Origin: Parietichytrium sp. I65-24A
Lineage: Eukaryota > Sar > Bigyra > Thraustochytrida > Thraustochytriidae
Assembly: GCA_012862575.1 (NCBI GenBank)
Contig: BLSF01000036.1
Coordinates: forward strand, 372,001 to 436,000
DNA: 64,000 nucleotides
Reading direction: 5' to 3'
Made by a program: the position numbers and the translations under genes. Below are positions 1 to 64,000 of this stretch, in pieces (positions within the stretch are counted from its first letter, which is position 1; every line of letters starts with the position of its first letter). Under the pieces are notes generated by a model, which did not search any database, was not told the DNA's origin, and saw only the letters and a program-made list of their open reading frames with translations.

Positions 1-510
1 GACCAAGTAGAGTGGTCCACAGGATTGGTTGGTCTCAGATCGGAATTTCTAGCAGTTTTGGAGATGCTAGATGTTTCCAAGGGGCATCAAGTGCCCTGGG
101 CAGACCTCGTCATGGTGTTGCAGCGGTGGTTGCAGATGAATGGCGAGACTCGGAGGGCGAAAATGGGCAAGGATTTCAAGCAGTGGCTGCGCACGCAAGT
201 ACAAGAAAATATCACAAAGGCCCTCAATGCGTACTATGGCGCCAGTTTCCCTTCAAGTGCGTTTATCGGGTTGCAAACGAACGATGGGTACATTACCTAC
301 GAACAATGCACAGATACGATGAACGAGATCAAAGACTCAGTCCTTGCTTGGACCAAAGAAGATTACTATTTCTTTGAGGCTGAAGACATATTAGATTCGC
401 GAGAAATGAAGTTTAGTGACGAAGCGTCTATCGGAGCACAGGAATTTGACGAGATCATTCGCACATATACTTGGAAGCTGTCCAATTCTCGAGTCGATTT
501 CTTCTTGTAA
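1..510 (+). CDS. C-terminal part of an unrecognised protein, cut by the window edge
   Basis: The frame is open from base 1 and ends with TAA at 508-510, giving about 169 residues. The first possible in-frame codons are not ATG, so the true start lies outside the window. The piece is soluble-looking and rich in Trp, Tyr and acidic residues (WADLVM, WLQMNGE, EDYYFFEAED), with no membrane segment and no motif I can assign. Its unbroken frame and balanced composition argue for real coding sequence. It faces the next gene tail to tail. I do not recognise the family. Confidence 0.6.
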   Translation, partial: DQVEWSTGLVGLRSEFLAVLEMLDVSKGHQVPWADLVMVLQRWLQMNGETRRAKMGKDFKQWLRTQVQENITKALNAYYGASFPSSAFIGLQTNDGYITYEQCTDTMNEIKDSVLAWTKEDYYFFEAEDILDSREMKFSDEASIGAQEFDEIIRTYTWKLSNSRVDFFL

Positions 511-941
511 CCAGTGATTGCTTGACCTTTAATTCGCACATCGAAATCATTTTCCATTTCGTAATCATCCTCTCACGGCATATATAGTTTATTCCTAAAT
601 TCAGAACAGAAAGAGCTCCTGTGATGGCGACGTTGGAGACATACAGCGCCAAAACCAATCTCGAACGCGGGTCACCTTCAAACGAAGAAGCGAGCTCGGA
701 TGAAATTGTCGTCTCACTTCACTTTACCGCTCAACGGATGCACAGTGGAGCTGTTGAGAGTTAGAGTCAGATCAGAACTTGGTTTATCAGGAGAAACAAA
801 AGCGCAGGCATTGGAAAGCGACGCTGATGAAACGTAAAGAGAACGAAAAACTAGAAAAATTATCCAAAAAGTGATCAACAAGGGCCGCAACTCTATCGGT
901 ATTTTTTGGGGGGCCATGGCAGCTTTGTTGTGCGCGAGAGT
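511..941. other. Tail-to-tail spacer
   Basis: The spacer between two converging genes holds both 3' ends. I see no gene, RNA or repeat in it beyond a short T/G run near 901-912. Confidence 0.5.
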
Positions 942-2474
942 TTATTCAAAGTCAAGCATTGTCTCAAGACCTCCAGAGGCAGCACCCTTCTTGCCTCCGG
1001 AGGTTTCGGCACTGGCGGGTGCTTCTTTTTTGGCAGAAGTAGGATCAGCACTTTTCTCGCTATTCTCCTTCGATTTCGGCCCTTCCCCACCTTCACCGCT
1101 GCCCTTCTCACCAGACTTGTTGCAACCGTTCGCGTTCCCCCCCTTACTTTCGCCATCTCCCTCTTTGCCGGCTCCATTACCTTTTCGTCTCTTGTTTCTC
1201 TTCTTTTTCTTTTTTTGTGGACCCGAAGCACCTTCCCTTGTGTCCGCCGGTGCGCCTTCGTCTACTTCCTCTGTATTGCCATCAGCACTCTTCTTGCCAC
1301 CAGCGGATGATTTTGAATCAATGCTTTTGCCGCGGTTGCGTTTTCGCCTTTGCCTGGGATTCTTCTTATCACCACGGTTAGTCTCGTCCCTTGAGGGAGG
1401 GCCCGGCCTACCTCGCCGTCTTGGAGACGGAGAACGTCTGCGGCGGTCAAATCCGGGAGACATACGCTCGCGCCCATCTCTATCTCGTCCAGGAGGTTCG
1501 CGTCCAAAGTCGCGACGATCACGTGGCCAGCCATCTCGTCTGTCGCGCTCGAAGTCATCACGTCTATCCCGCTCCCAATCATCGCGCCTCATTCGGTCCC
1601 ACTCCTCGCGTCTGTCCATTTCCCTCCAGTCCATGCGCTGCCTGTCCCAGTCAGGGTGCCGATCATCCCTGTCCCATGGCGGAGGTGGGCCGTCCCGACC
1701 ACGCCGAGGTGGTAGATCTTCTCCTCTTCGCCCCCGCTCCGGAAATTCCTCCATACCATTGCCAGGCGGCCCGCGCGGTGGAGGTCCATCTCTCAGGTTC
1801 TGTGGCGGCCTTCCGCTTGGTTGTGAAGACTGTGGAGTCGCCCCCTGCGGCGGAGGCTTTTTAGGTTCCTTTAGAGACGATCTTATTTTTGCCAGTTGCG
1901 CTTTTGGTAATCTCTCCTTCTCTTCCCAAGAGTCCAGCATTTTGCTAGCATACTCGCGCACCTTCTCGGGCGCAGTTGGTTTCATGAGCGCAGAAAACAT
2001 TGCCTCGAACAAGCCACTCCATCTCACTCTATAGTCATACGGCACGTCTTTGCCAGCTTTTACCATACTCTCCAACTTGAGTAAGACGTCGTTCACTGTG
2101 TGCAACACGATCATTTTCATGGATCCCTTGCCTGACTGCGATGGTTTCACGGCGACCGCCTGCAACTCGCTCTGCACCGAGTCGCCAAGCTTTGGATGGG
2201 CTACAATCCACTGCCTCAATTTTTTGACACCCTCTGCAGATGGTGTTGCACCAGACAGCTCTTTTCGGAATCTCTTCTCCTCGTCTTTGCTCAGCCTGAG
2301 CTGAGAAAGTTTCTCGTCTCCTTGCCTACTCGATGAAACTTTCTTTTCTCCATTGCTTTGACTCTGACTGCGACTGTCGCCTTTCTTGCGCCTCACAAAC
2401 TCTTCACCATCATCCAGCAAGGCTTTCACCATCTCCAGCCCGGATGACGAGCTTCGACCGCGATGGGTTTCCAT
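942..2474 (-). CDS. CID-domain (RNA polymerase II CTD-interacting) RNA-processing protein
   Basis: The product has 510 residues. The start is the first ATG of the frame at 2474 (METHRG); the frame also runs upstream to a GTG. Residues about 64-202 look like an all-helical CID/RPR domain: a hydrophobic helix with the VNDV signature (LHTVNDVLLK) and a last segment, KMLDSWEEKERLP, matching the R-h-h-x-x-W-E-E-R pattern of Pcf11, SCAF and RPRD proteins. After it comes a Pro/Gln linker, an Arg/Asp-alternating stretch (RDRRDDFERDRRD) at about 235-350, and a Lys/Gly/Glu-rich tail. In the family the CID binds the phosphorylated polymerase II tail and couples transcription to RNA 3'-end formation or splicing, so a nuclear role is likely. 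The exact subfamily cannot be assigned from sequence reading alone. Confidence 0.62.
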   Translation of the reverse strand: METHRGRSSSSGLEMVKALLDDGEEFVRRKKGDSRSQSQSNGEKKVSSSRQGDEKLSQLRLSKDEEKRFRKELSGATPSAEGVKKLRQWIVAHPKLGDSVQSELQAVAVKPSQSGKGSMKMIVLHTVNDVLLKLESMVKAGKDVPYDYRVRWSGLFEAMFSALMKPTAPEKVREYASKMLDSWEEKERLPKAQLAKIRSSLKEPKKPPPQGATPQSSQPSGRPPQNLRDGPPPRGPPGNGMEEFPERGRRGEDLPPRRGRDGPPPPWDRDDRHPDWDRQRMDWREMDRREEWDRMRRDDWERDRRDDFERDRRDGWPRDRRDFGREPPGRDRDGRERMSPGFDRRRRSPSPRRRGRPGPPSRDETNRGDKKNPRQRRKRNRGKSIDSKSSAGGKKSADGNTEEVDEGAPADTREGASGPQKKKKKRNKRRKGNGAGKEGDGESKGGNANGCNKSGEKGSGEGGEGPKSKENSEKSADPTSAKKEAPASAETSGGKKGAASGGLETMLDFE

Positions 2475-3829
2475 CTCCTTTTTTCTTCCTTCGTCTATCA
2501 CCCACACCCAAGTCTATTCCCTTCGCCGCTACAAACAAGCTGAAAAATTCGCTCCAATTCGGACACTCAGCACCACTCTCAAACGCTGGAACATGTACTC
2601 AAATCGACCCAATCAGTGACACCTTCCAAAGCACTGGCATCAACTCCAAGCTCTGCGTATCTCCCCTGCAATTCCACCTCCGAAACTTGGCTTGCGCAGC
2701 ACCAATGGCCGACGTTTCCTTCCCGCCTTGTTGTATATACTGTGCTCAACGACGACCTGCTGCACCAAACTCCAAACTCCAACCGTGAAAACCAGAAATG
2801 TGGCCAAGAAGAAGAAGAAGAAGAAGAACGACAACAACCAGACTTGAGCCAAACGCTTCTTCTTGCTGACTTGCTGGCTTACTGAGGAAGCTGCTGAGAA
2901 GAGCTAGCAGCCGCTTACGCGAGCGTAGCGTGTGGCCGTTTCTGTTCGTACGTGAGAGTGAGCGCCACCGACGTTGCTCACAAAGGTGTCCTCAGCGCGG
3001 ACACTTTTGCTCCTTACTTTTTTCGTTTTTTTTTTTTCTCTTCCTCACTCACAACGTCTTACAACCACCTACGTCGGTACCGGGTTAAGGTTTAGGTTGA
3101 CTGACAGGCGAGCAAGTCGTAGCACCCTATGACGTAGTCTTTTAAGATGATATCAGAGATATCCGATAGGGAGGATGATGTCATTGATGGATGTTCACTC
3201 TGGAAGCGTTCCGCAAAACATCCCATCTCGAGGAACAAACAAGCATTCGCGAACGGGGTTTTATACGGGACTATGGTACGTACGCCTACTCCGCTAGGAT
3301 CGGAAGGAGCCTGTCCTCTTGGAACAATGAAGCAGTAGGCTCACCACTTATCTATCCACCTATCCCCTCGCTAAGCCGCTAATGAATGACCATCCACCTC
3401 GCTAATAGCCATGGTCTTAGAGAATAGCAGCTGAGTCCTACTGGGCGAGACTTCGTGCAACGTTGGGTGTGTGACGCTGAGAGGCTTGTAGTCCTCTCTA
3501 ACAAAACCACTAGCCACCCAGAAGCTATGACTGACTAACGTGCTAGCGCTTTATTATTGATGTCGTAAGACCTGAGCACTAAAGCACATGCAGTACAATG
3601 TAAGATGAGAAATGAGAAATGGGAAATGAGAAGTGAGAAGCGAAAGACAAAGTGACTCGAAAGTGAACGAACATTGGTCATTGGATGTCATTGGCCAGTC
3701 AAAAGTCAAAGTGGCAGTCACTCTTGTCGACTTTGGTTCTGGAAGCGATTGCGAGAGTATAGTTTGGCATTGGCCAAGCAGGAGCGAGATAGTACGTTGG
3801 GGTCGAACGCAGGAAAGCTGGACTGCAAG
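2475..3829. other. Head-to-head spacer with simple repeats
   Basis: This divergent region of 1.36 kb between the CID gene and the PAF-acetylhydrolase gene should hold both promoters. It contains a GAA run at about 2809-2829, a T-rich tract at about 3016-3042 and a degenerate GAGAAAT repeat at about 3605-3641. I see no convincing gene in it; the short open frames lack coding character. Confidence 0.5.
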
Positions 3830-5032
3830 ATGGGACAACTTATTGGGCGGCTGATGGGGCTGCGTGGAGAGATCACTCCGCCGCTCGGGCAGTACAAGTG
3901 CGTCGGGGTTGTGAGGTTCAGGCCGACCGAGAAAACGCCGTGGGTGCAGATGTTCTACCCGTCTGCGGATGCGGTGAGAGCCCCAAAGGGTGAACAGGAA
4001 AAGTTGCCGTACATGCGCAAAGAGGCTGCTGGCGGCCTGGCGCAGTGGATCGGCATTAAGCCACTGAGCTTTGTGTTCAGAGCAAGCTTGAGCAAGCTCA
4101 AGCATCCCTTCATCAATGAGTCTCCTCTTGCCGAGAAATTTGCCAAGGAGGAAAAATTGCCGGTGCTCTTGTTCTCGCACGGCCTCGGCGGAAACGGGGA
4201 GATGTACAGTAAAGTTTGCTCGGATATTGCAAGCCACGGGTACCTCGTGGTTGCTATGGAGCACGAGGACGGAAGCGGAAGCTATTCTCTGCCATATGGA
4301 GCGTCTCGACCACAACTTTATAAAAAGCCACCGAAAGATATGCCCTACGAACGCGAAAATGTAATCGAATTTCGCAAGTCATTCCTGGAACACCGGCTGA
4401 AGGACGTCCAGGCTGTGCTAGAGTATGTTCAAAGCACAGCGAGCGAATCAGTTTCCGTCTCGGATGTGAAAGTCTCTGCCCCGAGCGACCTTGAGCACGA
4501 GCTTGCGGCCGAGATCGTGAAGCGAGCCGATCTCAATTCTGTGCATCTAGGAGGCCACAGTTTTGGCGGTGCATCGACAGTATACAGCGCGCAGGATGAA
4601 TTTGTCTCCAAATCCATTGTTGGAGCTATTTTGCTAGACCTGTGGCCATTTCCGGTCCCACATGACATCATCGAGAGAGGTATGCCAATGCGATCACTCT
4701 CAATCTTGACGGAACAATTCGCAACGAACAACGAAGTCCCTATTACACTGTCTCTCGTGGAGAGCTCAAACAAGAGCAAGCCTCAAATGGAGTCTTTCTA
4801 TATTCCTGGCACCATGCATCAGCAGTACAGCGACGCGCCGTGGTTCATGAGTCCAAAGCTCGCGAAGAAGTCAATGTCCCTCGGCGCCGTGTCCAAAGAG
4901 ACATCACAAATGACTCTGATTAAAGCCATGGTAAACTTTTTAGCGAAAAACCCTGACTTGGGCCAGAATGATCCTTCCAGCGAGCTCAGGCCCCTGGCCA
5001 GGTCTGATCTGCCCGTCCCGAAACGAGGGTGA
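3830..5032 (+). CDS. PAF-acetylhydrolase family lipase (plasma/type II group)
   Basis: The product has 400 residues, close to PAFAH2. It should hydrolyse the sn-2 acetyl or short oxidised acyl chain of phospholipids. The alpha/beta-hydrolase layout is complete: oxyanion segment SHGLGG at 116-121, nucleophile elbow GHSFGG with Ser244, acid Asp270 in LLDLWPFP, and His330 in TMHQQYSD; these three contexts are the family's catalytic triad. No signal peptide is visible. The start is the ATG at 3830 (MGQLIGRL); the frame runs upstream to a TTG, which I do not accept. Gly2 recalls N-myristoylated PAFAH2, but residue 6 is Gly rather than Ser/Thr, so lipidation is doubtful. Confidence 0.88.
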   Translation: MGQLIGRLMGLRGEITPPLGQYKCVGVVRFRPTEKTPWVQMFYPSADAVRAPKGEQEKLPYMRKEAAGGLAQWIGIKPLSFVFRASLSKLKHPFINESPLAEKFAKEEKLPVLLFSHGLGGNGEMYSKVCSDIASHGYLVVAMEHEDGSGSYSLPYGASRPQLYKKPPKDMPYERENVIEFRKSFLEHRLKDVQAVLEYVQSTASESVSVSDVKVSAPSDLEHELAAEIVKRADLNSVHLGGHSFGGASTVYSAQDEFVSKSIVGAILLDLWPFPVPHDIIERGMPMRSLSILTEQFATNNEVPITLSLVESSNKSKPQMESFYIPGTMHQQYSDAPWFMSPKLAKKSMSLGAVSKETSQMTLIKAMVNFLAKNPDLGQNDPSSELRPLARSDLPVPKRG

Positions 5033-5448
5033 TGCAAAATTCAAAATTTTACAGTACAGCACACAGGAACTTCCGAGCACACATATCTGTCTGTACGACG
5101 AAAGTCCACCTCTTCAGTAGTTGTGCACTACAGTCGTCGCCCGGCATCAAACAGGGCTCCCCAGGCCTGTTTTCCAGCTCTGCACTCACTCGTGAATTAA
5201 TATAGAACCAGTTTCTCTTGATTGACATCTTATCTTCTCCGTCGTTGCTGCCTCTGTGCCGAGGAGGTCGAGGAGTGTTACTTCAAGCTAGCTGGGACTT
5301 GCACCTGACTAGTCAGCAACCTTTCTTTGCGTTGCGTTAGAAGACAACTCGACTCGGAAGCGGCCCAGACGACATCAGACGACTCACAGTCAGCACCTCG
5401 TCTGCGTGAGCGGTCTTGGCGGCTGGCACGCAGAGCTGGTAGAGAAGG
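5033..5448. other. Spacer between PAF-acetylhydrolase and WD40 genes
   Basis: The 416 bp between two same-strand genes should hold a 3' end and a promoter. I see nothing else. Confidence 0.4.
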
Positions 5449-7048
5449 ATGGAGAACGAGGATATGTCGCCACGCGACGAGATAGACGATATTTTAGGGG
5501 ACCTTGTGCAGCGGGTCAACTCCCAAAGTAACAGCCAGAATGGGAGCGCAACAGACCTGCAGGACAAGGTCGTCTCGGCGGTTACTGAGAGTGCAGCAGG
5601 GCAGACGAGCCCACGCAAGGCTGCCCAGAACAAGGGAAAAGGAGGAGGGTTTTGGCCGTTCAGATCTGAAGAAGGCAAAGGCGACGCCAGCGCCGCGCAC
5701 GAGGAGGGAATGTACGTGAGGAGCACACCGTCGAGCAAAGGGACGAAGGTTGACCTCGATAAGCTGGTGTTTGCCCAGTGTCTGCCCGCGGCACACAAGG
5801 GCGCAGTAACACACGTGAGTTTTAGTAGTGAAGGGATGTTTCTAGCCTCTGCAGGCGCAGACCACGTTGTCAAATTGTGGAGGGTGTTGCAGGCACTCAA
5901 GGAGGATTTTGAGCAGTGTGAACCACAATCGAGGTGCGAGTCGTTGAATCAGTTCCCTCCCGGGCCGAAGCTTTTTCAGAATGACCCGTGGAAAGTATTT
6001 GCCGGCCATACTGGAGCTGTTGTTCATTTGACATGGTCCGATAGCCAGTTTCTGCTTTCCGCTTCTGAAGACTGCACCACAAGGCTTTGGCACGCTACTC
6101 GAGATCAATGTTTGTAAGTTAAATGTGGAAGTGGTGCTTAGTTGCACGTCGGATCGATCGCTTACTGGCCGTGGTGCGTACTATGATATGCACAGGTATA
6201 TATTTTATCACACGAAGCCGGTGACTTCGGTTGCCTTCTTACCAAAGAGTGACTTGATTTTTGCCACAGGCTCCAAGGATGGCAACGTGAGGGTGTGGAA
6301 CATTCCAGACAAGTCCGTGCTTCACTGGCACAACGTCGCTTTACAGGTCACCGCAGTTACGTTCTCCCGCGATGCCAAAACTCTGATTTGCGGTTCCGAA
6401 GATGGCGTTGTGTCCTTCTTCAAGTTTGACAAGCGCGATGGTCTGGAGTTTTTCACTCAGATCGAGTGCAGAAATCGCCGTGGAAAACAAAAGACCGGGA
6501 AACGTGTCACCGGGGTACAGTCATGCGTCTTATCCAGCGACGCTACGCGCGAGGGAAAGTCACGCGAGCTACTTCTCGTTACGACAAATGACTCGAGGAT
6601 AAGGCTTTGCTCCATGGAAACGTATTTGTGCTTGTACAAATTCAAGGGCGCTTTGAACAATGTGTCGAACATTCGTGCTGGTATATGTGAGGAGAGTGAC
6701 CACATCATTTGCCCCTCGGAAGATAAGACCATCTGTGTCTGGAGAACTCAAACATTCGAGCAGACTTCGACAATTTTGTCCACACCTTTAGCATCAAAGA
6801 AACTGATTGGGAATGCAGCGAAAAAATGCTCGGTCAGAGAGTCTTTTCAGGCACACGGATCCATGGTTAATGCTGCTGTATTCGCACCGCAACGAACTGC
6901 AAAGGTGGCGAGATATGATGGGACGGCTGAAGAGGGAGGTCCCAGCCCCAGAGATTCGAATGGCCCTCCCGCACAGCTACAAAAGTGCTTTATCGTTACG
7001 TGTGGATCCGAGGGCCACATACACGTCTTTGAGAACCTCGGCAAATGA
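5449..7048 (+). CDS. WDR44-like WD40-repeat protein (one intron)
   Basis: Exons are 5449-6113 and 6196-7048. The 82 bp intron (GTAAGT donor, CACAG acceptor) splits a Leu codon and joins two open frames into one 505-residue protein. The acidic N terminus contains MENEDMSPRDEIDDIL, then about seven WD repeats follow. The order and wording match WDR44/rabphilin-11: KLWRV, RLWHATRDQCL, RVWNIPDKSVLHW, a TQIECRNRRG-type insertion, TNDSRIRL, SEDKTICVW and a final repeat beginning AHGSMVNAAVFAP. WDR44 binds active Rab11 on recycling endosomes, so a role in membrane traffic is inferred; animal WDR44 has a much longer N terminus, and plants and protists carry shorter relatives like this one. Confidence 0.88.
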
Positions 7049-7221
7049 ATTATTGTCATCGCACGAGTTTTCTTGCCCCTCTTGACTACACTTTTGATCT
7101 TAGATTTTGGGTGACACTGAAGCTTTGAGACTGATCGAATGCAGGGAGCTAGACGAGGTGGTCAAATTGAAAAGTATGAAATACATCACTGTAATAATAA
7201 TTAACTGTTAAAACTATACTT

Positions 7222-7913
7222 TCAGCCCTCGAGGTGGATCATCGCCGTTTGATTATGGCCTCCGGAATGCCTGTTTGAAGTCAATACAAACCAGATAGAA
7301 AGAAAAAAAAGTCAGTCCTCAAAGCAGTTGCAAGAGCACACAAATGGGCAACCCATCTCACTTACATCGCTACATGTTCAGCAACTTTCAGAGGGTCCTT
7401 TTCGAACATGTACCCCACGTGCTCATGAGAAAGATTCAGAGTAAAGTCCTCACCACTATCAGGTTTCTTCTCCCCGCACTTATCTGAGTCCATTAGCTCC
7501 AATCTGAAGTACTGCCTCTTTTTGAGCACGAGTCTCCCATCAGGAAACGTGGCTGGTTTAAGTCTGTCGATACCGGCTCCCCTCAGATCGATACCCGTCT
7601 CCTCGAAAAATTCGCGTGCTGCTCCTGCAACTGGACTCTCATCAGTGTCGTCCAAATTCCCACCGGGAAGCTGTCCATGAAGCCCTTTCTTATTTTTGAA
7701 AGCCTTGAGCACAAGGTACCCGTGCGTTGCGTGCTTGACGATCAGGAACGCTTTTGTTGGTCGAACTTCCGCGCCGCTCGCGCCAACTTCGCCAGTCTCT
7801 CCAGTAGCCCCGTATCCTGCTGTTCCGCTCAACATTCCCGCGTGCTCACCGGAATCGTCTTCAGAGTCTCCGCCGCAGCAGCACCACTGGCGGCACCTTC
7901 GGCACAGTTCCAT
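7222..7913 (-). CDS. Nudix hydrolase (two exons)
   Basis: Exon 1 is 7366-7913 and exon 2 is 7222-7270. The 95 bp intron has a GTAAGT donor and a T-rich tract before CAG. Without splicing the frame stops at once after AEHVAM; with it the protein gains HSGGHNQTAMIHLEG and ends at TGA, 198 residues in all. The Nudix box runs GGNLDDTDE then REFFEETGI, with the catalytic REx2EE core intact and one extra residue in the loop before the first Glu. Such enzymes cleave nucleoside diphosphates linked to another group; the substrate is unknown. The N terminus is Cys-rich (CRRCRQWCCCGG), possibly a palmitoylation site. The ATG is at 7911-7913; an upstream GTG is in frame. Confidence 0.85.
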
Positions 7914-8659
7914 ACGTTGTTGCTCCGCACGTCTCCGCCTCGGAAAGGATCCCACTCAAAGTGAAGCCGAATCTTCGTTTAGGAACGCACAATCCCGGCG
8001 TCCTGTGCTCACACAACTACAACTCGAAGGCTCAGCTCCTTCGTTCCTTTCTTTCGTGTGTTCTATTTTATCTCTCTGCCTTACGTCTCTCTTTTGGCTT
8101 CCACTTTCACTTCCACTTTCACTTCTATCTTCCTCTTCGTTTCATCAAAATCAATGTTTCATGAGTTTCATGTTCACCATTTTACTCATTTTACTCACAG
8201 TCAAGTCACCCACACATACGAGTATCACCCTACTCCCGACTATCTGGGCGCTAGAGCACTGGGTTCTCCCGCCCTGAGCTTCTATGGCGGGTCCTATGCT
8301 CCGCTCTAGAATCGCGGGTTTGGGTTCTCGTGTGGAGAACCGAGGCTTGCGATTCTTGCGATGAGCTTGAGTGGTGCATGGAGTGCATGGAGTGCATGGG
8401 CGAACTTCAAGTTGCATGTTGCATGTTTGATAGGCGTGCATGGTGGGAATGAGCTAGAGCACGCTGCGTTGTGAGGGAGAGAAAGACTGTGACTGTGCGC
8501 GTTCATGCACGGTGATCTAGCAGAGATTCGTTTGTTTGTCAGTGCACAAGGAGAGTGAGTGAAGGAAAGAGAGGGAGAAGGGAGAGAGATCCACCATCCC
8601 AGAGCCTGAGGGTGGGAAACCGAACGGATTGATTGGCAGCGGCTTTGCAGGGAAGAAGA
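7914..8659. other. Head-to-head spacer with small direct repeats
   Basis: The promoter region is shared by the Nudix and P-loop genes. It contains a TTCCACTTTCAC direct repeat at about 8099-8127 and CATGGAGTG direct repeats at about 8377-8400. No gene or RNA was recognised. Confidence 0.4.
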
Positions 8660-10762
8660 ATGGACGGATTGAAACAACTCCGGCGCATGGACTGGGATGC
8701 TTGCGCGAAGGCCAACACACTGGAGGAGCTTCTTGAACTGGAGTCAGTGCAAACCGTGAAAAATGCGCTCCTAGTGTCCCGACCCGATGGCGGTCCGGGG
8801 TTTGCGGACTGCAGCGTGGGGTTTAGTGCGAACAATGGCGGGAGGGTGTCATTTATGCTGAGACGAAGAAGCAGGGCGGGAAAGTCTGGTTTGGAGAGTG
8901 GTCAAGTCGCCGACAGAGAACTGGGCTACGCTTTGGCAGTAATGCTTGGAATTCATTCGGAACAGAGGAAGCTCGAAAGCGAATGGAAAGAACAATTGGA
9001 GCGGGAAGGGGTCCAAGTCAAAGATGTGCTGGTGAACAGAATGATCGAACGATTCGCGGAAGAAGCTGGAGTCGCCCTTTGTGAGATGCGCTGGAATCGG
9101 ACGAATGGAAATCTACGAGTGGTCTTTTGTCCTACAGCCGTCGTCCGAGACCGCTTGTCTGGCACAGTGCTCTGGAGGTACTCGCCAGGATATCTTCAAT
9201 ACTTTAGCTACGAAGCTAACGACGCAATATTACTACCAAGCATATCTGCGAACGCCGACAAAGAGCTGGCAAGGCGCGTGATAGACGATGTCTGGTCCTA
9301 TTTGTCACGCCAGGATTACATCGTCGACCGCAACGTCATTTCAACGTTTGACCAGTGCCTCTACGAGTACATTTTAAACGGCCTCATGCTCCCTGGTGAA
9401 GGCTTCCTCCCTTCGCAGACCATTTCAAAGGCAGTGGGAATGTACTTGTGGGGCGGACCCGGCGTTGGTAAAAGCACACTTGTGGGTCACCTGGCACCAG
9501 CACTTCAATACGGGCTGAGTCGGCATGTTAAGCCGTCAATGCAAGTGAATATCGTGAAGGTACCTCTGAACTCAGTCAGTCCTGGGCACTTGCAGCAGAT
9601 ATTGCGCGTGCATGGCATCTCTGACTGGTCCGTAGAGCGCATGCTGGAGCAAAGCATTGCAAAAGAGAATCTCGTCATTCTTCACTTGGAGGAGAACCCT
9701 CAAGACCTCGACTTGCAGCGCAAGCTCTTTGCCTTGGTGAGAAGTGCGGTGCAGAGTCTCCTGTCAAAATATCCTGAACGTCCCGGAAGTGTCATCTACA
9801 CAATCACTTCCAACTACGAGGCTTGTCAAGAGATTTCCGAGCTTTGCAGCGGAGAGCTGAGAGTCCAACCTCCTTCTGCAGAGGAGCAATACAAATGGGC
9901 TTGTGCGATGCTCCGCCGGAAGGTCGATCAGGTTACTCAAGCAGGGTGTGAAATCATCATTGATTCAGGAGCCCAACCGCCACACACGGATGATATGCGG
10001 CCACTGAACAATTGGTGGCTATCTCTAAGCTTTCATATCTCGCAGCTATATTTCGCGAGTAAGCAGACCGTAAAAATCTTTCCTTCAAAGGAAGGGACCA
10101 GGAATGTGGAGCTTCTCTCCGGGTCTGAGAAGTTGACATTGGCAACCCAAGATGGATATTTGTATTTTGACGCCAGAGCACATATTGACCCGCTAGAAAG
10201 CGTCTTGGACATGGCAATCGGAGGCTTCACGACACCAGCGGTGGTATTCGTGGACTGTAGCCATTTTGATGACACCAAGTGCATCGATAACATTCGACAA
10301 GACTCGAAAGCTCGCGTTCTGAAGTATTTGACGAGCTGCGATGGGAATCTCCACATTCGCAGCCGCGATATGGGAGAGCTTAAAGACGAGTCGGACAAGG
10401 AGAAGATATATGGCGATCCTAGCGAAATCAGGGGCGGCCTTTTCAAATTCATTGATGATACGACGAATCCAAATGTTCCTATTTCCACCGTCGTGGGGGA
10501 TTGCGCACGATGTGGTGCGAATATTCCTTGCCAGGCATCCAAAGAGGAAGGTTTTGTACGTCTCGCTACCGTATTTGCATCCGTAACTCAGCTAGGGCAA
10601 TTCATGCTTCGTGAGCTGCTAGAATCTTCGCCACGGTCGCGCACGCACCGAACAAGCATCATCAAGAAACACCTCGTCTTTGTGCTCTTTGCCCTTCCAG
10701 GAGAACCGCTTGTCACTCAAACGCTTTCGCGAGCACATCTCATCATCCGCCCTTCGCAGTAG
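8660..10762 (+). CDS. Large P-loop NTPase of unknown family
   Basis: The product has 700 residues from the ATG at 8660 (MDGLKQLRRM); the frame extends a little upstream to a TTG. A clean Walker A, GGPGVGKS at residues 265-272, follows LWGG, and a beta-strand-like LVILHLEENP about 80 residues later may stand for Walker B although it lacks the usual Asp. The first 250 residues and last 300 carry no motif I know; CARCGANIPC near residue 612 could bind a metal. No membrane segment is visible. It could be a distant AAA or STAND-type ATPase. The last 30 residues have ordinary composition but an extra exon cannot be excluded. I do not assign a function. Confidence 0.7.
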   Translation: MDGLKQLRRMDWDACAKANTLEELLELESVQTVKNALLVSRPDGGPGFADCSVGFSANNGGRVSFMLRRRSRAGKSGLESGQVADRELGYALAVMLGIHSEQRKLESEWKEQLEREGVQVKDVLVNRMIERFAEEAGVALCEMRWNRTNGNLRVVFCPTAVVRDRLSGTVLWRYSPGYLQYFSYEANDAILLPSISANADKELARRVIDDVWSYLSRQDYIVDRNVISTFDQCLYEYILNGLMLPGEGFLPSQTISKAVGMYLWGGPGVGKSTLVGHLAPALQYGLSRHVKPSMQVNIVKVPLNSVSPGHLQQILRVHGISDWSVERMLEQSIAKENLVILHLEENPQDLDLQRKLFALVRSAVQSLLSKYPERPGSVIYTITSNYEACQEISELCSGELRVQPPSAEEQYKWACAMLRRKVDQVTQAGCEIIIDSGAQPPHTDDMRPLNNWWLSLSFHISQLYFASKQTVKIFPSKEGTRNVELLSGSEKLTLATQDGYLYFDARAHIDPLESVLDMAIGGFTTPAVVFVDCSHFDDTKCIDNIRQDSKARVLKYLTSCDGNLHIRSRDMGELKDESDKEKIYGDPSEIRGGLFKFIDDTTNPNVPISTVVGDCARCGANIPCQASKEEGFVRLATVFASVTQLGQFMLRELLESSPRSRTHRTSIIKKHLVFVLFALPGEPLVTQTLSRAHLIIRPSQ

Positions 10763-12007
10763 CGGGTGTCATTCGGGTCCGTTCGTTTCGATCGTTCTGA
10801 TCATCACTAGAAGAGTGCGATGTGCTGATTTTCAGCAGTTGTCACCGAACACTAAACGAACCTGGCTCTCGCAAACTCCGTGCGCAACTCATTTTTTATT
10901 GAGGTGACGACTTGGGCTCTCGTACTCACGCTCGCACATACAGCACGTCCCTCAGGATCCGGGCCGGCGCAAGGTCAACTCCATGCGTCATTTCGAACGG
11001 ACAGAGTATAAAATGAGCTGTCATAGCTGTCGTAATCCTGAGGCCAAAAGTAACCGCTGCTCTCCCCCCTGATAAATACTGCGAGGAAAAGTTAGGTTCG
11101 GTTAGCCTTGACGACTGCATTTGCCGCGTTTGTTTCGCATTTCGCGTCTGACTCTCGCAATCTCGCAAGCGCAAACCGTCCGAGTTTCCAAAATTCAAAA
11201 TTCAAAACACACGTTTGCCAAACCAGGGGTGGGGGGTATTCATTCCGGTTGTTCTTCACAGGACTTGAACAAATTGGTGTATCACTCCTATCACTCCTGA
11301 CTCTGAACGTTGACATTGAAACATCAAATAACTGACTCTTATGCCCAAATTCAGCACTAGACACCTAAAAGGCGCTCTATGCCCCCTCTCCGTCGTCTGT
11401 ACGCTAACTCTTACATTCGCTATCCGTAATTCTGGCTCTAGTGCCATCTAGTGCCCCCCTCTCCCGTCCCTTACTCACTTTCCTATATCCCCATACGAGT
11501 TCCTAAAAGGCTCTTATATGCTGTTAGTTTTTCTACACACTCAGACCGAGTGGCCTTCCTTCTCCCGCGTGATGAGCACTGTAGCCTCACCTACCCTTAT
11601 CAATAGCACTCGGCGAAAGTGCAATGTTCCTCCTGCGCCGTACAGTGCAGTTACCCTTTCGGGTAGCAGTAATCGCAGTGTGCATTCATTCATTCATTCT
11701 TAATTCTTCATTTTCATTCGTTCATTTGTTGTGGAGTTTGTGAAGCCAAAAACAACAACTCTCAATGTGCCCCTTGCCTACGGCTGACTACCCGCTCTCC
11801 TAAGTCGCATACTCGACGCTCAGTTTGCGCGTACGCCACGGGGACACAGAAAGAAACCGACAGCGGACGAAGAAGGTGCGGCTGTGTTGAGAGAGAAGAC
11901 TGTCGATCGATACAAAGCCAAGCCGAAGGGACGGCGGTGGGGCGTGTGCAAGGCGGAAGTGGTAAAAGTGTAAGCTTTATACTTGGTACTTGGTACTTGA
12001 AGCGGAG
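10763..12007. other. Spacer with CATT repeat and TTGGTAC repeat
   Basis: This 1.2 kb region between same-strand genes holds a CATT-type tetranucleotide repeat at about 11684-11729 and a TTGGTAC heptamer repeated just before the next ATG (11981-12000). I see no gene. Confidence 0.4.
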
Positions 12008-14395
12008 ATGGGCGTGCCGATATGGGCGTTCAAGCTGATGCGCGCCGCGCTGCGCGTGGCATCGTTTGATACGTACGTGCTGTCGCCGTTGCTGGTGACG
12101 GGGGTGGCCGTGTTCTTGTATGGGTGCACAGCTTCAGGCGGAGCAAAGCAGGCGCTGGGCATAGTGTTGGGGCTGGGCTTGGTGGGGGCCTTTGCGTACC
12201 TGAGATGGTGGGTCACCAAATACCCCAGCGTACCGGACGCCGATGATGTGGACTTTGTGTCGATATCGAGCGGAGTGAAAGCGTTTCCCAAGGCTCCGCC
12301 AGCCCCAGTTTTGTCGGATCTAATCACGACGGGATCGCCATATTTCAGGGACAAGCATGGCCGCATTATACTCATGCGAGGGCTTAACATCTCTGGGGCC
12401 TCCAAGATACCCGTGACTCCGAACGGCGCCACGTTCAACACTGAAGGGTTTTACGAGACCGACAAGGTTAGCTTCGTGGGGAGGCCATTTCCTCTGGAGG
12501 AAGCAGACTTGCACCTGGGAAGAATTCGGTCGTGGGGATACACCTTGCTTCGGCTCATTGTTACCTGGGAGGCAGTCGAGCATGAGGGTCCAGGTCAATA
12601 TGACCAAGAGTATTTGGAGTACATTTTGGACGTTGTGCGCAAATGCCGCGAGTATGGTATTTCGGTGTTTATTGACATGCACCAGGACGTTTGGTCGCGC
12701 TGGACTGGTGGAGACGGCGCGCCGGCTTGGACCCTTCAAAAAGTAGGATTTGCGCTGGACAAGCTGGACTCCAGCGCCGCTGCAATTACGCATCAAAATC
12801 ACGGCGACCCATTCCCAAAGATGGTGTGGAATTCGAACAATGCGCGACTTGCGGCCGGAACAATGTGGACATTGTTTTTTGCCGGGGATGACTTTGCGCC
12901 GGGCACAAAAATTGGTGGCAAGAGCGTGCAGCAGTACTTGCAAGATAGGTTTTGCGCTGCAATGGAGCAGGTAGTGGAGATGGTCAAACTTGAGCCAAAT
13001 GTACTTGGCTTTGACATTCTAAATGAGCCTAGCGTCGGATTCGTGGGCACAAAAGACATGCGCGACATTAGCGCAAACCAGTTCTACGTCGGCTGGCGTG
13101 TCAGTCCATGGGACGCCATTGAGCTTGGCGCAGGTTGCACGCGCGAGGTGGACTATTTTTCAAGCTTTCTCACATATGATGGCAAGAGAACCCTGAACAC
13201 GGACAAAGTTTGTGCCTGGAGGAGCGGGCCGCAGACGTGCGTGTGGTTTCAGAATGGCGTCTGGGATGTTGACCCGACCAATGGCGAGCCTCGTTTGCTC
13301 CAGCCTGACTACTTTAGCGTGAATCCGCAAACAAAGGAGCCAATCGACTTTTTAAAGGAGTACGCGATCCCATTCTGGACACGGTGCTCGGACGTTATTC
13401 GGAAGCATATGCCCAATGCTGTGATATTTGCGGAACCTGTGTTTGACATGACCAAACCTGGAGAGTCAGAGTCCCCACAACTGGGTGATGACCTCGTTGG
13501 AAACGGATTCGTCTGGGCAAAGCACTGGTACGACGGTGTGACTCTCATGACCAAGCACTTTTCCAAGTATCTAACCCTGGAGACCATCTCGAAGTGGCCG
13601 ATCATTGGTCTTCGAAACATCGAGCGTGCCCATGGGAAAGGTATCGCAACTTTCAAGAAGGAGGCGAGTGGAATGGGCACCGGTGGCTCTCCTGTGCTGG
13701 TTGGAGAGGTGGGCATTCCATTCGACTTGGACAACAAGCTGGCTTTCAGCACTGGCGACTTTAATGCAACCACCCTTGCCCTGAACACCACCATGCGGGC
13801 TCTGGAGCATGCCATGGTCTCCTTTACGCTGTGGAATTACACTCCTGAGAACACAAACATTGATGGCGACTTGTGGAATGACGAGGATCTCTCTTTGTTC
13901 TCAAAAGACCAAATAGGAGACGATGCGGACAATCTTCATGCCGGCGGCCGCTGTCTTGCTGCAGCTATAAGGCCTTATCCCTTTTGCATCGCTGGTGAGC
14001 CGCTGCATATCTCCTTCAATCCGTACGATCGAAAAAAGCGCTTCAGGTTCAAATTCAGGGCGGACCATACTCTCGTCTCGAGAGAGACTGTCATTTTTCT
14101 ACCCCGCTATCACTATCCGCATGATGTAGACGTTCATGTGAACGGGTCTGGCGACTTCAAAGTGGATTGGAAGAACCAGACGCTCACGTTCTCTCACACA
14201 TCGAGATGTAAAGTGCACGAGATCATCGTGGAGAAAGTCATACCATCTAGCGCAAAGCTCGCTCAAGTCACCATCGCCTCCCCTGAAGGGCCAGAGCACG
14301 ATGAGAAGTCCAAGCTGCCACGTGACGATTCCAACTCAAGCGTGACGACTGATAACAGCTCTGGGCGCCGTTACCAGCATCCAGAGTCACTATAA
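12008..14395 (+). CDS. Membrane-anchored GH5 glycosidase, steryl-glucosidase/glucosylceramidase type (GH5_12-like)
   Basis: The product has 795 residues from the ATG at 12008 (MGVPIW). Two hydrophobic segments (about 24-40 and 48-66) anchor the N terminus. The GH5 barrel follows from about residue 110: LMRGLNISG, FIDMHQDVWSRW, the acid/base Glu340 in FDILNEPSVG and the nucleophile Glu567 in LVGEVGIPFD. The layout (long NEP-to-GEVG interval and a beta-sandwich-like C-terminal region) is that of fungal EGCrP/Egh1 enzymes, which remove glucose from sterol glucosides or glucosylceramide. A glycolipid-cleaving role at an internal membrane is therefore likely; substrate choice is inference. The tail after about residue 750 is low-complexity Ser/Asp. 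Confidence 0.87.
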   Translation: MGVPIWAFKLMRAALRVASFDTYVLSPLLVTGVAVFLYGCTASGGAKQALGIVLGLGLVGAFAYLRWWVTKYPSVPDADDVDFVSISSGVKAFPKAPPAPVLSDLITTGSPYFRDKHGRIILMRGLNISGASKIPVTPNGATFNTEGFYETDKVSFVGRPFPLEEADLHLGRIRSWGYTLLRLIVTWEAVEHEGPGQYDQEYLEYILDVVRKCREYGISVFIDMHQDVWSRWTGGDGAPAWTLQKVGFALDKLDSSAAAITHQNHGDPFPKMVWNSNNARLAAGTMWTLFFAGDDFAPGTKIGGKSVQQYLQDRFCAAMEQVVEMVKLEPNVLGFDILNEPSVGFVGTKDMRDISANQFYVGWRVSPWDAIELGAGCTREVDYFSSFLTYDGKRTLNTDKVCAWRSGPQTCVWFQNGVWDVDPTNGEPRLLQPDYFSVNPQTKEPIDFLKEYAIPFWTRCSDVIRKHMPNAVIFAEPVFDMTKPGESESPQLGDDLVGNGFVWAKHWYDGVTLMTKHFSKYLTLETISKWPIIGLRNIERAHGKGIATFKKEASGMGTGGSPVLVGEVGIPFDLDNKLAFSTGDFNATTLALNTTMRALEHAMVSFTLWNYTPENTNIDGDLWNDEDLSLFSKDQIGDDADNLHAGGRCLAAAIRPYPFCIAGEPLHISFNPYDRKKRFRFKFRADHTLVSRETVIFLPRYHYPHDVDVHVNGSGDFKVDWKNQTLTFSHTSRCKVHEIIVEKVIPSSAKLAQVTIASPEGPEHDEKSKLPRDDSNSSVTTDNSSGRRYQHPESL

Positions 14396-15113
14396 TCTTG
14401 ACCGGCCTTCCCTGCCCGCATACTGTACTTCAAATCCAATTTCCATTTTTCTGCTTGTGTCCAACGCGGCAATTAATACATGAACATAACTTTATCTCTG
14501 CGCTCAAATTCACATTTTGATCAAATTGATTATCAGTCTCGATAGAGGGAATGGGGGGCACACGAACGTTGTGCATCGAGACAACAAAATGTTCGCGCGC
14601 TTCCACACTCTTCTCACGAACGATTTGACTGAGAGCACTTGGTTGAGCAAGACTTGGATGACGTTGCGCATCTCATCGATACATTCTCAGAGCCGAGTTC
14701 CACCACCAGGCCCGGCGCTCATGAAATGGGGACAGGGACTGGACTATGGGCTTTTTGGTCAGCACATGTCTCACCTCATGCATCATTGCATAGTCCCAGT
14801 CCAGGCGCTGATTGCACCACTCACATATTCACATAGCGCTCTCATGAGTCAGAGGCTCCTCCGTACCACTGGTACTCAGTACTGTGACATAATGCGTGTG
14901 TGACCTATCTAACGCCTTCAACGCCTGAACAAAGTACTTGAAACGACCGAGACAGAGGAAGAGGAAGAGCGAGAGAGTAAATAAAGCTCGCATGCACAGC
15001 CGCGTAGATAGGGAGAGAGGAAGGGAGGAGAAGGGGAAAGGCGAGTGAAGGTGGGTAGACTTGAGGTGGTGGCAGAAGAGAGCGAGTCGCCAAAGTGCTG
15101 GCGACGTTCAACT
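14396..15113. other. Spacer between GH5 and MMPL genes
   Basis: The 718 bp region holds a GTAC-rich stretch at 14862-14886 and purine-rich sequence just upstream of the next gene. No gene was recognised. Confidence 0.4.
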
Positions 15114-17923
15114 ATGCCGGAAGCGGAGTTTCGCAGCGAAGGTGGCCGATGGTTTAACTGGTATTTTGAGGCTGTGGAGCGCAGGCGCAAATGGATTGTG
15201 GCGTTCTGGGTGGTGGCGCTAGGCGTTAGCCTCGTGGTGGGGCCAAAATTTCTGCGGATGGGAAATGACAATCAGAACCCACCTTCAGGGACGCGGGCGT
15301 ACGATGATCAGCAGGTGTTTTTGGATAGATTTGTGGTAAAATCCCAAGAGGTTCCCGTATTGGTGGTGATATCGTGCGACGGCTGCGATCTGAGCAAAGA
15401 TAGGCACGCCAAACATTTTGGGGAGAATCTTCTTCACTCGATCCGGGTGTACAACGAAACTCACAATAATGTTTTGAGCTTGATGAGTTACTTTGGGAAA
15501 GAGCTTGGGCTGAAGGATGTGCGAGCGACATTTATGGCACCAAGCAAGCAAGCGACTTTCCTGACCATCATTGAGTCTTCAAAAAAGCTGACGAGCGACC
15601 GTCACGATTTCTTGAAATGGCTGATGGAGGAGATTAAGAAAAAGAATCCCGACTCGAGCAAGTACAGGATTGGGGTCACGGGCTTCGACGCAATGGCTTA
15701 TGAAGGGCTTGATGCTACAGCCCGCGAGTTGGCCAAGGTGGACTCCATTACAGTCCCGCTCGCCATGGCCTTGCTCGCGTACATGGTGCGGAGTTGGAGG
15801 CTGTTGATTGTCGCATTCCTGAACATGGGGGCCTCTATCTTGTTTGGGTTCACCATAATGGTGACCTTGATTGATGGATTTGGTTTGCCCAGGCCAGAGT
15901 CGGCATCTGCACAGCTAATGGAAGTCATGTCCCTTAGCCTGAGTATCGACTATTGCCTCTTCCTCTGTAGACGATTTCGCGACGAAATAAAGGCTGGGGC
16001 CGGCCCGACTGAAGCCACGTACAAGGCAATGCATACCGCCGGACATGTGGTGGCTATGAGCGGATTGACAATCTTGGCAGTCTTCCTCGGTTTCCTTTTC
16101 CTCCCAGCCAGAGTTGTTCGGATGGACGGGCTCAGCTGCGCAGTCGGAGTTTCCTGTGCTCTACTTGTAGCTCTTACCAACACACCGGCGCTGCTGCTCA
16201 CATTTCCAAATTTCTTTTCCACGTTTGATGGATGCTGTGGATACGGCGTCCCACCTCAAACGATGGAAGCTGGAGAGCTAAGCGCTCAAGAGGAACACGA
16301 CGTCCTCGCGTTGACCTGGAGTGAGGACGCCCCTCGTCAGAGGCTTGTTGAAAACGACCAGCTTCAGGAAAACGCCGAGGATGGCGAGTTCCAGCTCAGC
16401 CCTGTGAAGGTCCATCCGATGTACAAAGGTTTTCGATTTCGCTTGACAAAATTCATCACACAATGGCCCTATAACATAATCTGCATTCTGATTCTGTACG
16501 CGATGGTGATCCCTCTTGCCATACAAGTTGGTCGCCTTCAAGTCAATGAAGATGTGATGGTCGGGATCCCGAGGCATTCAAGTTCTGGAGACACATTTCG
16601 AATCATGTACAAAGAGTTCCCTGGGGGCACGTTCAGCCCGTTCTACATTGTCGCCGCGGGTAATAAAGGGGAGTCAATTTTAAATGGCAAAATGTTTTCC
16701 AAGCTGCAGGGTATCGCTCGAGATATCGCGCTAAAAACCGAGTGCAACCAGGGCAAAGGCAAAGCAAAGGCGTTCGAATGTGTCTCAAACCCTGCCTTTG
16801 TGAAGGGCAAAGATATTTCTCCGACTGAAGCAAAGGCACTCTTGTTTGCGGCAGAATATGTCTGCACAAACAGCGTCATTGTCACGATTCTTGGTGAAGC
16901 ATGCTCCGCTCCGCTGGAGTACAAGTTTCTATACGATCAGAGCGTAAACCCAGCCGGAGATGCCGTTTTAACTACTGTGGTGGTTCCTTTTTTCCCTTTT
17001 GCACTGGAAAGCTCGAAATTTATCGATAAAGTGTACGACATTATCGACGAGCACAAGAAGACAGAGGATGGGATTGGCCTGCACCTGTGCGGATTTGAGG
17101 TTGGATTCGACGCAATCATGCGGCACGTCTACCACCTCTTCCCCATGCTCATTACAATCACATTGATAATGGTTTTTGTGGTCCTCGGTGTGATGCTGCG
17201 CTCTGCATTCGTACCACTTCGCCTAGCGCTTACTTTGTTGCTTCCCATTGCAGCTGTGTTTGGTCTCGCTGTGCTCGTTTATCAGGACGGTATTTTGGAG
17301 AATTTTTCCGAGTCCACCAAGCCCACCAATGGCTTTTTCTGGTACATTCCAATCTTGATTGTGAGCATCTCTTGCGGTTTGTGTCTCGACTATGGTATGT
17401 TTCCTGTGTAGTTTTGTGTTTGAGCGACGATTTGAGATTCGTGTTTATTCTAACCTGTGATGTTATAGACGTGTTTTTGATCTCGAGAATTCAAGAGCAC
17501 CGCAGCGCTGGGTACGATGCGCGCGCAAGTATCGTAAAGGCAGTTTGCGAGACAGGCGGGACAATTAGTGCGGCAGGCCTCATTATGACAGCATGCTTTG
17601 GCGGAATGCTGCTGTCTTCGATGGGCACCATCAATGAGGCCGGGTGGTTACTCGCGACTGGAGTTATCTTGGACACGTTTGTTGTGAACGTATTTCTCGT
17701 CCCGGCAATCATGTCAATAGGGGACACTATCGCGTGGTGGCCCGCAAAAATGCCGATGGAAAAACTGATTACGTTGGACGCCGTGGAATTTACCGGTTGG
17801 CACTCCTTGAAGCCTGCTTTGGAAGGGCAAGTTTTGGAAAACGAAGATGATGCCCAGTCTGAGAACAGGGCGAGTAGCGACGCTCTGATTGTGCCGCGAG
17901 AAGACAACAGCACTGAACCGTGA
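15114..17923 (+). CDS. MMPL-type RND superfamily membrane transporter (one intron)
   Basis: Exons are 15114-17394 and 17469-17923. The 74 bp intron (GTATGT donor, TATAG acceptor) splits an Asp codon and the joined protein has 911 residues. The plan is that of RND permeases: TM1 at 26-43, a large loop, a five-helix bundle, then the same plan again. Both bundles keep the Asp-Tyr pair used for proton relay in mycobacterial MmpL proteins: Asp279-Tyr280 in SLSIDYCLF and Asp759-Tyr760 in GLCLDYDVF. MMPL proteins export lipids or hydrophobic molecules using the proton gradient; substrate and membrane here are unknown. A Ser/Glu-rich linker (about 390-440) separates the halves. The first ATG is 15114; an upstream GTG is also in frame. 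Confidence 0.88.
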
Positions 17924-18323
17924 ATGTACACACACACACAGAAAGAGAGAGTGGCGGCCTTTGGGCAGCTCTGTTCATTGAACAACAGGTCTGCAAGAAA
18001 AAGAGATTTATTCATATTATTAATGTTATCTATTTTTTTCAAACTTGCTTTCCTTTTGGAAAACGCAAGCGTTCTTGCAAGATTTATTTCCTCGTTAGAA
18101 GCCTTTGCTCGCTGCTTGCTCCTTCAAATCGAGTGCAGCAAACAGAATAAAAAGGAAAGCGAAATGGCACCATGGAACCGAGACGGGTTAGCGTGAATTG
18201 TAGGCGCTGACGAAAACCATCAGAAGGTGACACGAGGAAGAAGATAACAACAAACGAAAGGCATGACATCGTGACAGCAAAGTGATCAAGAAAAAACATC
18301 GGCGACAAATTGTAAAGGTCAAA
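17924..18323. other. Tail-to-tail spacer
   Basis: The 400 bp separates the MMPL gene from the converging Cys/His-repeat gene. It starts with a short CA run at about 17929-17940. I see nothing else. Confidence 0.4.
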
Positions 18324-19127
18324 TTACATCACAATGCAACAGCCACCAGACGATTTAGGTCCAGGAGCGGCAGCTGCGGGCTTGATAGATGCCCGCTTCT
18401 TTGTATCTGCGGCAGGGACTTCTGCAGCGTCTTCAATAGCTACAGCTCCAGCGGCAAGGGCATCTGCGCGCTCGTTCGCCTTTGCGTTCTTCTCCTTGAG
18501 ATGGCGAAGCATGGCAGCAGCAGGGTCCTCCTCTTTTTTGACGTGTTGTGCCTTTTTAAACCCGCAATAGCAGTTTCCGAACTCCTTGGCGGTAGGGTCC
18601 ACCCTGTAGTTATCACATGGGACACCCTTTTTGATTCCGGAGACGTCCACCTTTGAGCCTGCTTTGAGAGACATGAGCGCCTCGCGGGCAGGGTTAATCT
18701 TCTTCACCACGTGTTCGCTTTGATGGTGTCCGCATTTGCACATGCCGAATTTATCCGCGGTGACGTCTACGCGAAAGTTGAAGCAAGGCCCGTTCGAGCC
18801 ATCGCCCGGAGAAGCAGGCTCCGTATGGTTGGCCTTGAGCCTGTTGAGCGCTTCCGCCGCTTTGTTCACCCGTGGGCCTTCGTGGTCAGCTTTCGCCCAG
18901 CCGCATTTGCAGGTACCGAACTTGGCTGCCGTGGTGTCTACGCGGTACTGCTTGCACGGCTGTGCCTCCTTTGAGCTTCCCTTGGCAGCTGCTGGGGCAG
19001 CTGCCTTTGCCTTGGTAGGCACTGGCTCCTCCTCGTCCGTCTCGTACTCTGACTCCTCTTCGTACTGGCTGTCGTCGTCCGTCTCGTACTCCGAGTCATT
19101 GTCCTTCTGTGGCGCCTTCTTCCCCAT
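18324..19127 (-). CDS. Protein with three Cys/His repeats and a C-terminal CaaX box
   Basis: The product has 267 residues from the ATG at 19127 (MGKKAPQK). After an acidic Ser/Glu/Tyr/Asp stretch (about 10-35) come three copies of one motif: C-x2-(Y/F)-RVD-x-TA-x2-FG-x-C-x-CG-x3-(A/S)-x-H. Each offers three Cys and one His, so each may bind a zinc ion. Copies are about 45-60 residues apart, each followed by a short helix such as PAREALMSLK. The protein ends in GGCCIVM: CIVM is a classic CaaX prenylation signal, with an extra Cys before it that could be palmitoylated. The protein should therefore sit on a membrane. I do not recognise the family. Confidence 0.78.
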   Translation of the reverse strand: MGKKAPQKDNDSEYETDDDSQYEEESEYETDEEEPVPTKAKAAAPAAAKGSSKEAQPCKQYRVDTTAAKFGTCKCGWAKADHEGPRVNKAAEALNRLKANHTEPASPGDGSNGPCFNFRVDVTADKFGMCKCGHHQSEHVVKKINPAREALMSLKAGSKVDVSGIKKGVPCDNYRVDPTAKEFGNCYCGFKKAQHVKKEEDPAAAMLRHLKEKNAKANERADALAAGAVAIEDAAEVPAADTKKRASIKPAAAAPGPKSSGGCCIVM

Positions 19128-21255
19128 CGTCCCTGTTTCCCTGTGTGCACTTACTTGCTCGCTCAAGCCTCACGCCTCACGCCTCACTGTCGCCAATTCA
19201 ACGAACGCCGCGCACCACACGCGCTACACTCTTTACGTACGCGCGCACCCCTCCACGTACGCCTCACTCACTCTTTCACTCTTTCACTCTTTCTTTCTTT
19301 CTTTCTTACTCTGTGCGTTTTCTTGTTGTCTGGTGGTCTCCCTCTCACTCACTCTCTCTCTCTCTCTCTCTGTGTCTCTCTGTCTCTCTCACTACCTTCC
19401 CCTCTTAATAGACTAGAGTAACTTATTATTAGCCCTCTCTCCCTTTTTCTCTCTCTTCCAGGTGTGCGCCTCTGCTATCGTATAATATAGGAAAGAGAGG
19501 AGGAAACGAAAGGAGGGCTACTTGAAGGACACACTCCGCCCGAGTAGGGCAGTGTTACGAACAGATAGGAGGTGGTAGGGTGTAGTCGTAGAGTTGGCGC
19601 TGAGAGTTAGGATGGGAGAGAGAGAGGGAGAGAGAGAGAGAGGATGAGAGAGGAGGAAACTCGCGACTTTGAGCACTCACGGCTTCCCCCATCGCCCACT
19701 CTCTCTTTTTATAGCTCTCTCACTTTGTGTCAGTCATTGTCAGTCAGGTGAAGACACCAATGGCCCAAATCGCAGCAACGAAATGTCATTGAAAGGATTG
19801 ATAAGCTTAGACGGCAATTATTCAAGCTTGTAGAGATTGAAAGTATGGGTAGATGAGAAGGGTCTTGTCAAATTGGCGAGTGAGAGGGCGAGAGAGAGTG
19901 GGGGATTGGCATTCTGTAGATCTTCAATGACCAATGATTAGAATGAAGCGAACGGTACTTGGTACATGTGGAACTCAGTACCGCCAGCGAATAACTTTTT
20001 ATGAATGAGATAAAATTGGAAAGGAGACTCACAAACACCAAACTTGTCGAAGATGATCTTGAGAGGTTCAACAAACAAAACGAATGAATGAATGAATGAA
20101 TGACTTATTTTTTTGTTCATCACAACAACTGGCCAAGAGAGACTTCGTGGGTACAGTATCTCCACCATTACACGAAACAATAGGCTCCACAAAAGCTCTA
20201 AGAGACAGGTAGAAGGGAGTACGGGACTCGGATCCCCCCCCTCTCTAACCTTAAAAGTAGGCCATAGTAAGAGTCTGTGTGTGCTCCTCCCATGCGCTCT
20301 CGCCTCGTGGCGGCTATAGAAGGGCTATTGTTTGAAGTAAGAAAAGACGAGGAGAGGGTGTGCGACGGATGACTTTCCTGAAGTACTCAGTACCGGATAC
20401 GCCAAAGAGGTACTAGTAGTACTCATAGTAGTGCCGAGAGTGCTAACATGTCAGGAGGGTGGATGACTCTAGTTCTTGTGAGAGGGTATTGTGTTGGGAC
20501 CCATAGGTTCCGTTGCAGGTAGACTAAAGTTGTGGAAGCGAGCAATGATAGCAAACTCTCCTGGTGCAGAGTAAATTGTGGAAAGAGGAAGAGAATAGAA
20601 TGCACAGAACGACTTTGAATTGAAACCAAGTGGGTATTTGTGTCATTGTTGGACTAAGTAGCGGTTTTCAAAATGAAATGCAAAAAAAATAAAAGTCTAG
20701 GCTGGCACGACACGTCTCACGTCTCTGACTGACTTTGATTGCAGTGAGTTTTTTATCTTCTTCGAAAGAAACCGAACAGTCACTGATGAATTTTGCTCGC
20801 ACGTGGCACCATTGAAACGTTCTGTTTGCACTACTGGAGCGGCTTTCCATTTGCGGACGGCCCTGCGTTGTGCGAGCAAGCCACTCAAGAAAAGCTGTAG
20901 ACGTGGATGATGCAGCACTAGACTATCCAGCTGCAATCGAGATCAAGCCGTTCGATTAGACTGGCCAAAGTGTCAGGCAAGGGCAAGTCCATCTCAGAGC
21001 CAAGCGCCATCAAAGATCATCAGCAAAAGGATACAGTGATTGACTGCGGGTAAATGCTCTTTCCTAAGAAACGTACGCAAACGCGGGTTCCACATCTTTA
21101 CCCCGTGGCGCAGGAGCTGAGAAACACACATGCATGTGGACATATGTGGACGCGGGCCAAGGGAGCCGGGATGGTTAAGGTCTGTTCGCGAAGGAGGGGG
21201 AATTGCAAAAAGTCAAAACATGTTGTAATTTTATTGAAACACCATTTGTTACCGT
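19128..21255. other. Long spacer rich in simple repeats
   Basis: This 2.1 kb region holds CT-rich runs (about 19260-19400), a GA run (about 19614-19645), an AATG repeat (about 20083-20102) and several GTAC-containing palindromes (19953-19984, 20381-20432). The open frames inside lack coding character. The promoter of the Cys/His-repeat gene should be near 19130-19400. Confidence 0.45.
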
Positions 21256-22818
21256 TTAGAGCTTGGACTTGAACTGAGCCTCGGTCGCTCCCTTGAGGGA
21301 AGCAGTGGAGGAGCCGCCACCAGTTGCAGTCATCATGAGGTTATCGAAGAGCTCAGCACCAGACCACTTCTGGTGGGTCAAGGTGGACACGTCAAGTCGG
21401 CGCTCCTCACGCTGGACCATTTGTACATAGGCCAGAACACCCTTGTCGCTGGCGTAAGCCTTTGCGAGCTGGTCGATGATGAGGGCGTTGGAGTGGAATC
21501 CAGCAAGGGTAATAAAGTGATAGCAGATTCCGAGGCGTCCAAGAGCAGCCTGGAATGCCTGGATAGCATTGTCGTCCATCTTTGCAGCATCCCAGTTGAA
21601 GCTTGGGGACAAGTTGTATGAGAGCATGAGGTCTGGCTTTGCAGCGTGGCAACCTCCAGCAAACTCCTCCATCTCGTGGATGCTTGGGGTGGCGGTTTCG
21701 CACCAGACACAGTCGCTCATGTCAGCGAAGGCCACAGCGCGCATGACAGCATAGTCGATTCCTCCGATGATGGCGAAGTAGCCCTCGCGGGAGCGTGGTG
21801 CCTCCCAGCACCAGAAGACATCCCCAAAGCCAAGAGACTTGGCGAGCGCGCGAGCATCGCGGTTGGCCATCTTCATGGACTTGGTCATCCACTCGTTGAC
21901 GAGGTTGCCCTTGCCTGCCTTCTTCATGGCTGCCGCAACGGCATCAGAGTAACGCATGCAGTTGGCCTTCTTGTGCCATGCCTCCTTGTCGGTAGCATCC
22001 TCGAGGGTTCCAGCCTCTGCGTTGGTGGCGCCAGAGATATATGGGTGGTCGCGTGGGTCGATGTTGTTGGCCAAGAAGGTGGCGGAGTCTGCGTCGGTAC
22101 GGGCAATGAGAACGGTCTCAGTTCCGAGGATGTCAGCCTGAAGGCGAGCTGCGACCATGCGGTCGACGTGCTCACGGACTGGGACAAGAACCTTTCCTCC
22201 CATGTGGCCGCACTTCTTGGCACCAGGGAGCTGGTCTTCGATGTGGACAGCAGCTGCGCCAGCCTCGATCTGCATCTTCATCATCTTCATGACCGAGGTG
22301 ATTCCTCCAAATCCGGTGTCTCCATCAGCAATGATAGGGCGGAGGAAGTCGATCTTTGGGGTCTTGGCGCGCTGCTCAGCGGTCATGCGGGAGCGCTCCT
22401 CATTCTGGCGACGATCGTGCATCATTTGAGCGCGGAAGAGCTGGTCGACCTTGTTTGGCACAGTGTTTGCTGGGTAGTCAGCAAAGTCAGGGCCCGGCTC
22501 GTTCGAGGTAGAGGCGGTGGAACTGCACTGCCATCCGGACACGTACACGCACTCGAGGTGTGGAGCCATCTGAACCACCTGCACAGGGTCCAGCGCACCG
22601 AAAGTGTGAACGAACTTCTTTTCATTGAAGCGAGTGCGCATGATGTCGTACAACTTCATGGCGGTGTGGTTGGCAGGAAGCTCTGGGCAGAGAGTTCCGC
22701 GGAAAGCTGCTACCTGCTCAGCAGTGTACGGGCGCTTGGTGAACTTGAAGCGTGGCTTGGTCCACCATTGCTTGATGCTGGACACAGTCTGCTGGATCTG
22801 CTGCTCTTCGTTCGTCAT
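21256..22818 (-). CDS. ICL1: Isocitrate lyase, peroxisome-targeted
   Basis: The product has 520 residues from the ATG at 22818. It splits isocitrate into glyoxylate and succinate in the glyoxylate cycle, allowing growth on fat or acetate. The active-site loop KKCGHMGGK (about residues 203-211) holds the catalytic Cys; other family blocks include ADGDTGFGG, HIEDQLPGAKKCG, IARTDADSA and LSYNLSPSFNWD. The protein ends in SKL, a PTS1 signal, so it should act in peroxisomes or glyoxysomes. Length and the large insertion after the active-site loop match fungal and plant enzymes rather than the shorter bacterial ones. Confidence 0.96.
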   Translation of the reverse strand: MTNEEQQIQQTVSSIKQWWTKPRFKFTKRPYTAEQVAAFRGTLCPELPANHTAMKLYDIMRTRFNEKKFVHTFGALDPVQVVQMAPHLECVYVSGWQCSSTASTSNEPGPDFADYPANTVPNKVDQLFRAQMMHDRRQNEERSRMTAEQRAKTPKIDFLRPIIADGDTGFGGITSVMKMMKMQIEAGAAAVHIEDQLPGAKKCGHMGGKVLVPVREHVDRMVAARLQADILGTETVLIARTDADSATFLANNIDPRDHPYISGATNAEAGTLEDATDKEAWHKKANCMRYSDAVAAAMKKAGKGNLVNEWMTKSMKMANRDARALAKSLGFGDVFWCWEAPRSREGYFAIIGGIDYAVMRAVAFADMSDCVWCETATPSIHEMEEFAGGCHAAKPDLMLSYNLSPSFNWDAAKMDDNAIQAFQAALGRLGICYHFITLAGFHSNALIIDQLAKAYASDKGVLAYVQMVQREERRLDVSTLTHQKWSGAELFDNLMMTATGGGSSTASLKGATEAQFKSKL

Positions 22819-25773
22819 TTTGGCTATATAAGTAGTCTTCTAAATTGGTCTTTCTTTCGTCTCGTCGCTATGGTTTTCACAAGATTCCAAGAAAACACGT
22901 GTCAGTCAACACACGAACAAACAAACAACCAAGCAGCACACATCTATTGCTGTCTCGCGACTCTAACCCATCTCATCCCATCCTCCTTCGCACTGCTCCA
23001 TGCTCCCAACCCAATCGTCGTCTCGACTTACGTGTTCGACTTGGCTCCTCGACAGTTCTTTTGCTCTACGCTCGCGGTCTTGTTGTGCTCGTCCACGTTT
23101 GCGGTTTGCTGAGTCTGCGAAATCCACCTCAGATTACTTCCCCATCTCCCCATAGACCTGCTATGGCTCTGCGGCGAGGCTTACCGCTCACCACTGTTTA
23201 CCCATAGAACTGGAAATGCTGATTTCATTGTTTTGATCTTCTTTCGAGGCACGTAGCCGGCCTAGTAGTCGCCTGGCACTTGGCTGTAGAATTCATTAGC
23301 CTGTTGGTAAGCTCGCAAGCGGTGAGTGTTGTGAGGGCGTGGAGAGATGAAATCCGGGAGGACTAATCCATCAGATCATTGAAATGTAAGCGAGCTGAGT
23401 TGTGTAAAGGCGTTGCGGAGGACTTGCATGGAACATGAAATCGTTATTATTCCTGCGCAGCCCGCGCATGAACGAGACCGGCCGTAGCCTCCAGCTATTC
23501 GCGCTGCACAATTCAGTAGTCACAGAGTATCACCCAGGTACCCCCGGTGAAAAAAGAGTGAAAAGTAGCATCGGCATAGAGAGTACAAGGCCTCTTTTGT
23601 CACTTTGTGTGCTGCAGCAGCTGCAGCGCTTCTCACCACTTTCAGGACTAGCATGAACTAATTTATTGTATACATTATGACACCACTACCGCTGCCATGA
23701 GAGCAGCAGTCCAGGCAGTCTGTCTTTGGAATGTAATCGTTGGTGACTTACTACCAGGTACTGTCGAAGGTAGTCTAGTCTGCTCCCGAGCCAGAGAATC
23801 TACCCGTCTACCAGGTGCGAAACTAAAAGAAGACGCGTAACAGATCTTCCTTCGTCGATCAGAGAAATAGTTGAAATAGTTGGTGGATTCTCTGCGGTAT
23901 GAACAAAATTCGCGGAGTCTCGAGCAAATGCAAGGCGAAAATGACTCGCGACAGGACAGGGAGTTTGATGTTGTTGTGTTTTTCTCCAGGTTCGAACGAA
24001 GAAGACAGGCCGCGATGGCTGCGAGCTCTCTAGCTCCGGCGGGCGTGCATCGTCACACGTGTCATCTCCTGTCGAACGGGACAATTCTGAATTTCTTGAT
24101 TGATTGATTGATTGATTGACAGAGAATTACCATTCCACACCTTTCTTCCACTCTTCCACTCAACTCGATAAGTACAGCAGTGCAGAGAAGCGAGTAGAAA
24201 GAAAGAAAGAACGAGTGAATGAAACGACGGAGCAAAAGCGTTGACAGCAAAGTGCCTCAACAAATCTACGGAGGAGAAGGCAAGACCGATTGGACTCTCA
24301 CCCACGTCCCGTCCACTTGCGAAAAACAAAAACAACAAGAGCAAGAGCGAGGGAGAGTGGAGAATGGAGTGGGAAACTGTGTCTTGTCGACTTTCTGGTT
24401 CTATCTTTTGATCGTGGAAGTCCTGGGGATGGATGGGGATGAATACGATGAATCATTTTAATTTCAACATGGATCGACGGGGATATCTGCTCGCTTTCGA
24501 TGCTAAAGACGCGCTGCCGCGGTACTAGTACCCATAGTACTGGTGAGTGAGTGCAGATAGTGCAGATGCTCGCTCGCTCTTGCACCAAGTACTTAGTCTG
24601 AGCACAGGCGCCGGTACTAGTTTCTAGGTGCAATCGCAGTCAGTAAGTCAGTGTTCGTACTACTGCACCTGGTTTTGATGACCCGAAAGTAGAGTGACAG
24701 TGAGAGCAGCTGTAATTCGACACGGAGATACAGTGTAATGATCTCTCCTTAGATTGCATGCACAGACGGATCCGACTTCGTGTCAGTGACCATATCATAT
24801 GATGCTGCGAGTTTCGGCAGAGCATGTGCGCCTATCGTCTTCTCCCGAGTTGGAAATCTTTCGCGTTCTGACAGAAGGAGGAAGGCTCAAGTCTGAACTT
24901 GTGAAATGGAAAAGGTGGAAATGTCTTTTCTAGCTGCAAATACTACCAGCAAGTAGCTGGAGCGTAGTACTGTCTCTTGCTCCTCTCTCATCTCCTGCTT
25001 CTGACTTGACATAGATGGTATCCCACAGTTGTAGTAGCGACGCACGCATTACACACTCAGCAAGAAAAGTGAGACGTTGCACAGAAGACAGGAGACACCG
25101 ACTCTCCACTCGAGAAGAGAGTCTTCCGTACTCGAACAATAGATTGTGGAATTTGGAATTTTGATGACAAAGACATTCCTTCCACACCCTTCCACTCAGA
25201 ATTCACTGTCAGAACAGAAAGTTGATGAGAGGAACATTTGTGTTGGCAGAAAAAAAACGTTTGCTGTGAGTCTGTGACAAAATTACACGTCTGAAATCTT
25301 AGGCTAACGAATTGTATAGTATAAGACGTAGGCACGAAAGGCAGTATCCACCTTAAATTGTCCTCTATCCGGGGAACAGAGTCTCCTTAAAACAAAGATT
25401 TAAGGAACGTCTGAGAAAATATAATCGTTTTTGACAGGGATCTCGTGGATGGAGATGGGTCCCTCTTCCCCCCCTCATCTGACGAGGATTGGAAGCTAAG
25501 CTTACAAAACGAGTCTCAGAAACTGGGTAGCACCAGAATCCACGATGCAATGGCGTACAGTACCCAGCACGTGCATCGCATCGTCCACAGGATCGAAAAG
25601 TACCGAGTTTGAAAAAGCAAACAGACATAAGCAGAGAAAGACCTCCTCTGCGAAAAAAAAAAAAAAAAAGAGAAAAAGAGTCTTTCGACTTCAGTAAAAG
25701 CCAAGGATTTACTTCTGGTGACGTACGACTAGATTAATTAAAAAATAATATGGAGATTTGGAAAGGAACAAAG
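22819..25773. other. Long spacer, no gene recognised
   Basis: This 2.95 kb region is the longest gene-free stretch of the window. It contains the isocitrate lyase promoter at its left end, a GATT tetranucleotide repeat at about 24098-24119, GTAC palindromes (23754-23764, 24521-24544, 24611-24621) and an A run at about 25654-25670. The small open frames show no motif. A non-coding RNA gene could lie here unseen. Confidence 0.4.
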
Positions 25774-27411
25774 TTACAGGTGGGCTCTTGGTCTCGGAGT
25801 GACCTTCATTGGCAAACCTCCAGGAACCTTTCGTGCAGGTACCCAACCAGCCATCCCAGTAACCATGGGAGGCTGTTCAAGGTCTACAGGGCCCAAGGTT
25901 CCGTAATTGACTCCCACATAGGTCTCCGGGTCGTATTTTGCAAGGAACTCGTCAGTTAACGCAAAGTTAAAGTTATGCAAAAGGTGGGCAAGAATGATGC
26001 GCATCTCCATCTGCGCAAAGTTCATGCCAATGCACCCGCGTGGAGGAAACATGAACGGACTGAACCTATCTGTGGAAGGGTTGTAAGCCTTTAGTGGGTT
26101 GCCGTCCCAGATTTCGGCGCCTCTAAACTCTCGGTCAGGGTTGAACTTGTCAGCATCGTCGCCCCAAAGCTCCTTGCTGCGGTGGCGAGACCAGTTGACA
26201 AGGCGAACATACGTGCCCTTTTTCAGCAACACCGGCTTGCCGCCCGGGCCGGTAATGTGCGTGTCATGCTCGATCTCGCGAAAGGTGCCGTTCGCGACAG
26301 CTGGCCACAGTCGCAGCGTCTCCATGATACACCGGGTCATGTAAGGCAATAGCAACAAATCGCGGTACTCTGGCCGGCGCCCATTCAAGGTCTTGAAGAA
26401 GGCATCGGCCTCCTTCTGCAGTTTGGTTTGGATCTCTGGGTGCTTGGCGAGCTCAAACATGAGCCAGCTCATCGTGTGACCGGTGGTGTCGTGACCAGCG
26501 AAGGCAAAAATCAGCGAATTTCCCTCCTTGGTCTTCTCGTTGAACCCGTCCATAGTGCGCAAGCGCTCGCTGAGCGGGCCACGCACCATGGGACACGTGC
26601 CGCTCGAGACATCAGCGCGAGTGGCTGGGCAAGTGCGGGTGCTGCTTTCCATGCGGGAAGCGAGCGTCTTGCAAAATGGCCGAACGTATTTTGGGTCGTG
26701 AGACCCTCCCATTGCATGGCGAAAGTTCTCGTTTGTAGCTTCCATGAACTCGGGAGTCTCTCCGAAAAGAGCGAGCTGGAGCTGAGCTTGGGTTTCAAAG
26801 AGTAAAAACTCATTCATGTCCACCTTCGATTTGCCTCCATCGGACAGCTTCATCAGTTTGTCTGCACAGACCTCAGCGCGAGCGGCGCTAACATCAAAGA
26901 TCTGGGACAAGCTTGCATCTGGCAAAAACGCTGGCAGCAGATGCGAGCGCTGTGCGCGCCAGTGGTCATTGTCGGTAGTAGAAATGATGCTGCCGTAAAA
27001 GAAAAGGTTAAAGTTTGGCTGCTTCTTGGTGTGTCCAATTGCGATACGCCTTGCGTCTTCTGGGTCACCAATAATCACCTCCTGGGTCACCACCGGTGGC
27101 GCACGAGGGCCTTCGTCACCATCCTGACGCTTGAAGATAAGGTACGGCACCACGATATTCCCGCAGCTCGACCCGGTGTACTCTTCCTGCCACTTGGCAA
27201 ACTTGGCGTGGACCTGTCCAAGGCGGCTGCTTTTCGTAAGGTCCGCGAAAGCATCTTTCCAGCCGTTCGGGAACTTGACCTTATCCGAGAGTGGTCCTGG
27301 AAGGTGATCTGCGACGTTGTACTCTCCCTCCTTGGGAAGCTCCATTTGAAACTTGAGTCCCCCCAAGCTCCACGCGTTGTCCGCGGAGTGGTACTCCTGC
27401 TCCTGCGCCAT
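25774..27411 (-). CDS. Cytochrome P450 without membrane anchor
   Basis: The product has 545 residues from the ATG at 27411 (MAQEQEYH); a GTG lies further upstream in frame. Standard P450 marks are present: I-helix AGHDTT at 305-310, ExxR as ETLR at 364-367, and the haem ligand Cys460 in FMFPPRGCIG. The haem loop has Pro where most P450s have Gly four residues before the Cys. The N terminus is hydrophilic with no membrane helix, unlike ordinary microsomal P450s. The last three residues, AHL, fit the loose PTS1 pattern, so peroxisomal location is possible but weakly supported. Substrate is unknown; a fatty-acid hydroxylase role is only a guess. The region at 240-280 (Cys/Ser/Arg-rich) looks like a lineage-specific insert. 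Confidence 0.88.
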   Translation of the reverse strand: MAQEQEYHSADNAWSLGGLKFQMELPKEGEYNVADHLPGPLSDKVKFPNGWKDAFADLTKSSRLGQVHAKFAKWQEEYTGSSCGNIVVPYLIFKRQDGDEGPRAPPVVTQEVIIGDPEDARRIAIGHTKKQPNFNLFFYGSIISTTDNDHWRAQRSHLLPAFLPDASLSQIFDVSAARAEVCADKLMKLSDGGKSKVDMNEFLLFETQAQLQLALFGETPEFMEATNENFRHAMGGSHDPKYVRPFCKTLASRMESSTRTCPATRADVSSGTCPMVRGPLSERLRTMDGFNEKTKEGNSLIFAFAGHDTTGHTMSWLMFELAKHPEIQTKLQKEADAFFKTLNGRRPEYRDLLLLPYMTRCIMETLRLWPAVANGTFREIEHDTHITGPGGKPVLLKKGTYVRLVNWSRHRSKELWGDDADKFNPDREFRGAEIWDGNPLKAYNPSTDRFSPFMFPPRGCIGMNFAQMEMRIILAHLLHNFNFALTDEFLAKYDPETYVGVNYGTLGPVDLEQPPMVTGMAGWVPARKVPGGLPMKVTPRPRAHL

Positions 27412-28461
27412 GGTGTCCTTCACTTTTGATTCCCCTCCTCGCGTCCGCCTTCTTCGCTCAGGGTCCTGCTCCCTCTGTGTTTCGAGTTTGCCCTTTCTCT
27501 TCACCTCATCGCTTCTTTGGTGAAAAACTCCTCTTACGTGAAAAGCCCAGCCAGCCTTAGCGCACTCTACCTATTGGCAGTACGGGTGCACATGAATAAG
27601 ATGTGAGTCAGTATTTATAGCTAGCTAGTACCAAATTACTGTGCTCAGTACCAGTCCAGTTGGACAATTTCTTCCTCTTACGATCTCTTACGAGTGTTTG
27701 GTAGTACGAGTGAAACTATCTCTAATTTTTCTAACTTGTTATAATTCTTAGTATCAAGTACCTCTAGTTGAAAAACATGAAGACCAAAATAGTTTGACCC
27801 AAGCCCACGAACAATGAGAAACAAACAGAACAGTTGTGGGTATTGTCAAGAGATTGTCGCGAGATCGGAATGGTTAAGAACGGCGCAGGCACTTGGCCTA
27901 CTCAAAGATGCTCCATCAAGCATCAAGACTTGGCGGCTCTCGTCCGAGAACTTCACTTCCACAATCAGATCAGCAACAGCTGCTACGTTCGTGCCGATCA
28001 CCTCAAAAAAGATACTAACTTATACTCACTGTCAGTACCCCTCGGAAGATGACTTGGTCCGAGAGCACGATATCAAACGATGTAAAACGGTCAATGACCA
28101 TGGCAGTTGAAAATATTTGCGTGCCACAGCGATAATCATGATCATGATGCATCTTAAGCATCTCACAATGAATCTGAATCTGAACAATTTGCAAAATAGA
28201 AAAGGTCGTGAAAGCAGGCTGGGCGCCAAATGTAAAGCTGCTTAGTGTATCCCGTAGCCAAGCCCTTGCTCAGTCAAGAGGGGGTTGACGAGACTTCGCT
28301 TGCCAAAGCCAAGGTCTTAGGCGACGAGGAGTAGGACCCACCCCCATGTCCTACCTACACTCTAATGAATCAATTGAGGTAAGCTATAAGTCGTCAGCTT
28401 GTATGCCATTTAGCAGCAGCTGGATGATCGTAAGCTCTGGAGCTCGTTCGATTGGGTGCAA
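27412..28461. other. Spacer, no gene recognised
   Basis: The 1.05 kb lies between two same-strand genes. A paired GTAC motif lies at 27627-27655. I see no gene. Confidence 0.35.
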
Positions 28462-29613
28462 TCATTCGTCGCGGGTTCCAGCAGGAGCAGGAGAAGGAGC
28501 AGGACGGACGAGAACCTTGAGCGTTCCCGAGGTCTGAGCTCTCGAGATGGCACCTTGAATATCTTCGAGAGCGTGCACAGAGTCCGTCATGCGCTCCAGC
28601 AACTTGGCAAGGCGGGGTCCGGAATGTGGACTGGACAACAGTTGAAGTGCAACGGGGAATGGTCCGCAACGGCTCCCTGTGATCTCAAGTTCTTTCACTA
28701 CGACTCGGTTCCGTGCCTCGGCCTGACGCCCCAGCTCTGAGACTTGCTGTTCCGAGCTCTGTGGGGGCCGAGGCGAACAGGTGGATTTGAGGCACACTGT
28801 GCCGAGCGGCCTAGTATATAGTGTTGCAGTGCAAAAACCATCGGAACTGCCAGTAGCTTCGACCGTGAGATCAAAAGCATTCTCAAATTTTGACTGCAAA
28901 TTTTCCTTTGAACCTTCATCGTCCCGCGGGACCAGCACCGTTCCGAATTGCGAGCCTTCGAGCTCAAGACATTCTGCCAATAGATCCAGCTTTTCCTTGT
29001 GTCTTCCGAAGACAACCATTTGAGTAATTTGTGTTTGCGCACTCTGGCTTAGCCCGAGTACGGCCGCAATCAGCAGCCCAAGCCGTCCATCCCCCAAGAC
29101 TGCAACGCGGCGTTGCTGCGTAACACCGGTGAAGAGTTGCTCCACAACTCTACACGCAGCTGCGACCGGCTCTGTGAAGACAGCAATTTGGTCCGGAACA
29201 TTCGAGGGAACAAGAAACAAATTTGTTACAGGAACTGCAATATACTCGGCAAAGCACCCGTCTTGATTCCAAATCCCAAGGCACTTTCTCTGTGGGCAGT
29301 GGTTTCTTGCGGCCACTTGATCAGTCCCGGCGCAAACTGCGCACGCTCGGCAAGGCAGATTGATCTCCGCCACAACCCTGGAGCCTTTTGTTATCATACA
29401 ATTCACGTGCCCGGCAATCTCCTCCACGACTCCCACAAACTCGTGTCCCAGGACGCCTGAAAAGCCTTGTTTGTACTCCTGGAGCATGGCCAGGTCTGTC
29501 CCGCACACCCCCGCAAGCAGCACTTTCACAATAGCCCAGCCATCACGCACTGCTGGCCGCGCCTTGCTGCTTCCCACGACGAGCTTGCCGTCTCTGATCT
29601 GCGCAGAGAGCAT
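28462..29613 (-). CDS. Zinc-dependent medium-chain dehydrogenase (threonine/alcohol dehydrogenase type)
   Basis: The product has 383 residues from the ATG at 29613 (MLSAQIRDGK), which aligns with the usual start of this family. Catalytic zinc ligands are Cys37 (GVCGTD), His57-Glu58 (GHE) and Glu148 (FTEPVA). The structural zinc Cys are 88, 91, 94 and 106. The Rossmann fold shows GDGRLG at 174-179. It should oxidise an alcohol with NAD(P); the substrate cannot be told. The frame stays open for 102 codons upstream of the ATG without any ATG, which may hide a further 5' exon. The C terminus is Pro/Ala-rich. Confidence 0.87.
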   Translation of the reverse strand: MLSAQIRDGKLVVGSSKARPAVRDGWAIVKVLLAGVCGTDLAMLQEYKQGFSGVLGHEFVGVVEEIAGHVNCMITKGSRVVAEINLPCRACAVCAGTDQVAARNHCPQRKCLGIWNQDGCFAEYIAVPVTNLFLVPSNVPDQIAVFTEPVAAACRVVEQLFTGVTQQRRVAVLGDGRLGLLIAAVLGLSQSAQTQITQMVVFGRHKEKLDLLAECLELEGSQFGTVLVPRDDEGSKENLQSKFENAFDLTVEATGSSDGFCTATLYTRPLGTVCLKSTCSPRPPQSSEQQVSELGRQAEARNRVVVKELEITGSRCGPFPVALQLLSSPHSGPRLAKLLERMTDSVHALEDIQGAISRAQTSGTLKVLVRPAPSPAPAGTRDE

Positions 29614-31712
<2,099 letters not shown>

Positions 31713-33122
31713 ATGTCCAACACGCTCAACGTTGACGGGTCGGATGACCCTTCGTACCGCTACAAGATGCCCAAGGTGATCGGCAAGATCGAGGGTCGCG
31801 GAAACGGCATCAAGACCGTCATCGTCAACTGTGCAGAGGTCGCACAAGCATTGCACCGCCCGCACACCCAGCTCACCAAGTTTTTTGGTTGCGAGCTCGG
31901 TGCTGGATCCCGTATCGAGGACAAGTCTGAGCGCGCTATCGTCAACGGTGCTTTCGAGACGTCCCTCCTTCAGGAGATGGTGTTCAAGTACATTGACAAG
32001 TTCGTCATGTGCAGCATGTGCAAGAACCCCGAGACTGTCATGGAGCTTAAAGGCAAGAAGAAGCAAGCCACCATCATGCTCAAGTGCAAGGCTTGCGGTG
32101 AGGTTTCGGAAGCTGACAACACCCACAAGCTCTGCACCATGATCCTCAAGGAGATGTCCGCCCAGCCTGCCGGAAAATCCAAGAAGGAGCGCAGGAAGGC
32201 CAAGAACGAAAACGACGCTGACGATGCCTCTGACATCCAGAGCATGGACTCGTCCAGCGTCAAGGAGAAGAAGGTCAAGAAGGAGAAGAAAGAAAAGAAA
32301 GAGAAAAAAGAGAAAAAAGAAAAGAAAGAGAAGAAGGAGAAGAAAGAGAAGAAGGAAAAGAAGGAAAAGAAGGAGAAGAAGGAAAAGAAGTCCAAGAAGG
32401 TTACTTCCGATGACGACGACGCGCCTTTCGATGCCGTCGCCGACCTGTCCAACGGCATGGAGGCATTTTCCATTGACGACGCTGCGGCTCTTGAAGAGGC
32501 GATCACCAAAGTCCGCGCCTTCATCGGCTCGAGCCCTTCTCCTGATAATGAGCAGGTGTTTAACGAGGTTACCTCTCTGCAGACCACCTCTAGCCTTCGC
32601 AAGGCTGACGCTGTTGCCATCTTGTACTTTGCAGCTGTGGCAGACCAGCCTCCTACTACCCTGACCAAGTACCTCGGTGCCCTTGCAAAGCTCACCAGAG
32701 ACGAGCGCATGCAGTTCGAAGTACTCTCTTGCCTCGAGGAGAGCGTCGTTCGAGCAGAGGACGAGACCAAGCGCACCACCAACCTCAAGTTGGTCCCTCT
32801 TGTGATCAAAGCTCTCTACGACGAGGATGTCGTGGATGAGGAAGTCATCCGCCGGTGGTTCAACCCAAACTTCAAGACCGAGCATGTGCGCTCCGTTGTC
32901 GATGAAAGCACCATCGCCGCAGTCAAGAAGAACGCTGAGCCTATTGTAACCTGGCTTGCTACTGTGGAGGAGGAGTCCGACAGCGAGGACGGAGAAGAAG
33001 AGGAGGAAGAGGAAGGCGAGGGTTTTGATCCTGCCAGCGTCTTCGGCAGCGCCCCATCCAAACCTGGTGCTGATGATCTTTCTGAAACTGATGAAAGTGA
33101 GAGCGACACTGACGACGAGTAA
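31713..33122 (+). CDS. EIF5: Translation initiation factor eIF5
   Basis: The product has 469 residues from the ATG at 31713. It stimulates GTP hydrolysis by eIF2 at the start codon. The N domain starts SYRYKMPKVIGKIEGRGNGI; Arg16 matches the GAP 'arginine finger' (Arg15 in yeast). Zinc ribbon Cys are 100, 103, 125 and 128. A Lys/Glu linker (KKEK repeats, about 183-228) leads to a W2/HEAT domain (about 260-420) and a strongly acidic tail ending in DETDESESDTDDE-like sequence. The gene is intronless and tail to tail with glycyl-tRNA synthetase, 216 bp apart. The Lys-rich linker is longer and simpler than in most eIF5 proteins. Confidence 0.95.
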   Translation: MSNTLNVDGSDDPSYRYKMPKVIGKIEGRGNGIKTVIVNCAEVAQALHRPHTQLTKFFGCELGAGSRIEDKSERAIVNGAFETSLLQEMVFKYIDKFVMCSMCKNPETVMELKGKKKQATIMLKCKACGEVSEADNTHKLCTMILKEMSAQPAGKSKKERRKAKNENDADDASDIQSMDSSSVKEKKVKKEKKEKKEKKEKKEKKEKKEKKEKKEKKEKKEKKEKKSKKVTSDDDDAPFDAVADLSNGMEAFSIDDAAALEEAITKVRAFIGSSPSPDNEQVFNEVTSLQTTSSLRKADAVAILYFAAVADQPPTTLTKYLGALAKLTRDERMQFEVLSCLEESVVRAEDETKRTTNLKLVPLVIKALYDEDVVDEEVIRRWFNPNFKTEHVRSVVDESTIAAVKKNAEPIVTWLATVEEESDSEDGEEEEEEEGEGFDPASVFGSAPSKPGADDLSETDESESDTDDE

Positions 33123-33338
33123 ACCCTCAACGTTTTGCTTTCGAACTTGCGCGCTCCTGAGGTCCCTCGCGTGCGTGCATTTGAGCGACAGAAATTACAC
33201 ATACAAGCTATTTCTTCTCTTTTTATTACTTTGACGTTTTTACACCCCATTTTGGCCGCTTCCACATTCAAGGCGAGCGCCAGGAGCATGTGTACAAGGG
33301 TCATCTTGATTTTACAGGACGTCTCGGCCGCAGTTCGC

Positions 33339-34730
33339 CTACAGGAACCTGGATTTCATTTGCGAGGGATTCATGCCCACAAACTCATCTATACCTATTC
33401 GGGTTTGCTGCATTGAATCTCTGTCACGAAGGGTGACGCAGTTATCGTTCAAAGACTCAAAATCAATTGTTGCGCAGAACGGAGTGCCAATCTCGTCCTG
33501 TCTACGATATTTTTTCCCAATCGATGTGCCCGAGAGATCCATGGTTGGCGAGCACCACCGCTGTTGCCCGATTTTCTGAAAAACGTCCTTGCAGATATTC
33601 GCTTGATCTGCGTTCTTACCGATGAGTGGGAGAATTGCTACAGAGTGAGGCGCAATTTCGGGAGAGAACCGCAGGACGACGCGCTCTGTCGCCTTGCCAT
33701 CGGGACTTGCAGCCGGAACCTGTTCAACAGTATATGCGTCACAGATGGCGGCAAGCACCAGCCTGTTGAGCCCAAGCGCTGGTTCAATGACAGCAGGTAC
33801 CAAGGTCTCCCTCTTCGCCTTGTCTTTGTATGTCAAACCGTGTTGCGTCAGATCATATGTGCCCCTATTTGCAATTCCCCAGAGCTCACCCCAGCCGAAT
33901 GGAAAGTTGAACTCAAAGTCTATCGTTCGCTTCGCATAGTGTGCGAGATCTTCTTTGCTGTGCTCGCTAAACCTCACAGACTCCTCACGAATGCAAACCG
34001 TGTTAAAGAGCCAGTCCTTAGCTTCCGCAAGCCAATATTCGAACCACTCGGCCGAACTCTCCTCCGGGCAGAACCATTCTAGCTCCATCTGCTCAAACTC
34101 CCTCGTTCGAAAGATGTAATTGCCCGGCGTGACCTCGTTGCGGAACGCCTTCCCAAGTTGAGCAATTCCGAAAGGCAACGGCGCACTTGTTGTGTTGCAA
34201 ACGTTTTCAAAGTTGATGAAGGCACCCTGGGCAGTCTCTGGACGAAAATATGCTTCAGAGCCCTTTCCAACGACCGGCCCTACGGAAGTCCCGAACATCA
34301 AATTGAACTCTCGCGTCTCGGACACCTGGTCGCCCCAAGGCTTGAGCTTACCGCAAGGGCACGCCCTTTCCCGAAGCAGCTCGTCCATCGACCTGGACTC
34401 GCCCGACGCCTCGACAAGATGATCCGCCCTGAATCGCTCGTTGCACTTTTTGCAGTCTACCAGCGGATCCGTAAAGTTATCCAAATGCCCAGACTTGTCC
34501 CAAACGCTCGGCGGCATAAGCACCACGGAATCTAGCCCGAAAACGTCACTTCGGCTCGTAACAAACCTTCTCCACCACGAGTCCGCTATGTGCCTCTTCA
34601 GTAGCGAGCCCAGGGGGCCGTAGTCAAAGCTGTTCGCGAAGCCCCCATAGATCTCGCAGCTTGGGAACACAAACCCGCGCTGTTTGCAAAGCGCCACCAC
34701 TTTGCGCATATCCCGCGCTCCCCGCGACAT
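33339..34730 (-). CDS. Glycyl-tRNA synthetase, alpha2 class II type
   Basis: The product has 463 residues from the ATG at 34730 (MSRGARDMRK). It charges tRNA-Gly. The N-terminal block FVFPSCEIYGGFANSFDYGPLG is the family hallmark; motif 2 includes FRNEVTPGNYIFRTREFEQ, and motif 3 includes EPALGLNRLVLAAI. An anticodon-binding domain closes the protein (LPLIGKNADQANIC to QTRIGIDE). At 463 residues without the WHEP and insertion domains of animal cytosolic GlyRS, it is of the compact bacterial kind (Thermus or Mycoplasma style). No targeting peptide is visible before the first Met, so whether it serves cytosol or an organelle is open; an upstream exon could supply one. Confidence 0.94.
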   Translation of the reverse strand: MSRGARDMRKVVALCKQRGFVFPSCEIYGGFANSFDYGPLGSLLKRHIADSWWRRFVTSRSDVFGLDSVVLMPPSVWDKSGHLDNFTDPLVDCKKCNERFRADHLVEASGESRSMDELLRERACPCGKLKPWGDQVSETREFNLMFGTSVGPVVGKGSEAYFRPETAQGAFINFENVCNTTSAPLPFGIAQLGKAFRNEVTPGNYIFRTREFEQMELEWFCPEESSAEWFEYWLAEAKDWLFNTVCIREESVRFSEHSKEDLAHYAKRTIDFEFNFPFGWGELWGIANRGTYDLTQHGLTYKDKAKRETLVPAVIEPALGLNRLVLAAICDAYTVEQVPAASPDGKATERVVLRFSPEIAPHSVAILPLIGKNADQANICKDVFQKIGQQRWCSPTMDLSGTSIGKKYRRQDEIGTPFCATIDFESLNDNCVTLRDRDSMQQTRIGIDEFVGMNPSQMKSRFL

Positions 34731-35728
34731 TCTCGTCTCTTCTTTTACTGCTCTGGGTCCACAGACACAGCCTCCGCAAACCAACGTCCCAAAGCGCCTT
34801 CCCGTCGCTCAGCTCACTCAGCTCGCTCTTCGAACACGGCTACGCGATCATACTCTACCAGTCGGCCAAGATCTTCAAAGCGTCGAGCACCCAACTGCAA
34901 AACGCCGTCGAGATCCCTTCGTCCTCTCCTTTTGCTTCTTCTTGTTCCAGTCTCTCTCTCTCTGTCTGTCTCTCTGTCTGTGTGTCAATTGTTCACTGTC
35001 AATGTTCTATTTGATTTGAAGACACAAAGACGGAAAGGAAGGAAGTTAGTTGTCCAACGCGCACAATACTCCAACAAACTTCAACACTCAACACATCTGG
35101 ACTCTCAACTCACTCAACAACACTCGACGCTCTTCTCTCTGTTCTACTCGAGTATCCAATACCGTGACTCTCGTAGTATTACCCGCTCTCTCTAACCACG
35201 CGTAGCAGTCCACCAGCTGCGGAACGCAATCGACCAGAGGCTGTTTAGAGATGCTTAGAGAGCTTAGAGTGTCCCATTGAATAGCATAGTAGTTGCAGAG
35301 ATGTGGCGCTGACTCCCAGTGATTCCGTTAGCTGGAAGACACTGTTGCGCTAGTAGATAGGCCTCGGTAGTAAGCAGAGGAGAGGAAGGCACTATGATTT
35401 GGGTTAGGACTCTCTCTCTCTCACTCCCTAAATATCCCTAAATACTTACTCTCTACATCTCTCTACTCTCATACACTCAATCGATGGACGATGCTGACAA
35501 TGCTGACCAACCAAAGTCAAAGTCAAAGTGGAAGCAAGTTGTGTAGTCTGCAGTAGACCTGCCTAGTTGAATGAATGAAAGCAGACATAGGAAAACACTG
35601 GAAAACAATAGAAACAAGAACATTGGAAACATTGTCCAGAGACATTGGAAACTTTGGAAACATTGGAGACATTGGAGACGCTGGAGACGCTGGAGACACT
35701 GAAGATTGCAAGGTAAACGAGAGTGGCG
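34731..35728. other. Head-to-head spacer with a 9 bp minisatellite
   Basis: The divergent region of 1 kb lies between GlyRS and the RRM gene. It has a CT-rich stretch near 34945-34985, another near 35408-35424, and the 9 bp repeat listed separately. No gene was recognised. Confidence 0.4.
35627..35706. repeat. Imperfect 9 bp tandem repeat (TTGGAGACA-like)
   Basis: About seven degenerate copies of TTGGARACN run up to 25 bp before the ATG of the RRM gene, so they lie in its leader or promoter. Later copies drift to CTGGAGACG. Confidence 0.8.
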
Positions 35729-36943
35729 ATGGGCGACAGCGCGGGGAAGAAGAGGCAGAGGTCCGGAGATGCCGTGCTCAGACGAGAAAAGGCGGATCCA
35801 TTCGCGGCCGCAGAGCATACGGCGAAGCGCCAGAAGGAAGCGGATGTCGCCGTGAGCGCAGTCGCTGAAAAGTCCTCAGAAGATAGGGAGGCACTCAAGG
35901 CGGAAAGGAAAGCACGCAAGAAGGAGAAATGGGCCGACAAGGAGAAGCGCACACTGTTTCTGAACCAGATCGCGTACGAATGCACAGAGGAGGAGCTGAA
36001 AAGCTTTGTGGCAAGCGCAAGCGGGCTGATGGCCGTGAATTTGACCGAGGTGCGCATGGTAAAAGATAAGAGCGGAAAGTTCAAGGGCATGGCGCTTGTT
36101 GTGTTTGACACTGCTGAAAATCGCGACAAGGCTCTGAAAATCGACAAAAAGAAACTTCGAGGCCGGCAGGTGAATGCTCAAAAGTGTGCATCTAAAGAGG
36201 AGCTCACAGAGGAGAAGGAGCAAAAGTTAAAAGACGGCTTCATGCGACCTGAAGCTGTCGAAAAACTCTTTGCCAAAGCAAACCGCACTTTTGAAGGCAC
36301 TCCTTCTGTTTTCATGTCGAATTTTGACGCAGGGGTTATCAGTCTCATGAAGAGGAGCAAGCATGTAGTGGTCGACAAAGCGCTCACTGAGTTCATGGAG
36401 TCGCGGAAAAAGGAAGTCAAGATGAAAAATGAAAACTCGTTCATGTTTTCCCTTCTACACAAGTTCGCTGACGAAGGTGCTGGCAAACAGAGTGGAGCGC
36501 GTGACAAGCAATCAAAGAAAAAGGACTCGAAGAAGCCGTCTGTCGCTACGAAAGGTGGAGCAGAAAACGCTCTGTCTGCCCAAGAGGTTGAAAAGATCAT
36601 CGAGTCAAGCTCCAAACCGAGAAGGTCAAAGAAAACCAGTGAGCACGGGCGTGTGCCAATCCAAGTCAACTCGAGTTGGAAGGCATTCGATGAGGAATCG
36701 AGAAACGCCATGCTTCAATTGAGCGCCCCGGAACTGAAGCGCAAACTCGCCGACTTTTACAAGTCGAACTTGGACAAACACAGCACGGATGACGACAAGA
36801 ACGAATTTTTCCGCAAAATTGCAAAGCAACAGGCACCAACCAGCGAGAAGAAGAACAAGAGAGCTGATAAGTCGGGCCCCAAAAAGGGATTCAGAAAACC
36901 TGCTCCAAGAAAAGGCAACTACAAGGGGAACTTTAAAAAGTAA
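35729..36943 (+). CDS. Single-RRM, Lys-rich RNA-binding protein
   Basis: The product has 404 residues from the ATG at 35729 (MGDSAGKKRQ). A basic, Ala/Lys-rich N terminus leads to one RRM at about 74-153, with RNP2 as LFLNQI (76-81) and RNP1 as KFKGMALVVF (117-126). The rest is charged and mostly disordered, with one helical segment near 320-380 (WKAFDEESRNAML, LKRKLADFYK), ending in a Gly/Lys basic tail (RKGNYKGNFKK). Such composition is typical of nucleolar or pre-ribosomal factors; that role is inference. The frame extends two codons upstream to a GTG that I do not use. Confidence 0.75.
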   Translation: MGDSAGKKRQRSGDAVLRREKADPFAAAEHTAKRQKEADVAVSAVAEKSSEDREALKAERKARKKEKWADKEKRTLFLNQIAYECTEEELKSFVASASGLMAVNLTEVRMVKDKSGKFKGMALVVFDTAENRDKALKIDKKKLRGRQVNAQKCASKEELTEEKEQKLKDGFMRPEAVEKLFAKANRTFEGTPSVFMSNFDAGVISLMKRSKHVVVDKALTEFMESRKKEVKMKNENSFMFSLLHKFADEGAGKQSGARDKQSKKKDSKKPSVATKGGAENALSAQEVEKIIESSSKPRRSKKTSEHGRVPIQVNSSWKAFDEESRNAMLQLSAPELKRKLADFYKSNLDKHSTDDDKNEFFRKIAKQQAPTSEKKNKRADKSGPKKGFRKPAPRKGNYKGNFKK

Positions 36944-37284
36944 ATCCTTTCAGACACACGAGCCTGGAGAGCTAACAGCGCCAGACGCGATTTTAAAAAC
37001 TTCCAGGAAGCAAATTTGTAGTTTTTTTCCATTCATTGAACAAAGGCGGATCCGGCGCTGGCGAATTCTTCATTGTTTTTCTTTTTATATTAAAAAAGTA
37101 TGAAACTAATGTCTGACACGAGTTGAGAGAAACAGGGGAAAATTAGGTGTTCAATATGTTTATAGTAGTGTGCGGTATGCATGATAAGACAAAAAAGAAA
37201 AAGGCCAGGTAACTTGTCCCATCCGTTCAAGACAGCACAGTGGGAAAGCGGAAAAAGTACAGAAAAAACAAAGGTGCTCGCAGC
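36944..37284. other. Tail-to-tail spacer
   Basis: The 341 bp is AT-rich, between converging genes, and should hold both 3' ends. I see nothing else. Confidence 0.4.
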
Positions 37285-38526
37285 TCAGCACGCCTCTTGC
37301 GTGTAGTGATGTTCACAGGCGTGAATCCACTCAAGAATTACGCGGTCCATGTAACTCTCGTAGCCGCTGGCACCTTCAGCCCAGGACACGTGTCCTCCAC
37401 GCTTGGTTCGTGCGATACAGAGGCCAGGTCCAAACATTTGGCTCTCCTCGATGGCTTCGGCACCATCAATTGCACACACTGGATCGTCATCTGCAGAGAA
37501 GGCCAAGGTCGGGATATGAATATCCTTTGCATGTGTGATTGGCGACGCGTGGAAGTAGTAGTCGTCCACGGAATCAAAGTTCCACGCGCGAATAGTGCAG
37601 TGCTCGTCAAACTCCCTGGTGTTCACGGCTGTGAGAGCCTTGTCCAAGTCAATGTCAGGGTGCTGGCTGATGATGTCTTTGTTTGTGGAGGTGTAGTTTT
37701 TAAGGCTCGCAGCCAAGAACTTGCGCGACCATACCTCAAAATATGGCGAGACTTTGTTGAAGTCCCAGCACGGGCTGAGGACAATGGCTCCGGAAAGCTT
37801 GCACTCTTTTCCAGAGCGGCCGACATAGTTGGAAAGCAGGCAAGCGCCGAGACTGTAGCCAATTCCGTAAATGTGTGAGTTAGGGTTTCTTGCCTTGAGA
37901 GAGTCCACGACCTGCCACATGTCGTTGTAGCCAGCAGCGCTAAAGCCGAGGGGAGTAGTAAGAGGGACGCCACCGCAGCCTCGAGCCACCATCACGCAGA
38001 TGCGATACTCGCGCGTGGCTAGAAGGCAACGGATCGCGCTCATCACGTAGTGAGAGCGACTGCATCCTGCAAGTCCGTGGTGAATAAAGATGATCGGCTT
38101 GGATGCATCATCCCGGTCAGCAGCCTTCATGTCACCGCACCCGGTCACCCAATCCAGTCCAACGGTACCCTCACAATCCAGTGCAAAGAGCTCGCGATCA
38201 TAAGTCACTTCAGCAACAGGCTTTGACCTTCGCAGAATGTTGTGAAGGATGGTATGCATGGACCCCACCAAGAACTGGCTCCCGATTGACATCCACAACG
38301 GGGGGCGGTATCCCTCCTTGAGCGTCTTGCTGGTAGCCCTCCATCCCTCCAACACCGGGTGCGCCTTTTCGGGGTGCGCCAGCCTCACCGCCTCTCGAAG
38401 CGACCTGTACCATCGCATAAAATACGCCACCGCCGCAAGCCACAGCACAGTCTTCCTAGTAGCCAAAAGCGCCAGCGCCTTCACCAGTGCGCGTGCCGCG
38501 ACCTTGGTCTTGCCAACACCTGACAT
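37285..38526 (-). CDS. ABHD1/3-type alpha/beta hydrolase
   Basis: The product has 413 residues from the ATG at 38526. A single membrane helix (about 22-38) at the N terminus should anchor it, as in ABHD1/3 (YheT/EMB8 group). The core shows HHGLAGCS (149-156) with an extended oxyanion loop, ARGCGGVPLTTP, the nucleophile Ser225 in GIGYSLGA, acidic residues 346-348 in SADDDPVC and His379 in RGGHVSW, a complete triad. Relatives act on phospholipids with medium or oxidised chains, or on esters; the substrate here is unknown. The gene is intronless. Confidence 0.9.
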   Translation of the reverse strand: MSGVGKTKVAARALVKALALLATRKTVLWLAAVAYFMRWYRSLREAVRLAHPEKAHPVLEGWRATSKTLKEGYRPPLWMSIGSQFLVGSMHTILHNILRRSKPVAEVTYDRELFALDCEGTVGLDWVTGCGDMKAADRDDASKPIIFIHHGLAGCSRSHYVMSAIRCLLATREYRICVMVARGCGGVPLTTPLGFSAAGYNDMWQVVDSLKARNPNSHIYGIGYSLGACLLSNYVGRSGKECKLSGAIVLSPCWDFNKVSPYFEVWSRKFLAASLKNYTSTNKDIISQHPDIDLDKALTAVNTREFDEHCTIRAWNFDSVDDYYFHASPITHAKDIHIPTLAFSADDDPVCAIDGAEAIEESQMFGPGLCIARTKRGGHVSWAEGASGYESYMDRVILEWIHACEHHYTQEAC

Positions 38527-40411
38527 TGCTCCGTGTATTTATTAGACCTTTCAACACGTTTTAGCTCGCGGGAACAAACAAGCGATCTACCCACTAGGCT
38601 CTCTCCGTCCTCTTGCAAGGTTGTTCAGGGTCTGCCGCCTGTCTGCACTTCCAATCATACCTTCACTTTCAACGCCTCGCTAGCGCACGGCCTATCTCTC
38701 CATCTCTCTATCTATTTGTAGCTATAGACCACCACCGGCGCAAGGCTTCTCTACTGTCTTCATTACTATTTTTTATTTCCAACCAAGTGTTGTATGACAG
38801 TCAGTAAGCACGAGCTCACTGGACACACCACGGACACACCCACCCAACTGATCCACTGATCATCAAAACTGTTGATTGATTATCAACAACTGAAGATCAG
38901 ATGCTCGCCCGCCAGTGCCTGGATCCTCGACTCATCCGCTTCCCTCGCAGAACTCGCCGGGTAGGATGCCGTATCGTTCCGCTCGGGACGGTCCTCTTTT
39001 GAGACTGTTGGGATCTGTTGGAAGTGTTGGAAGATGTTGGAAGATTGGTTTATCAAGGATCGCGTCTCTGGTGTCTCTGGATGAAAATCCCTCTTTGAAC
39101 TTGTTGAACGCACTGGCAATTAATCCCGTGACCTTTCTCTCGACGTGTCTTTTGTTGACCGTGAAATTGATCTTTAAAAATTCACTCTCAAATGCTCGCA
39201 AACAGACTTTCGATCAACAGAATTCAGAACAGATTCTTTCTGCTTACAATCAAAATCGTACCTCTTGGACGATGGAAACTTTGCGTCGAACCAGTCACAC
39301 CCAAAACATCCCAAAACCATCACAATCACAATGATTTTGGCCTTTTCCAACTGCCTGCTTGTCTCGTTCTCCACCATTCTCCACCAATGAGTCAGATGAA
39401 GATGGAAAGTGAAATGTTTCACGCCCACATCTCGAGTAGAATGCACGTAAGAATTGCTACCAATCCAATGGAGCGCATTTGGACTTTTTGAACTTTTTGG
39501 ACCCGGACTATAGAGGGCTGACCCAATAAGCGCAACCTACCCATTTGCATAACCCTTGATTTCGAAAAACGAAACAATTTTTACGGCCAGCTCCACCTAG
39601 TCGAATCTTGGGACTAATTAGTGATCCGTGTACTATTGTTTGAACTGGCACAGCGTTAATTCGATCCGATAAGCTAGGTATAGGTACATGTGTAGCATTT
39701 CTCGTTGGAATGGCGCTCAAAAATTGGTCATGACGTCATTTGAGACATTGTAAGACACGTATGGCGTAGTCCATAGGTGTGGCACTCATATAGATGGGAG
39801 AATCCAGGCGGTCTTTCAGCCAATTTCTCCAACGGCGCTTATTGCAGGCTCTATCGATGCAGTATGATGAAAGATCCCACTTCTACTTAGGTGACCCACC
39901 ATAATAGTATTTTATCATAACGATTATCTACCTGTCAACAGTGATCCACGGTGTGCGTCACACTCCTTAAGATCTCACCTTTATCGACCTGTGCTCATGA
40001 AGAACTTTAGAGTCTATAGGACTTGTCCGTTTCTAGGGGTTTTCAACCTGCGTCCCTATACGTCTTCTATTCATAATACTAGTCTATTGTCGTTAAGGTA
40101 TGGCTGTGAACGGAACACAGTGTGCGAAGTAGGTGTGCGTGTAATCTGCAATGAGTTCCAGGAAAAAGTGAAATCATTTAATGCGAAACGGCACCCTCCC
40201 CAGCGGGGAACAACGAACAGCTCCTGCGAGGAATAAGCTCTGTTCGTTTTGCTCCCTCTTCTGCTCCTGACTCTTTTTGCATGATGACTATGATGACACG
40301 GGAAGGAGGGATGCGCGAGTACAGTACTCAGTACACTGTGAGGAGTTGAATTAGGTGCGGTAGAAAGACTCTCAAAGTTTCAAGTAGGTGTGCAAGCACG
40401 TGTTTGCCGAC
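38527..40411. other. Head-to-head spacer
   Basis: The 1.9 kb divergent region holds TTGGAAG-type repeats (about 39005-39046) and a GTAC pair at 40321-40336. I see no gene; the short open frames show no motif. Confidence 0.4.
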
Positions 40412-41038
40412 ATGAACGTGATTTCAGAGACAATTGCGGCGGAGCGGAGGCGGGTGTGGCAGTCGCAGAAGGGGATGATTGCAACTTTTGAGGTGCGTGG
40501 CACTTGGAGGCATACGTGTTGGTGGAGGAGTTCGGGTTTTGCTTCTTGGTTTGTTGGCAGGAACGCGAAATGTATTGTGGATGTTAATGTGACGAGCGCT
40601 AACTTTGTGGGATCGTGAAAGGCCCCTGAGTTTGTTCAAACTGAGGCGAGCTTTGTCGAATCCCTTCGTCTGTATGTGGAGTCTTCGAAACATTTCGTCG
40701 ACGCAGCGGCTGCGAAGAATGAACAGCTTCAGGAACTCCAAGACTGTACTGCGAAAGTGACGGAAGCTTCCAAAATGCTCAAAGAGCTAGTCTGGCAGGA
40801 AGATCATCGCGAAGCTTTGCGCAAAGAGATTGCTGACTCCGCAGCTTCGGGAGAGAAGGCCAAGGCAGCTTCCCTAGAATCAGATGCGGACGATATCATG
40901 GCCGCCATCGAGAAGCTGGAGGCAAGGGCTGCGGAACTAGAACGTGGTAAAGTGAACCCAAACGTGTCTCAGGAGGCAACAAAGCGAGACATGCTTGAGC
41001 GCCTAGAAAAACTGCGAAATAAACTTGCCTCGATGTGA
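40412..41038 (+). CDS. Small coiled-coil protein (one intron), function unknown
   Basis: Exons are 40412-40492 and 40622-41038. The 129 bp intron has a GTGCGT donor, a GCTAAC branch-like site and an AAAG acceptor; phase 0. The joined product of 165 residues starts MNVISETIAAERRR and ends LRNKLASM. Residues about 40-165 form heptad-like helices (LQELQDCTAKVTEASKMLKEL, ADDIMAAIEKLEARAAELE), so a coiled coil is likely. No family is recognised; small kinetochore, tethering or flagellar subunits look like this. It faces the SPAG6 gene tail to tail at 164 bp. Confidence 0.72.
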
Positions 41039-41202
41039 TTCGGCCGCTCGTTCTAGAAGTGAGCAGGGTGAAGAGACGAGAAGGTGAAACAATTTAATTC
41101 TTTGGGTTACGGGTCCCCATCAATTAACTTCTGTCTAGCAAGCTAGCAAACAACAACAGATACCAAAGCCGCCTGAATTAGGACTCCAGGCAACTCAAAC
41201 GT

Positions 41203-42720
41203 TTACTCGAGAGGATCTTCGATCATCTGCATAAGCTTGTCAGCATACTTTGGCGAATAGTACTCGACAATCTCTGGTGGGTAGCACGCGTTAATTGCCT
41301 GAATAGACTCGGCAAGCTCGCTGCCGACCGACTCATTAAGCTCTTGCACCATCTGCAAGCCACCAGACTGTACAAAGGATCTCTTCGCGATCCGATCGTT
41401 TGGAAGCACCTTGGCGAATTGCGCGAGGATGTATTTGACGATGTTTTGTGGAGCTTCGCGCATGAGCGGCTCCAGGGCACTGAGCGTTGTGCACTTCTTC
41501 AGCACTGCCTTCAGCGCGCGCTTCGATTTCACCTTGAGATCCTCCGAGCTATCCGCGGACATGTACACGGCAAGAAGGCGGCGAAGCACGTCCGCCTCTG
41601 CCACTGCTTGTGCATGATCTGGAGTGTGGCGGCCCACTTGTCCCAGTGCCCACGCTGCCGCAGCCTTCACATGGTCCTCTGGCTCGTGAACCAAGGCGTC
41701 CTTGAGCTGGTCAATTCCCTTTGCAACGACCACGGCGAGGGCGAGGGTTTCACTGAATGCGGAAATGTATCCCAGCGCCATAATTCCAGGGAGTCTGGCG
41801 TTGCCATTTTGTCTGGTGTTCTCCACGTAGTCTACAAGGGCAGCAGCTCCGCCTGCATTCACAATGAGCTTTGCAAGTTCTGGGGTATGCTTGGCCACCT
41901 CGCGAATGCATGTCGCGGCGTTCTTTCTGACGTGAATATCCTCGTCCTGGAGGCAGTTGAGAATATTTGGGAAGATCTCCGCTTCCACAACCATTTCAGC
42001 AAGCTCGACGGAGTGCTTTGCAATTTGAGCGAGCGCTCCGCATGCCTGCCTCTTCAACTTGGCGTCGCTATGAGAAATGAGTGGAGCGAGGTAAGGTACT
42101 GCGCCACAATCCAGGACACTCTGAGCGAGCTCTGGGGAGTGCTTGCAGATATCCGACAATGCGGATGCGCAAATGCGCTTCAAGGAGAGCTCAGGCTCTT
42201 GAATGCACAAGATCAAAAGCGGGACTGCTCCTGAATGAACAATTGCGTTGGCCAGCTCTGCTGTGTGCCCGGCGATGTACCCGATCGCCCAGGCTGCAGA
42301 CTCCTTCACGCTTGGGTCGAACTCCTCCAAGCAGTTGCAAAGTGACTCTAGGGCGCCTGCGTCTACGACCGCATGGGCCAACTCTGGAGAGTGCTTTGCG
42401 ACCGAGCGCAGCACAAATGCTGCCGCCTTCTTGTAAAATCTGTTCTGCTCCGACAGCGAATACACAAGTTGTGGAAGAATCTCGTTCGAAACGACCGCCT
42501 CCGCAAGGTCGTCCGAATAGTTTGCCAAACGACCGAGAGCGAGAGCTGCAGTCTGCTGGATACTTGGCACGTTGTCCAGCAAGAGCGGGCGCAAAAGCTG
42601 CATCACACCGGCATTTTGCAAGAACTCAATGTTCTGTGGCCTGGACGCCATCTCCGCCACGGACTGCGCGAAGGACTGCCTCGCCTTCTGGTAATTCTCA
42701 AACACATGGATAGCCTGCAT
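41203..42720 (-). CDS. SPAG6: SPAG6/PF16 central-pair armadillo protein
   Basis: The product has 505 residues from the ATG at 42720, almost the length of human SPAG6 (509). It begins MQAIHVFENYQKARQSF and FVQSVAEMASRPQN-like sequence, both close to animal SPAG6, then has about eight armadillo repeats with recurring KHSPELAQ-VVD-GAV and VRKNAATCIREVAKHTPELA blocks. SPAG6/PF16 stabilises the C1 microtubule of the axonemal central pair and is needed for flagellar beating. Its presence shows that the organism has, or recently had, motile flagella at some life stage. The gene is intronless. Confidence 0.96.
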   Translation of the reverse strand: MQAIHVFENYQKARQSFAQSVAEMASRPQNIEFLQNAGVMQLLRPLLLDNVPSIQQTAALALGRLANYSDDLAEAVVSNEILPQLVYSLSEQNRFYKKAAAFVLRSVAKHSPELAHAVVDAGALESLCNCLEEFDPSVKESAAWAIGYIAGHTAELANAIVHSGAVPLLILCIQEPELSLKRICASALSDICKHSPELAQSVLDCGAVPYLAPLISHSDAKLKRQACGALAQIAKHSVELAEMVVEAEIFPNILNCLQDEDIHVRKNAATCIREVAKHTPELAKLIVNAGGAAALVDYVENTRQNGNARLPGIMALGYISAFSETLALAVVVAKGIDQLKDALVHEPEDHVKAAAAWALGQVGRHTPDHAQAVAEADVLRRLLAVYMSADSSEDLKVKSKRALKAVLKKCTTLSALEPLMREAPQNIVKYILAQFAKVLPNDRIAKRSFVQSGGLQMVQELNESVGSELAESIQAINACYPPEIVEYYSPKYADKLMQMIEDPLE

Positions 42721-44306
42721 CTTGCCGACGCTGCCTGCTCTCTACCTGCCTTCCAACCCACGCTCCCCTGACCTGCAACTCTGCCCGTGTCCTCGTCGAA
42801 CAATGCCTTCGTGGGTGCTTGCCTCCCGCTCTCTGCAACGCACTCGCGATGGATGGTTGAACCGTCTCCGTGTCGCCGATGCCTTGAGGCAATGAATGCT
42901 TTGTCTCTCTCAGTCTGGCAGTCTCTGTGCCGAGTGCCGCTCTACCTTTCTTGCAACACCTTCCTATCTCATACAATAGCAAACCAATGACTCTCCCTTC
43001 CTGTGTCTATTCCGAGTCCTTGCAATACGCAACCGCTCTCTGCCCTCTCTAACTCTAGCTCACTCCAAGATGCCCCGTCTTTCTGACTGACCATGGCCAT
43101 ATCCTACTCATCAATTGTATTCTTGGCCTAGGCTTCATGCGCTTCTATTGGTGTGACATGGCTTTCAGGTAGCCTTCTTTGAAGACGAATGCACTCTGTT
43201 GTTGACTCGGATTACCCTCTCGAAACGGACCTGTTTCTAACGGAACTTTTGATATGGTTTTGTGGTTACCAGACCATGCGTATTTAGTTATATGCGATGA
43301 GAGACACTAGGGGGTCTGGTGGGAACAGCGTCGAGACGAATAGAGGCGTTCGAAGTTTGCGCTCAATGCGTGCAACATTTTCGAGGAATGGATAGGTCGT
43401 GCAAGAGAAAGCAAAAGGCAATCATGACCATTTGTTTCAAGCGAATTCAGCTGGCTTGTGCGAGAAACTCGAGACGACCTGCACCCAGGAGCCAATATTC
43501 ACGCAGAGCTTGCAGGGATGATCTTCAAAATTATACGTAACAGCTGTAGAGGTAGAGCTATCGTTCACCGTGGACACTTGTCGTCTCCATGACCTGAGCA
43601 ACCCATTCTGATTGGGCTGCAGCTTTCTGTTATACAGCGATGTGTGGCCTTGTTTTCGCAGTCTGTAACGCTGGTTGCCACATGGTGAGAGTCGGGAAGA
43701 AATAAGCTATGCGAAACAGGTCAAGAATTTTGGGAGGAGAATTAAGGCTACCCAACAACACTGCATTTCAAATCAAGCAAAACTTGCCGAAAGGTGCTTC
43801 CACCATCATTTGTGATGCTCTTGCCAGGCTTCCGTTGAACGGATCTCACGATTAATGACACGCTTCACCAACTCACAAGCTTTCAAATCCGGTTGCCAGT
43901 ATGAAATATTTGGAGCACACATTTTTGTATTTCGTTGCCGCGGATTTTGAACCTGAAGGCCGCCCTCATTTTGCTCTGCCGAGGAAGGTTTAAAAAGGTA
44001 GCACGCGCATCTTGAAAACGAATCAAATCTTCACCAATACAGTTCCTACTAATTTCATGGGCTAATACGTGCCGAAGAGCATTTGATGGCTATGCTTCCA
44101 ACAGGTGTGAATAGCTGGTCTTCCCAGGAACATGAAAAGGGATGGCCACGCGCGCCCAGGCTGTTTTTGAGTACCATCATTTTATGAACTTCAGGTGAAC
44201 TCCCCAAGCTCGCCAAACTCGTGCCGAGCTCCACGGGGTTGGCTGCGGGCGCGATTCAGACAACCACCCGGACCTTGTGGCACGCAAGGTTGCGGAGCAA
44301 GATACA
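42721..44306. other. Head-to-head spacer
   Basis: This divergent region of 1.6 kb lies between SPAG6 and the C2-like gene, both possibly flagellar. No gene or repeat stands out. A small 5' exon of the C2-like gene could start at an ATG near 44139, but I could not support it. Confidence 0.4.
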
Positions 44307-45458
44307 ATGTTTCAAAGCTTTCAGCGCAAGTTCGGCCTGCTCCGCGCTGACTCGGACGGGCCAGAGACGACAGCGGTGCGACCCGCCTTAAAAGAAAACA
44401 ATCCCGGCGTGGCTGGCTCCTTACTCTTTCCGACAAACACAAGCCACTCGCACGCGAGTGAGAATCACGCGCCACGTGAACCCCAACCCCATGTTTCGGA
44501 GGTTACCAGTGTAACCCACCCAGAACGTGGGTCAAGCACTGTGGATCATTCGGAGGAGGAGTCCGGAGCTCAGGCAAATGCACAGAATATCCTCAGCAGC
44601 ACTTTGGCAGAGCTGCTTGATGGAGAGAACTCGTACCCCCTGGTCAGTGGGGTGCTGGCCGTCAAGGTGGTCTCGGCAGAGGTTCGTGGCGAGGTCGGGA
44701 AGGATTGCTTCGTCTTCTCGCGATTGCAGGTCAGAAACATTACCAAATTCACTGAAAATGCGACTCGTTGGGGCGACAAGCTGACATGGGGCGAGATGAC
44801 ATACTTTCCTATTCGCATCGTGCGCAACGCACGCCATCCCTTTAATCTCTTCCAAGTTGACGTCTTTTCTGCGCCTCATCATGTTCCGTTTGCTGAAGCC
44901 ATCCGCGACTCTCAACATATTTTGGGTTCGGTTCCCTTTCATATCCACGACTTGGTGAAGGGGTCTCCTTCCACAGGCTCTTTTACTTTGCTGAAGGGGC
45001 ACCGTCCAGTCGGCAAAGTCAACTTGGAAATATACTTTTCATACGGAACCTACGGGTTTGGTTATTCGCCGCAATTCAAGGATGGCGAGTCTGCAAGCAA
45101 TCACGTCCAATTCTCCATGCTGCCGAGGAGCATACCGAACACGCGCGACCCTTGGAGCCAGACCCTTGTTGTCTCTGCACAAAGAACTCACGCTCGGGTT
45201 CTTGACGAGGAACATCACGAGGACGATTATCCTCTTATTCATGCCCGGATGAAACGCCTGCAAAATTTGCGAAGCCAATATGACACCATTGACCCCCGAG
45301 AGCGAATGGACAAGTTGGCCTTTTTGTATCGCCAGATCAACAATACATCAACGAAGCAAAGCATGAGCACTCCGCCCATCTTTGCGGAGAACAACATGAG
45401 TGTCTCACGGAGTCCTGCGTTTTTCCAGAACTTCATGCGGCCTACATTGTCATCCTGA
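44307..45458 (+). CDS. C2-domain-like protein, possibly ciliary
   Basis: The product has 383 residues from the ATG at 44307 (MFQSFQRKFG); the frame runs a little upstream to a GTG. Residues 1-100 are low-complexity Ser/His/Glu. A beta-rich region at about 105-260 reads like a C2 domain without obvious calcium Asp clusters (GVLAVKVVSAEV, FVFSRLQVRNI, LTWGEMTYFPI, NLFQVDVFS, GKVNLEIYFSYG). A Met/Arg/Gln tail includes MKRLQNLRSQYDTIDPRERM. Its head-to-head position with SPAG6 is suggestive of co-regulation only. I cannot name the family. Confidence 0.68.
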   Translation: MFQSFQRKFGLLRADSDGPETTAVRPALKENNPGVAGSLLFPTNTSHSHASENHAPREPQPHVSEVTSVTHPERGSSTVDHSEEESGAQANAQNILSSTLAELLDGENSYPLVSGVLAVKVVSAEVRGEVGKDCFVFSRLQVRNITKFTENATRWGDKLTWGEMTYFPIRIVRNARHPFNLFQVDVFSAPHHVPFAEAIRDSQHILGSVPFHIHDLVKGSPSTGSFTLLKGHRPVGKVNLEIYFSYGTYGFGYSPQFKDGESASNHVQFSMLPRSIPNTRDPWSQTLVVSAQRTHARVLDEEHHEDDYPLIHARMKRLQNLRSQYDTIDPRERMDKLAFLYRQINNTSTKQSMSTPPIFAENNMSVSRSPAFFQNFMRPTLSS

Positions 45459-46446
45459 TTATTTCTTTAAGCTTGAGCAATACAATAGAAGAAAGTTGAG
45501 TACATCTGCTGCAGTCGCTTTGAAAACGCCAATGCCAACGCAAAGATTGAGAAATGATCCCGAAAGTGAGACACGAAGGCGATGTTCGAGTACTAGTACC
45601 TTTCATTTTTTGCCAATTACAACACGAGGTGATCCTGGCAGAGCGTTGGCGCGCTTCCCCAAAGTGTCCCAAATCTCCCAAAACAATCACAACAACCACA
45701 ACAATCATAATGTCCAGAACACTCGTAAGCATTGCATAAACCATACCCAAACATCCACGTGCAAACATCTAAACTTTTTTTTCTCTTGCCAAAAAACAAG
45801 ACCTTACTCTTCTTCGTGCTTGGTATGGTGATTGAGGGTTGTTGCTGTTGTGGCTTGTAACTCAGTGCGTAATCTGTACTCTAGTAGTAGTTTTCAGACA
45901 GGGCCTGGATGTACCAGTACCGGTACTCACTGTCAGTAGTACTAGTACCAAATACTGAGCTAAGAGCCGTTGAGCAAGTTTTGAACTTGAACTTACTTGA
46001 ACTTGAATTGAACTCTTCAGGATGTTGGATGAGGGAAGATTTCCAACTCCTTCCGGGAAGGAGCACTGGCGTGTACAAACATGGCTCGCAGCGCTGAGAG
46101 AGGGAAGGCAACATTCGCAATCATCCGCTACTCGCACTGAGTGCCCATAACAATGCTTTTTAGTAAAAAGTCTTCGCGTACTGGCGTTTCATCCCGTGTT
46201 TTGTACTGCGACCGATGCGAGTTTGGACAGTCCATGGTGTCCCGGACCATGGTAACACTCAACGCATCACAGGCAGAAGAGTTACACAACCTAGTATAAT
46301 CCATAGAATCAAAGGTACATCCGTATTCTTCTTGGAGTCGGCTTTTAGACCCATTTGGAGAGAGACAAGCGGTGCAGGAGCGCGCATTGTCGGTTCGCCA
46401 AGCTGGTTGTCACTCGGGCTGCACTGCGTCTCGCTGGAGATGAGCC
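45459..46446. other. Spacer with dense GTAC palindromes
   Basis: The 988 bp region holds GTACTAGTAC at about 45591-45600 and a cluster of overlapping GTAC palindromes at 45911-45957. No gene was seen. Confidence 0.45.
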
Positions 46447-47082
46447 ATGGGAATGAGTAAGGTGCAGCCCGCGGACAGGTATTCCTCGGAAGCTGCGGTG
46501 GACCTGGAGGACGTCCTTGTCTGCTCCTCGAATGGGCTCAAGGCGGAATTCTCGAGGTTTCTTGCAGCGGAGCAATCCGAAGAAGTCATCCAGTTCCTCG
46601 ATTCTGTGGAAATTTACAAAGGAAATTTTCAGGATAATGGTGCAAAACCTTCATATCTGCCATCGTGCAACTCTTCGCCGTGCAGGAAAACCACTCTTCA
46701 CGACATGAAGCGGTTTATCGTTTCAAACTTTATCCAAGCCGACGCGCCTCAGGAAGTGAACATCAGCGACACTTGTCGCTCGAAAATACTTGGGGATGTA
46801 GACAGTGGAGCAGATTCTTTGTTTGATGAAGCTGTGACCGAGGTGAAGGATATGGTCCGCGTGGACAGCTTCCCTCGCTTTCTCGAGGAGCTCTCCACCC
46901 ACAACATTGGCAAGAAGGCAGCTTACGGAAGGTACATCTTCTCTTCGTCTGCGTTTCTCCTGGTGGTATTATGCGTGCTTATTTTCAACTTGATAGGAGC
47001 ATCGCGTTGGGTGCGGCTCACCATGCTCCCCTTTCTCTTCATTGCGGCCGGGTACTCTAACTCTGCCTTTATGAGAATCTGA
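46447..47082 (+). CDS. RGS-domain membrane protein, Rax1-like
   Basis: The product has 211 residues from the ATG at 46447 (MGMSKVQPA). Residues about 28-145 fit an RGS fold: LKAEFSRFLAAEQSEEVIQF, then MKRFIVSNFI, and a closing helix SLFDEAVTEVKDMV followed by DSFPRFLEE. Two membrane segments follow (about 163-185 and 189-207), linked by SRWVRLTMLPF, the arrangement seen in fungal Rax1-type proteins. Classical RGS proteins speed GTP hydrolysis by G-alpha; Rax1-like ones work in polarity, so the role here is open. Rax1 is longer, so a further 3' exon may be missing. Confidence 0.72.
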   Translation: MGMSKVQPADRYSSEAAVDLEDVLVCSSNGLKAEFSRFLAAEQSEEVIQFLDSVEIYKGNFQDNGAKPSYLPSCNSSPCRKTTLHDMKRFIVSNFIQADAPQEVNISDTCRSKILGDVDSGADSLFDEAVTEVKDMVRVDSFPRFLEELSTHNIGKKAAYGRYIFSSSAFLLVVLCVLIFNLIGASRWVRLTMLPFLFIAAGYSNSAFMRI

Positions 47083-48095
47083 GGCGGAGCGGCCGCGGGA
47101 GGTTTTAGGGCCATCGATCACTTTTCTCTTGCGCAAGTAATTGGCAGATTCAGAAGGAGACACAGGATTGCATTGAGCAACCCTTTCATAAGAGAGTCAA
47201 TCATTCGAAGGAACAGAATACTTCGGCGACGGATTGCTGCAAGTTTTCTAGTTCTCTCTGCAATCATGCTGGCTTTGCCCACAAACTCGTCAATTTAGAG
47301 AAAGAGGTCTTTTTTATCCTCCCACGGTCGCTTCATGATTCTGCAGGGCACGATTGTATCATTGGAGCCCTCGCTCTGCTCAATCATCCGCACACCCTTT
47401 TTTGCCCCTTGTTCTGCATACAAAACTCGCACTTGGCCTCCGGGACTTGCACCAACTTTTGGTCGACGAGTTCTGAGGCGCGGACGAAACGCAAATTCAC
47501 TTAAGTAATGACGAGCCAAGCCCAAACACAACGTATGGTGAGGCGTGAGCTCTGAAAGTATTAAGTGTAGGTACCGGTACCTTTTGTGAATCCATCATGA
47601 TTCCAATACTTGTACAATAACAGGCAAAACACAACGTGTACATATTATTACAATTACTCTTTGGGCGCTCAAGAAAGGACGCAATTCAAGGAACCGTTTC
47701 TTTTAAGTTTTAAATTGTATTCCGTACCGGTACTAGTACTCAGTGTCAGCACAGCACTTTCGATACAAAGATTGCATCTTGGGAATTGTGGCGTCTTCAT
47801 AAAGCCTTTATTCATCTTTATTCCGCGGTTCTGCATGGTTCTGCAGAAATGGGTTTCGCAGAACCGCAGAACCGCAGAACCAGGTAGGGTTTGTTAAGAT
47901 TAAAGCTTCACTCAAACTTTCATTTCTCCTCCTTTGGCTCGCAGTCGCGGTAAGATTGCCCAGGAGGATACTAGTAGCACCTCCCTCCAAGTAGTCTCGG
48001 AGCAACCAAACAGGCACACAACCAAGCAAGTGAGAAAGAAAGCAACGCGCGTTGCAGGGCAAGAGTGCGGAAATAGAGGTCTCGGGGAATAGAAG
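47083..48095. other. Spacer with GTAC palindromes and an inverted GGTTCTGC repeat
   Basis: The 1 kb region carries GTACCGGTAC at 47571-47580, a paired GTAC palindrome at 47722-47745 and the inverted/tandem repeat listed separately. No gene was recognised. Confidence 0.45.
47826..47881. repeat. Inverted repeat built from GGTTCTGC / GCAGAACC units
   Basis: Two GGTTCTGC units (47827-47834, 47837-47844) face three tandem GCAGAACC units (about 47858-47881) across a 13 bp centre, so the strand can fold into a strong imperfect hairpin. It lies about 215 bp before the glutathione transferase ATG. Confidence 0.85.
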
Positions 48096-48856
48096 ATGGC
48101 GTGGGTAGGAGAGCGACCAACAAAGCTCAAGCTTGTGTACTACGAGTTTGGTGGGAGGGTTGAAGCGTCGAGAGTGGCGGTGCACTATGGCAAAGTGGAC
48201 TGCGAAGACGTTCGCTTGTCGGTGGAGGAGTACATGAAAATTAGAGACGATTTGCCGCTCTACCAGCTCCCTGTGCTCTACGTGGATGGCACGAGAGTCT
48301 CGCAGAGCCGAGCGATCCATCGGTACCTCGGGAGGCTCACGGGCACATATCCTGTCGACCCAATGGAAGGGCTTCTTGTGAGTTGCGCCAGATTCCTGTG
48401 AAGGAGTGAAGAAGGCAACAAATTGCTAAAATGGCCGTGATTGATCTAATTTCGTTTGCTATCTATGCATTGCAGGTTGATGAAATGATGGACGCTCTGG
48501 AGGACCTCTGGGACCGGCTCAATGAATATTATGACCTTCCCCCGGAAGAACGAGCACCAAAGCGTGCCGAGCAGATTGACCCTCGAGGAAGGCTTGGCAG
48601 GGTGTTCTGTGCCGTGGAGAACATGATTATTGCGTCCGGTAAAGAGTTTGCTCGCACAGAGACACCGACGGTAGCAGACTTTACCCTCGTTAACATGGTG
48701 GCGCTTTACACGAGCGGCAACCTTGTCGGAGTCCCCAAAGGCACCATCAACGCGGAAGCGTATCCTAACATTTTTCGCGTCGTGGAAGCAGTCAAGTCCC
48801 ACCCTCGTCTTGTCGACTACTACTCCAAGCCAATATCGCTGGCATTAATCACTTGA
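48096..48856 (+). CDS. Glutathione transferase, sigma-like (one intron)
   Basis: Exons are 48096-48377 and 48476-48856; the 98 bp phase-0 intron has a GTGAGT donor and TTGCAG acceptor. The product has 220 residues, the usual size. The thioredoxin-fold half starts KLKLVYYEFGGRVEASR, with the catalytic Tyr in YYEF; LPVLYVDGTRVSQSRAIHRYL gives the cis-Pro and the glutathione-binding QSxAI. The helical half ends with TVADFTLVNM (GST N-capping region) and HPRLVDYY. This pattern fits sigma-class GSTs, including prostaglandin D synthase-like enzymes, which conjugate glutathione or isomerise lipids. Function beyond that is inference. Confidence 0.92.
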
Positions 48857-49649
48857 CCAACTATGATTTTTTTTTTAATCCAAATTGGTTTTTTTCTTTT
48901 CAGAAGAGTACTCGAGTCAAATCTACACGCGACTTGAGCATTGAAGAAGTCAAGTACGCCATTGGAAAGCGCTGGTTATTCTCTTCAAACTATTTTCATG
49001 AGCACACTCATTGTAAAAAATGTGGATTCTAAATGATTATTATTCACCCATGTGAAATGAGCTCTCTTTCAACTTGAAGATCAGTGAGCGGCCCACGACT
49101 TGATCCCCAGCAATCTTCTTAAACCTCCAAAACAGCAAATGTCCTCGACTACGCCTTCTCCATAAGCCAAGTCTCACTCGTTCTTTTGCTCCTCGGTTCT
49201 TCGGTTCCTTGGTTCCTCGGTTCCTCGGTTCTTCGGTTCTTCCTAACATTGCTTTTAGTCTCCTACCTACTACTACTCTCGTAAGTTAGCACCACCAATG
49301 CACCAAAGAAGATCGTGGTGATTGATTGTCTTGCTCGACTTGTGTCTCTCGCACAGTGCCTTAGGTGGTGGGCAAGTAGTAGACGCCGGGGACGGCGTCT
49401 ACTCAACTGCGACTGCTGGCGCAGAACCGAAGGAGCCGTTTCGGGAACGGGGCTTGCCTGTCCTTCGGCCCGCAAGTGTGTGTGACTTCTTCCTCTCTCC
49501 CCAGTTTGCAAACTCAACTCCACTCCGCGCCAGACACCACCAAACCCCGAACTGGCAGAACCTAGAGGTGGCGGGGAGCAGCGGGGATTTCGCGGTTGCA
49601 GCCGAGTTGATTTCGCTCGAAACAAAACGGACAACAGAGGGTGCAGAAC
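48857..49649. other. Spacer with CGGTTCCT repeat
   Basis: The 793 bp lies between same-strand genes. It contains a T run at about 48868-48877 and the octamer repeat listed separately. No gene was recognised. Confidence 0.4.
49190..49243. repeat. Degenerate 8-9 bp tandem repeat (CGGTTCCT/CGGTTCTT)
   Basis: About six copies of CGGTTCCT or CGGTTCTT in tandem lie some 400 bp before the SNF2 gene. Confidence 0.8.
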
Positions 49650-52600
49650 ATGAGCCCCGCGAACCTGAGCGTCTTTGCAGACGCGATCGGGCTGGAAGGT
49701 GCGTTCCGAAACGCCCATCTATTCCCGGACTGGCGATCGTACGATGCTGCGCTGGGCACTTTATCCGCCAAGGCGGTGTCATCGGACGCGCACTGTCTGG
49801 GACAGGCGCTAGAAATCTCCGTTGCGAATGCAGAGCCGTGGGACGTAGTCGACTCGCTGGCAAAAGTACACGGGGTGATTGGCTTGAATATTACCTGCAC
49901 GATGCGCGGAAGTGGCTCGGACCGCGTCCGCGTGGAATTTAAAGTTCAAGCGAAAATCGTTCCCGGATATCGTGCGACGGCAACAGCTTCGAAGGCGCTA
50001 GCTGCACTAGCTTTTCGACTCGACCCGACGCTATGCCAGCTGATGCCACGGGAGTCGTTCCAAGCGCACAAGAGCGAGGCCACGACGGCTAGCGCTGCTG
50101 GGAATAGAGCCAGAGAGGAAGACAAAGCCTCGTCTAGGAGCAAAGATTTTCGTCTCGGCTGGGTGTACCAGTTGTGTCACGCGGTGTCCACCGGCCGCCC
50201 CATCGCCGGGCTTGGCGAGAAATCTCTCTCGGCGCTTGAGAATTTCTCTTCCGACAAGTCCACCAGGACTCTGGAAATTAGACCAGTGGAGAACGCAAGC
50301 CAGAGGGCAGCTCATCGCCTTGTGGCCAATGAGACTGCCTTTCTTTCGACTATTGCAGATTCTGGAAATGATGCACCTCTCTTGAACGTTCCTATTCCTA
50401 TTTTGGCGCACTTGTGCTCGTTTCTGTCTGCATTTGACTTCCCGAAATTCCGACACACTTGTAAATTTCTCAACTATGTTTGCGGAACGACCGTTCCGTG
50501 CGTGAATGTCAGCCTATTCTCGCATCAGAAACTGGGTGTGCGGTGGATGGAGGGTCAGGAAACGGGATTGTACTCTTCTTGCAAGCCTTCTGCGGAGACG
50601 TCGTGGGCGGCGGTCTCATCATTGGCAAAATCGCCGCAAACCATTCAACTCCCGTCGTGCTTTTGCGCAAGCAGTGCCCCACTCTGGTTAGACTCCCGGA
50701 CTCGGACTGTGTCATCCTCGATCTCACAGGATTGGAAAACGAGGCGAGTCGTTGGTGGCCTCCTTTGCGACGAGCCAGGCCTGGGGAAGACTATCACCAT
50801 TCTAGCGTACGTTTTGCGCGGTGCGGCGAGGACTGTTAATGCGAAACCCGTGACAATCTCCGTGAGCGAAGAGGGCTCAGAGCCTGATCTAGCCGCTCTA
50901 GAGAATCAGTGGCTGTTTATTAGCCCCACAACGCGAATGAACATCCTGCAAGAGCTGTTTGAGAAAGTGCTAAGGTTCTCAAAAGAAAAGAGCAACTTTT
51001 CCGATTTGCCCACTTGTGTGCATGCAGGTATTATGGTATCTGTGGGCTCGATTGCATCTTCGATGGAAGACTCCGCCAGAAGCAAAAATTCGGAGTTCTC
51101 AACGTGGGCGAAGAAGACAAGGGACGCTCTCGAGCGTTCCAGGTCATGGTTACAACAAGGAGACGGCCAAGCAACCGATGGCATGTGGCATGCTGGGATC
51201 AAGCGATGCAAAGAGGTATTTGATCATGCTGTTCGGCAAGTGGCCATGAGGTTTGATGGCAAGTTCTCAAGAGCTTCCGCATCCAGAACTCGAAAGAAGG
51301 AGGCAGAAAAGGCAGAGAAAACGGGTCTGCTGGTTTCACGAGGCACCCTTATCGTTGTTCCCAAGACCCTCGTTAGCCATTGGAGGTCTCAAGTCAATAT
51401 GCATGTGAGGTGTGAATATTTTGGTAAACCTAGATCTGCGCTCTTCTTTTTCGACAACGACGACTCCACTAGCGAACTCCCGCCTCCCGAGGCGCTGAGC
51501 GACTATCTCATCGTCGTCACTACGACGTCGCGGCTTTCACGCGAGGAGTCGGCTAATGGCCATAAGTCTCCACTCCGACGGATTGCCTGGGAGCGTGTAA
51601 TAGTTGACGAGGGACATTCTCTTGGATCTTGTTCGCAGACCTTGTATGGGAATTTCCTGATGCGCATTGTTTGTGCCAAAAGATGGGTGATGACCGGAAC
51701 TCCTGCAAAGGAGACATCACTTCATGCTGGCTTGCGCTCTATTCTTGGCCTCATGCGTTTTTTGCGATACAACCCGTTCGGAAAATTTGGTGAAGATGGC
51801 GGTACTGAATCTTGGAACGACATTATCCAACGGCCGCTGGATCGGCGGCAGCCGGCAGGCGTTGTGCAGCTAGTCGCACTCCTCTCTAATTGCATGCTTC
51901 GCCACACCAAGATTGATGTGGCAGAACTTCCTCCCCTTACGCTGCGGAAAATTCCTCTCGATTTGAATGACACGGAGCGCAAAACGTACAACTCTATAGT
52001 TCTCTACGGGCGAAGTAACATTCTCCTGACGGGGCTGGGCGACTTGGGTTTCGAGTCTTCGCTCTTGAATCCAGTAAATAACAAGCTCTCTCGAGAATTA
52101 CTCCGCAACATTCGATTGAGTTGCTCAGGAGGAGGTCACATGCGTGCAACTCTCACGCAGAATAGCTGGGTAGAGACTCGCCATCTCTTGAAATTTGTTC
52201 ACGGAGCTTCGAAATCGAAAATCCGAGCCGCAAATCGATTCATCGAACAGGTCGTCGGTGGACAAGACTGCCTCTGCGATTCGCCAGATTGCCATCAAAA
52301 ATATCCATTCGTCTTCATGGCGCCATGCGTTCATTTGTTTTGTGTCAAGTGTTTTGAGAGGCACTGTGTTCAACCCCGATCGTTTCGGTGCATGGTCTGC
52401 TCTCGGCCATTTGATCCAGATCAGTTCGCAGAGCTGCAGCCAGGGTTTTCTCTACAGTGGGTCGACGAGTTCGAAAAGAACCAAGAATCCGCGCTCACCT
52501 TGCACAAAGTATTGGAACCGTCAAGTAAAGCGCAATACATTGCTGACCGGATCTCTACTCTGCGTCAAGAGCAAGCGCGGAGGCCTGGCGGAGTCCCCTT

Positions 52601-53696
52601 CAAATGCATCGTCTATAGTCAATTTCGGGAGGTGCTGAATGTCCTCGGGCACGAGTTCATTCAGCATTTTGGTAGTAGGTCGATTGCGGAGTTTTATGGG
52701 CGCCAGAAAGACATGGAGCTGACGAAGTTTACGAAAGGGCTGGTTAACTACTGGAACTGCCCGGTTTGTGGTTATGAGAATGACTCTGGAAGTAGGAGAT
52801 GCGAGAAAGTGATGGTCACGCTGTCTCTAAGCGTTCGAAGCGGAACTGAAATCGTATATACCAACCACATCGTGCATGCCGACAACATTGTAGGTTGGTT
52901 TGCTGGCAAAACGTTCCAACAAGGGGAGAGGGTGATCGTGTCTCCAGGACTACTGGGGGGTATACTTGGTGGCCGCACTTTGTTAGAGTGTCGAGTCGTT
53001 GAATCGAAGCGGTGTGTCGCCAAGATTAAAAATGGGCTGAGAGGCCAGAAAAGCGTTGATTGTTTTATTCTACTGCTTTCCCGCGACGGATCGACGGGCT
53101 TGGATTTAAGCATGACTTCACATATATTCATTGTGGACAAAATCTGGGACACCGGTCTTGAAGACCAAGTCATTTCGCGCGCTTGGCGTCTCGGAGCGCG
53201 AGCGCCGGAAATACAAGTCGATCAGCTATACTCAAAGGGTACGATTGAAGAACTGATGTATGACTGGAATCAAGAGAGCCATGAGTGGGATGAAGATGTG
53301 ACTGTCACAGATGAAACTGCGGGGGAGGCGACAGGACAAAAGACGAAGAAACGGCACAGGAAGAAAAAAACAAAGAATGCCAAAACGTCCAAAGAACAGA
53401 ACGGGCAGAGTATTGCAGACTTTGGAAAAATGCGATACTTGCTTTCACGCATGGGCGGTCTGGAAGATCCAAAGACGTTGCACGTCACAGGTACGAGTTT
53501 GCCTGGGCGTGATGTATCGGCTTCTGTTCACGCTTCCACTGCAACTTCCTCGTCATCGTCGTCCTCTTCCGTGAACAACCGGCCCAACTCGCAAAGAGGT
53601 AGCAATGGAAATCAATCAAAGCCAAAGCCCAAGCGCCAACGCCGAGTCTTCTTTGCTGACGAGGTAGCAGAACCGATCAAGTCCGTGCACGAGTAA
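49650..53696 (+). CDS. SNF2-family ATPase with F-box-like, RING and internal zinc-ribbon segments
   Basis: The product is intronless, 1348 residues, from the ATG at 49650 (MSPANLSVF). The order is: a novel N domain (1-240); an F-box-like stretch VPIPILAHLCSFLSAFDFPKF (about 247-275); the SNF2 N lobe starting FSHQKLGVRWM with Walker A DEPGLGKT (about 374-381), VVPKTLVSHW, DEGH (653-656, for DEAH) and MTGTPAKE; a RING-like finger CxC..CVHLFCVKCF..CMVC (about 874-920); and the helicase C lobe KCIVYSQF to TGLDL and QVISRAWRLGA (about 984-1185). The C lobe is interrupted by a zinc ribbon, NCPVCGYENDSGSRRC. The order recalls plant F-box/SNF2 proteins such as Arabidopsis At3g54460 and the RAD5/HLTF group. 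It likely remodels chromatin or ubiquitinates a bound target. A Lys-rich, then Ser-rich tail closes it. Confidence 0.9.
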   Translation: MSPANLSVFADAIGLEGAFRNAHLFPDWRSYDAALGTLSAKAVSSDAHCLGQALEISVANAEPWDVVDSLAKVHGVIGLNITCTMRGSGSDRVRVEFKVQAKIVPGYRATATASKALAALAFRLDPTLCQLMPRESFQAHKSEATTASAAGNRAREEDKASSRSKDFRLGWVYQLCHAVSTGRPIAGLGEKSLSALENFSSDKSTRTLEIRPVENASQRAAHRLVANETAFLSTIADSGNDAPLLNVPIPILAHLCSFLSAFDFPKFRHTCKFLNYVCGTTVPCVNVSLFSHQKLGVRWMEGQETGLYSSCKPSAETSWAAVSSLAKSPQTIQLPSCFCASSAPLWLDSRTRTVSSSISQDWKTRRVVGGLLCDEPGLGKTITILAYVLRGAARTVNAKPVTISVSEEGSEPDLAALENQWLFISPTTRMNILQELFEKVLRFSKEKSNFSDLPTCVHAGIMVSVGSIASSMEDSARSKNSEFSTWAKKTRDALERSRSWLQQGDGQATDGMWHAGIKRCKEVFDHAVRQVAMRFDGKFSRASASRTRKKEAEKAEKTGLLVSRGTLIVVPKTLVSHWRSQVNMHVRCEYFGKPRSALFFFDNDDSTSELPPPEALSDYLIVVTTTSRLSREESANGHKSPLRRIAWERVIVDEGHSLGSCSQTLYGNFLMRIVCAKRWVMTGTPAKETSLHAGLRSILGLMRFLRYNPFGKFGEDGGTESWNDIIQRPLDRRQPAGVVQLVALLSNCMLRHTKIDVAELPPLTLRKIPLDLNDTERKTYNSIVLYGRSNILLTGLGDLGFESSLLNPVNNKLSRELLRNIRLSCSGGGHMRATLTQNSWVETRHLLKFVHGASKSKIRAANRFIEQVVGGQDCLCDSPDCHQKYPFVFMAPCVHLFCVKCFERHCVQPRSFRCMVCSRPFDPDQFAELQPGFSLQWVDEFEKNQESALTLHKVLEPSSKAQYIADRISTLRQEQARRPGGVPFKCIVYSQFREVLNVLGHEFIQHFGSRSIAEFYGRQKDMELTKFTKGLVNYWNCPVCGYENDSGSRRCEKVMVTLSLSVRSGTEIVYTNHIVHADNIVGWFAGKTFQQGERVIVSPGLLGGILGGRTLLECRVVESKRCVAKIKNGLRGQKSVDCFILLLSRDGSTGLDLSMTSHIFIVDKIWDTGLEDQVISRAWRLGARAPEIQVDQLYSKGTIEELMYDWNQESHEWDEDVTVTDETAGEATGQKTKKRHRKKKTKNAKTSKEQNGQSIADFGKMRYLLSRMGGLEDPKTLHVTGTSLPGRDVSASVHASTATSSSSSSSSVNNRPNSQRGSNGNQSKPKPKRQRRVFFADEVAEPIKSVHE

Positions 53697-53828
53697 AGAG
53701 TTACGTAGAAAATCTTAAAGAAGAGAAGGGAGAAAGAATAAAGATTTGCAAGTGATTCATCCTTCCAACTTGCCCATGGCACACATACCACAGCGCGAGG
53801 CAAAAGAACACAGAACACAAAATACAAA

Positions 53829-55793
53829 TTAGGTACAAGGCAGTTTCGGGCGGTAAGTCCCATACTGATGCACTGGAACGGTTGTTTCTAACCAGTGCAT
53901 CAAGCGACGAAGGTCACTCGGCCCAAACTTGAAGTTTGCCTCATCGCTTCGACTTTCGCATTCGCATGGTGTGTAAACTATGTGGTAGATTTCTAGGCTG
54001 CGAGCCATCTTCCCGTCGTTCAGTGCAAGGTGGGAATAACCTCCACAAGTGAGCTCGATCGCAACAATATTCTTCCTAACAAAGAGAATATTTCCAAACT
54101 GGCCTCCATGTGGCATTAGCAAAATGTCTGCTTTGTGAAATGCCTGAGCTTGGGCTTCAATACTATATTTGGAAAAGTCTTCCACAAGAGTAATGTCAAG
54201 ATGTGGCGAGCTGGACTGCCAGCTGCGAAGCGTACTTTGAATGTCTAACCATGCTCTCCTCTTTCCTGCTTCCCCTGCGGTGTTGTGTGGGTAAACAAGA
54301 ACGTTGTACACGATATCGTTGGCTGGTCGCTCGTCGCCCGCTAAGGAGCTGAGCATGGTGCGAGCCTCTGATGCAGACATGGCTTTTCGTCTTAATAGAA
54401 AGCCCTCGCTCAACTTGTCGCGTGCCCAGTCAACAAGAGGTTTTTCGGAGAATGCGTTCATGTGATTCCAGCCCTGCACCGGAACGATGAGCTCCGAAAA
54501 ACAGGTCAGCACTCCAGGAAACATATCCAGAGGAGGGGCTCCAACATCTTCACCAAACGCCCCAAGCTTGGACATCACAGCGCACATCCACGCATCGTGC
54601 TGGCAAAGCGGTGTTTGATGCGTCGCAACCAAATCATAATACTTGACCTTGTGAACCTCCTGACTCTTAAGGATTGTCAAAATCGAGAAGAGCGAGTCCC
54701 AGAGTTGGTGGCCAGGGTTGTTGCGAGTGTACTGCAACAATAACGTGCGGCGGTCATAATACACAGCGGCCCGGATCCGAGTTGACAATTGATTGAATGA
54801 TTCTTCTCCAGGTACCTGTCGCTGACCTGCCATGCGGATATTGCGCTGGTGACTGGCGTAGCACTCGGCGTAGTCCTGCAAGCTCATCGCGTTAGCCTGG
54901 TGCACCCACATCATTCCGCACCGATTTGTGCCCCATTCATAGTTGGTTTGCGGATTTGGGCAGTAAACGCAGCGATTATCGCGTTTGTTCAATGGGTCAA
55001 CGAATATGACCCCCCGTTGTGCCTGCTTGGAGGAGTCAATGTTCCAAGACACGCAAACGTCATGAAATAGGTACGCCGAGCCAATATCAGCATAGTCAGA
55101 GAGCGCTAAAGTAGCGCGGAGCATCGCAGGGCTGGTGGACTGCGAAAATGCTGGAAGACTCGGTAGGAACAGCGTCGGATCCCAGGAGCACATGTCATGA
55201 TCGGTGAGCGACATCAAACTTGCCCCCTTAACATTTTCGAGGTGAAACTGCAGCCCAGGAATCCCCAAACTCGACAAAAGCTCTTCTTGCACCGCCAGTT
55301 CACTGACGCCAGCTTGGGATGGTTTGAACTTTGGGCCTCTAAAATTGCATCCTCCAGCATTGGTGAGCTCCCTGCCGGACAACTTGACGCGCGTCTTCGA
55401 CTTTTCCAGTTCCAGGAAATCCTGCTGAAACTCTCTCGCCTCGCGGGAGTCCCTGCCATCGTCCGGGTTGTGTGGCGAGTCCAGATATTTCCCAAACAGC
55501 TTCTCGGCATCGAACCCCGGAAGCGAGGAGTAAGAAGACCAGGACATCATGCTCGCACTGCCCGGAGTCCCTGGCGGGCCGGCAAACACACTGGACCCTC
55601 GGCCCACCATTCTCAGCACCTTTTCCCACACCCAAATAGTCCAGCCCGCGACGAGCACCAGGCCAAGGCCCACCAGCAAGCGCCTGCGCTGGCCCACCCT
55701 GTGTGCGCGCACTTTGGACTCATCGCCCGGGGAAGCATCTTCGCCGCGCGAGGAGTCACCAGGTCGCATGATGCCGCGCGTGGAAGGCCGCAT
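53829..55793 (-). CDS. Type II membrane glycosyltransferase, GT61-like
   Basis: The product has 654 residues from the ATG at 55793 (MRPSTRGIM). A basic tail precedes one signal-anchor helix (39-59), the topology of Golgi glycosyltransferases. The long lumenal part ends in a GT61/DUF563-like block at about 557-581, DILLMPHGGQFGNILF, with downstream AIEL, matching the GPHGAGLTN...VVEL segment of the family. GT61 enzymes move xylose, arabinose or GlcNAc onto glycans or proteins; donor and acceptor are unknown. Many Cys in the middle (CVYCPN, CGMMW, CECES) suggest disulfides. The gene is tail to tail with the SNF2 gene, 132 bp apart. Confidence 0.76.
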   Translation of the reverse strand: MRPSTRGIMRPGDSSRGEDASPGDESKVRAHRVGQRRRLLVGLGLVLVAGWTIWVWEKVLRMVGRGSSVFAGPPGTPGSASMMSWSSYSSLPGFDAEKLFGKYLDSPHNPDDGRDSREAREFQQDFLELEKSKTRVKLSGRELTNAGGCNFRGPKFKPSQAGVSELAVQEELLSSLGIPGLQFHLENVKGASLMSLTDHDMCSWDPTLFLPSLPAFSQSTSPAMLRATLALSDYADIGSAYLFHDVCVSWNIDSSKQAQRGVIFVDPLNKRDNRCVYCPNPQTNYEWGTNRCGMMWVHQANAMSLQDYAECYASHQRNIRMAGQRQVPGEESFNQLSTRIRAAVYYDRRTLLLQYTRNNPGHQLWDSLFSILTILKSQEVHKVKYYDLVATHQTPLCQHDAWMCAVMSKLGAFGEDVGAPPLDMFPGVLTCFSELIVPVQGWNHMNAFSEKPLVDWARDKLSEGFLLRRKAMSASEARTMLSSLAGDERPANDIVYNVLVYPHNTAGEAGKRRAWLDIQSTLRSWQSSSPHLDITLVEDFSKYSIEAQAQAFHKADILLMPHGGQFGNILFVRKNIVAIELTCGGYSHLALNDGKMARSLEIYHIVYTPCECESRSDEANFKFGPSDLRRLMHWLETTVPVHQYGTYRPKLPCT

Positions 55794-55984
55794 TCCCGGA
55801 GTCTATCGCGAGCAGGACGGCGCTGTTTTGCTCGTTCCGCACTTGCCTCCCAGTCTCGCGGCTCTCGTGGCGGTGTAACGGGATTTGTGACACTCTGACA
55901 CCACGTATTGTAGCTTGTCTGACACATTCTGACACTGTCGCTACCAACGAACAGTGCGAACGATTGAGTTCAAACTAAAAGGTA

Positions 55985-56590
55985 TCATAACAAACACATA
56001 ATGCATAGTTCGGCATCGCGCCGCCTCAGTGGCAAAAAGTAGGTCAGTTTTGAAATGAATCGAATCATGATGTTCCTCGCGCCGTTGATGTCCCTTGGAA
56101 ATGTAAAGGATTTACATTGTTTGCAATCGTATGTGTCAGATCCTCCAAGTTTCCGATCCAGGTTTCCGCAATTCCCACAAGTCATAGACGTATAGACGTA
56201 TACGCTTCATCGCACATTATGACCGTCGTTTTGAGGGTCACTTTCGCTTTATTGATGAGCATTTGTCTGAACCCAACGTGTCTCCATCCCAACATGGCCC
56301 GAACAGTTTTCTTTCCAATTTTGCGCCGGCGGTTTGGGTTATCCTTCACAGCGACCATTTTCGATGATTCGAATTTGGGCAAAAGGATTACTTTGTAGGT
56401 CGAGACGAGAAATTTGCAAAGAGCCTGGTGAAGTGGTTAACTTGGTTTTTGTTTCTCCACAGAAGCTTCTCGCAGGCCGCTTTCATTTTCATCCGTTTCA
56501 CTAACCCACGTTCATTATCTAGCTCTTGTTCAAAAAAATCTGACTGGTGATACTAGTGATGCTGGTGCGAGAAGCACGTCAGAGAAAAAT
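55985..56590 (-). pseudogene. Decayed TnpB/Fanzor-type RuvC nuclease, C-terminal half
   Basis: On the minus strand, 55985-56185 encodes CGNCGN...CKQC followed by RDINGARNI, the zinc ribbon and last RuvC motif of TnpB and Fanzor proteins (the RD-NGARN Asp is catalytic). Just upstream, 56182-56382 encodes LLPKFESSKMV, RRKIGKKTVRAMLGW, a HxxFRQ-like helix and IMCDEAYTS, the matching central RuvC region. The two lie in different frames; an 8 bp tandem duplication (TACGTCTA) at the junction looks like the cause. Weaker similarity (LHQALCKFLVSTYKVI, then a Lys/Arg helix) goes on to about 56590 in shifting frames. The N-terminal half is not visible. TnpB and Fanzor are RNA-guided nucleases carried by IS607-like DNA transposons; this copy is a 5'-truncated relic. 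Confidence 0.85.
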
Positions 56591-57261
56591 TTTTCTTTGT
56601 TCTCAAAATGGAAAAAAGCAGTAAATGAAAATAGAAGATGAGAACTCGCGAATTGCGAACCTTTTGGTTTCGATGTTTTCCGAGAAGGCGCGACCGGTTC
56701 GATGGCTTTTCCGCACTTGGAGAAAGAAAAGGCGTTGGGTACCGGTACGGTAGCGAGAGAGTAAATTTAACTCCGCGAGCACGACAAGTTGCGGACGCGG
56801 GAACAGCTAGCCTACTTTGTTCTCTTCTATGGTCACGCGATGTGGATACGAGAGGACACAGATGTACACTTAAGCCGGTGCTCGTGCATCCAGACTGAGC
56901 TTATTTGTCCCAGCACGTCTACGCTGAGAATGTGATGAAAAAAAATTCGAGTTTGATAAGAAAAAATAGATTTGTTGGACAATAGTCAGCGCAGCAGTCG
57001 CTAGCTGGGATTTACGCAGAAGCCCATCGAAGGAGTGCGAAAAAGCGCATGTGCTGGAATAGCGCTGCCACACGTGGGGCATGGGCAAGAGCCAAGTTGT
57101 AAATTGGTATTGGTCTAGCACGTTTCGGTACAAACAAGCGATCATGCGTGACCGGGACGGTTACAGGAATCATACAGAGGGCAGGAAGTTGGTCAGTTTG
57201 GTCAATGAGTGGCTCGCTAGGCCACACATTCGCTCACAGAAAATACACGCCTGAGAGACGT
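56591..57261. other. Spacer upstream of the nuclease relic
   Basis: The 671 bp should contain the lost 5' part of the relic if it was ever inserted whole, but I see no protein similarity. A GTACCGGTAC palindrome lies at about 56740-56749. No terminal inverted repeat was found by eye. Confidence 0.35.
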
Positions 57262-58152
57262 CTAAGCTGTGGCACCGACGAGACGAGCTTCGTTTCCGAA
57301 ATCAAGCTCGTTTATCGAGGCCTTGCGCCCAAGAAATGGGATCCAGTGTGATTTGGGGGAAAGGAACTTGAAATCGACACCGCCTGGGTAGTAAGGGTTG
57401 CTCTTGAGCTCCCTCACACGGCGTTCTTCGTCCTTCTTCTCCTGCTTGGCGCGTATCTTAGCAGCCTTCTCCGCTTGCTTTTCGGGGGTCTCCTTCCTGA
57501 AACTTAGACGCTTGCTCTGACTAATGATGGACTTTTTAATCGAGGTGGATTTTGCCTTCTTCTCCTTATCACGCCGAGAGGCCGAGAGCTTGGAATCTCC
57601 TTCACTCTCGTTGCCGCTGTCCTTTGCCGAACGACCTCCGGAAAGCAGCCGTGAGAAGCGCACGCTCAGCCGGGAGCCTTTGGACTTTTCGCTTTTCTCA
57701 GACTTCTTGTGCGCCACCTTGGGAGCTTTCTCTTTGGTTCCAGGTCTTGGAATATTGAAGGAATCATATTCATCAGAGTCTGCATCGATCTGAACCTCAA
57801 CGTCGGGGTTCAGGTTGGACTCTACAGCGATATCGTCAGAGTATACATCATCGATGCTTGCGCGACTCGCCTTTGACGCTACCGTCGACCTCCCTGGGCT
57901 TTCACCGGTACGGTCTGAATATCCGGACTTTCTTGATCGCTGACCGTGACTCTTTCGCTTCTCCGTGGCCCACGCCACAGGGTCCTGGATGGCGCTGTTG
58001 CCTGCTTCGAATGTCTCGCGGTGGCCCTTTTCACTAGGGTCTACTTCGCCGTCAGGCTCTACGGCCTTTCCATTCGTCCCGCGCGACGAGTCAAAAGGGT
58101 CGACCTCCTTCTTTTCGCCGCGCTTCTTACTACTCCTCAGCAACCTCCTCAT
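57262..58152 (-). CDS. Basic Ser/Lys-rich protein, unrecognised
   Basis: The product has 296 residues from the ATG at 58152 (MRRLLRSSKK). It is strongly charged and mostly disordered: acidic-Ser patches in the first half (DDVYSDDI, QIDADSDEYDSF), Ser/Lys/Arg-rich sequence after about residue 150 (KKSEKSEKSKGS, SKLSASRRDKEKKAK), and a helical Lys/Glu stretch (EKQAEKAAKIRAKQEKKDEERR). The last 50 residues are more ordered (NPYYPGGVDFKFLSPKSHW, PFLGRKASINELDF) and may be the conserved part. Many RxxS sites suggest kinase regulation. No family is recognised. Confidence 0.62.
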   Translation of the reverse strand: MRRLLRSSKKRGEKKEVDPFDSSRGTNGKAVEPDGEVDPSEKGHRETFEAGNSAIQDPVAWATEKRKSHGQRSRKSGYSDRTGESPGRSTVASKASRASIDDVYSDDIAVESNLNPDVEVQIDADSDEYDSFNIPRPGTKEKAPKVAHKKSEKSEKSKGSRLSVRFSRLLSGGRSAKDSGNESEGDSKLSASRRDKEKKAKSTSIKKSIISQSKRLSFRKETPEKQAEKAAKIRAKQEKKDEERRVRELKSNPYYPGGVDFKFLSPKSHWIPFLGRKASINELDFGNEARLVGATA

Positions 58153-58632
58153 CCTGGCAGCCAAAGTTCTGCTCGTATGCTACACCACACCTCGGTCTTT
58201 GCGCCACCTACAAGCTCGATGCGCAAGCACCTAGCCCGATTTCTATTTCGCAGCACCCGCACCACCAGCTGCCAGCCCCCACGTGCCCCGAAACACTTGC
58301 AGTCGTGACAGCCCAATCCCACAGCAGTCCAGTACAGAGCAGAGCAGTGCAAACAGAGAGCTTGTGCAAGACAATAGCGGCAAATGTCTCGCCACTGCCA
58401 CTGCCGCTGCGCTCCGTGCTCTCTCCGGCCTCACTAGACTCACTTCCGTCTGTGTTGCTTCCTTCCTGGCTTCCTTCCTTCCCTCTCTCCCTCTATCTCC
58501 CTCTTCTGCTTTTGCTGCTTCCGTCTCCCCTACTCTATCTACTCTCACTCACCACACTGCTATGTCCGAGTCTCCCTCCACCTCTCTCCTACTCTCCTAC
58601 TCTCTCTCTCTCTCTCTCTCTCTCTTAGCGGT

Positions 58633-58670
<38 letters not shown>

Positions 58671-61036
58671 GCTTGGACAGAGAGAGACGGATAATAATGA
58701 TGAATGAATGATGTGAACATTGCGAACGTGTGTGTGTGCGACAGTTTGTGCAAAGGAGGCGTAGGCGAATGGTTATTGGTGCTGTAGTGCTGTAGTGCGG
58801 TAGTGCGATGGTGCCGTGGTGCTAGCCAGTGTGGAGGATGGACTGGGATGGTTCTATGGCTCAGTAGCGGATGGGTAGAAGGAGTGGTGGGATGCAGCTG
58901 GAATGTGCAGTAAGTTCTGGCGCCGTGAGTGAGAGAGTGGAGTGAGTGAGTGAGTGTGCTATAATGGAGGCGTGCCTGAGCGAAAAGGAATGAACGAATG
59001 AGCGTTTGTCTATGAGTGCCTGGTAAGTGAAGGTTTTTCCCTCCACTTTGATTGATTTCTCAATAAGTAAATCATTACTTTCTAAACTGCAAACTAACAA
59101 CAACTATCTCTACCAGCTAGGCGAGACTCTACAGCCTGAGGCTTCTTTTTGTTAGCAGTACCGACAGTGCGCACTAGCCGTCAGTACTCAAGTACACATC
59201 TTTTCTGAACAGAGTTGTGAAAATGTTCATTGAAAATGGAAATGATAATTGACAATTGACTGTGAACATGAAGAATGCGCGCGAGATACAGACGCAATGG
59301 AGACGGCGCACGGAAAGGAGTCATGAGAGCCCGTGAGAGCCCGTGAGAGGCCCCAGTTTGGCCGGGTTCAGGTTAGTTTCGTTTCGCGCGACTCAGAGGT
59401 CGTTTCAAGCTTTTCTGTAGTGTCATCGCTTTGTCATGGCTTTGTCATGGAATGGAGTACCAGGTACAGTGGGCAGGCACTCCCAGCCGCACAGTATTGT
59501 TGCTGCGAGCGCGAGGAAGGAGTGGGAAAATGTGGAGGAAGGAGGGAGGTGGACGAAGACCGAGGACAACGGGGGACCGAAGACTGAAGCCCACGCGATC
59601 GTTTACTACTTCGCAAGGCAAAAACTACCTTGGACGCCGTCTCGCAGCACCGTATTTTCGCGGAAATGCCCCATCGCGCGAGCCTAGTTGCACAACCTGC
59701 CACGTGAGTCATATCTCGGAAACCCCGACGATGTGCGAGCACAAGCCGTGTGGGGACTCTTCCACTCTGGGAGTAACGATGCTACTGAGACTACTGAGAG
59801 TGATTTTGACTGCCTGCCACAGTGGCCACAGTCATGGTTGTACGGTACTGGTAGCAACTCACGGCCACGACCTCGCAAGTTTGGCGGCGATGGACGCGAT
59901 GCGTTGGACAATATCATACTAACAATGAGGAAGGCTTGATGCTGGGGAGCTGCCTTTCGTCCTTTCTTTCTTGCTCGCTTTTGCAGTGGCAGTGAGAGTG
60001 ACAGCGAGTCTGCACGCCTCTATCCATAGCTTGTCCATCTCTCATACACTGGGCCACTGGCCACGGTTGTGAATTCGTAAACGCCCTTCTCGAAAATCTT
60101 GCACGCTTAGGCCCAGAAGCTTAGTCTTTGAATATCTCTGAGCAAACAACCACTTGAGACTCGAGAAGGATTCACTATCCAAAACCCTGCACCACGGTAA
60201 AACGTAACACTCCCTATGTTGCCTCCACGTGTACGTGTGTGCACCAGCACGAGGTGTGCGCACTATGGGCGTGTAGTAGGAGTGAGAAAGAGACCGCTTC
60301 TGAGAAGGAGAGAAAGAAGGAAGCGTGTGCAATGACTCGCGGTGAAATAGTCATTTGACGTTTGCTCTGTGTGCTGGCCGATGTTGAATGGCGCCATGAA
60401 ATGATGAATGCGAGCCTCAGCTCTTTCGTTGCTCGTTTCGAGTCGAGTCGGGTCGAGTTTATAGTTCTCCGCCGGGATTCGATTTTGGCGAAAGGTTTGT
60501 AGTACTTGATAAATCGATATGATCAGAGTCTGTGAGACTCGGCTTTGGCTCTCATTGTGCTGTTATGAAGGTTCAGGGGTTGCTGTCAGATCGCTGCTGC
60601 GATTCTGAAAGGCAACCTATGTCTCACTCTTTTTTCCCATCGCTTCTGAATTCTGTTTGTTTCCAGTGCCACTGAGTGAGGCTATTAGCTAACTGACACT
60701 AACGAGAGAAAAGTGCGAAAAGTGCGAACCACCTAAGGTGACTTGTTTACAGAATCAGCTGGAATCCATCCGAGTCCTTGGCTTTCGCCGTGATGACCCG
60801 AACCCGATAGCCTCGCAATGCTGCAAGCAGACGAACATGGAACACAGAGAGCGTTCTAAAGAGACTGGCCGCACGTACTGGGGCCAAGAAAACTGAGCAT
60901 TTTCAGACTCGCCGTTCCTCTTATCACAGGATGCCGATATGATTTCATGAAATAAAGAACGTTTGTGTACAAGTACAAGCAGCCAGGAAAAGTGGTGAAG
61001 AGGCATACAGAAAAGAGACAATTGAGCTTTTAGAAA
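58153..61036. other. Long spacer with simple repeats
   Basis: This 2.9 kb region holds the CT/AG inverted microsatellite (listed separately), degenerate TAGTGCGG repeats (about 58781-58822), a GAGAGCCCGT duplication (about 59325-59350) and GTAC motifs near 59155-59205 and 59457-59467. Open frames around 59333-59939 overlap each other on both strands and show no motif, so I do not call them. Confidence 0.4.
58600..58667. repeat. Inverted microsatellite (CT)13 - 11 bp - (AG)15
   Basis: A CT run (58600-58625) and an AG run (58637-58667) are separated by TAGCGGTGACC. The arms are fully complementary, so the block can form a hairpin of about 26 bp. Confidence 0.95.
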
Positions 61037-62338
61037 TCACTGTTTACCGTTCGTCCGCAACTCGCGAGCCGCATTTTCAAAACGTTCCATGCAACCCACC
61101 ATCTCGTCCAAGACAGCAGGGTCGCTCGGGCTCTTGATGTAATCCGCTGCTTCCTTTTTGCAGACAAGGGAGGCCATGCAATAGCTCAGAGCCACGCTTG
61201 CCTTCTGGCATTCGTTTTCTGTCGAGCAAGTATTTACATTCGCAAAGCAAGATGAGCATTTTTTGCCGATCTGCTCGGAAAAACTGCGCATCTGTTCCAT
61301 ATCCAGCTTTTCAAAGGACGTTGGACCCTCTGGTTCTGGCGCAGAGGTTTGAGAAGGAGTGGTAACAGCAGCAACTTGCTGCTTGGCCTTGGCCAGCAGC
61401 GCGTTGTCGGTGAGGTCGAGCTTCTTCACGCGATCAAGGGCAGAGAGAAGTGGAAATTTAAACCTATCAAATACGCTCTCGACGGAGTCCAAAGCTGGCC
61501 GAGCATCCATTGATATAGACTTGATGGACTTGGCGTCGTGGAGCTCTGGTTTCATGTCCTGTTTGGCGAGCTCGTCATCAAAGTAAAAGTCGATAATGTA
61601 ACGCACTTCCTTGCCGTTCCTGTCAATAATCCAGTCATGGCGATCGAATGGTTTTGGGTACCCCATGAAGGTGGACTTGAACCACGCTTGTGGCGAAATA
61701 TCGTGAGGCCTGCCCATGAATCGCGAAAGCTTGACTCCATTTGCCTTCTCAAACTCCTCACCATGAAGGCCTTTCTCCCAGACCAAAACGCTATTCCACG
61801 CGCGCTCGTTCATGTTGTTGTGCACGGCGACGATGGTGTCTAGCTCCTTTTCGTCCACGTCCTCAGCCTTCCCTTTGCGCACCAATGCGTTAAAAAACAT
61901 TTGCGGCGAAGGGTACTGCCACGTATCGCCCTCCGTACCGCCCTTTGGAATACAGCTTTGAACGCGATTTGTGTCCAGAGCTCCTTTCTGACCTGGTGCA
62001 GGAAGCTGATTCGGGTTGAACGGCATTTGGTTCGTTGGGTCTATTGGTTGTGCGTACACATTGTACTGCTGTCCAGAGGGTGATTTCCCGTCGTGTTTCA
62101 CAGGGCATCCTCCCTGTTGTGCAGCAGCCGCATCGTGTTTGACCGGGCAACCTCCCTGCTGCGCCTGAGCTGGCGCATCATCATGCTTGACCGGGCACTG
62201 CGCAGGTGCGTCGTGCTTGACCGGGCACCCCCCTTGGTGCTGCTCACTCACTGCCGCGTCATGCTTCACCGGGCAAGCCGCGGCTTGCGCCACTGGTGCA
62301 GCAGCGCTCGCACTTGCCGTGGAGTTGTTGGACCCCAT
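61037..62338 (-). CDS. HCCS: Cytochrome c haem lyase (HCCS) with five CPVKHD motifs and a twin CX9C tail
   Basis: The product has 433 residues from the ATG at 62338, against about 270 in animals. It joins haem to cytochrome c in the mitochondrial intermembrane space. The N terminus (20-85) carries five CPVKHD haem-binding motifs with Cys at 22, 38, 48, 64 and 78. The catalytic domain follows (about 95-260): MFFNALVRKGK, NNMNERAWNSVLVWEKGLHGEE with the haem-ligand His192, and FMGYPKPFDRHDWIIDRNG. A Pro/Ala linker leads to an unusual Cys-rich tail: C361-x9-C371 and C377-x9-C387, a twin CX9C (CHCH-like) pattern typical of Mia40-imported proteins. The tail shows no relation to ordinary HCCS and may be a fusion to a small CHCH protein. 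Confidence 0.94.
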   Translation of the reverse strand: MGSNNSTASASAAAPVAQAAACPVKHDAAVSEQHQGGCPVKHDAPAQCPVKHDDAPAQAQQGGCPVKHDAAAAQQGGCPVKHDGKSPSGQQYNVYAQPIDPTNQMPFNPNQLPAPGQKGALDTNRVQSCIPKGGTEGDTWQYPSPQMFFNALVRKGKAEDVDEKELDTIVAVHNNMNERAWNSVLVWEKGLHGEEFEKANGVKLSRFMGRPHDISPQAWFKSTFMGYPKPFDRHDWIIDRNGKEVRYIIDFYFDDELAKQDMKPELHDAKSIKSISMDARPALDSVESVFDRFKFPLLSALDRVKKLDLTDNALLAKAKQQVAAVTTPSQTSAPEPEGPTSFEKLDMEQMRSFSEQIGKKCSSCFANVNTCSTENECQKASVALSYCMASLVCKKEAADYIKSPSDPAVLDEMVGCMERFENAARELRTNGKQ

Positions 62339-63106
62339 CCCGACGAACGCAACCTAACCTCACCCTCCACGGAGCACAACACGGAGACAGAAGACGGGCT
62401 CAAACCTGTGCGTCAACAGTTGCCAACTGCACGCACGTCTCACGATTCACGTTTAGAGTTTAGCGTTTCGCGTTTCGCGTTCGCTGTGTCTCACTGCTGG
62501 CTGTGTGAGTCGTACCTCCTTCCTTCCGGAAGTCAGGGCCGCGCAGAGCTCTATAACCACACTGACCGAAAATTTTACTTACACATGTCTACTTACACGA
62601 CACGCAAGACAGACAAGCTAGGAGCGGTGGTAGATGGCAGCGAGTTGGTTTGGACTATGGGGAAGGTATGCAGCACGCTAGACGAAAGCATGGACGACAG
62701 CCTGCAGAAAGCGTTCCGCCGGAGAGCGTGGAGCACAAGCGAAATTGGGTTTCATTCATCTAAAGCTAGTCTCTTCACCTTCGAGACAAAGCAAAGCAAA
62801 GCCAGGAAATCTTAGAATAGTTCAGATTCAGAGATACGGAGGGTTTGGCCTTTGGGAGTGATAAGGTGCTTGCTTCATTTTGGCAGAAATTTTGCAAAAG
62901 CCTCTGCGCGTGGGTTGGAATTGTGAGATCGTTCATGTAAAACTCGAGGCGTTCGTTTTTCAATCAATACGTACAAAGTAAAAGAAGCTTCCTCATTCGC
63001 CCAGCACTGTGCGGGCAGAACCTGCTTATTTGAAGAAAGCAGAATTGCAACCTTGACTTGCGAGGATCCGACTTTCCAGTTCCTCCCCCGCCCGCGGTGC
63101 TCAAAT
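62339..63106. other. Spacer, no gene recognised
   Basis: The 768 bp contains the haem lyase promoter. An open frame of 76 codons from an ATG at 62585 to 62815 has no recognisable motif and I do not call it. Confidence 0.35.
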
Positions 63107-63607
63107 TTAGGCTTTCTTGACGAGCTTCACGGCCTCGAATTTCTTCATCAGGGAGTAGTAGCGCTGCAGAACAATCCACAAGACACAAGCAGAACCGGAA
63201 ATCCATGCGTTGCGCTCAGCTGCTAGCAACTTCATGCGTGGGTCCGTGGATTCTCCACCTTCTGCCTTTGAACCCTTGTAGTCGTCCTCCCGCTCGTAGA
63301 TGGACTGCAAGCTCGCCATGAAGGTCAGCACTGAGACCAAAAGGCTTGTCCAAAACAGAGACAATGGCATGCTTGGGTGAATCTCTTTAAACATGACAGC
63401 GTCGCAGAGACGGAGCACCACTTTTCTCATCCCATTCGGGAACGGCAGCATCAGCAAACTCGAGAGAACCACTGGCGGCGGAAACACCGCATACCTTTAA
63501 TTTAAAAATTCAAACCACGGCACAAGCTCACGTCAGTTCAGTATCAACGCCTTCCCTCTGCCAGAGAAACCCCGAGCGACTTACACGAAGACTTTGAAGA
63601 ACGACAT
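63107..63607 (-). CDS. BAP29/BAP31-like ER membrane protein (two exons)
   Basis: Exon 1 is 63585-63607 (only MSFFKVF plus part of a Val codon) and exon 2 is 63107-63494. The 90 bp intron has a GTAAGT donor and a TTAAAG acceptor. The 136-residue product has three hydrophobic segments (about 7-27, 47-69, 98-117), and AAERNAWISGSACVLWIVLQRY matches the third-helix signature of Bap31 (RNLYIAGF...RL). Bap31 handles ER membrane protein export and quality control. The long C-terminal coiled coil of animal Bap31 is missing, and the end LVKKA is only near a KKxx ER retrieval signal. The first exon was chosen because it supplies an ATG and a matching phase. Confidence 0.76.
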
Positions 63608-64000
63608 TTCTCCAACAACTCCCCTCCTTCTCCTCTTCCTTGTAGCACTTATCGCACAGCGCCCGGCTTCACACCCTCGCCTCTCCTCGATATATGCAAG
63701 CCAGTTCGCGCCACGAGCAATGTCCAAACGCTCGAGTCCACCCAAATCAGCTTTCTCGCACTCTCCGCGACACGATCGCACTTGAGCTTCTCTACTCCAA
63801 ACGACCCTGGGAATTCCTGTCTGGTGTGCTCCTTCCTCTTTACGTGTGGCTAAAGGTCTACACCTCCGGCTACTCCCCTCGAGCACAGAAGCGAAGGTTG
63901 CGACGGTTGGCGCGCTTGGTTTTCGAAGTAATTAGTTCACTGACGGTCGCGGTGCATGTCAAATTTCCCAGCGATCACATGAACTTATTATGGCTTTTGT
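63608..64000. other. Right-edge spacer
   Basis: The 393 bp to the window edge should hold the promoter of the BAP-like gene. I see no other feature. Confidence 0.35.

Follow-up and report, generated by a model that had tools for sequence, protein, structure and literature searches.

A decayed Fanzor-type nuclease copy in a thraustochytrid genome and an IS607-type family with intron-like ends in giant-virus DNA

Is positions 55985-56590 of the 64,000-nucleotide stretch analysed here (the window; contig BLSF01000036.1 of Parietichytrium sp. I65-24A, below C36) what is left of an RNA-guided nuclease gene, and does the same genome hold relatives that could show how such an element lived? The first-pass annotation of this DNA had called the locus a truncated, decayed TnpB/Fanzor copy of an IS607-like element on the minus strand, and had suggested that intact relatives with a guide (omega) RNA may exist elsewhere in the genome.

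The nuclease fragment in the window

The blocks on which that call had been based, namely a CGNCGN/CKQC zinc ribbon with RDINGARNI, LLPKFESSKMV and IMCDEAYTS, were all found again at their place and on the minus strand. The identity of 55985-56590 as a TnpB/Fanzor nuclease also held up, as the ribbon scored above the PF07282 cut-off and a Fanzor ORF of the same genome (that of contig C116) aligned to the locus by tblastn. With the C116 ORF as query, three collinear pieces in three frames were obtained, at 56501-56352 (E 4.7e-7), 56433-56110 (E 1.9e-23) and 56197-56045 (E 3.7e-18), the E-values referring to a 6 kb target; this similarity is far above chance. It extends from about 56501 down to the tail end at about 55960, and 55960-56501 (minus strand) is a truncated, frame-broken TnpB/Fanzor nuclease fragment. 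For 56505-56590, no match was found by tblastn with five proteins of the same genome, nor by DNA search of that genome.

The upstream piece (56352-56501, minus strand, 40% identity) corresponds to residues 101-150 of the C116 ORF, between RuvC-I and RuvC-II, and stands in a frame of its own. The middle piece (56182-56436, minus strand) is the RuvC-II region as judged by tblastn and the alignment; its ORF holds both LLPKFESSKMV and IMCDEAYTS, with the alternative catalytic Glu in DEAYTS, and matches PF07282 weakly, under the cut-off (E 0.041, 14.5 bits). In LLPKF, Pro occupies the position where TnpB usually has Glu. The C-terminal piece (55985-56206, minus strand, 61% identity by tblastn), in the third frame, reads MTCGNCGN..CKQC..RDINGARNI and comprises the C4 zinc ribbon and the RuvC-III Asp (RDINGARN); its translation matched the profile PF07282 (Cas12f1-like_TNB) with an E-value of 5.7e-9 and 36.4 bits, the gathering cut-off being 26.3. 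Two further ORFs lie outside the element: a 657-aa ORF of the glycosyltransferase 61 family (53829-55802, minus strand; PF04577, E 3.5e-7), about 160 bp upstream of which the relic ends in the same orientation, and a 305-aa ORF (57262-58179, minus strand) for which the profile search gave no Pfam match.

With regard to the features by which these nucleases are recognised, the C4 zinc ribbon followed by RD, common to Fanzor and TnpB, is present in the relic with PF07282 above the cut-off. The alternative Glu six residues ahead of the first CxxC, characteristic of Fanzor2 and pro-Fanzors, is seen only when two pieces are juxtaposed across a frame break, DEAYTS being in one frame and MTCGNC in the next. 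The RuvC-I DPG motif and the N-terminal half, likewise features of Fanzor2 and pro-Fanzors, are missing by truncation, since similarity begins only at residue 101 of the C116 ORF. Of the RuvC nuclease that had been claimed, the RuvC-II/III region is thus retained and RuvC-I is absent. A TnpA serine recombinase, the mark of IS607 elements, was not found on contig C36 (four resolvase places were returned genome-wide). Truncation and decay proved to be the best reading of the locus, which has the C-terminal half only, three frames with two frame breaks, and no transposase. We are almost certain that the relic, which stands between two other ORFs, represents a Fanzor2-type nuclease gene of an IS607-type transposon that has lost its 5' part and is dead. 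By itself such a relic is ordinary.

An omega RNA had been expected just 3' of the zinc ribbon, and conserved sequence is indeed present there. A DNA search of the genome with 55900-56700 (minus strand) returned the window itself and two other places, on C7 (86% over 113 bp, window 56071-55960) and C47 (81% over 60 bp). The two matches stop within 3 bp of each other and both end GTTTGAACTCAATAG. From the genome DNA search, blastn and the flanks, we take 55960-56071 (minus strand) as a conserved 3' tail, common to C7 and C47, that extends as far as the presumed right end of the element. The expectation was borne out in the conserved tail, not in the RNA fold: the two tails folded, that of the relic (z +1.65) and that at C7 (z +0.41), folded no better than shuffles. 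Because the relic tail is conserved in sequence without a fold above shuffles, an omega RNA of the relic is suggested by its relatives alone, and the folding model does not support a live one at this locus. On the flanks of the C7 (L023:2700-3000) and C47 (L024:2600-2720) tails stand AGTCAGTC... words that are almost the same, reading AGTCAGTCAT at C7 and AGTCAGTCGACT at C47; these may be duplications or a common word of the genome.

Fanzor copies elsewhere in the genome

Relatives with long ORFs (637, 637, 591 and 530 aa) do exist elsewhere in the genome, as had been anticipated. At least 12 places with a PF07282 ribbon were found in its 42.5 Mb, the longest open frame among them being 637 aa, and they fall into at least three families, two with IS607-type transposases. 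The proposed IS607-like link was likewise corroborated: at least four PF00239 places were found, one on C148 and three beside Fanzor ORFs (C116, C61 and C134), and the two of these serine resolvases tested against the NCBI IS607 model NF033518 (cut-off 110) both passed, with 149.4 bits for C116 and 114 for C61. A DPG...E(6)C..C fingerprint was present in all five long ORFs tested, the spacing limits of our scan being looser than those given in the parts of PMC10711439 covered here, where DPG with the alternative Glu is described as a mark of Fanzors.

Family A comprises the copies on C61 and C134, which are 97% identical over 2,093 bp and have different flanks; judged by sequence, it seems to have moved recently, on another replicon of foreign origin, the second in this genome. 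Its ends read AATATTAGTTTC... and ...GGTAACGG.GA, without splice signals. The stretches that hold it (C61:222000-229500 and C134:38500-45945) have 43% GC, compared with 51% in the window. Family B (C40, C14, C8, C97, C26 and C142) is about 70-90% alike at the DNA level, with a common right-end sequence past the ribbon and ORFs of 530 aa on C40 and 591 aa on C14. The genome PF00239 search returned no intact resolvase for family B, and the C14 ORF begins with a transposase-frame remnant. Family C consists of the copies on C116 and C148 together with their derivatives, which are described below.

The relationships among these copies were examined in a tree of 23 rows. Besides the relic, it holds seven copies of this genome and 15 loci out of the 21 obtained in the IMG/VR and prokaryotic searches; the remaining six (L070, L075, L076, L078, L081 and L082), being near-copies or fragments, were omitted. 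In this tree the relic stands beside C116 with support of 89/97 and 58% identity over 122 columns. This support is under the strictest level, and the pairing is likely rather than certain because C116 forms a long branch; that the relic is kin to family C we nevertheless hold to be very likely. Family B, represented by four rows, groups as one clade (98/97), family A is distant, and ten cyanobacterial pro-Fanzors and one IMG/VR row form another clade (95/97). In the IMG/VR protein search, the single C116 and C61 Fanzors gave no matches and an alignment query gave four loci. Related alternative-Glu TnpBs outside the cyanobacteria were seen on a 252 kb IMG/VR contig (L064), which has an overlapping IS607-like TnpA, and in a Paludibacteraceae MAG (L080); neither has a DPG within the stretches read.

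Family C and its intron-like ends

The contigs that carry family C are of giant-virus type. C116 (60 kb) has the sole NCLDV major capsid gene returned for the genome (PF04451, E 5.1e-35), as well as an Erv1/Alr gene and an origin-binding helicase (PF02399, E 9e-16), and C153 and C158 hold two parts of a B-family DNA polymerase that looks, from its sequence, to be split by an intein. C148 has no viral hallmark among those tested and is grouped with the virus because of the family C elements that it shares. Pieces of family C are found on large contigs as well, at C4:1484-1650 (97%), C8:1-129 (94%) and on C75 and C35 (93-94% over 82 bp); those on C4 and C8 sit at extreme contig ends, perhaps subtelomeres. 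At C116:5994-8024 lies a second Fanzor relic of family C, whose ribbon is interrupted by a stop and by about 1.7 kb of unrelated-looking sequence; it reads GTGTTTAAAATTATTCCAG past the ribbon, with no second copy to fix that as the end.

The full element (C116:49530-52125) is 2,596 bp long and carries tnpA with the Fanzor gene downstream. Five derivatives keep the left and right ends and neither gene: four long ones of 435-493 bp (C148:2221-2713, C153:1654-2146, C153:10821-11304 and C158:4908-5342) and a short one of 205 bp (C116:28198-28402). The long derivatives are 94-99% identical over shared segments, apart from C158 and the second C153 copy, which are 84% identical in an alignment spanning a deletion; the short copy shows 88% identity. 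In the four long copies the identity stops at the ends and the flanks are unrelated (no similarity at E 1e-5), which means that these copies are not duplicated genes. Their ends match those of the TnpA/Fanzor element over about 180 bp on the left (about 70%) and about 127 bp on the right (86-89%).

It is these ends that resemble introns. A search of the whole genome with the left-end pattern gave seven matches, all on C116, C148, C153 and C158, and the reversed control gave none. CAG precedes each of the seven, giving CAG/GTAAGT (the slash marks the element boundary), the exact complement of the 5' end of U1. All six right ends examined have CTAAC, about 20 bases and then CAG at the boundary. 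The CAG at the left flank (7/7) and at the right end (6/6) is consistent with insertion without a longer target duplication, a short core being common to element and target. As in introners, similar sequence is thus found at several putative intron positions with unrelated flanks (the four long copies), and GT...AG ends with a branch-point signal lie exactly at the element ends, in sense and in an open frame, the frame being weak for C158 and the full C116 element. It should be underlined that the seven left ends are not seven independent cases, because they may all descend from a single event in a single virus. No U1 was recovered from this genome, nor from any of 14 control genomes, so that this null result is uninformative. 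In IMG/VR the right-end pattern had no match; the left-end pattern returned five stretches, four with the same sequence at the match and none of the five after CAG, and these were treated as chance. Families A and B were rejected as introners, their ends having no splice signals. The relic has neither intron ends nor a left end and does not qualify as a former intron.

We then considered the reading frames into which the family C elements are inserted. When the element was omitted, the frame across the site was open for 1190 codons for the short C116 copy, 963 for the first C153 copy, 511 for C148, 301 for the second C153 copy and 99 for C158 (79 in the frame that has an ATG); the full C116 element gave 125. 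When it was retained, the frames stopped after 1 (C116 short), 1 (C153 first), 19 (C148), 38 (C153 second), 18 (C158) and 1 (full C116) codons. The joined frames of the short C116 and first C153 copies run off the start of the examined piece or contig, as does, in the unjoined frame list, the upstream frame of the second C153 copy. The latter copy is followed by an ordinary-looking GTGAGT...CAG intron, and omission of this as well gives 327 codons. The case for insertion in a gene is weak at C158 and for the full C116 element. For all five derivatives the longest frame across the empty site runs in the sense direction of the element, and these five, which lack both element genes, sit in sense in different genes. 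The interrupted genes include the origin-binding helicase and the apparent intein part of the polymerase gene, both otherwise open. Judged by the residues, the first C153 derivative (1654-2146) lies inside the putative intein of the viral DNA polymerase gene, and would be a mobile intron in a mobile intein; no intein profile came up among the matches.

Open joined frames show insertion in a gene and not splicing, since any precise insertion leaves such a frame. The splice reading is instead drawn from the signals at the ends, from the direction in which the elements lie and from the otherwise healthy state of the genes that they interrupt, and with these three lines of sequence evidence we consider it likely that family C elements are spliced out as introns.

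The C116 copy also bears on the nuclease and its guide. Its Fanzor ORF covers RuvC-I to RD, and an N-terminal piece (E 1e-12 with the C14 protein) overlaps tnpA, an arrangement that resembles the pro-Fanzor loci examined. The middle of this Fanzor (element nucleotides about 900-1800) has no recognisable similarity to six query proteins, and for this reason the C116 copy may not make a working nuclease. The last 126 nucleotides or so of family C show 92% mean column identity among six sequences. Of the three right ends folded alone and compared with shuffles, C116 gave z -4.53, C148 -3.10 and the short C116 copy -1.21; the fold of the latter is no better than shuffles, and its own best fold is a different one that lacks the branch-point hairpin. 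In the last hairpin of the consensus fold, each of the six sequences is predicted to pair GUUAG with the branch point CUAAC, one of them through a G-U pair; covariation support for the fold is slight, because a two-sided change occurs in only 1 of 37 pairs. Rfam searches returned no family at gathering score in four loci and none up to E 1 on one derivative, and the searches of part of the window around the relic and of the family C loci gave no family. In IS607-element RNA the guide begins at or just past the right end, according to the parts of PMC10711439 covered here. By analogy, the guide of family C would lie in the downstream exon, and splicing would then cut the scaffold from its guide.

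Interpretation and comparison with known systems

As an overall explanation, a dead IS607-Fanzor relic in the window together with a family C that has splice-site ends appears very probable to us. While the relic's element was live, its serine transposase (TnpA) would have moved it between matching dinucleotides, and Fanzor with an omega RNA, read from the right end with flanking DNA as guide, would have ensured its retention by cutting the empty site. In family C the left end would supply the 5' splice site (CAG/GTAAGT), and the right end, within the predicted omega RNA, a branch point followed by the 3' splice site (CTAAC...CAG); the host spliceosome would then remove any element that had landed at a CAG of a viral gene. 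As the guide would lie in the downstream exon and the scaffold can fold over the branch point, a single transcript should not be able both to undergo splicing and to act as a functional guide RNA. We infer that family C is an IS607-Fanzor "introner", a spliceosomal counterpart of the bacterial IStrons. The more detailed proposal is that an IS607-Fanzor element of a giant virus in this protist turned its recombination ends into splice sites, so that each insertion, whether or not it carries genes, is born an intron; that its right end is the guide-RNA scaffold and at the same time provides the branch point and the 3' splice site, the guide lying in the exon that follows, so that splicing and guiding are mutually exclusive; and that the relic derives from a sister lineage in host chromosomes. 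This proposal we consider fairly likely.

The alternative that survives best is that family C consists of ordinary IS607 transposons that break viral genes, their intron-like ends being coincidental. Joined frames would be open after any clean insertion, splicing being read here from sequence, the ends of families A (C61 and C134) and B show that IS607 ends need not be introns, and the family C copies may have a single origin. Against coincidence stand the invariant CAG/GTAAGT at seven of seven left ends and CTAAC with CAG at six of six right ends, the sense direction of the longest frame in all five derivatives, and the otherwise open state of the interrupted polymerase intein part and helicase. 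Moreover, CAGGTAAGT occurs 0 times in 139,570 bases of pieces counted as host, the window included (both strands), but 11 times in 61,503 bases of virus pieces, counts that come from non-random pieces (L014, L015, L041, L042, L058 and L059 being in neither). Seven of the 11 are family C elements; the four others, one with TGCTAAC downstream, may be ordinary introns. A scan for ordinary short introns gave one candidate in 61,503 virus bases and one in 68,069 host bases, too few for a consensus. On this evidence we regard coincidence as unlikely, though still worth serious attention.

The short copies might instead be conventional host introners, or introns duplicated with their genes, that merely resemble an IS607 element. 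Candidate introners are described in mirusviruses (PMC12768974, in the parts covered), but the match of the long-copy ends to the TnpA/Fanzor element and the unrelated flanks of the four long copies make this very improbable. We give slightly less credence still to the idea that the relic was kept for a function, for example as a domesticated zinc-ribbon peptide or as a guide RNA for a nuclease encoded elsewhere. At C7 and C47 the tail does recur on its own, the remainder of the gene being missing, in the manner of the Spizellomyces 'ghost' loci (PMC10432273, parts covered); two frame breaks, relic and C7 tails without a fold above shuffles, and only three tail copies speak against it. Contamination by a bacterial TnpB, which the predominance of cyanobacterial pro-Fanzors among the prokaryotic loci found could bring to mind, is hardly credible and was rejected, as the relic lies between two ORFs inside a contig, its composition is in the range of the window and its nearest tree row is from the same genome.

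If the preferred reading of family C as an IS607-Fanzor introner is confirmed by RNA, RNA-guided transposons would have a new way to hide, namely as a removable intron, and the family would bring the study of RNA-guided transposon nucleases together with two other fields, those of intron gain and of giant viruses. Should the ends be spliced, recombination at CAG by an IS607 serine transposase makes an intron in one step, a concrete mechanism of intron birth. It would also become testable, were the reading true, whether there is competition between splicing and guide-RNA production in eukaryotes, and whether such elements pass from host to host in DNA viruses.

Among known systems, bacterial IStrons combine a group I intron with an IS element whose type can be TnpB-bearing, and a 2024 study reportedly described a conflict between IStron introns and guide RNAs. 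Their insertions are spliced out and do little harm, as proposed here for family C; however, IStrons self-splice by the group I ribozyme (Tourasse et al. 2014, PMC4227781, parts covered), whereas the signals of family C are spliceosomal and no Rfam family reached gathering score in the four loci searched. Both eukaryotes and giant viruses are known to harbour Fanzor2 nucleases within elements of IS607 type (Bao and Jurka 2013, PMC3627910; Yoon et al. 2023, PMC10711439; in the parts covered), with the same PF07282 ribbon, DPG and alternative Glu, IS607-model TnpA and occurrence in large DNA viruses. The window relic differs from these in being truncated, and family C in having spliceosomal splice-site signals as its ends; 'intron' and 'splic' are absent from the text of PMC3627910, and the covered parts of PMC10711439 make no mention of such ends. 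The 'ghost' omega-RNA elements of Spizellomyces SPu-1 (Saito et al. 2023, PMC10432273, parts covered) are likewise short, with both ends and the omega-RNA region and no nuclease gene, but these belong to Fanzor1, have inverted repeats and no transposase found, whereas family C is of IS607 type and forms putative introns in viral genes. In PMC10432273 and PMC11423790, 'spliceosom' occurs once each, in a reference title only. Among the literature matches listed on Fanzor, IS607, introners and IStrons there was no report of a Fanzor or IS607 introner, two 2025 introner papers by Gozashti lying outside this scope.

Family C also resembles introners and mirusvirus shintrons (PMC12768974, parts covered), which are repeated or nuclease-carrying spliceosomal introns in viral genes; in PMC9860276 none of six terms looked for occurs. 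The shintron nucleases described there are HNH, GIY-YIG, VSR-like and PD-(D/E)XK, and Fanzor and TnpB are absent from the covered text of PMC12768974. Family C differs from shintrons in that its mover would be an IS607 serine transposase and its nuclease is of the RNA-guided type. The original call of the relic was correct and concerns an ordinary element; the new part is, as far as the sequences indicate, a giant-virus IS607-Fanzor family with putative spliceosomal intron ends.
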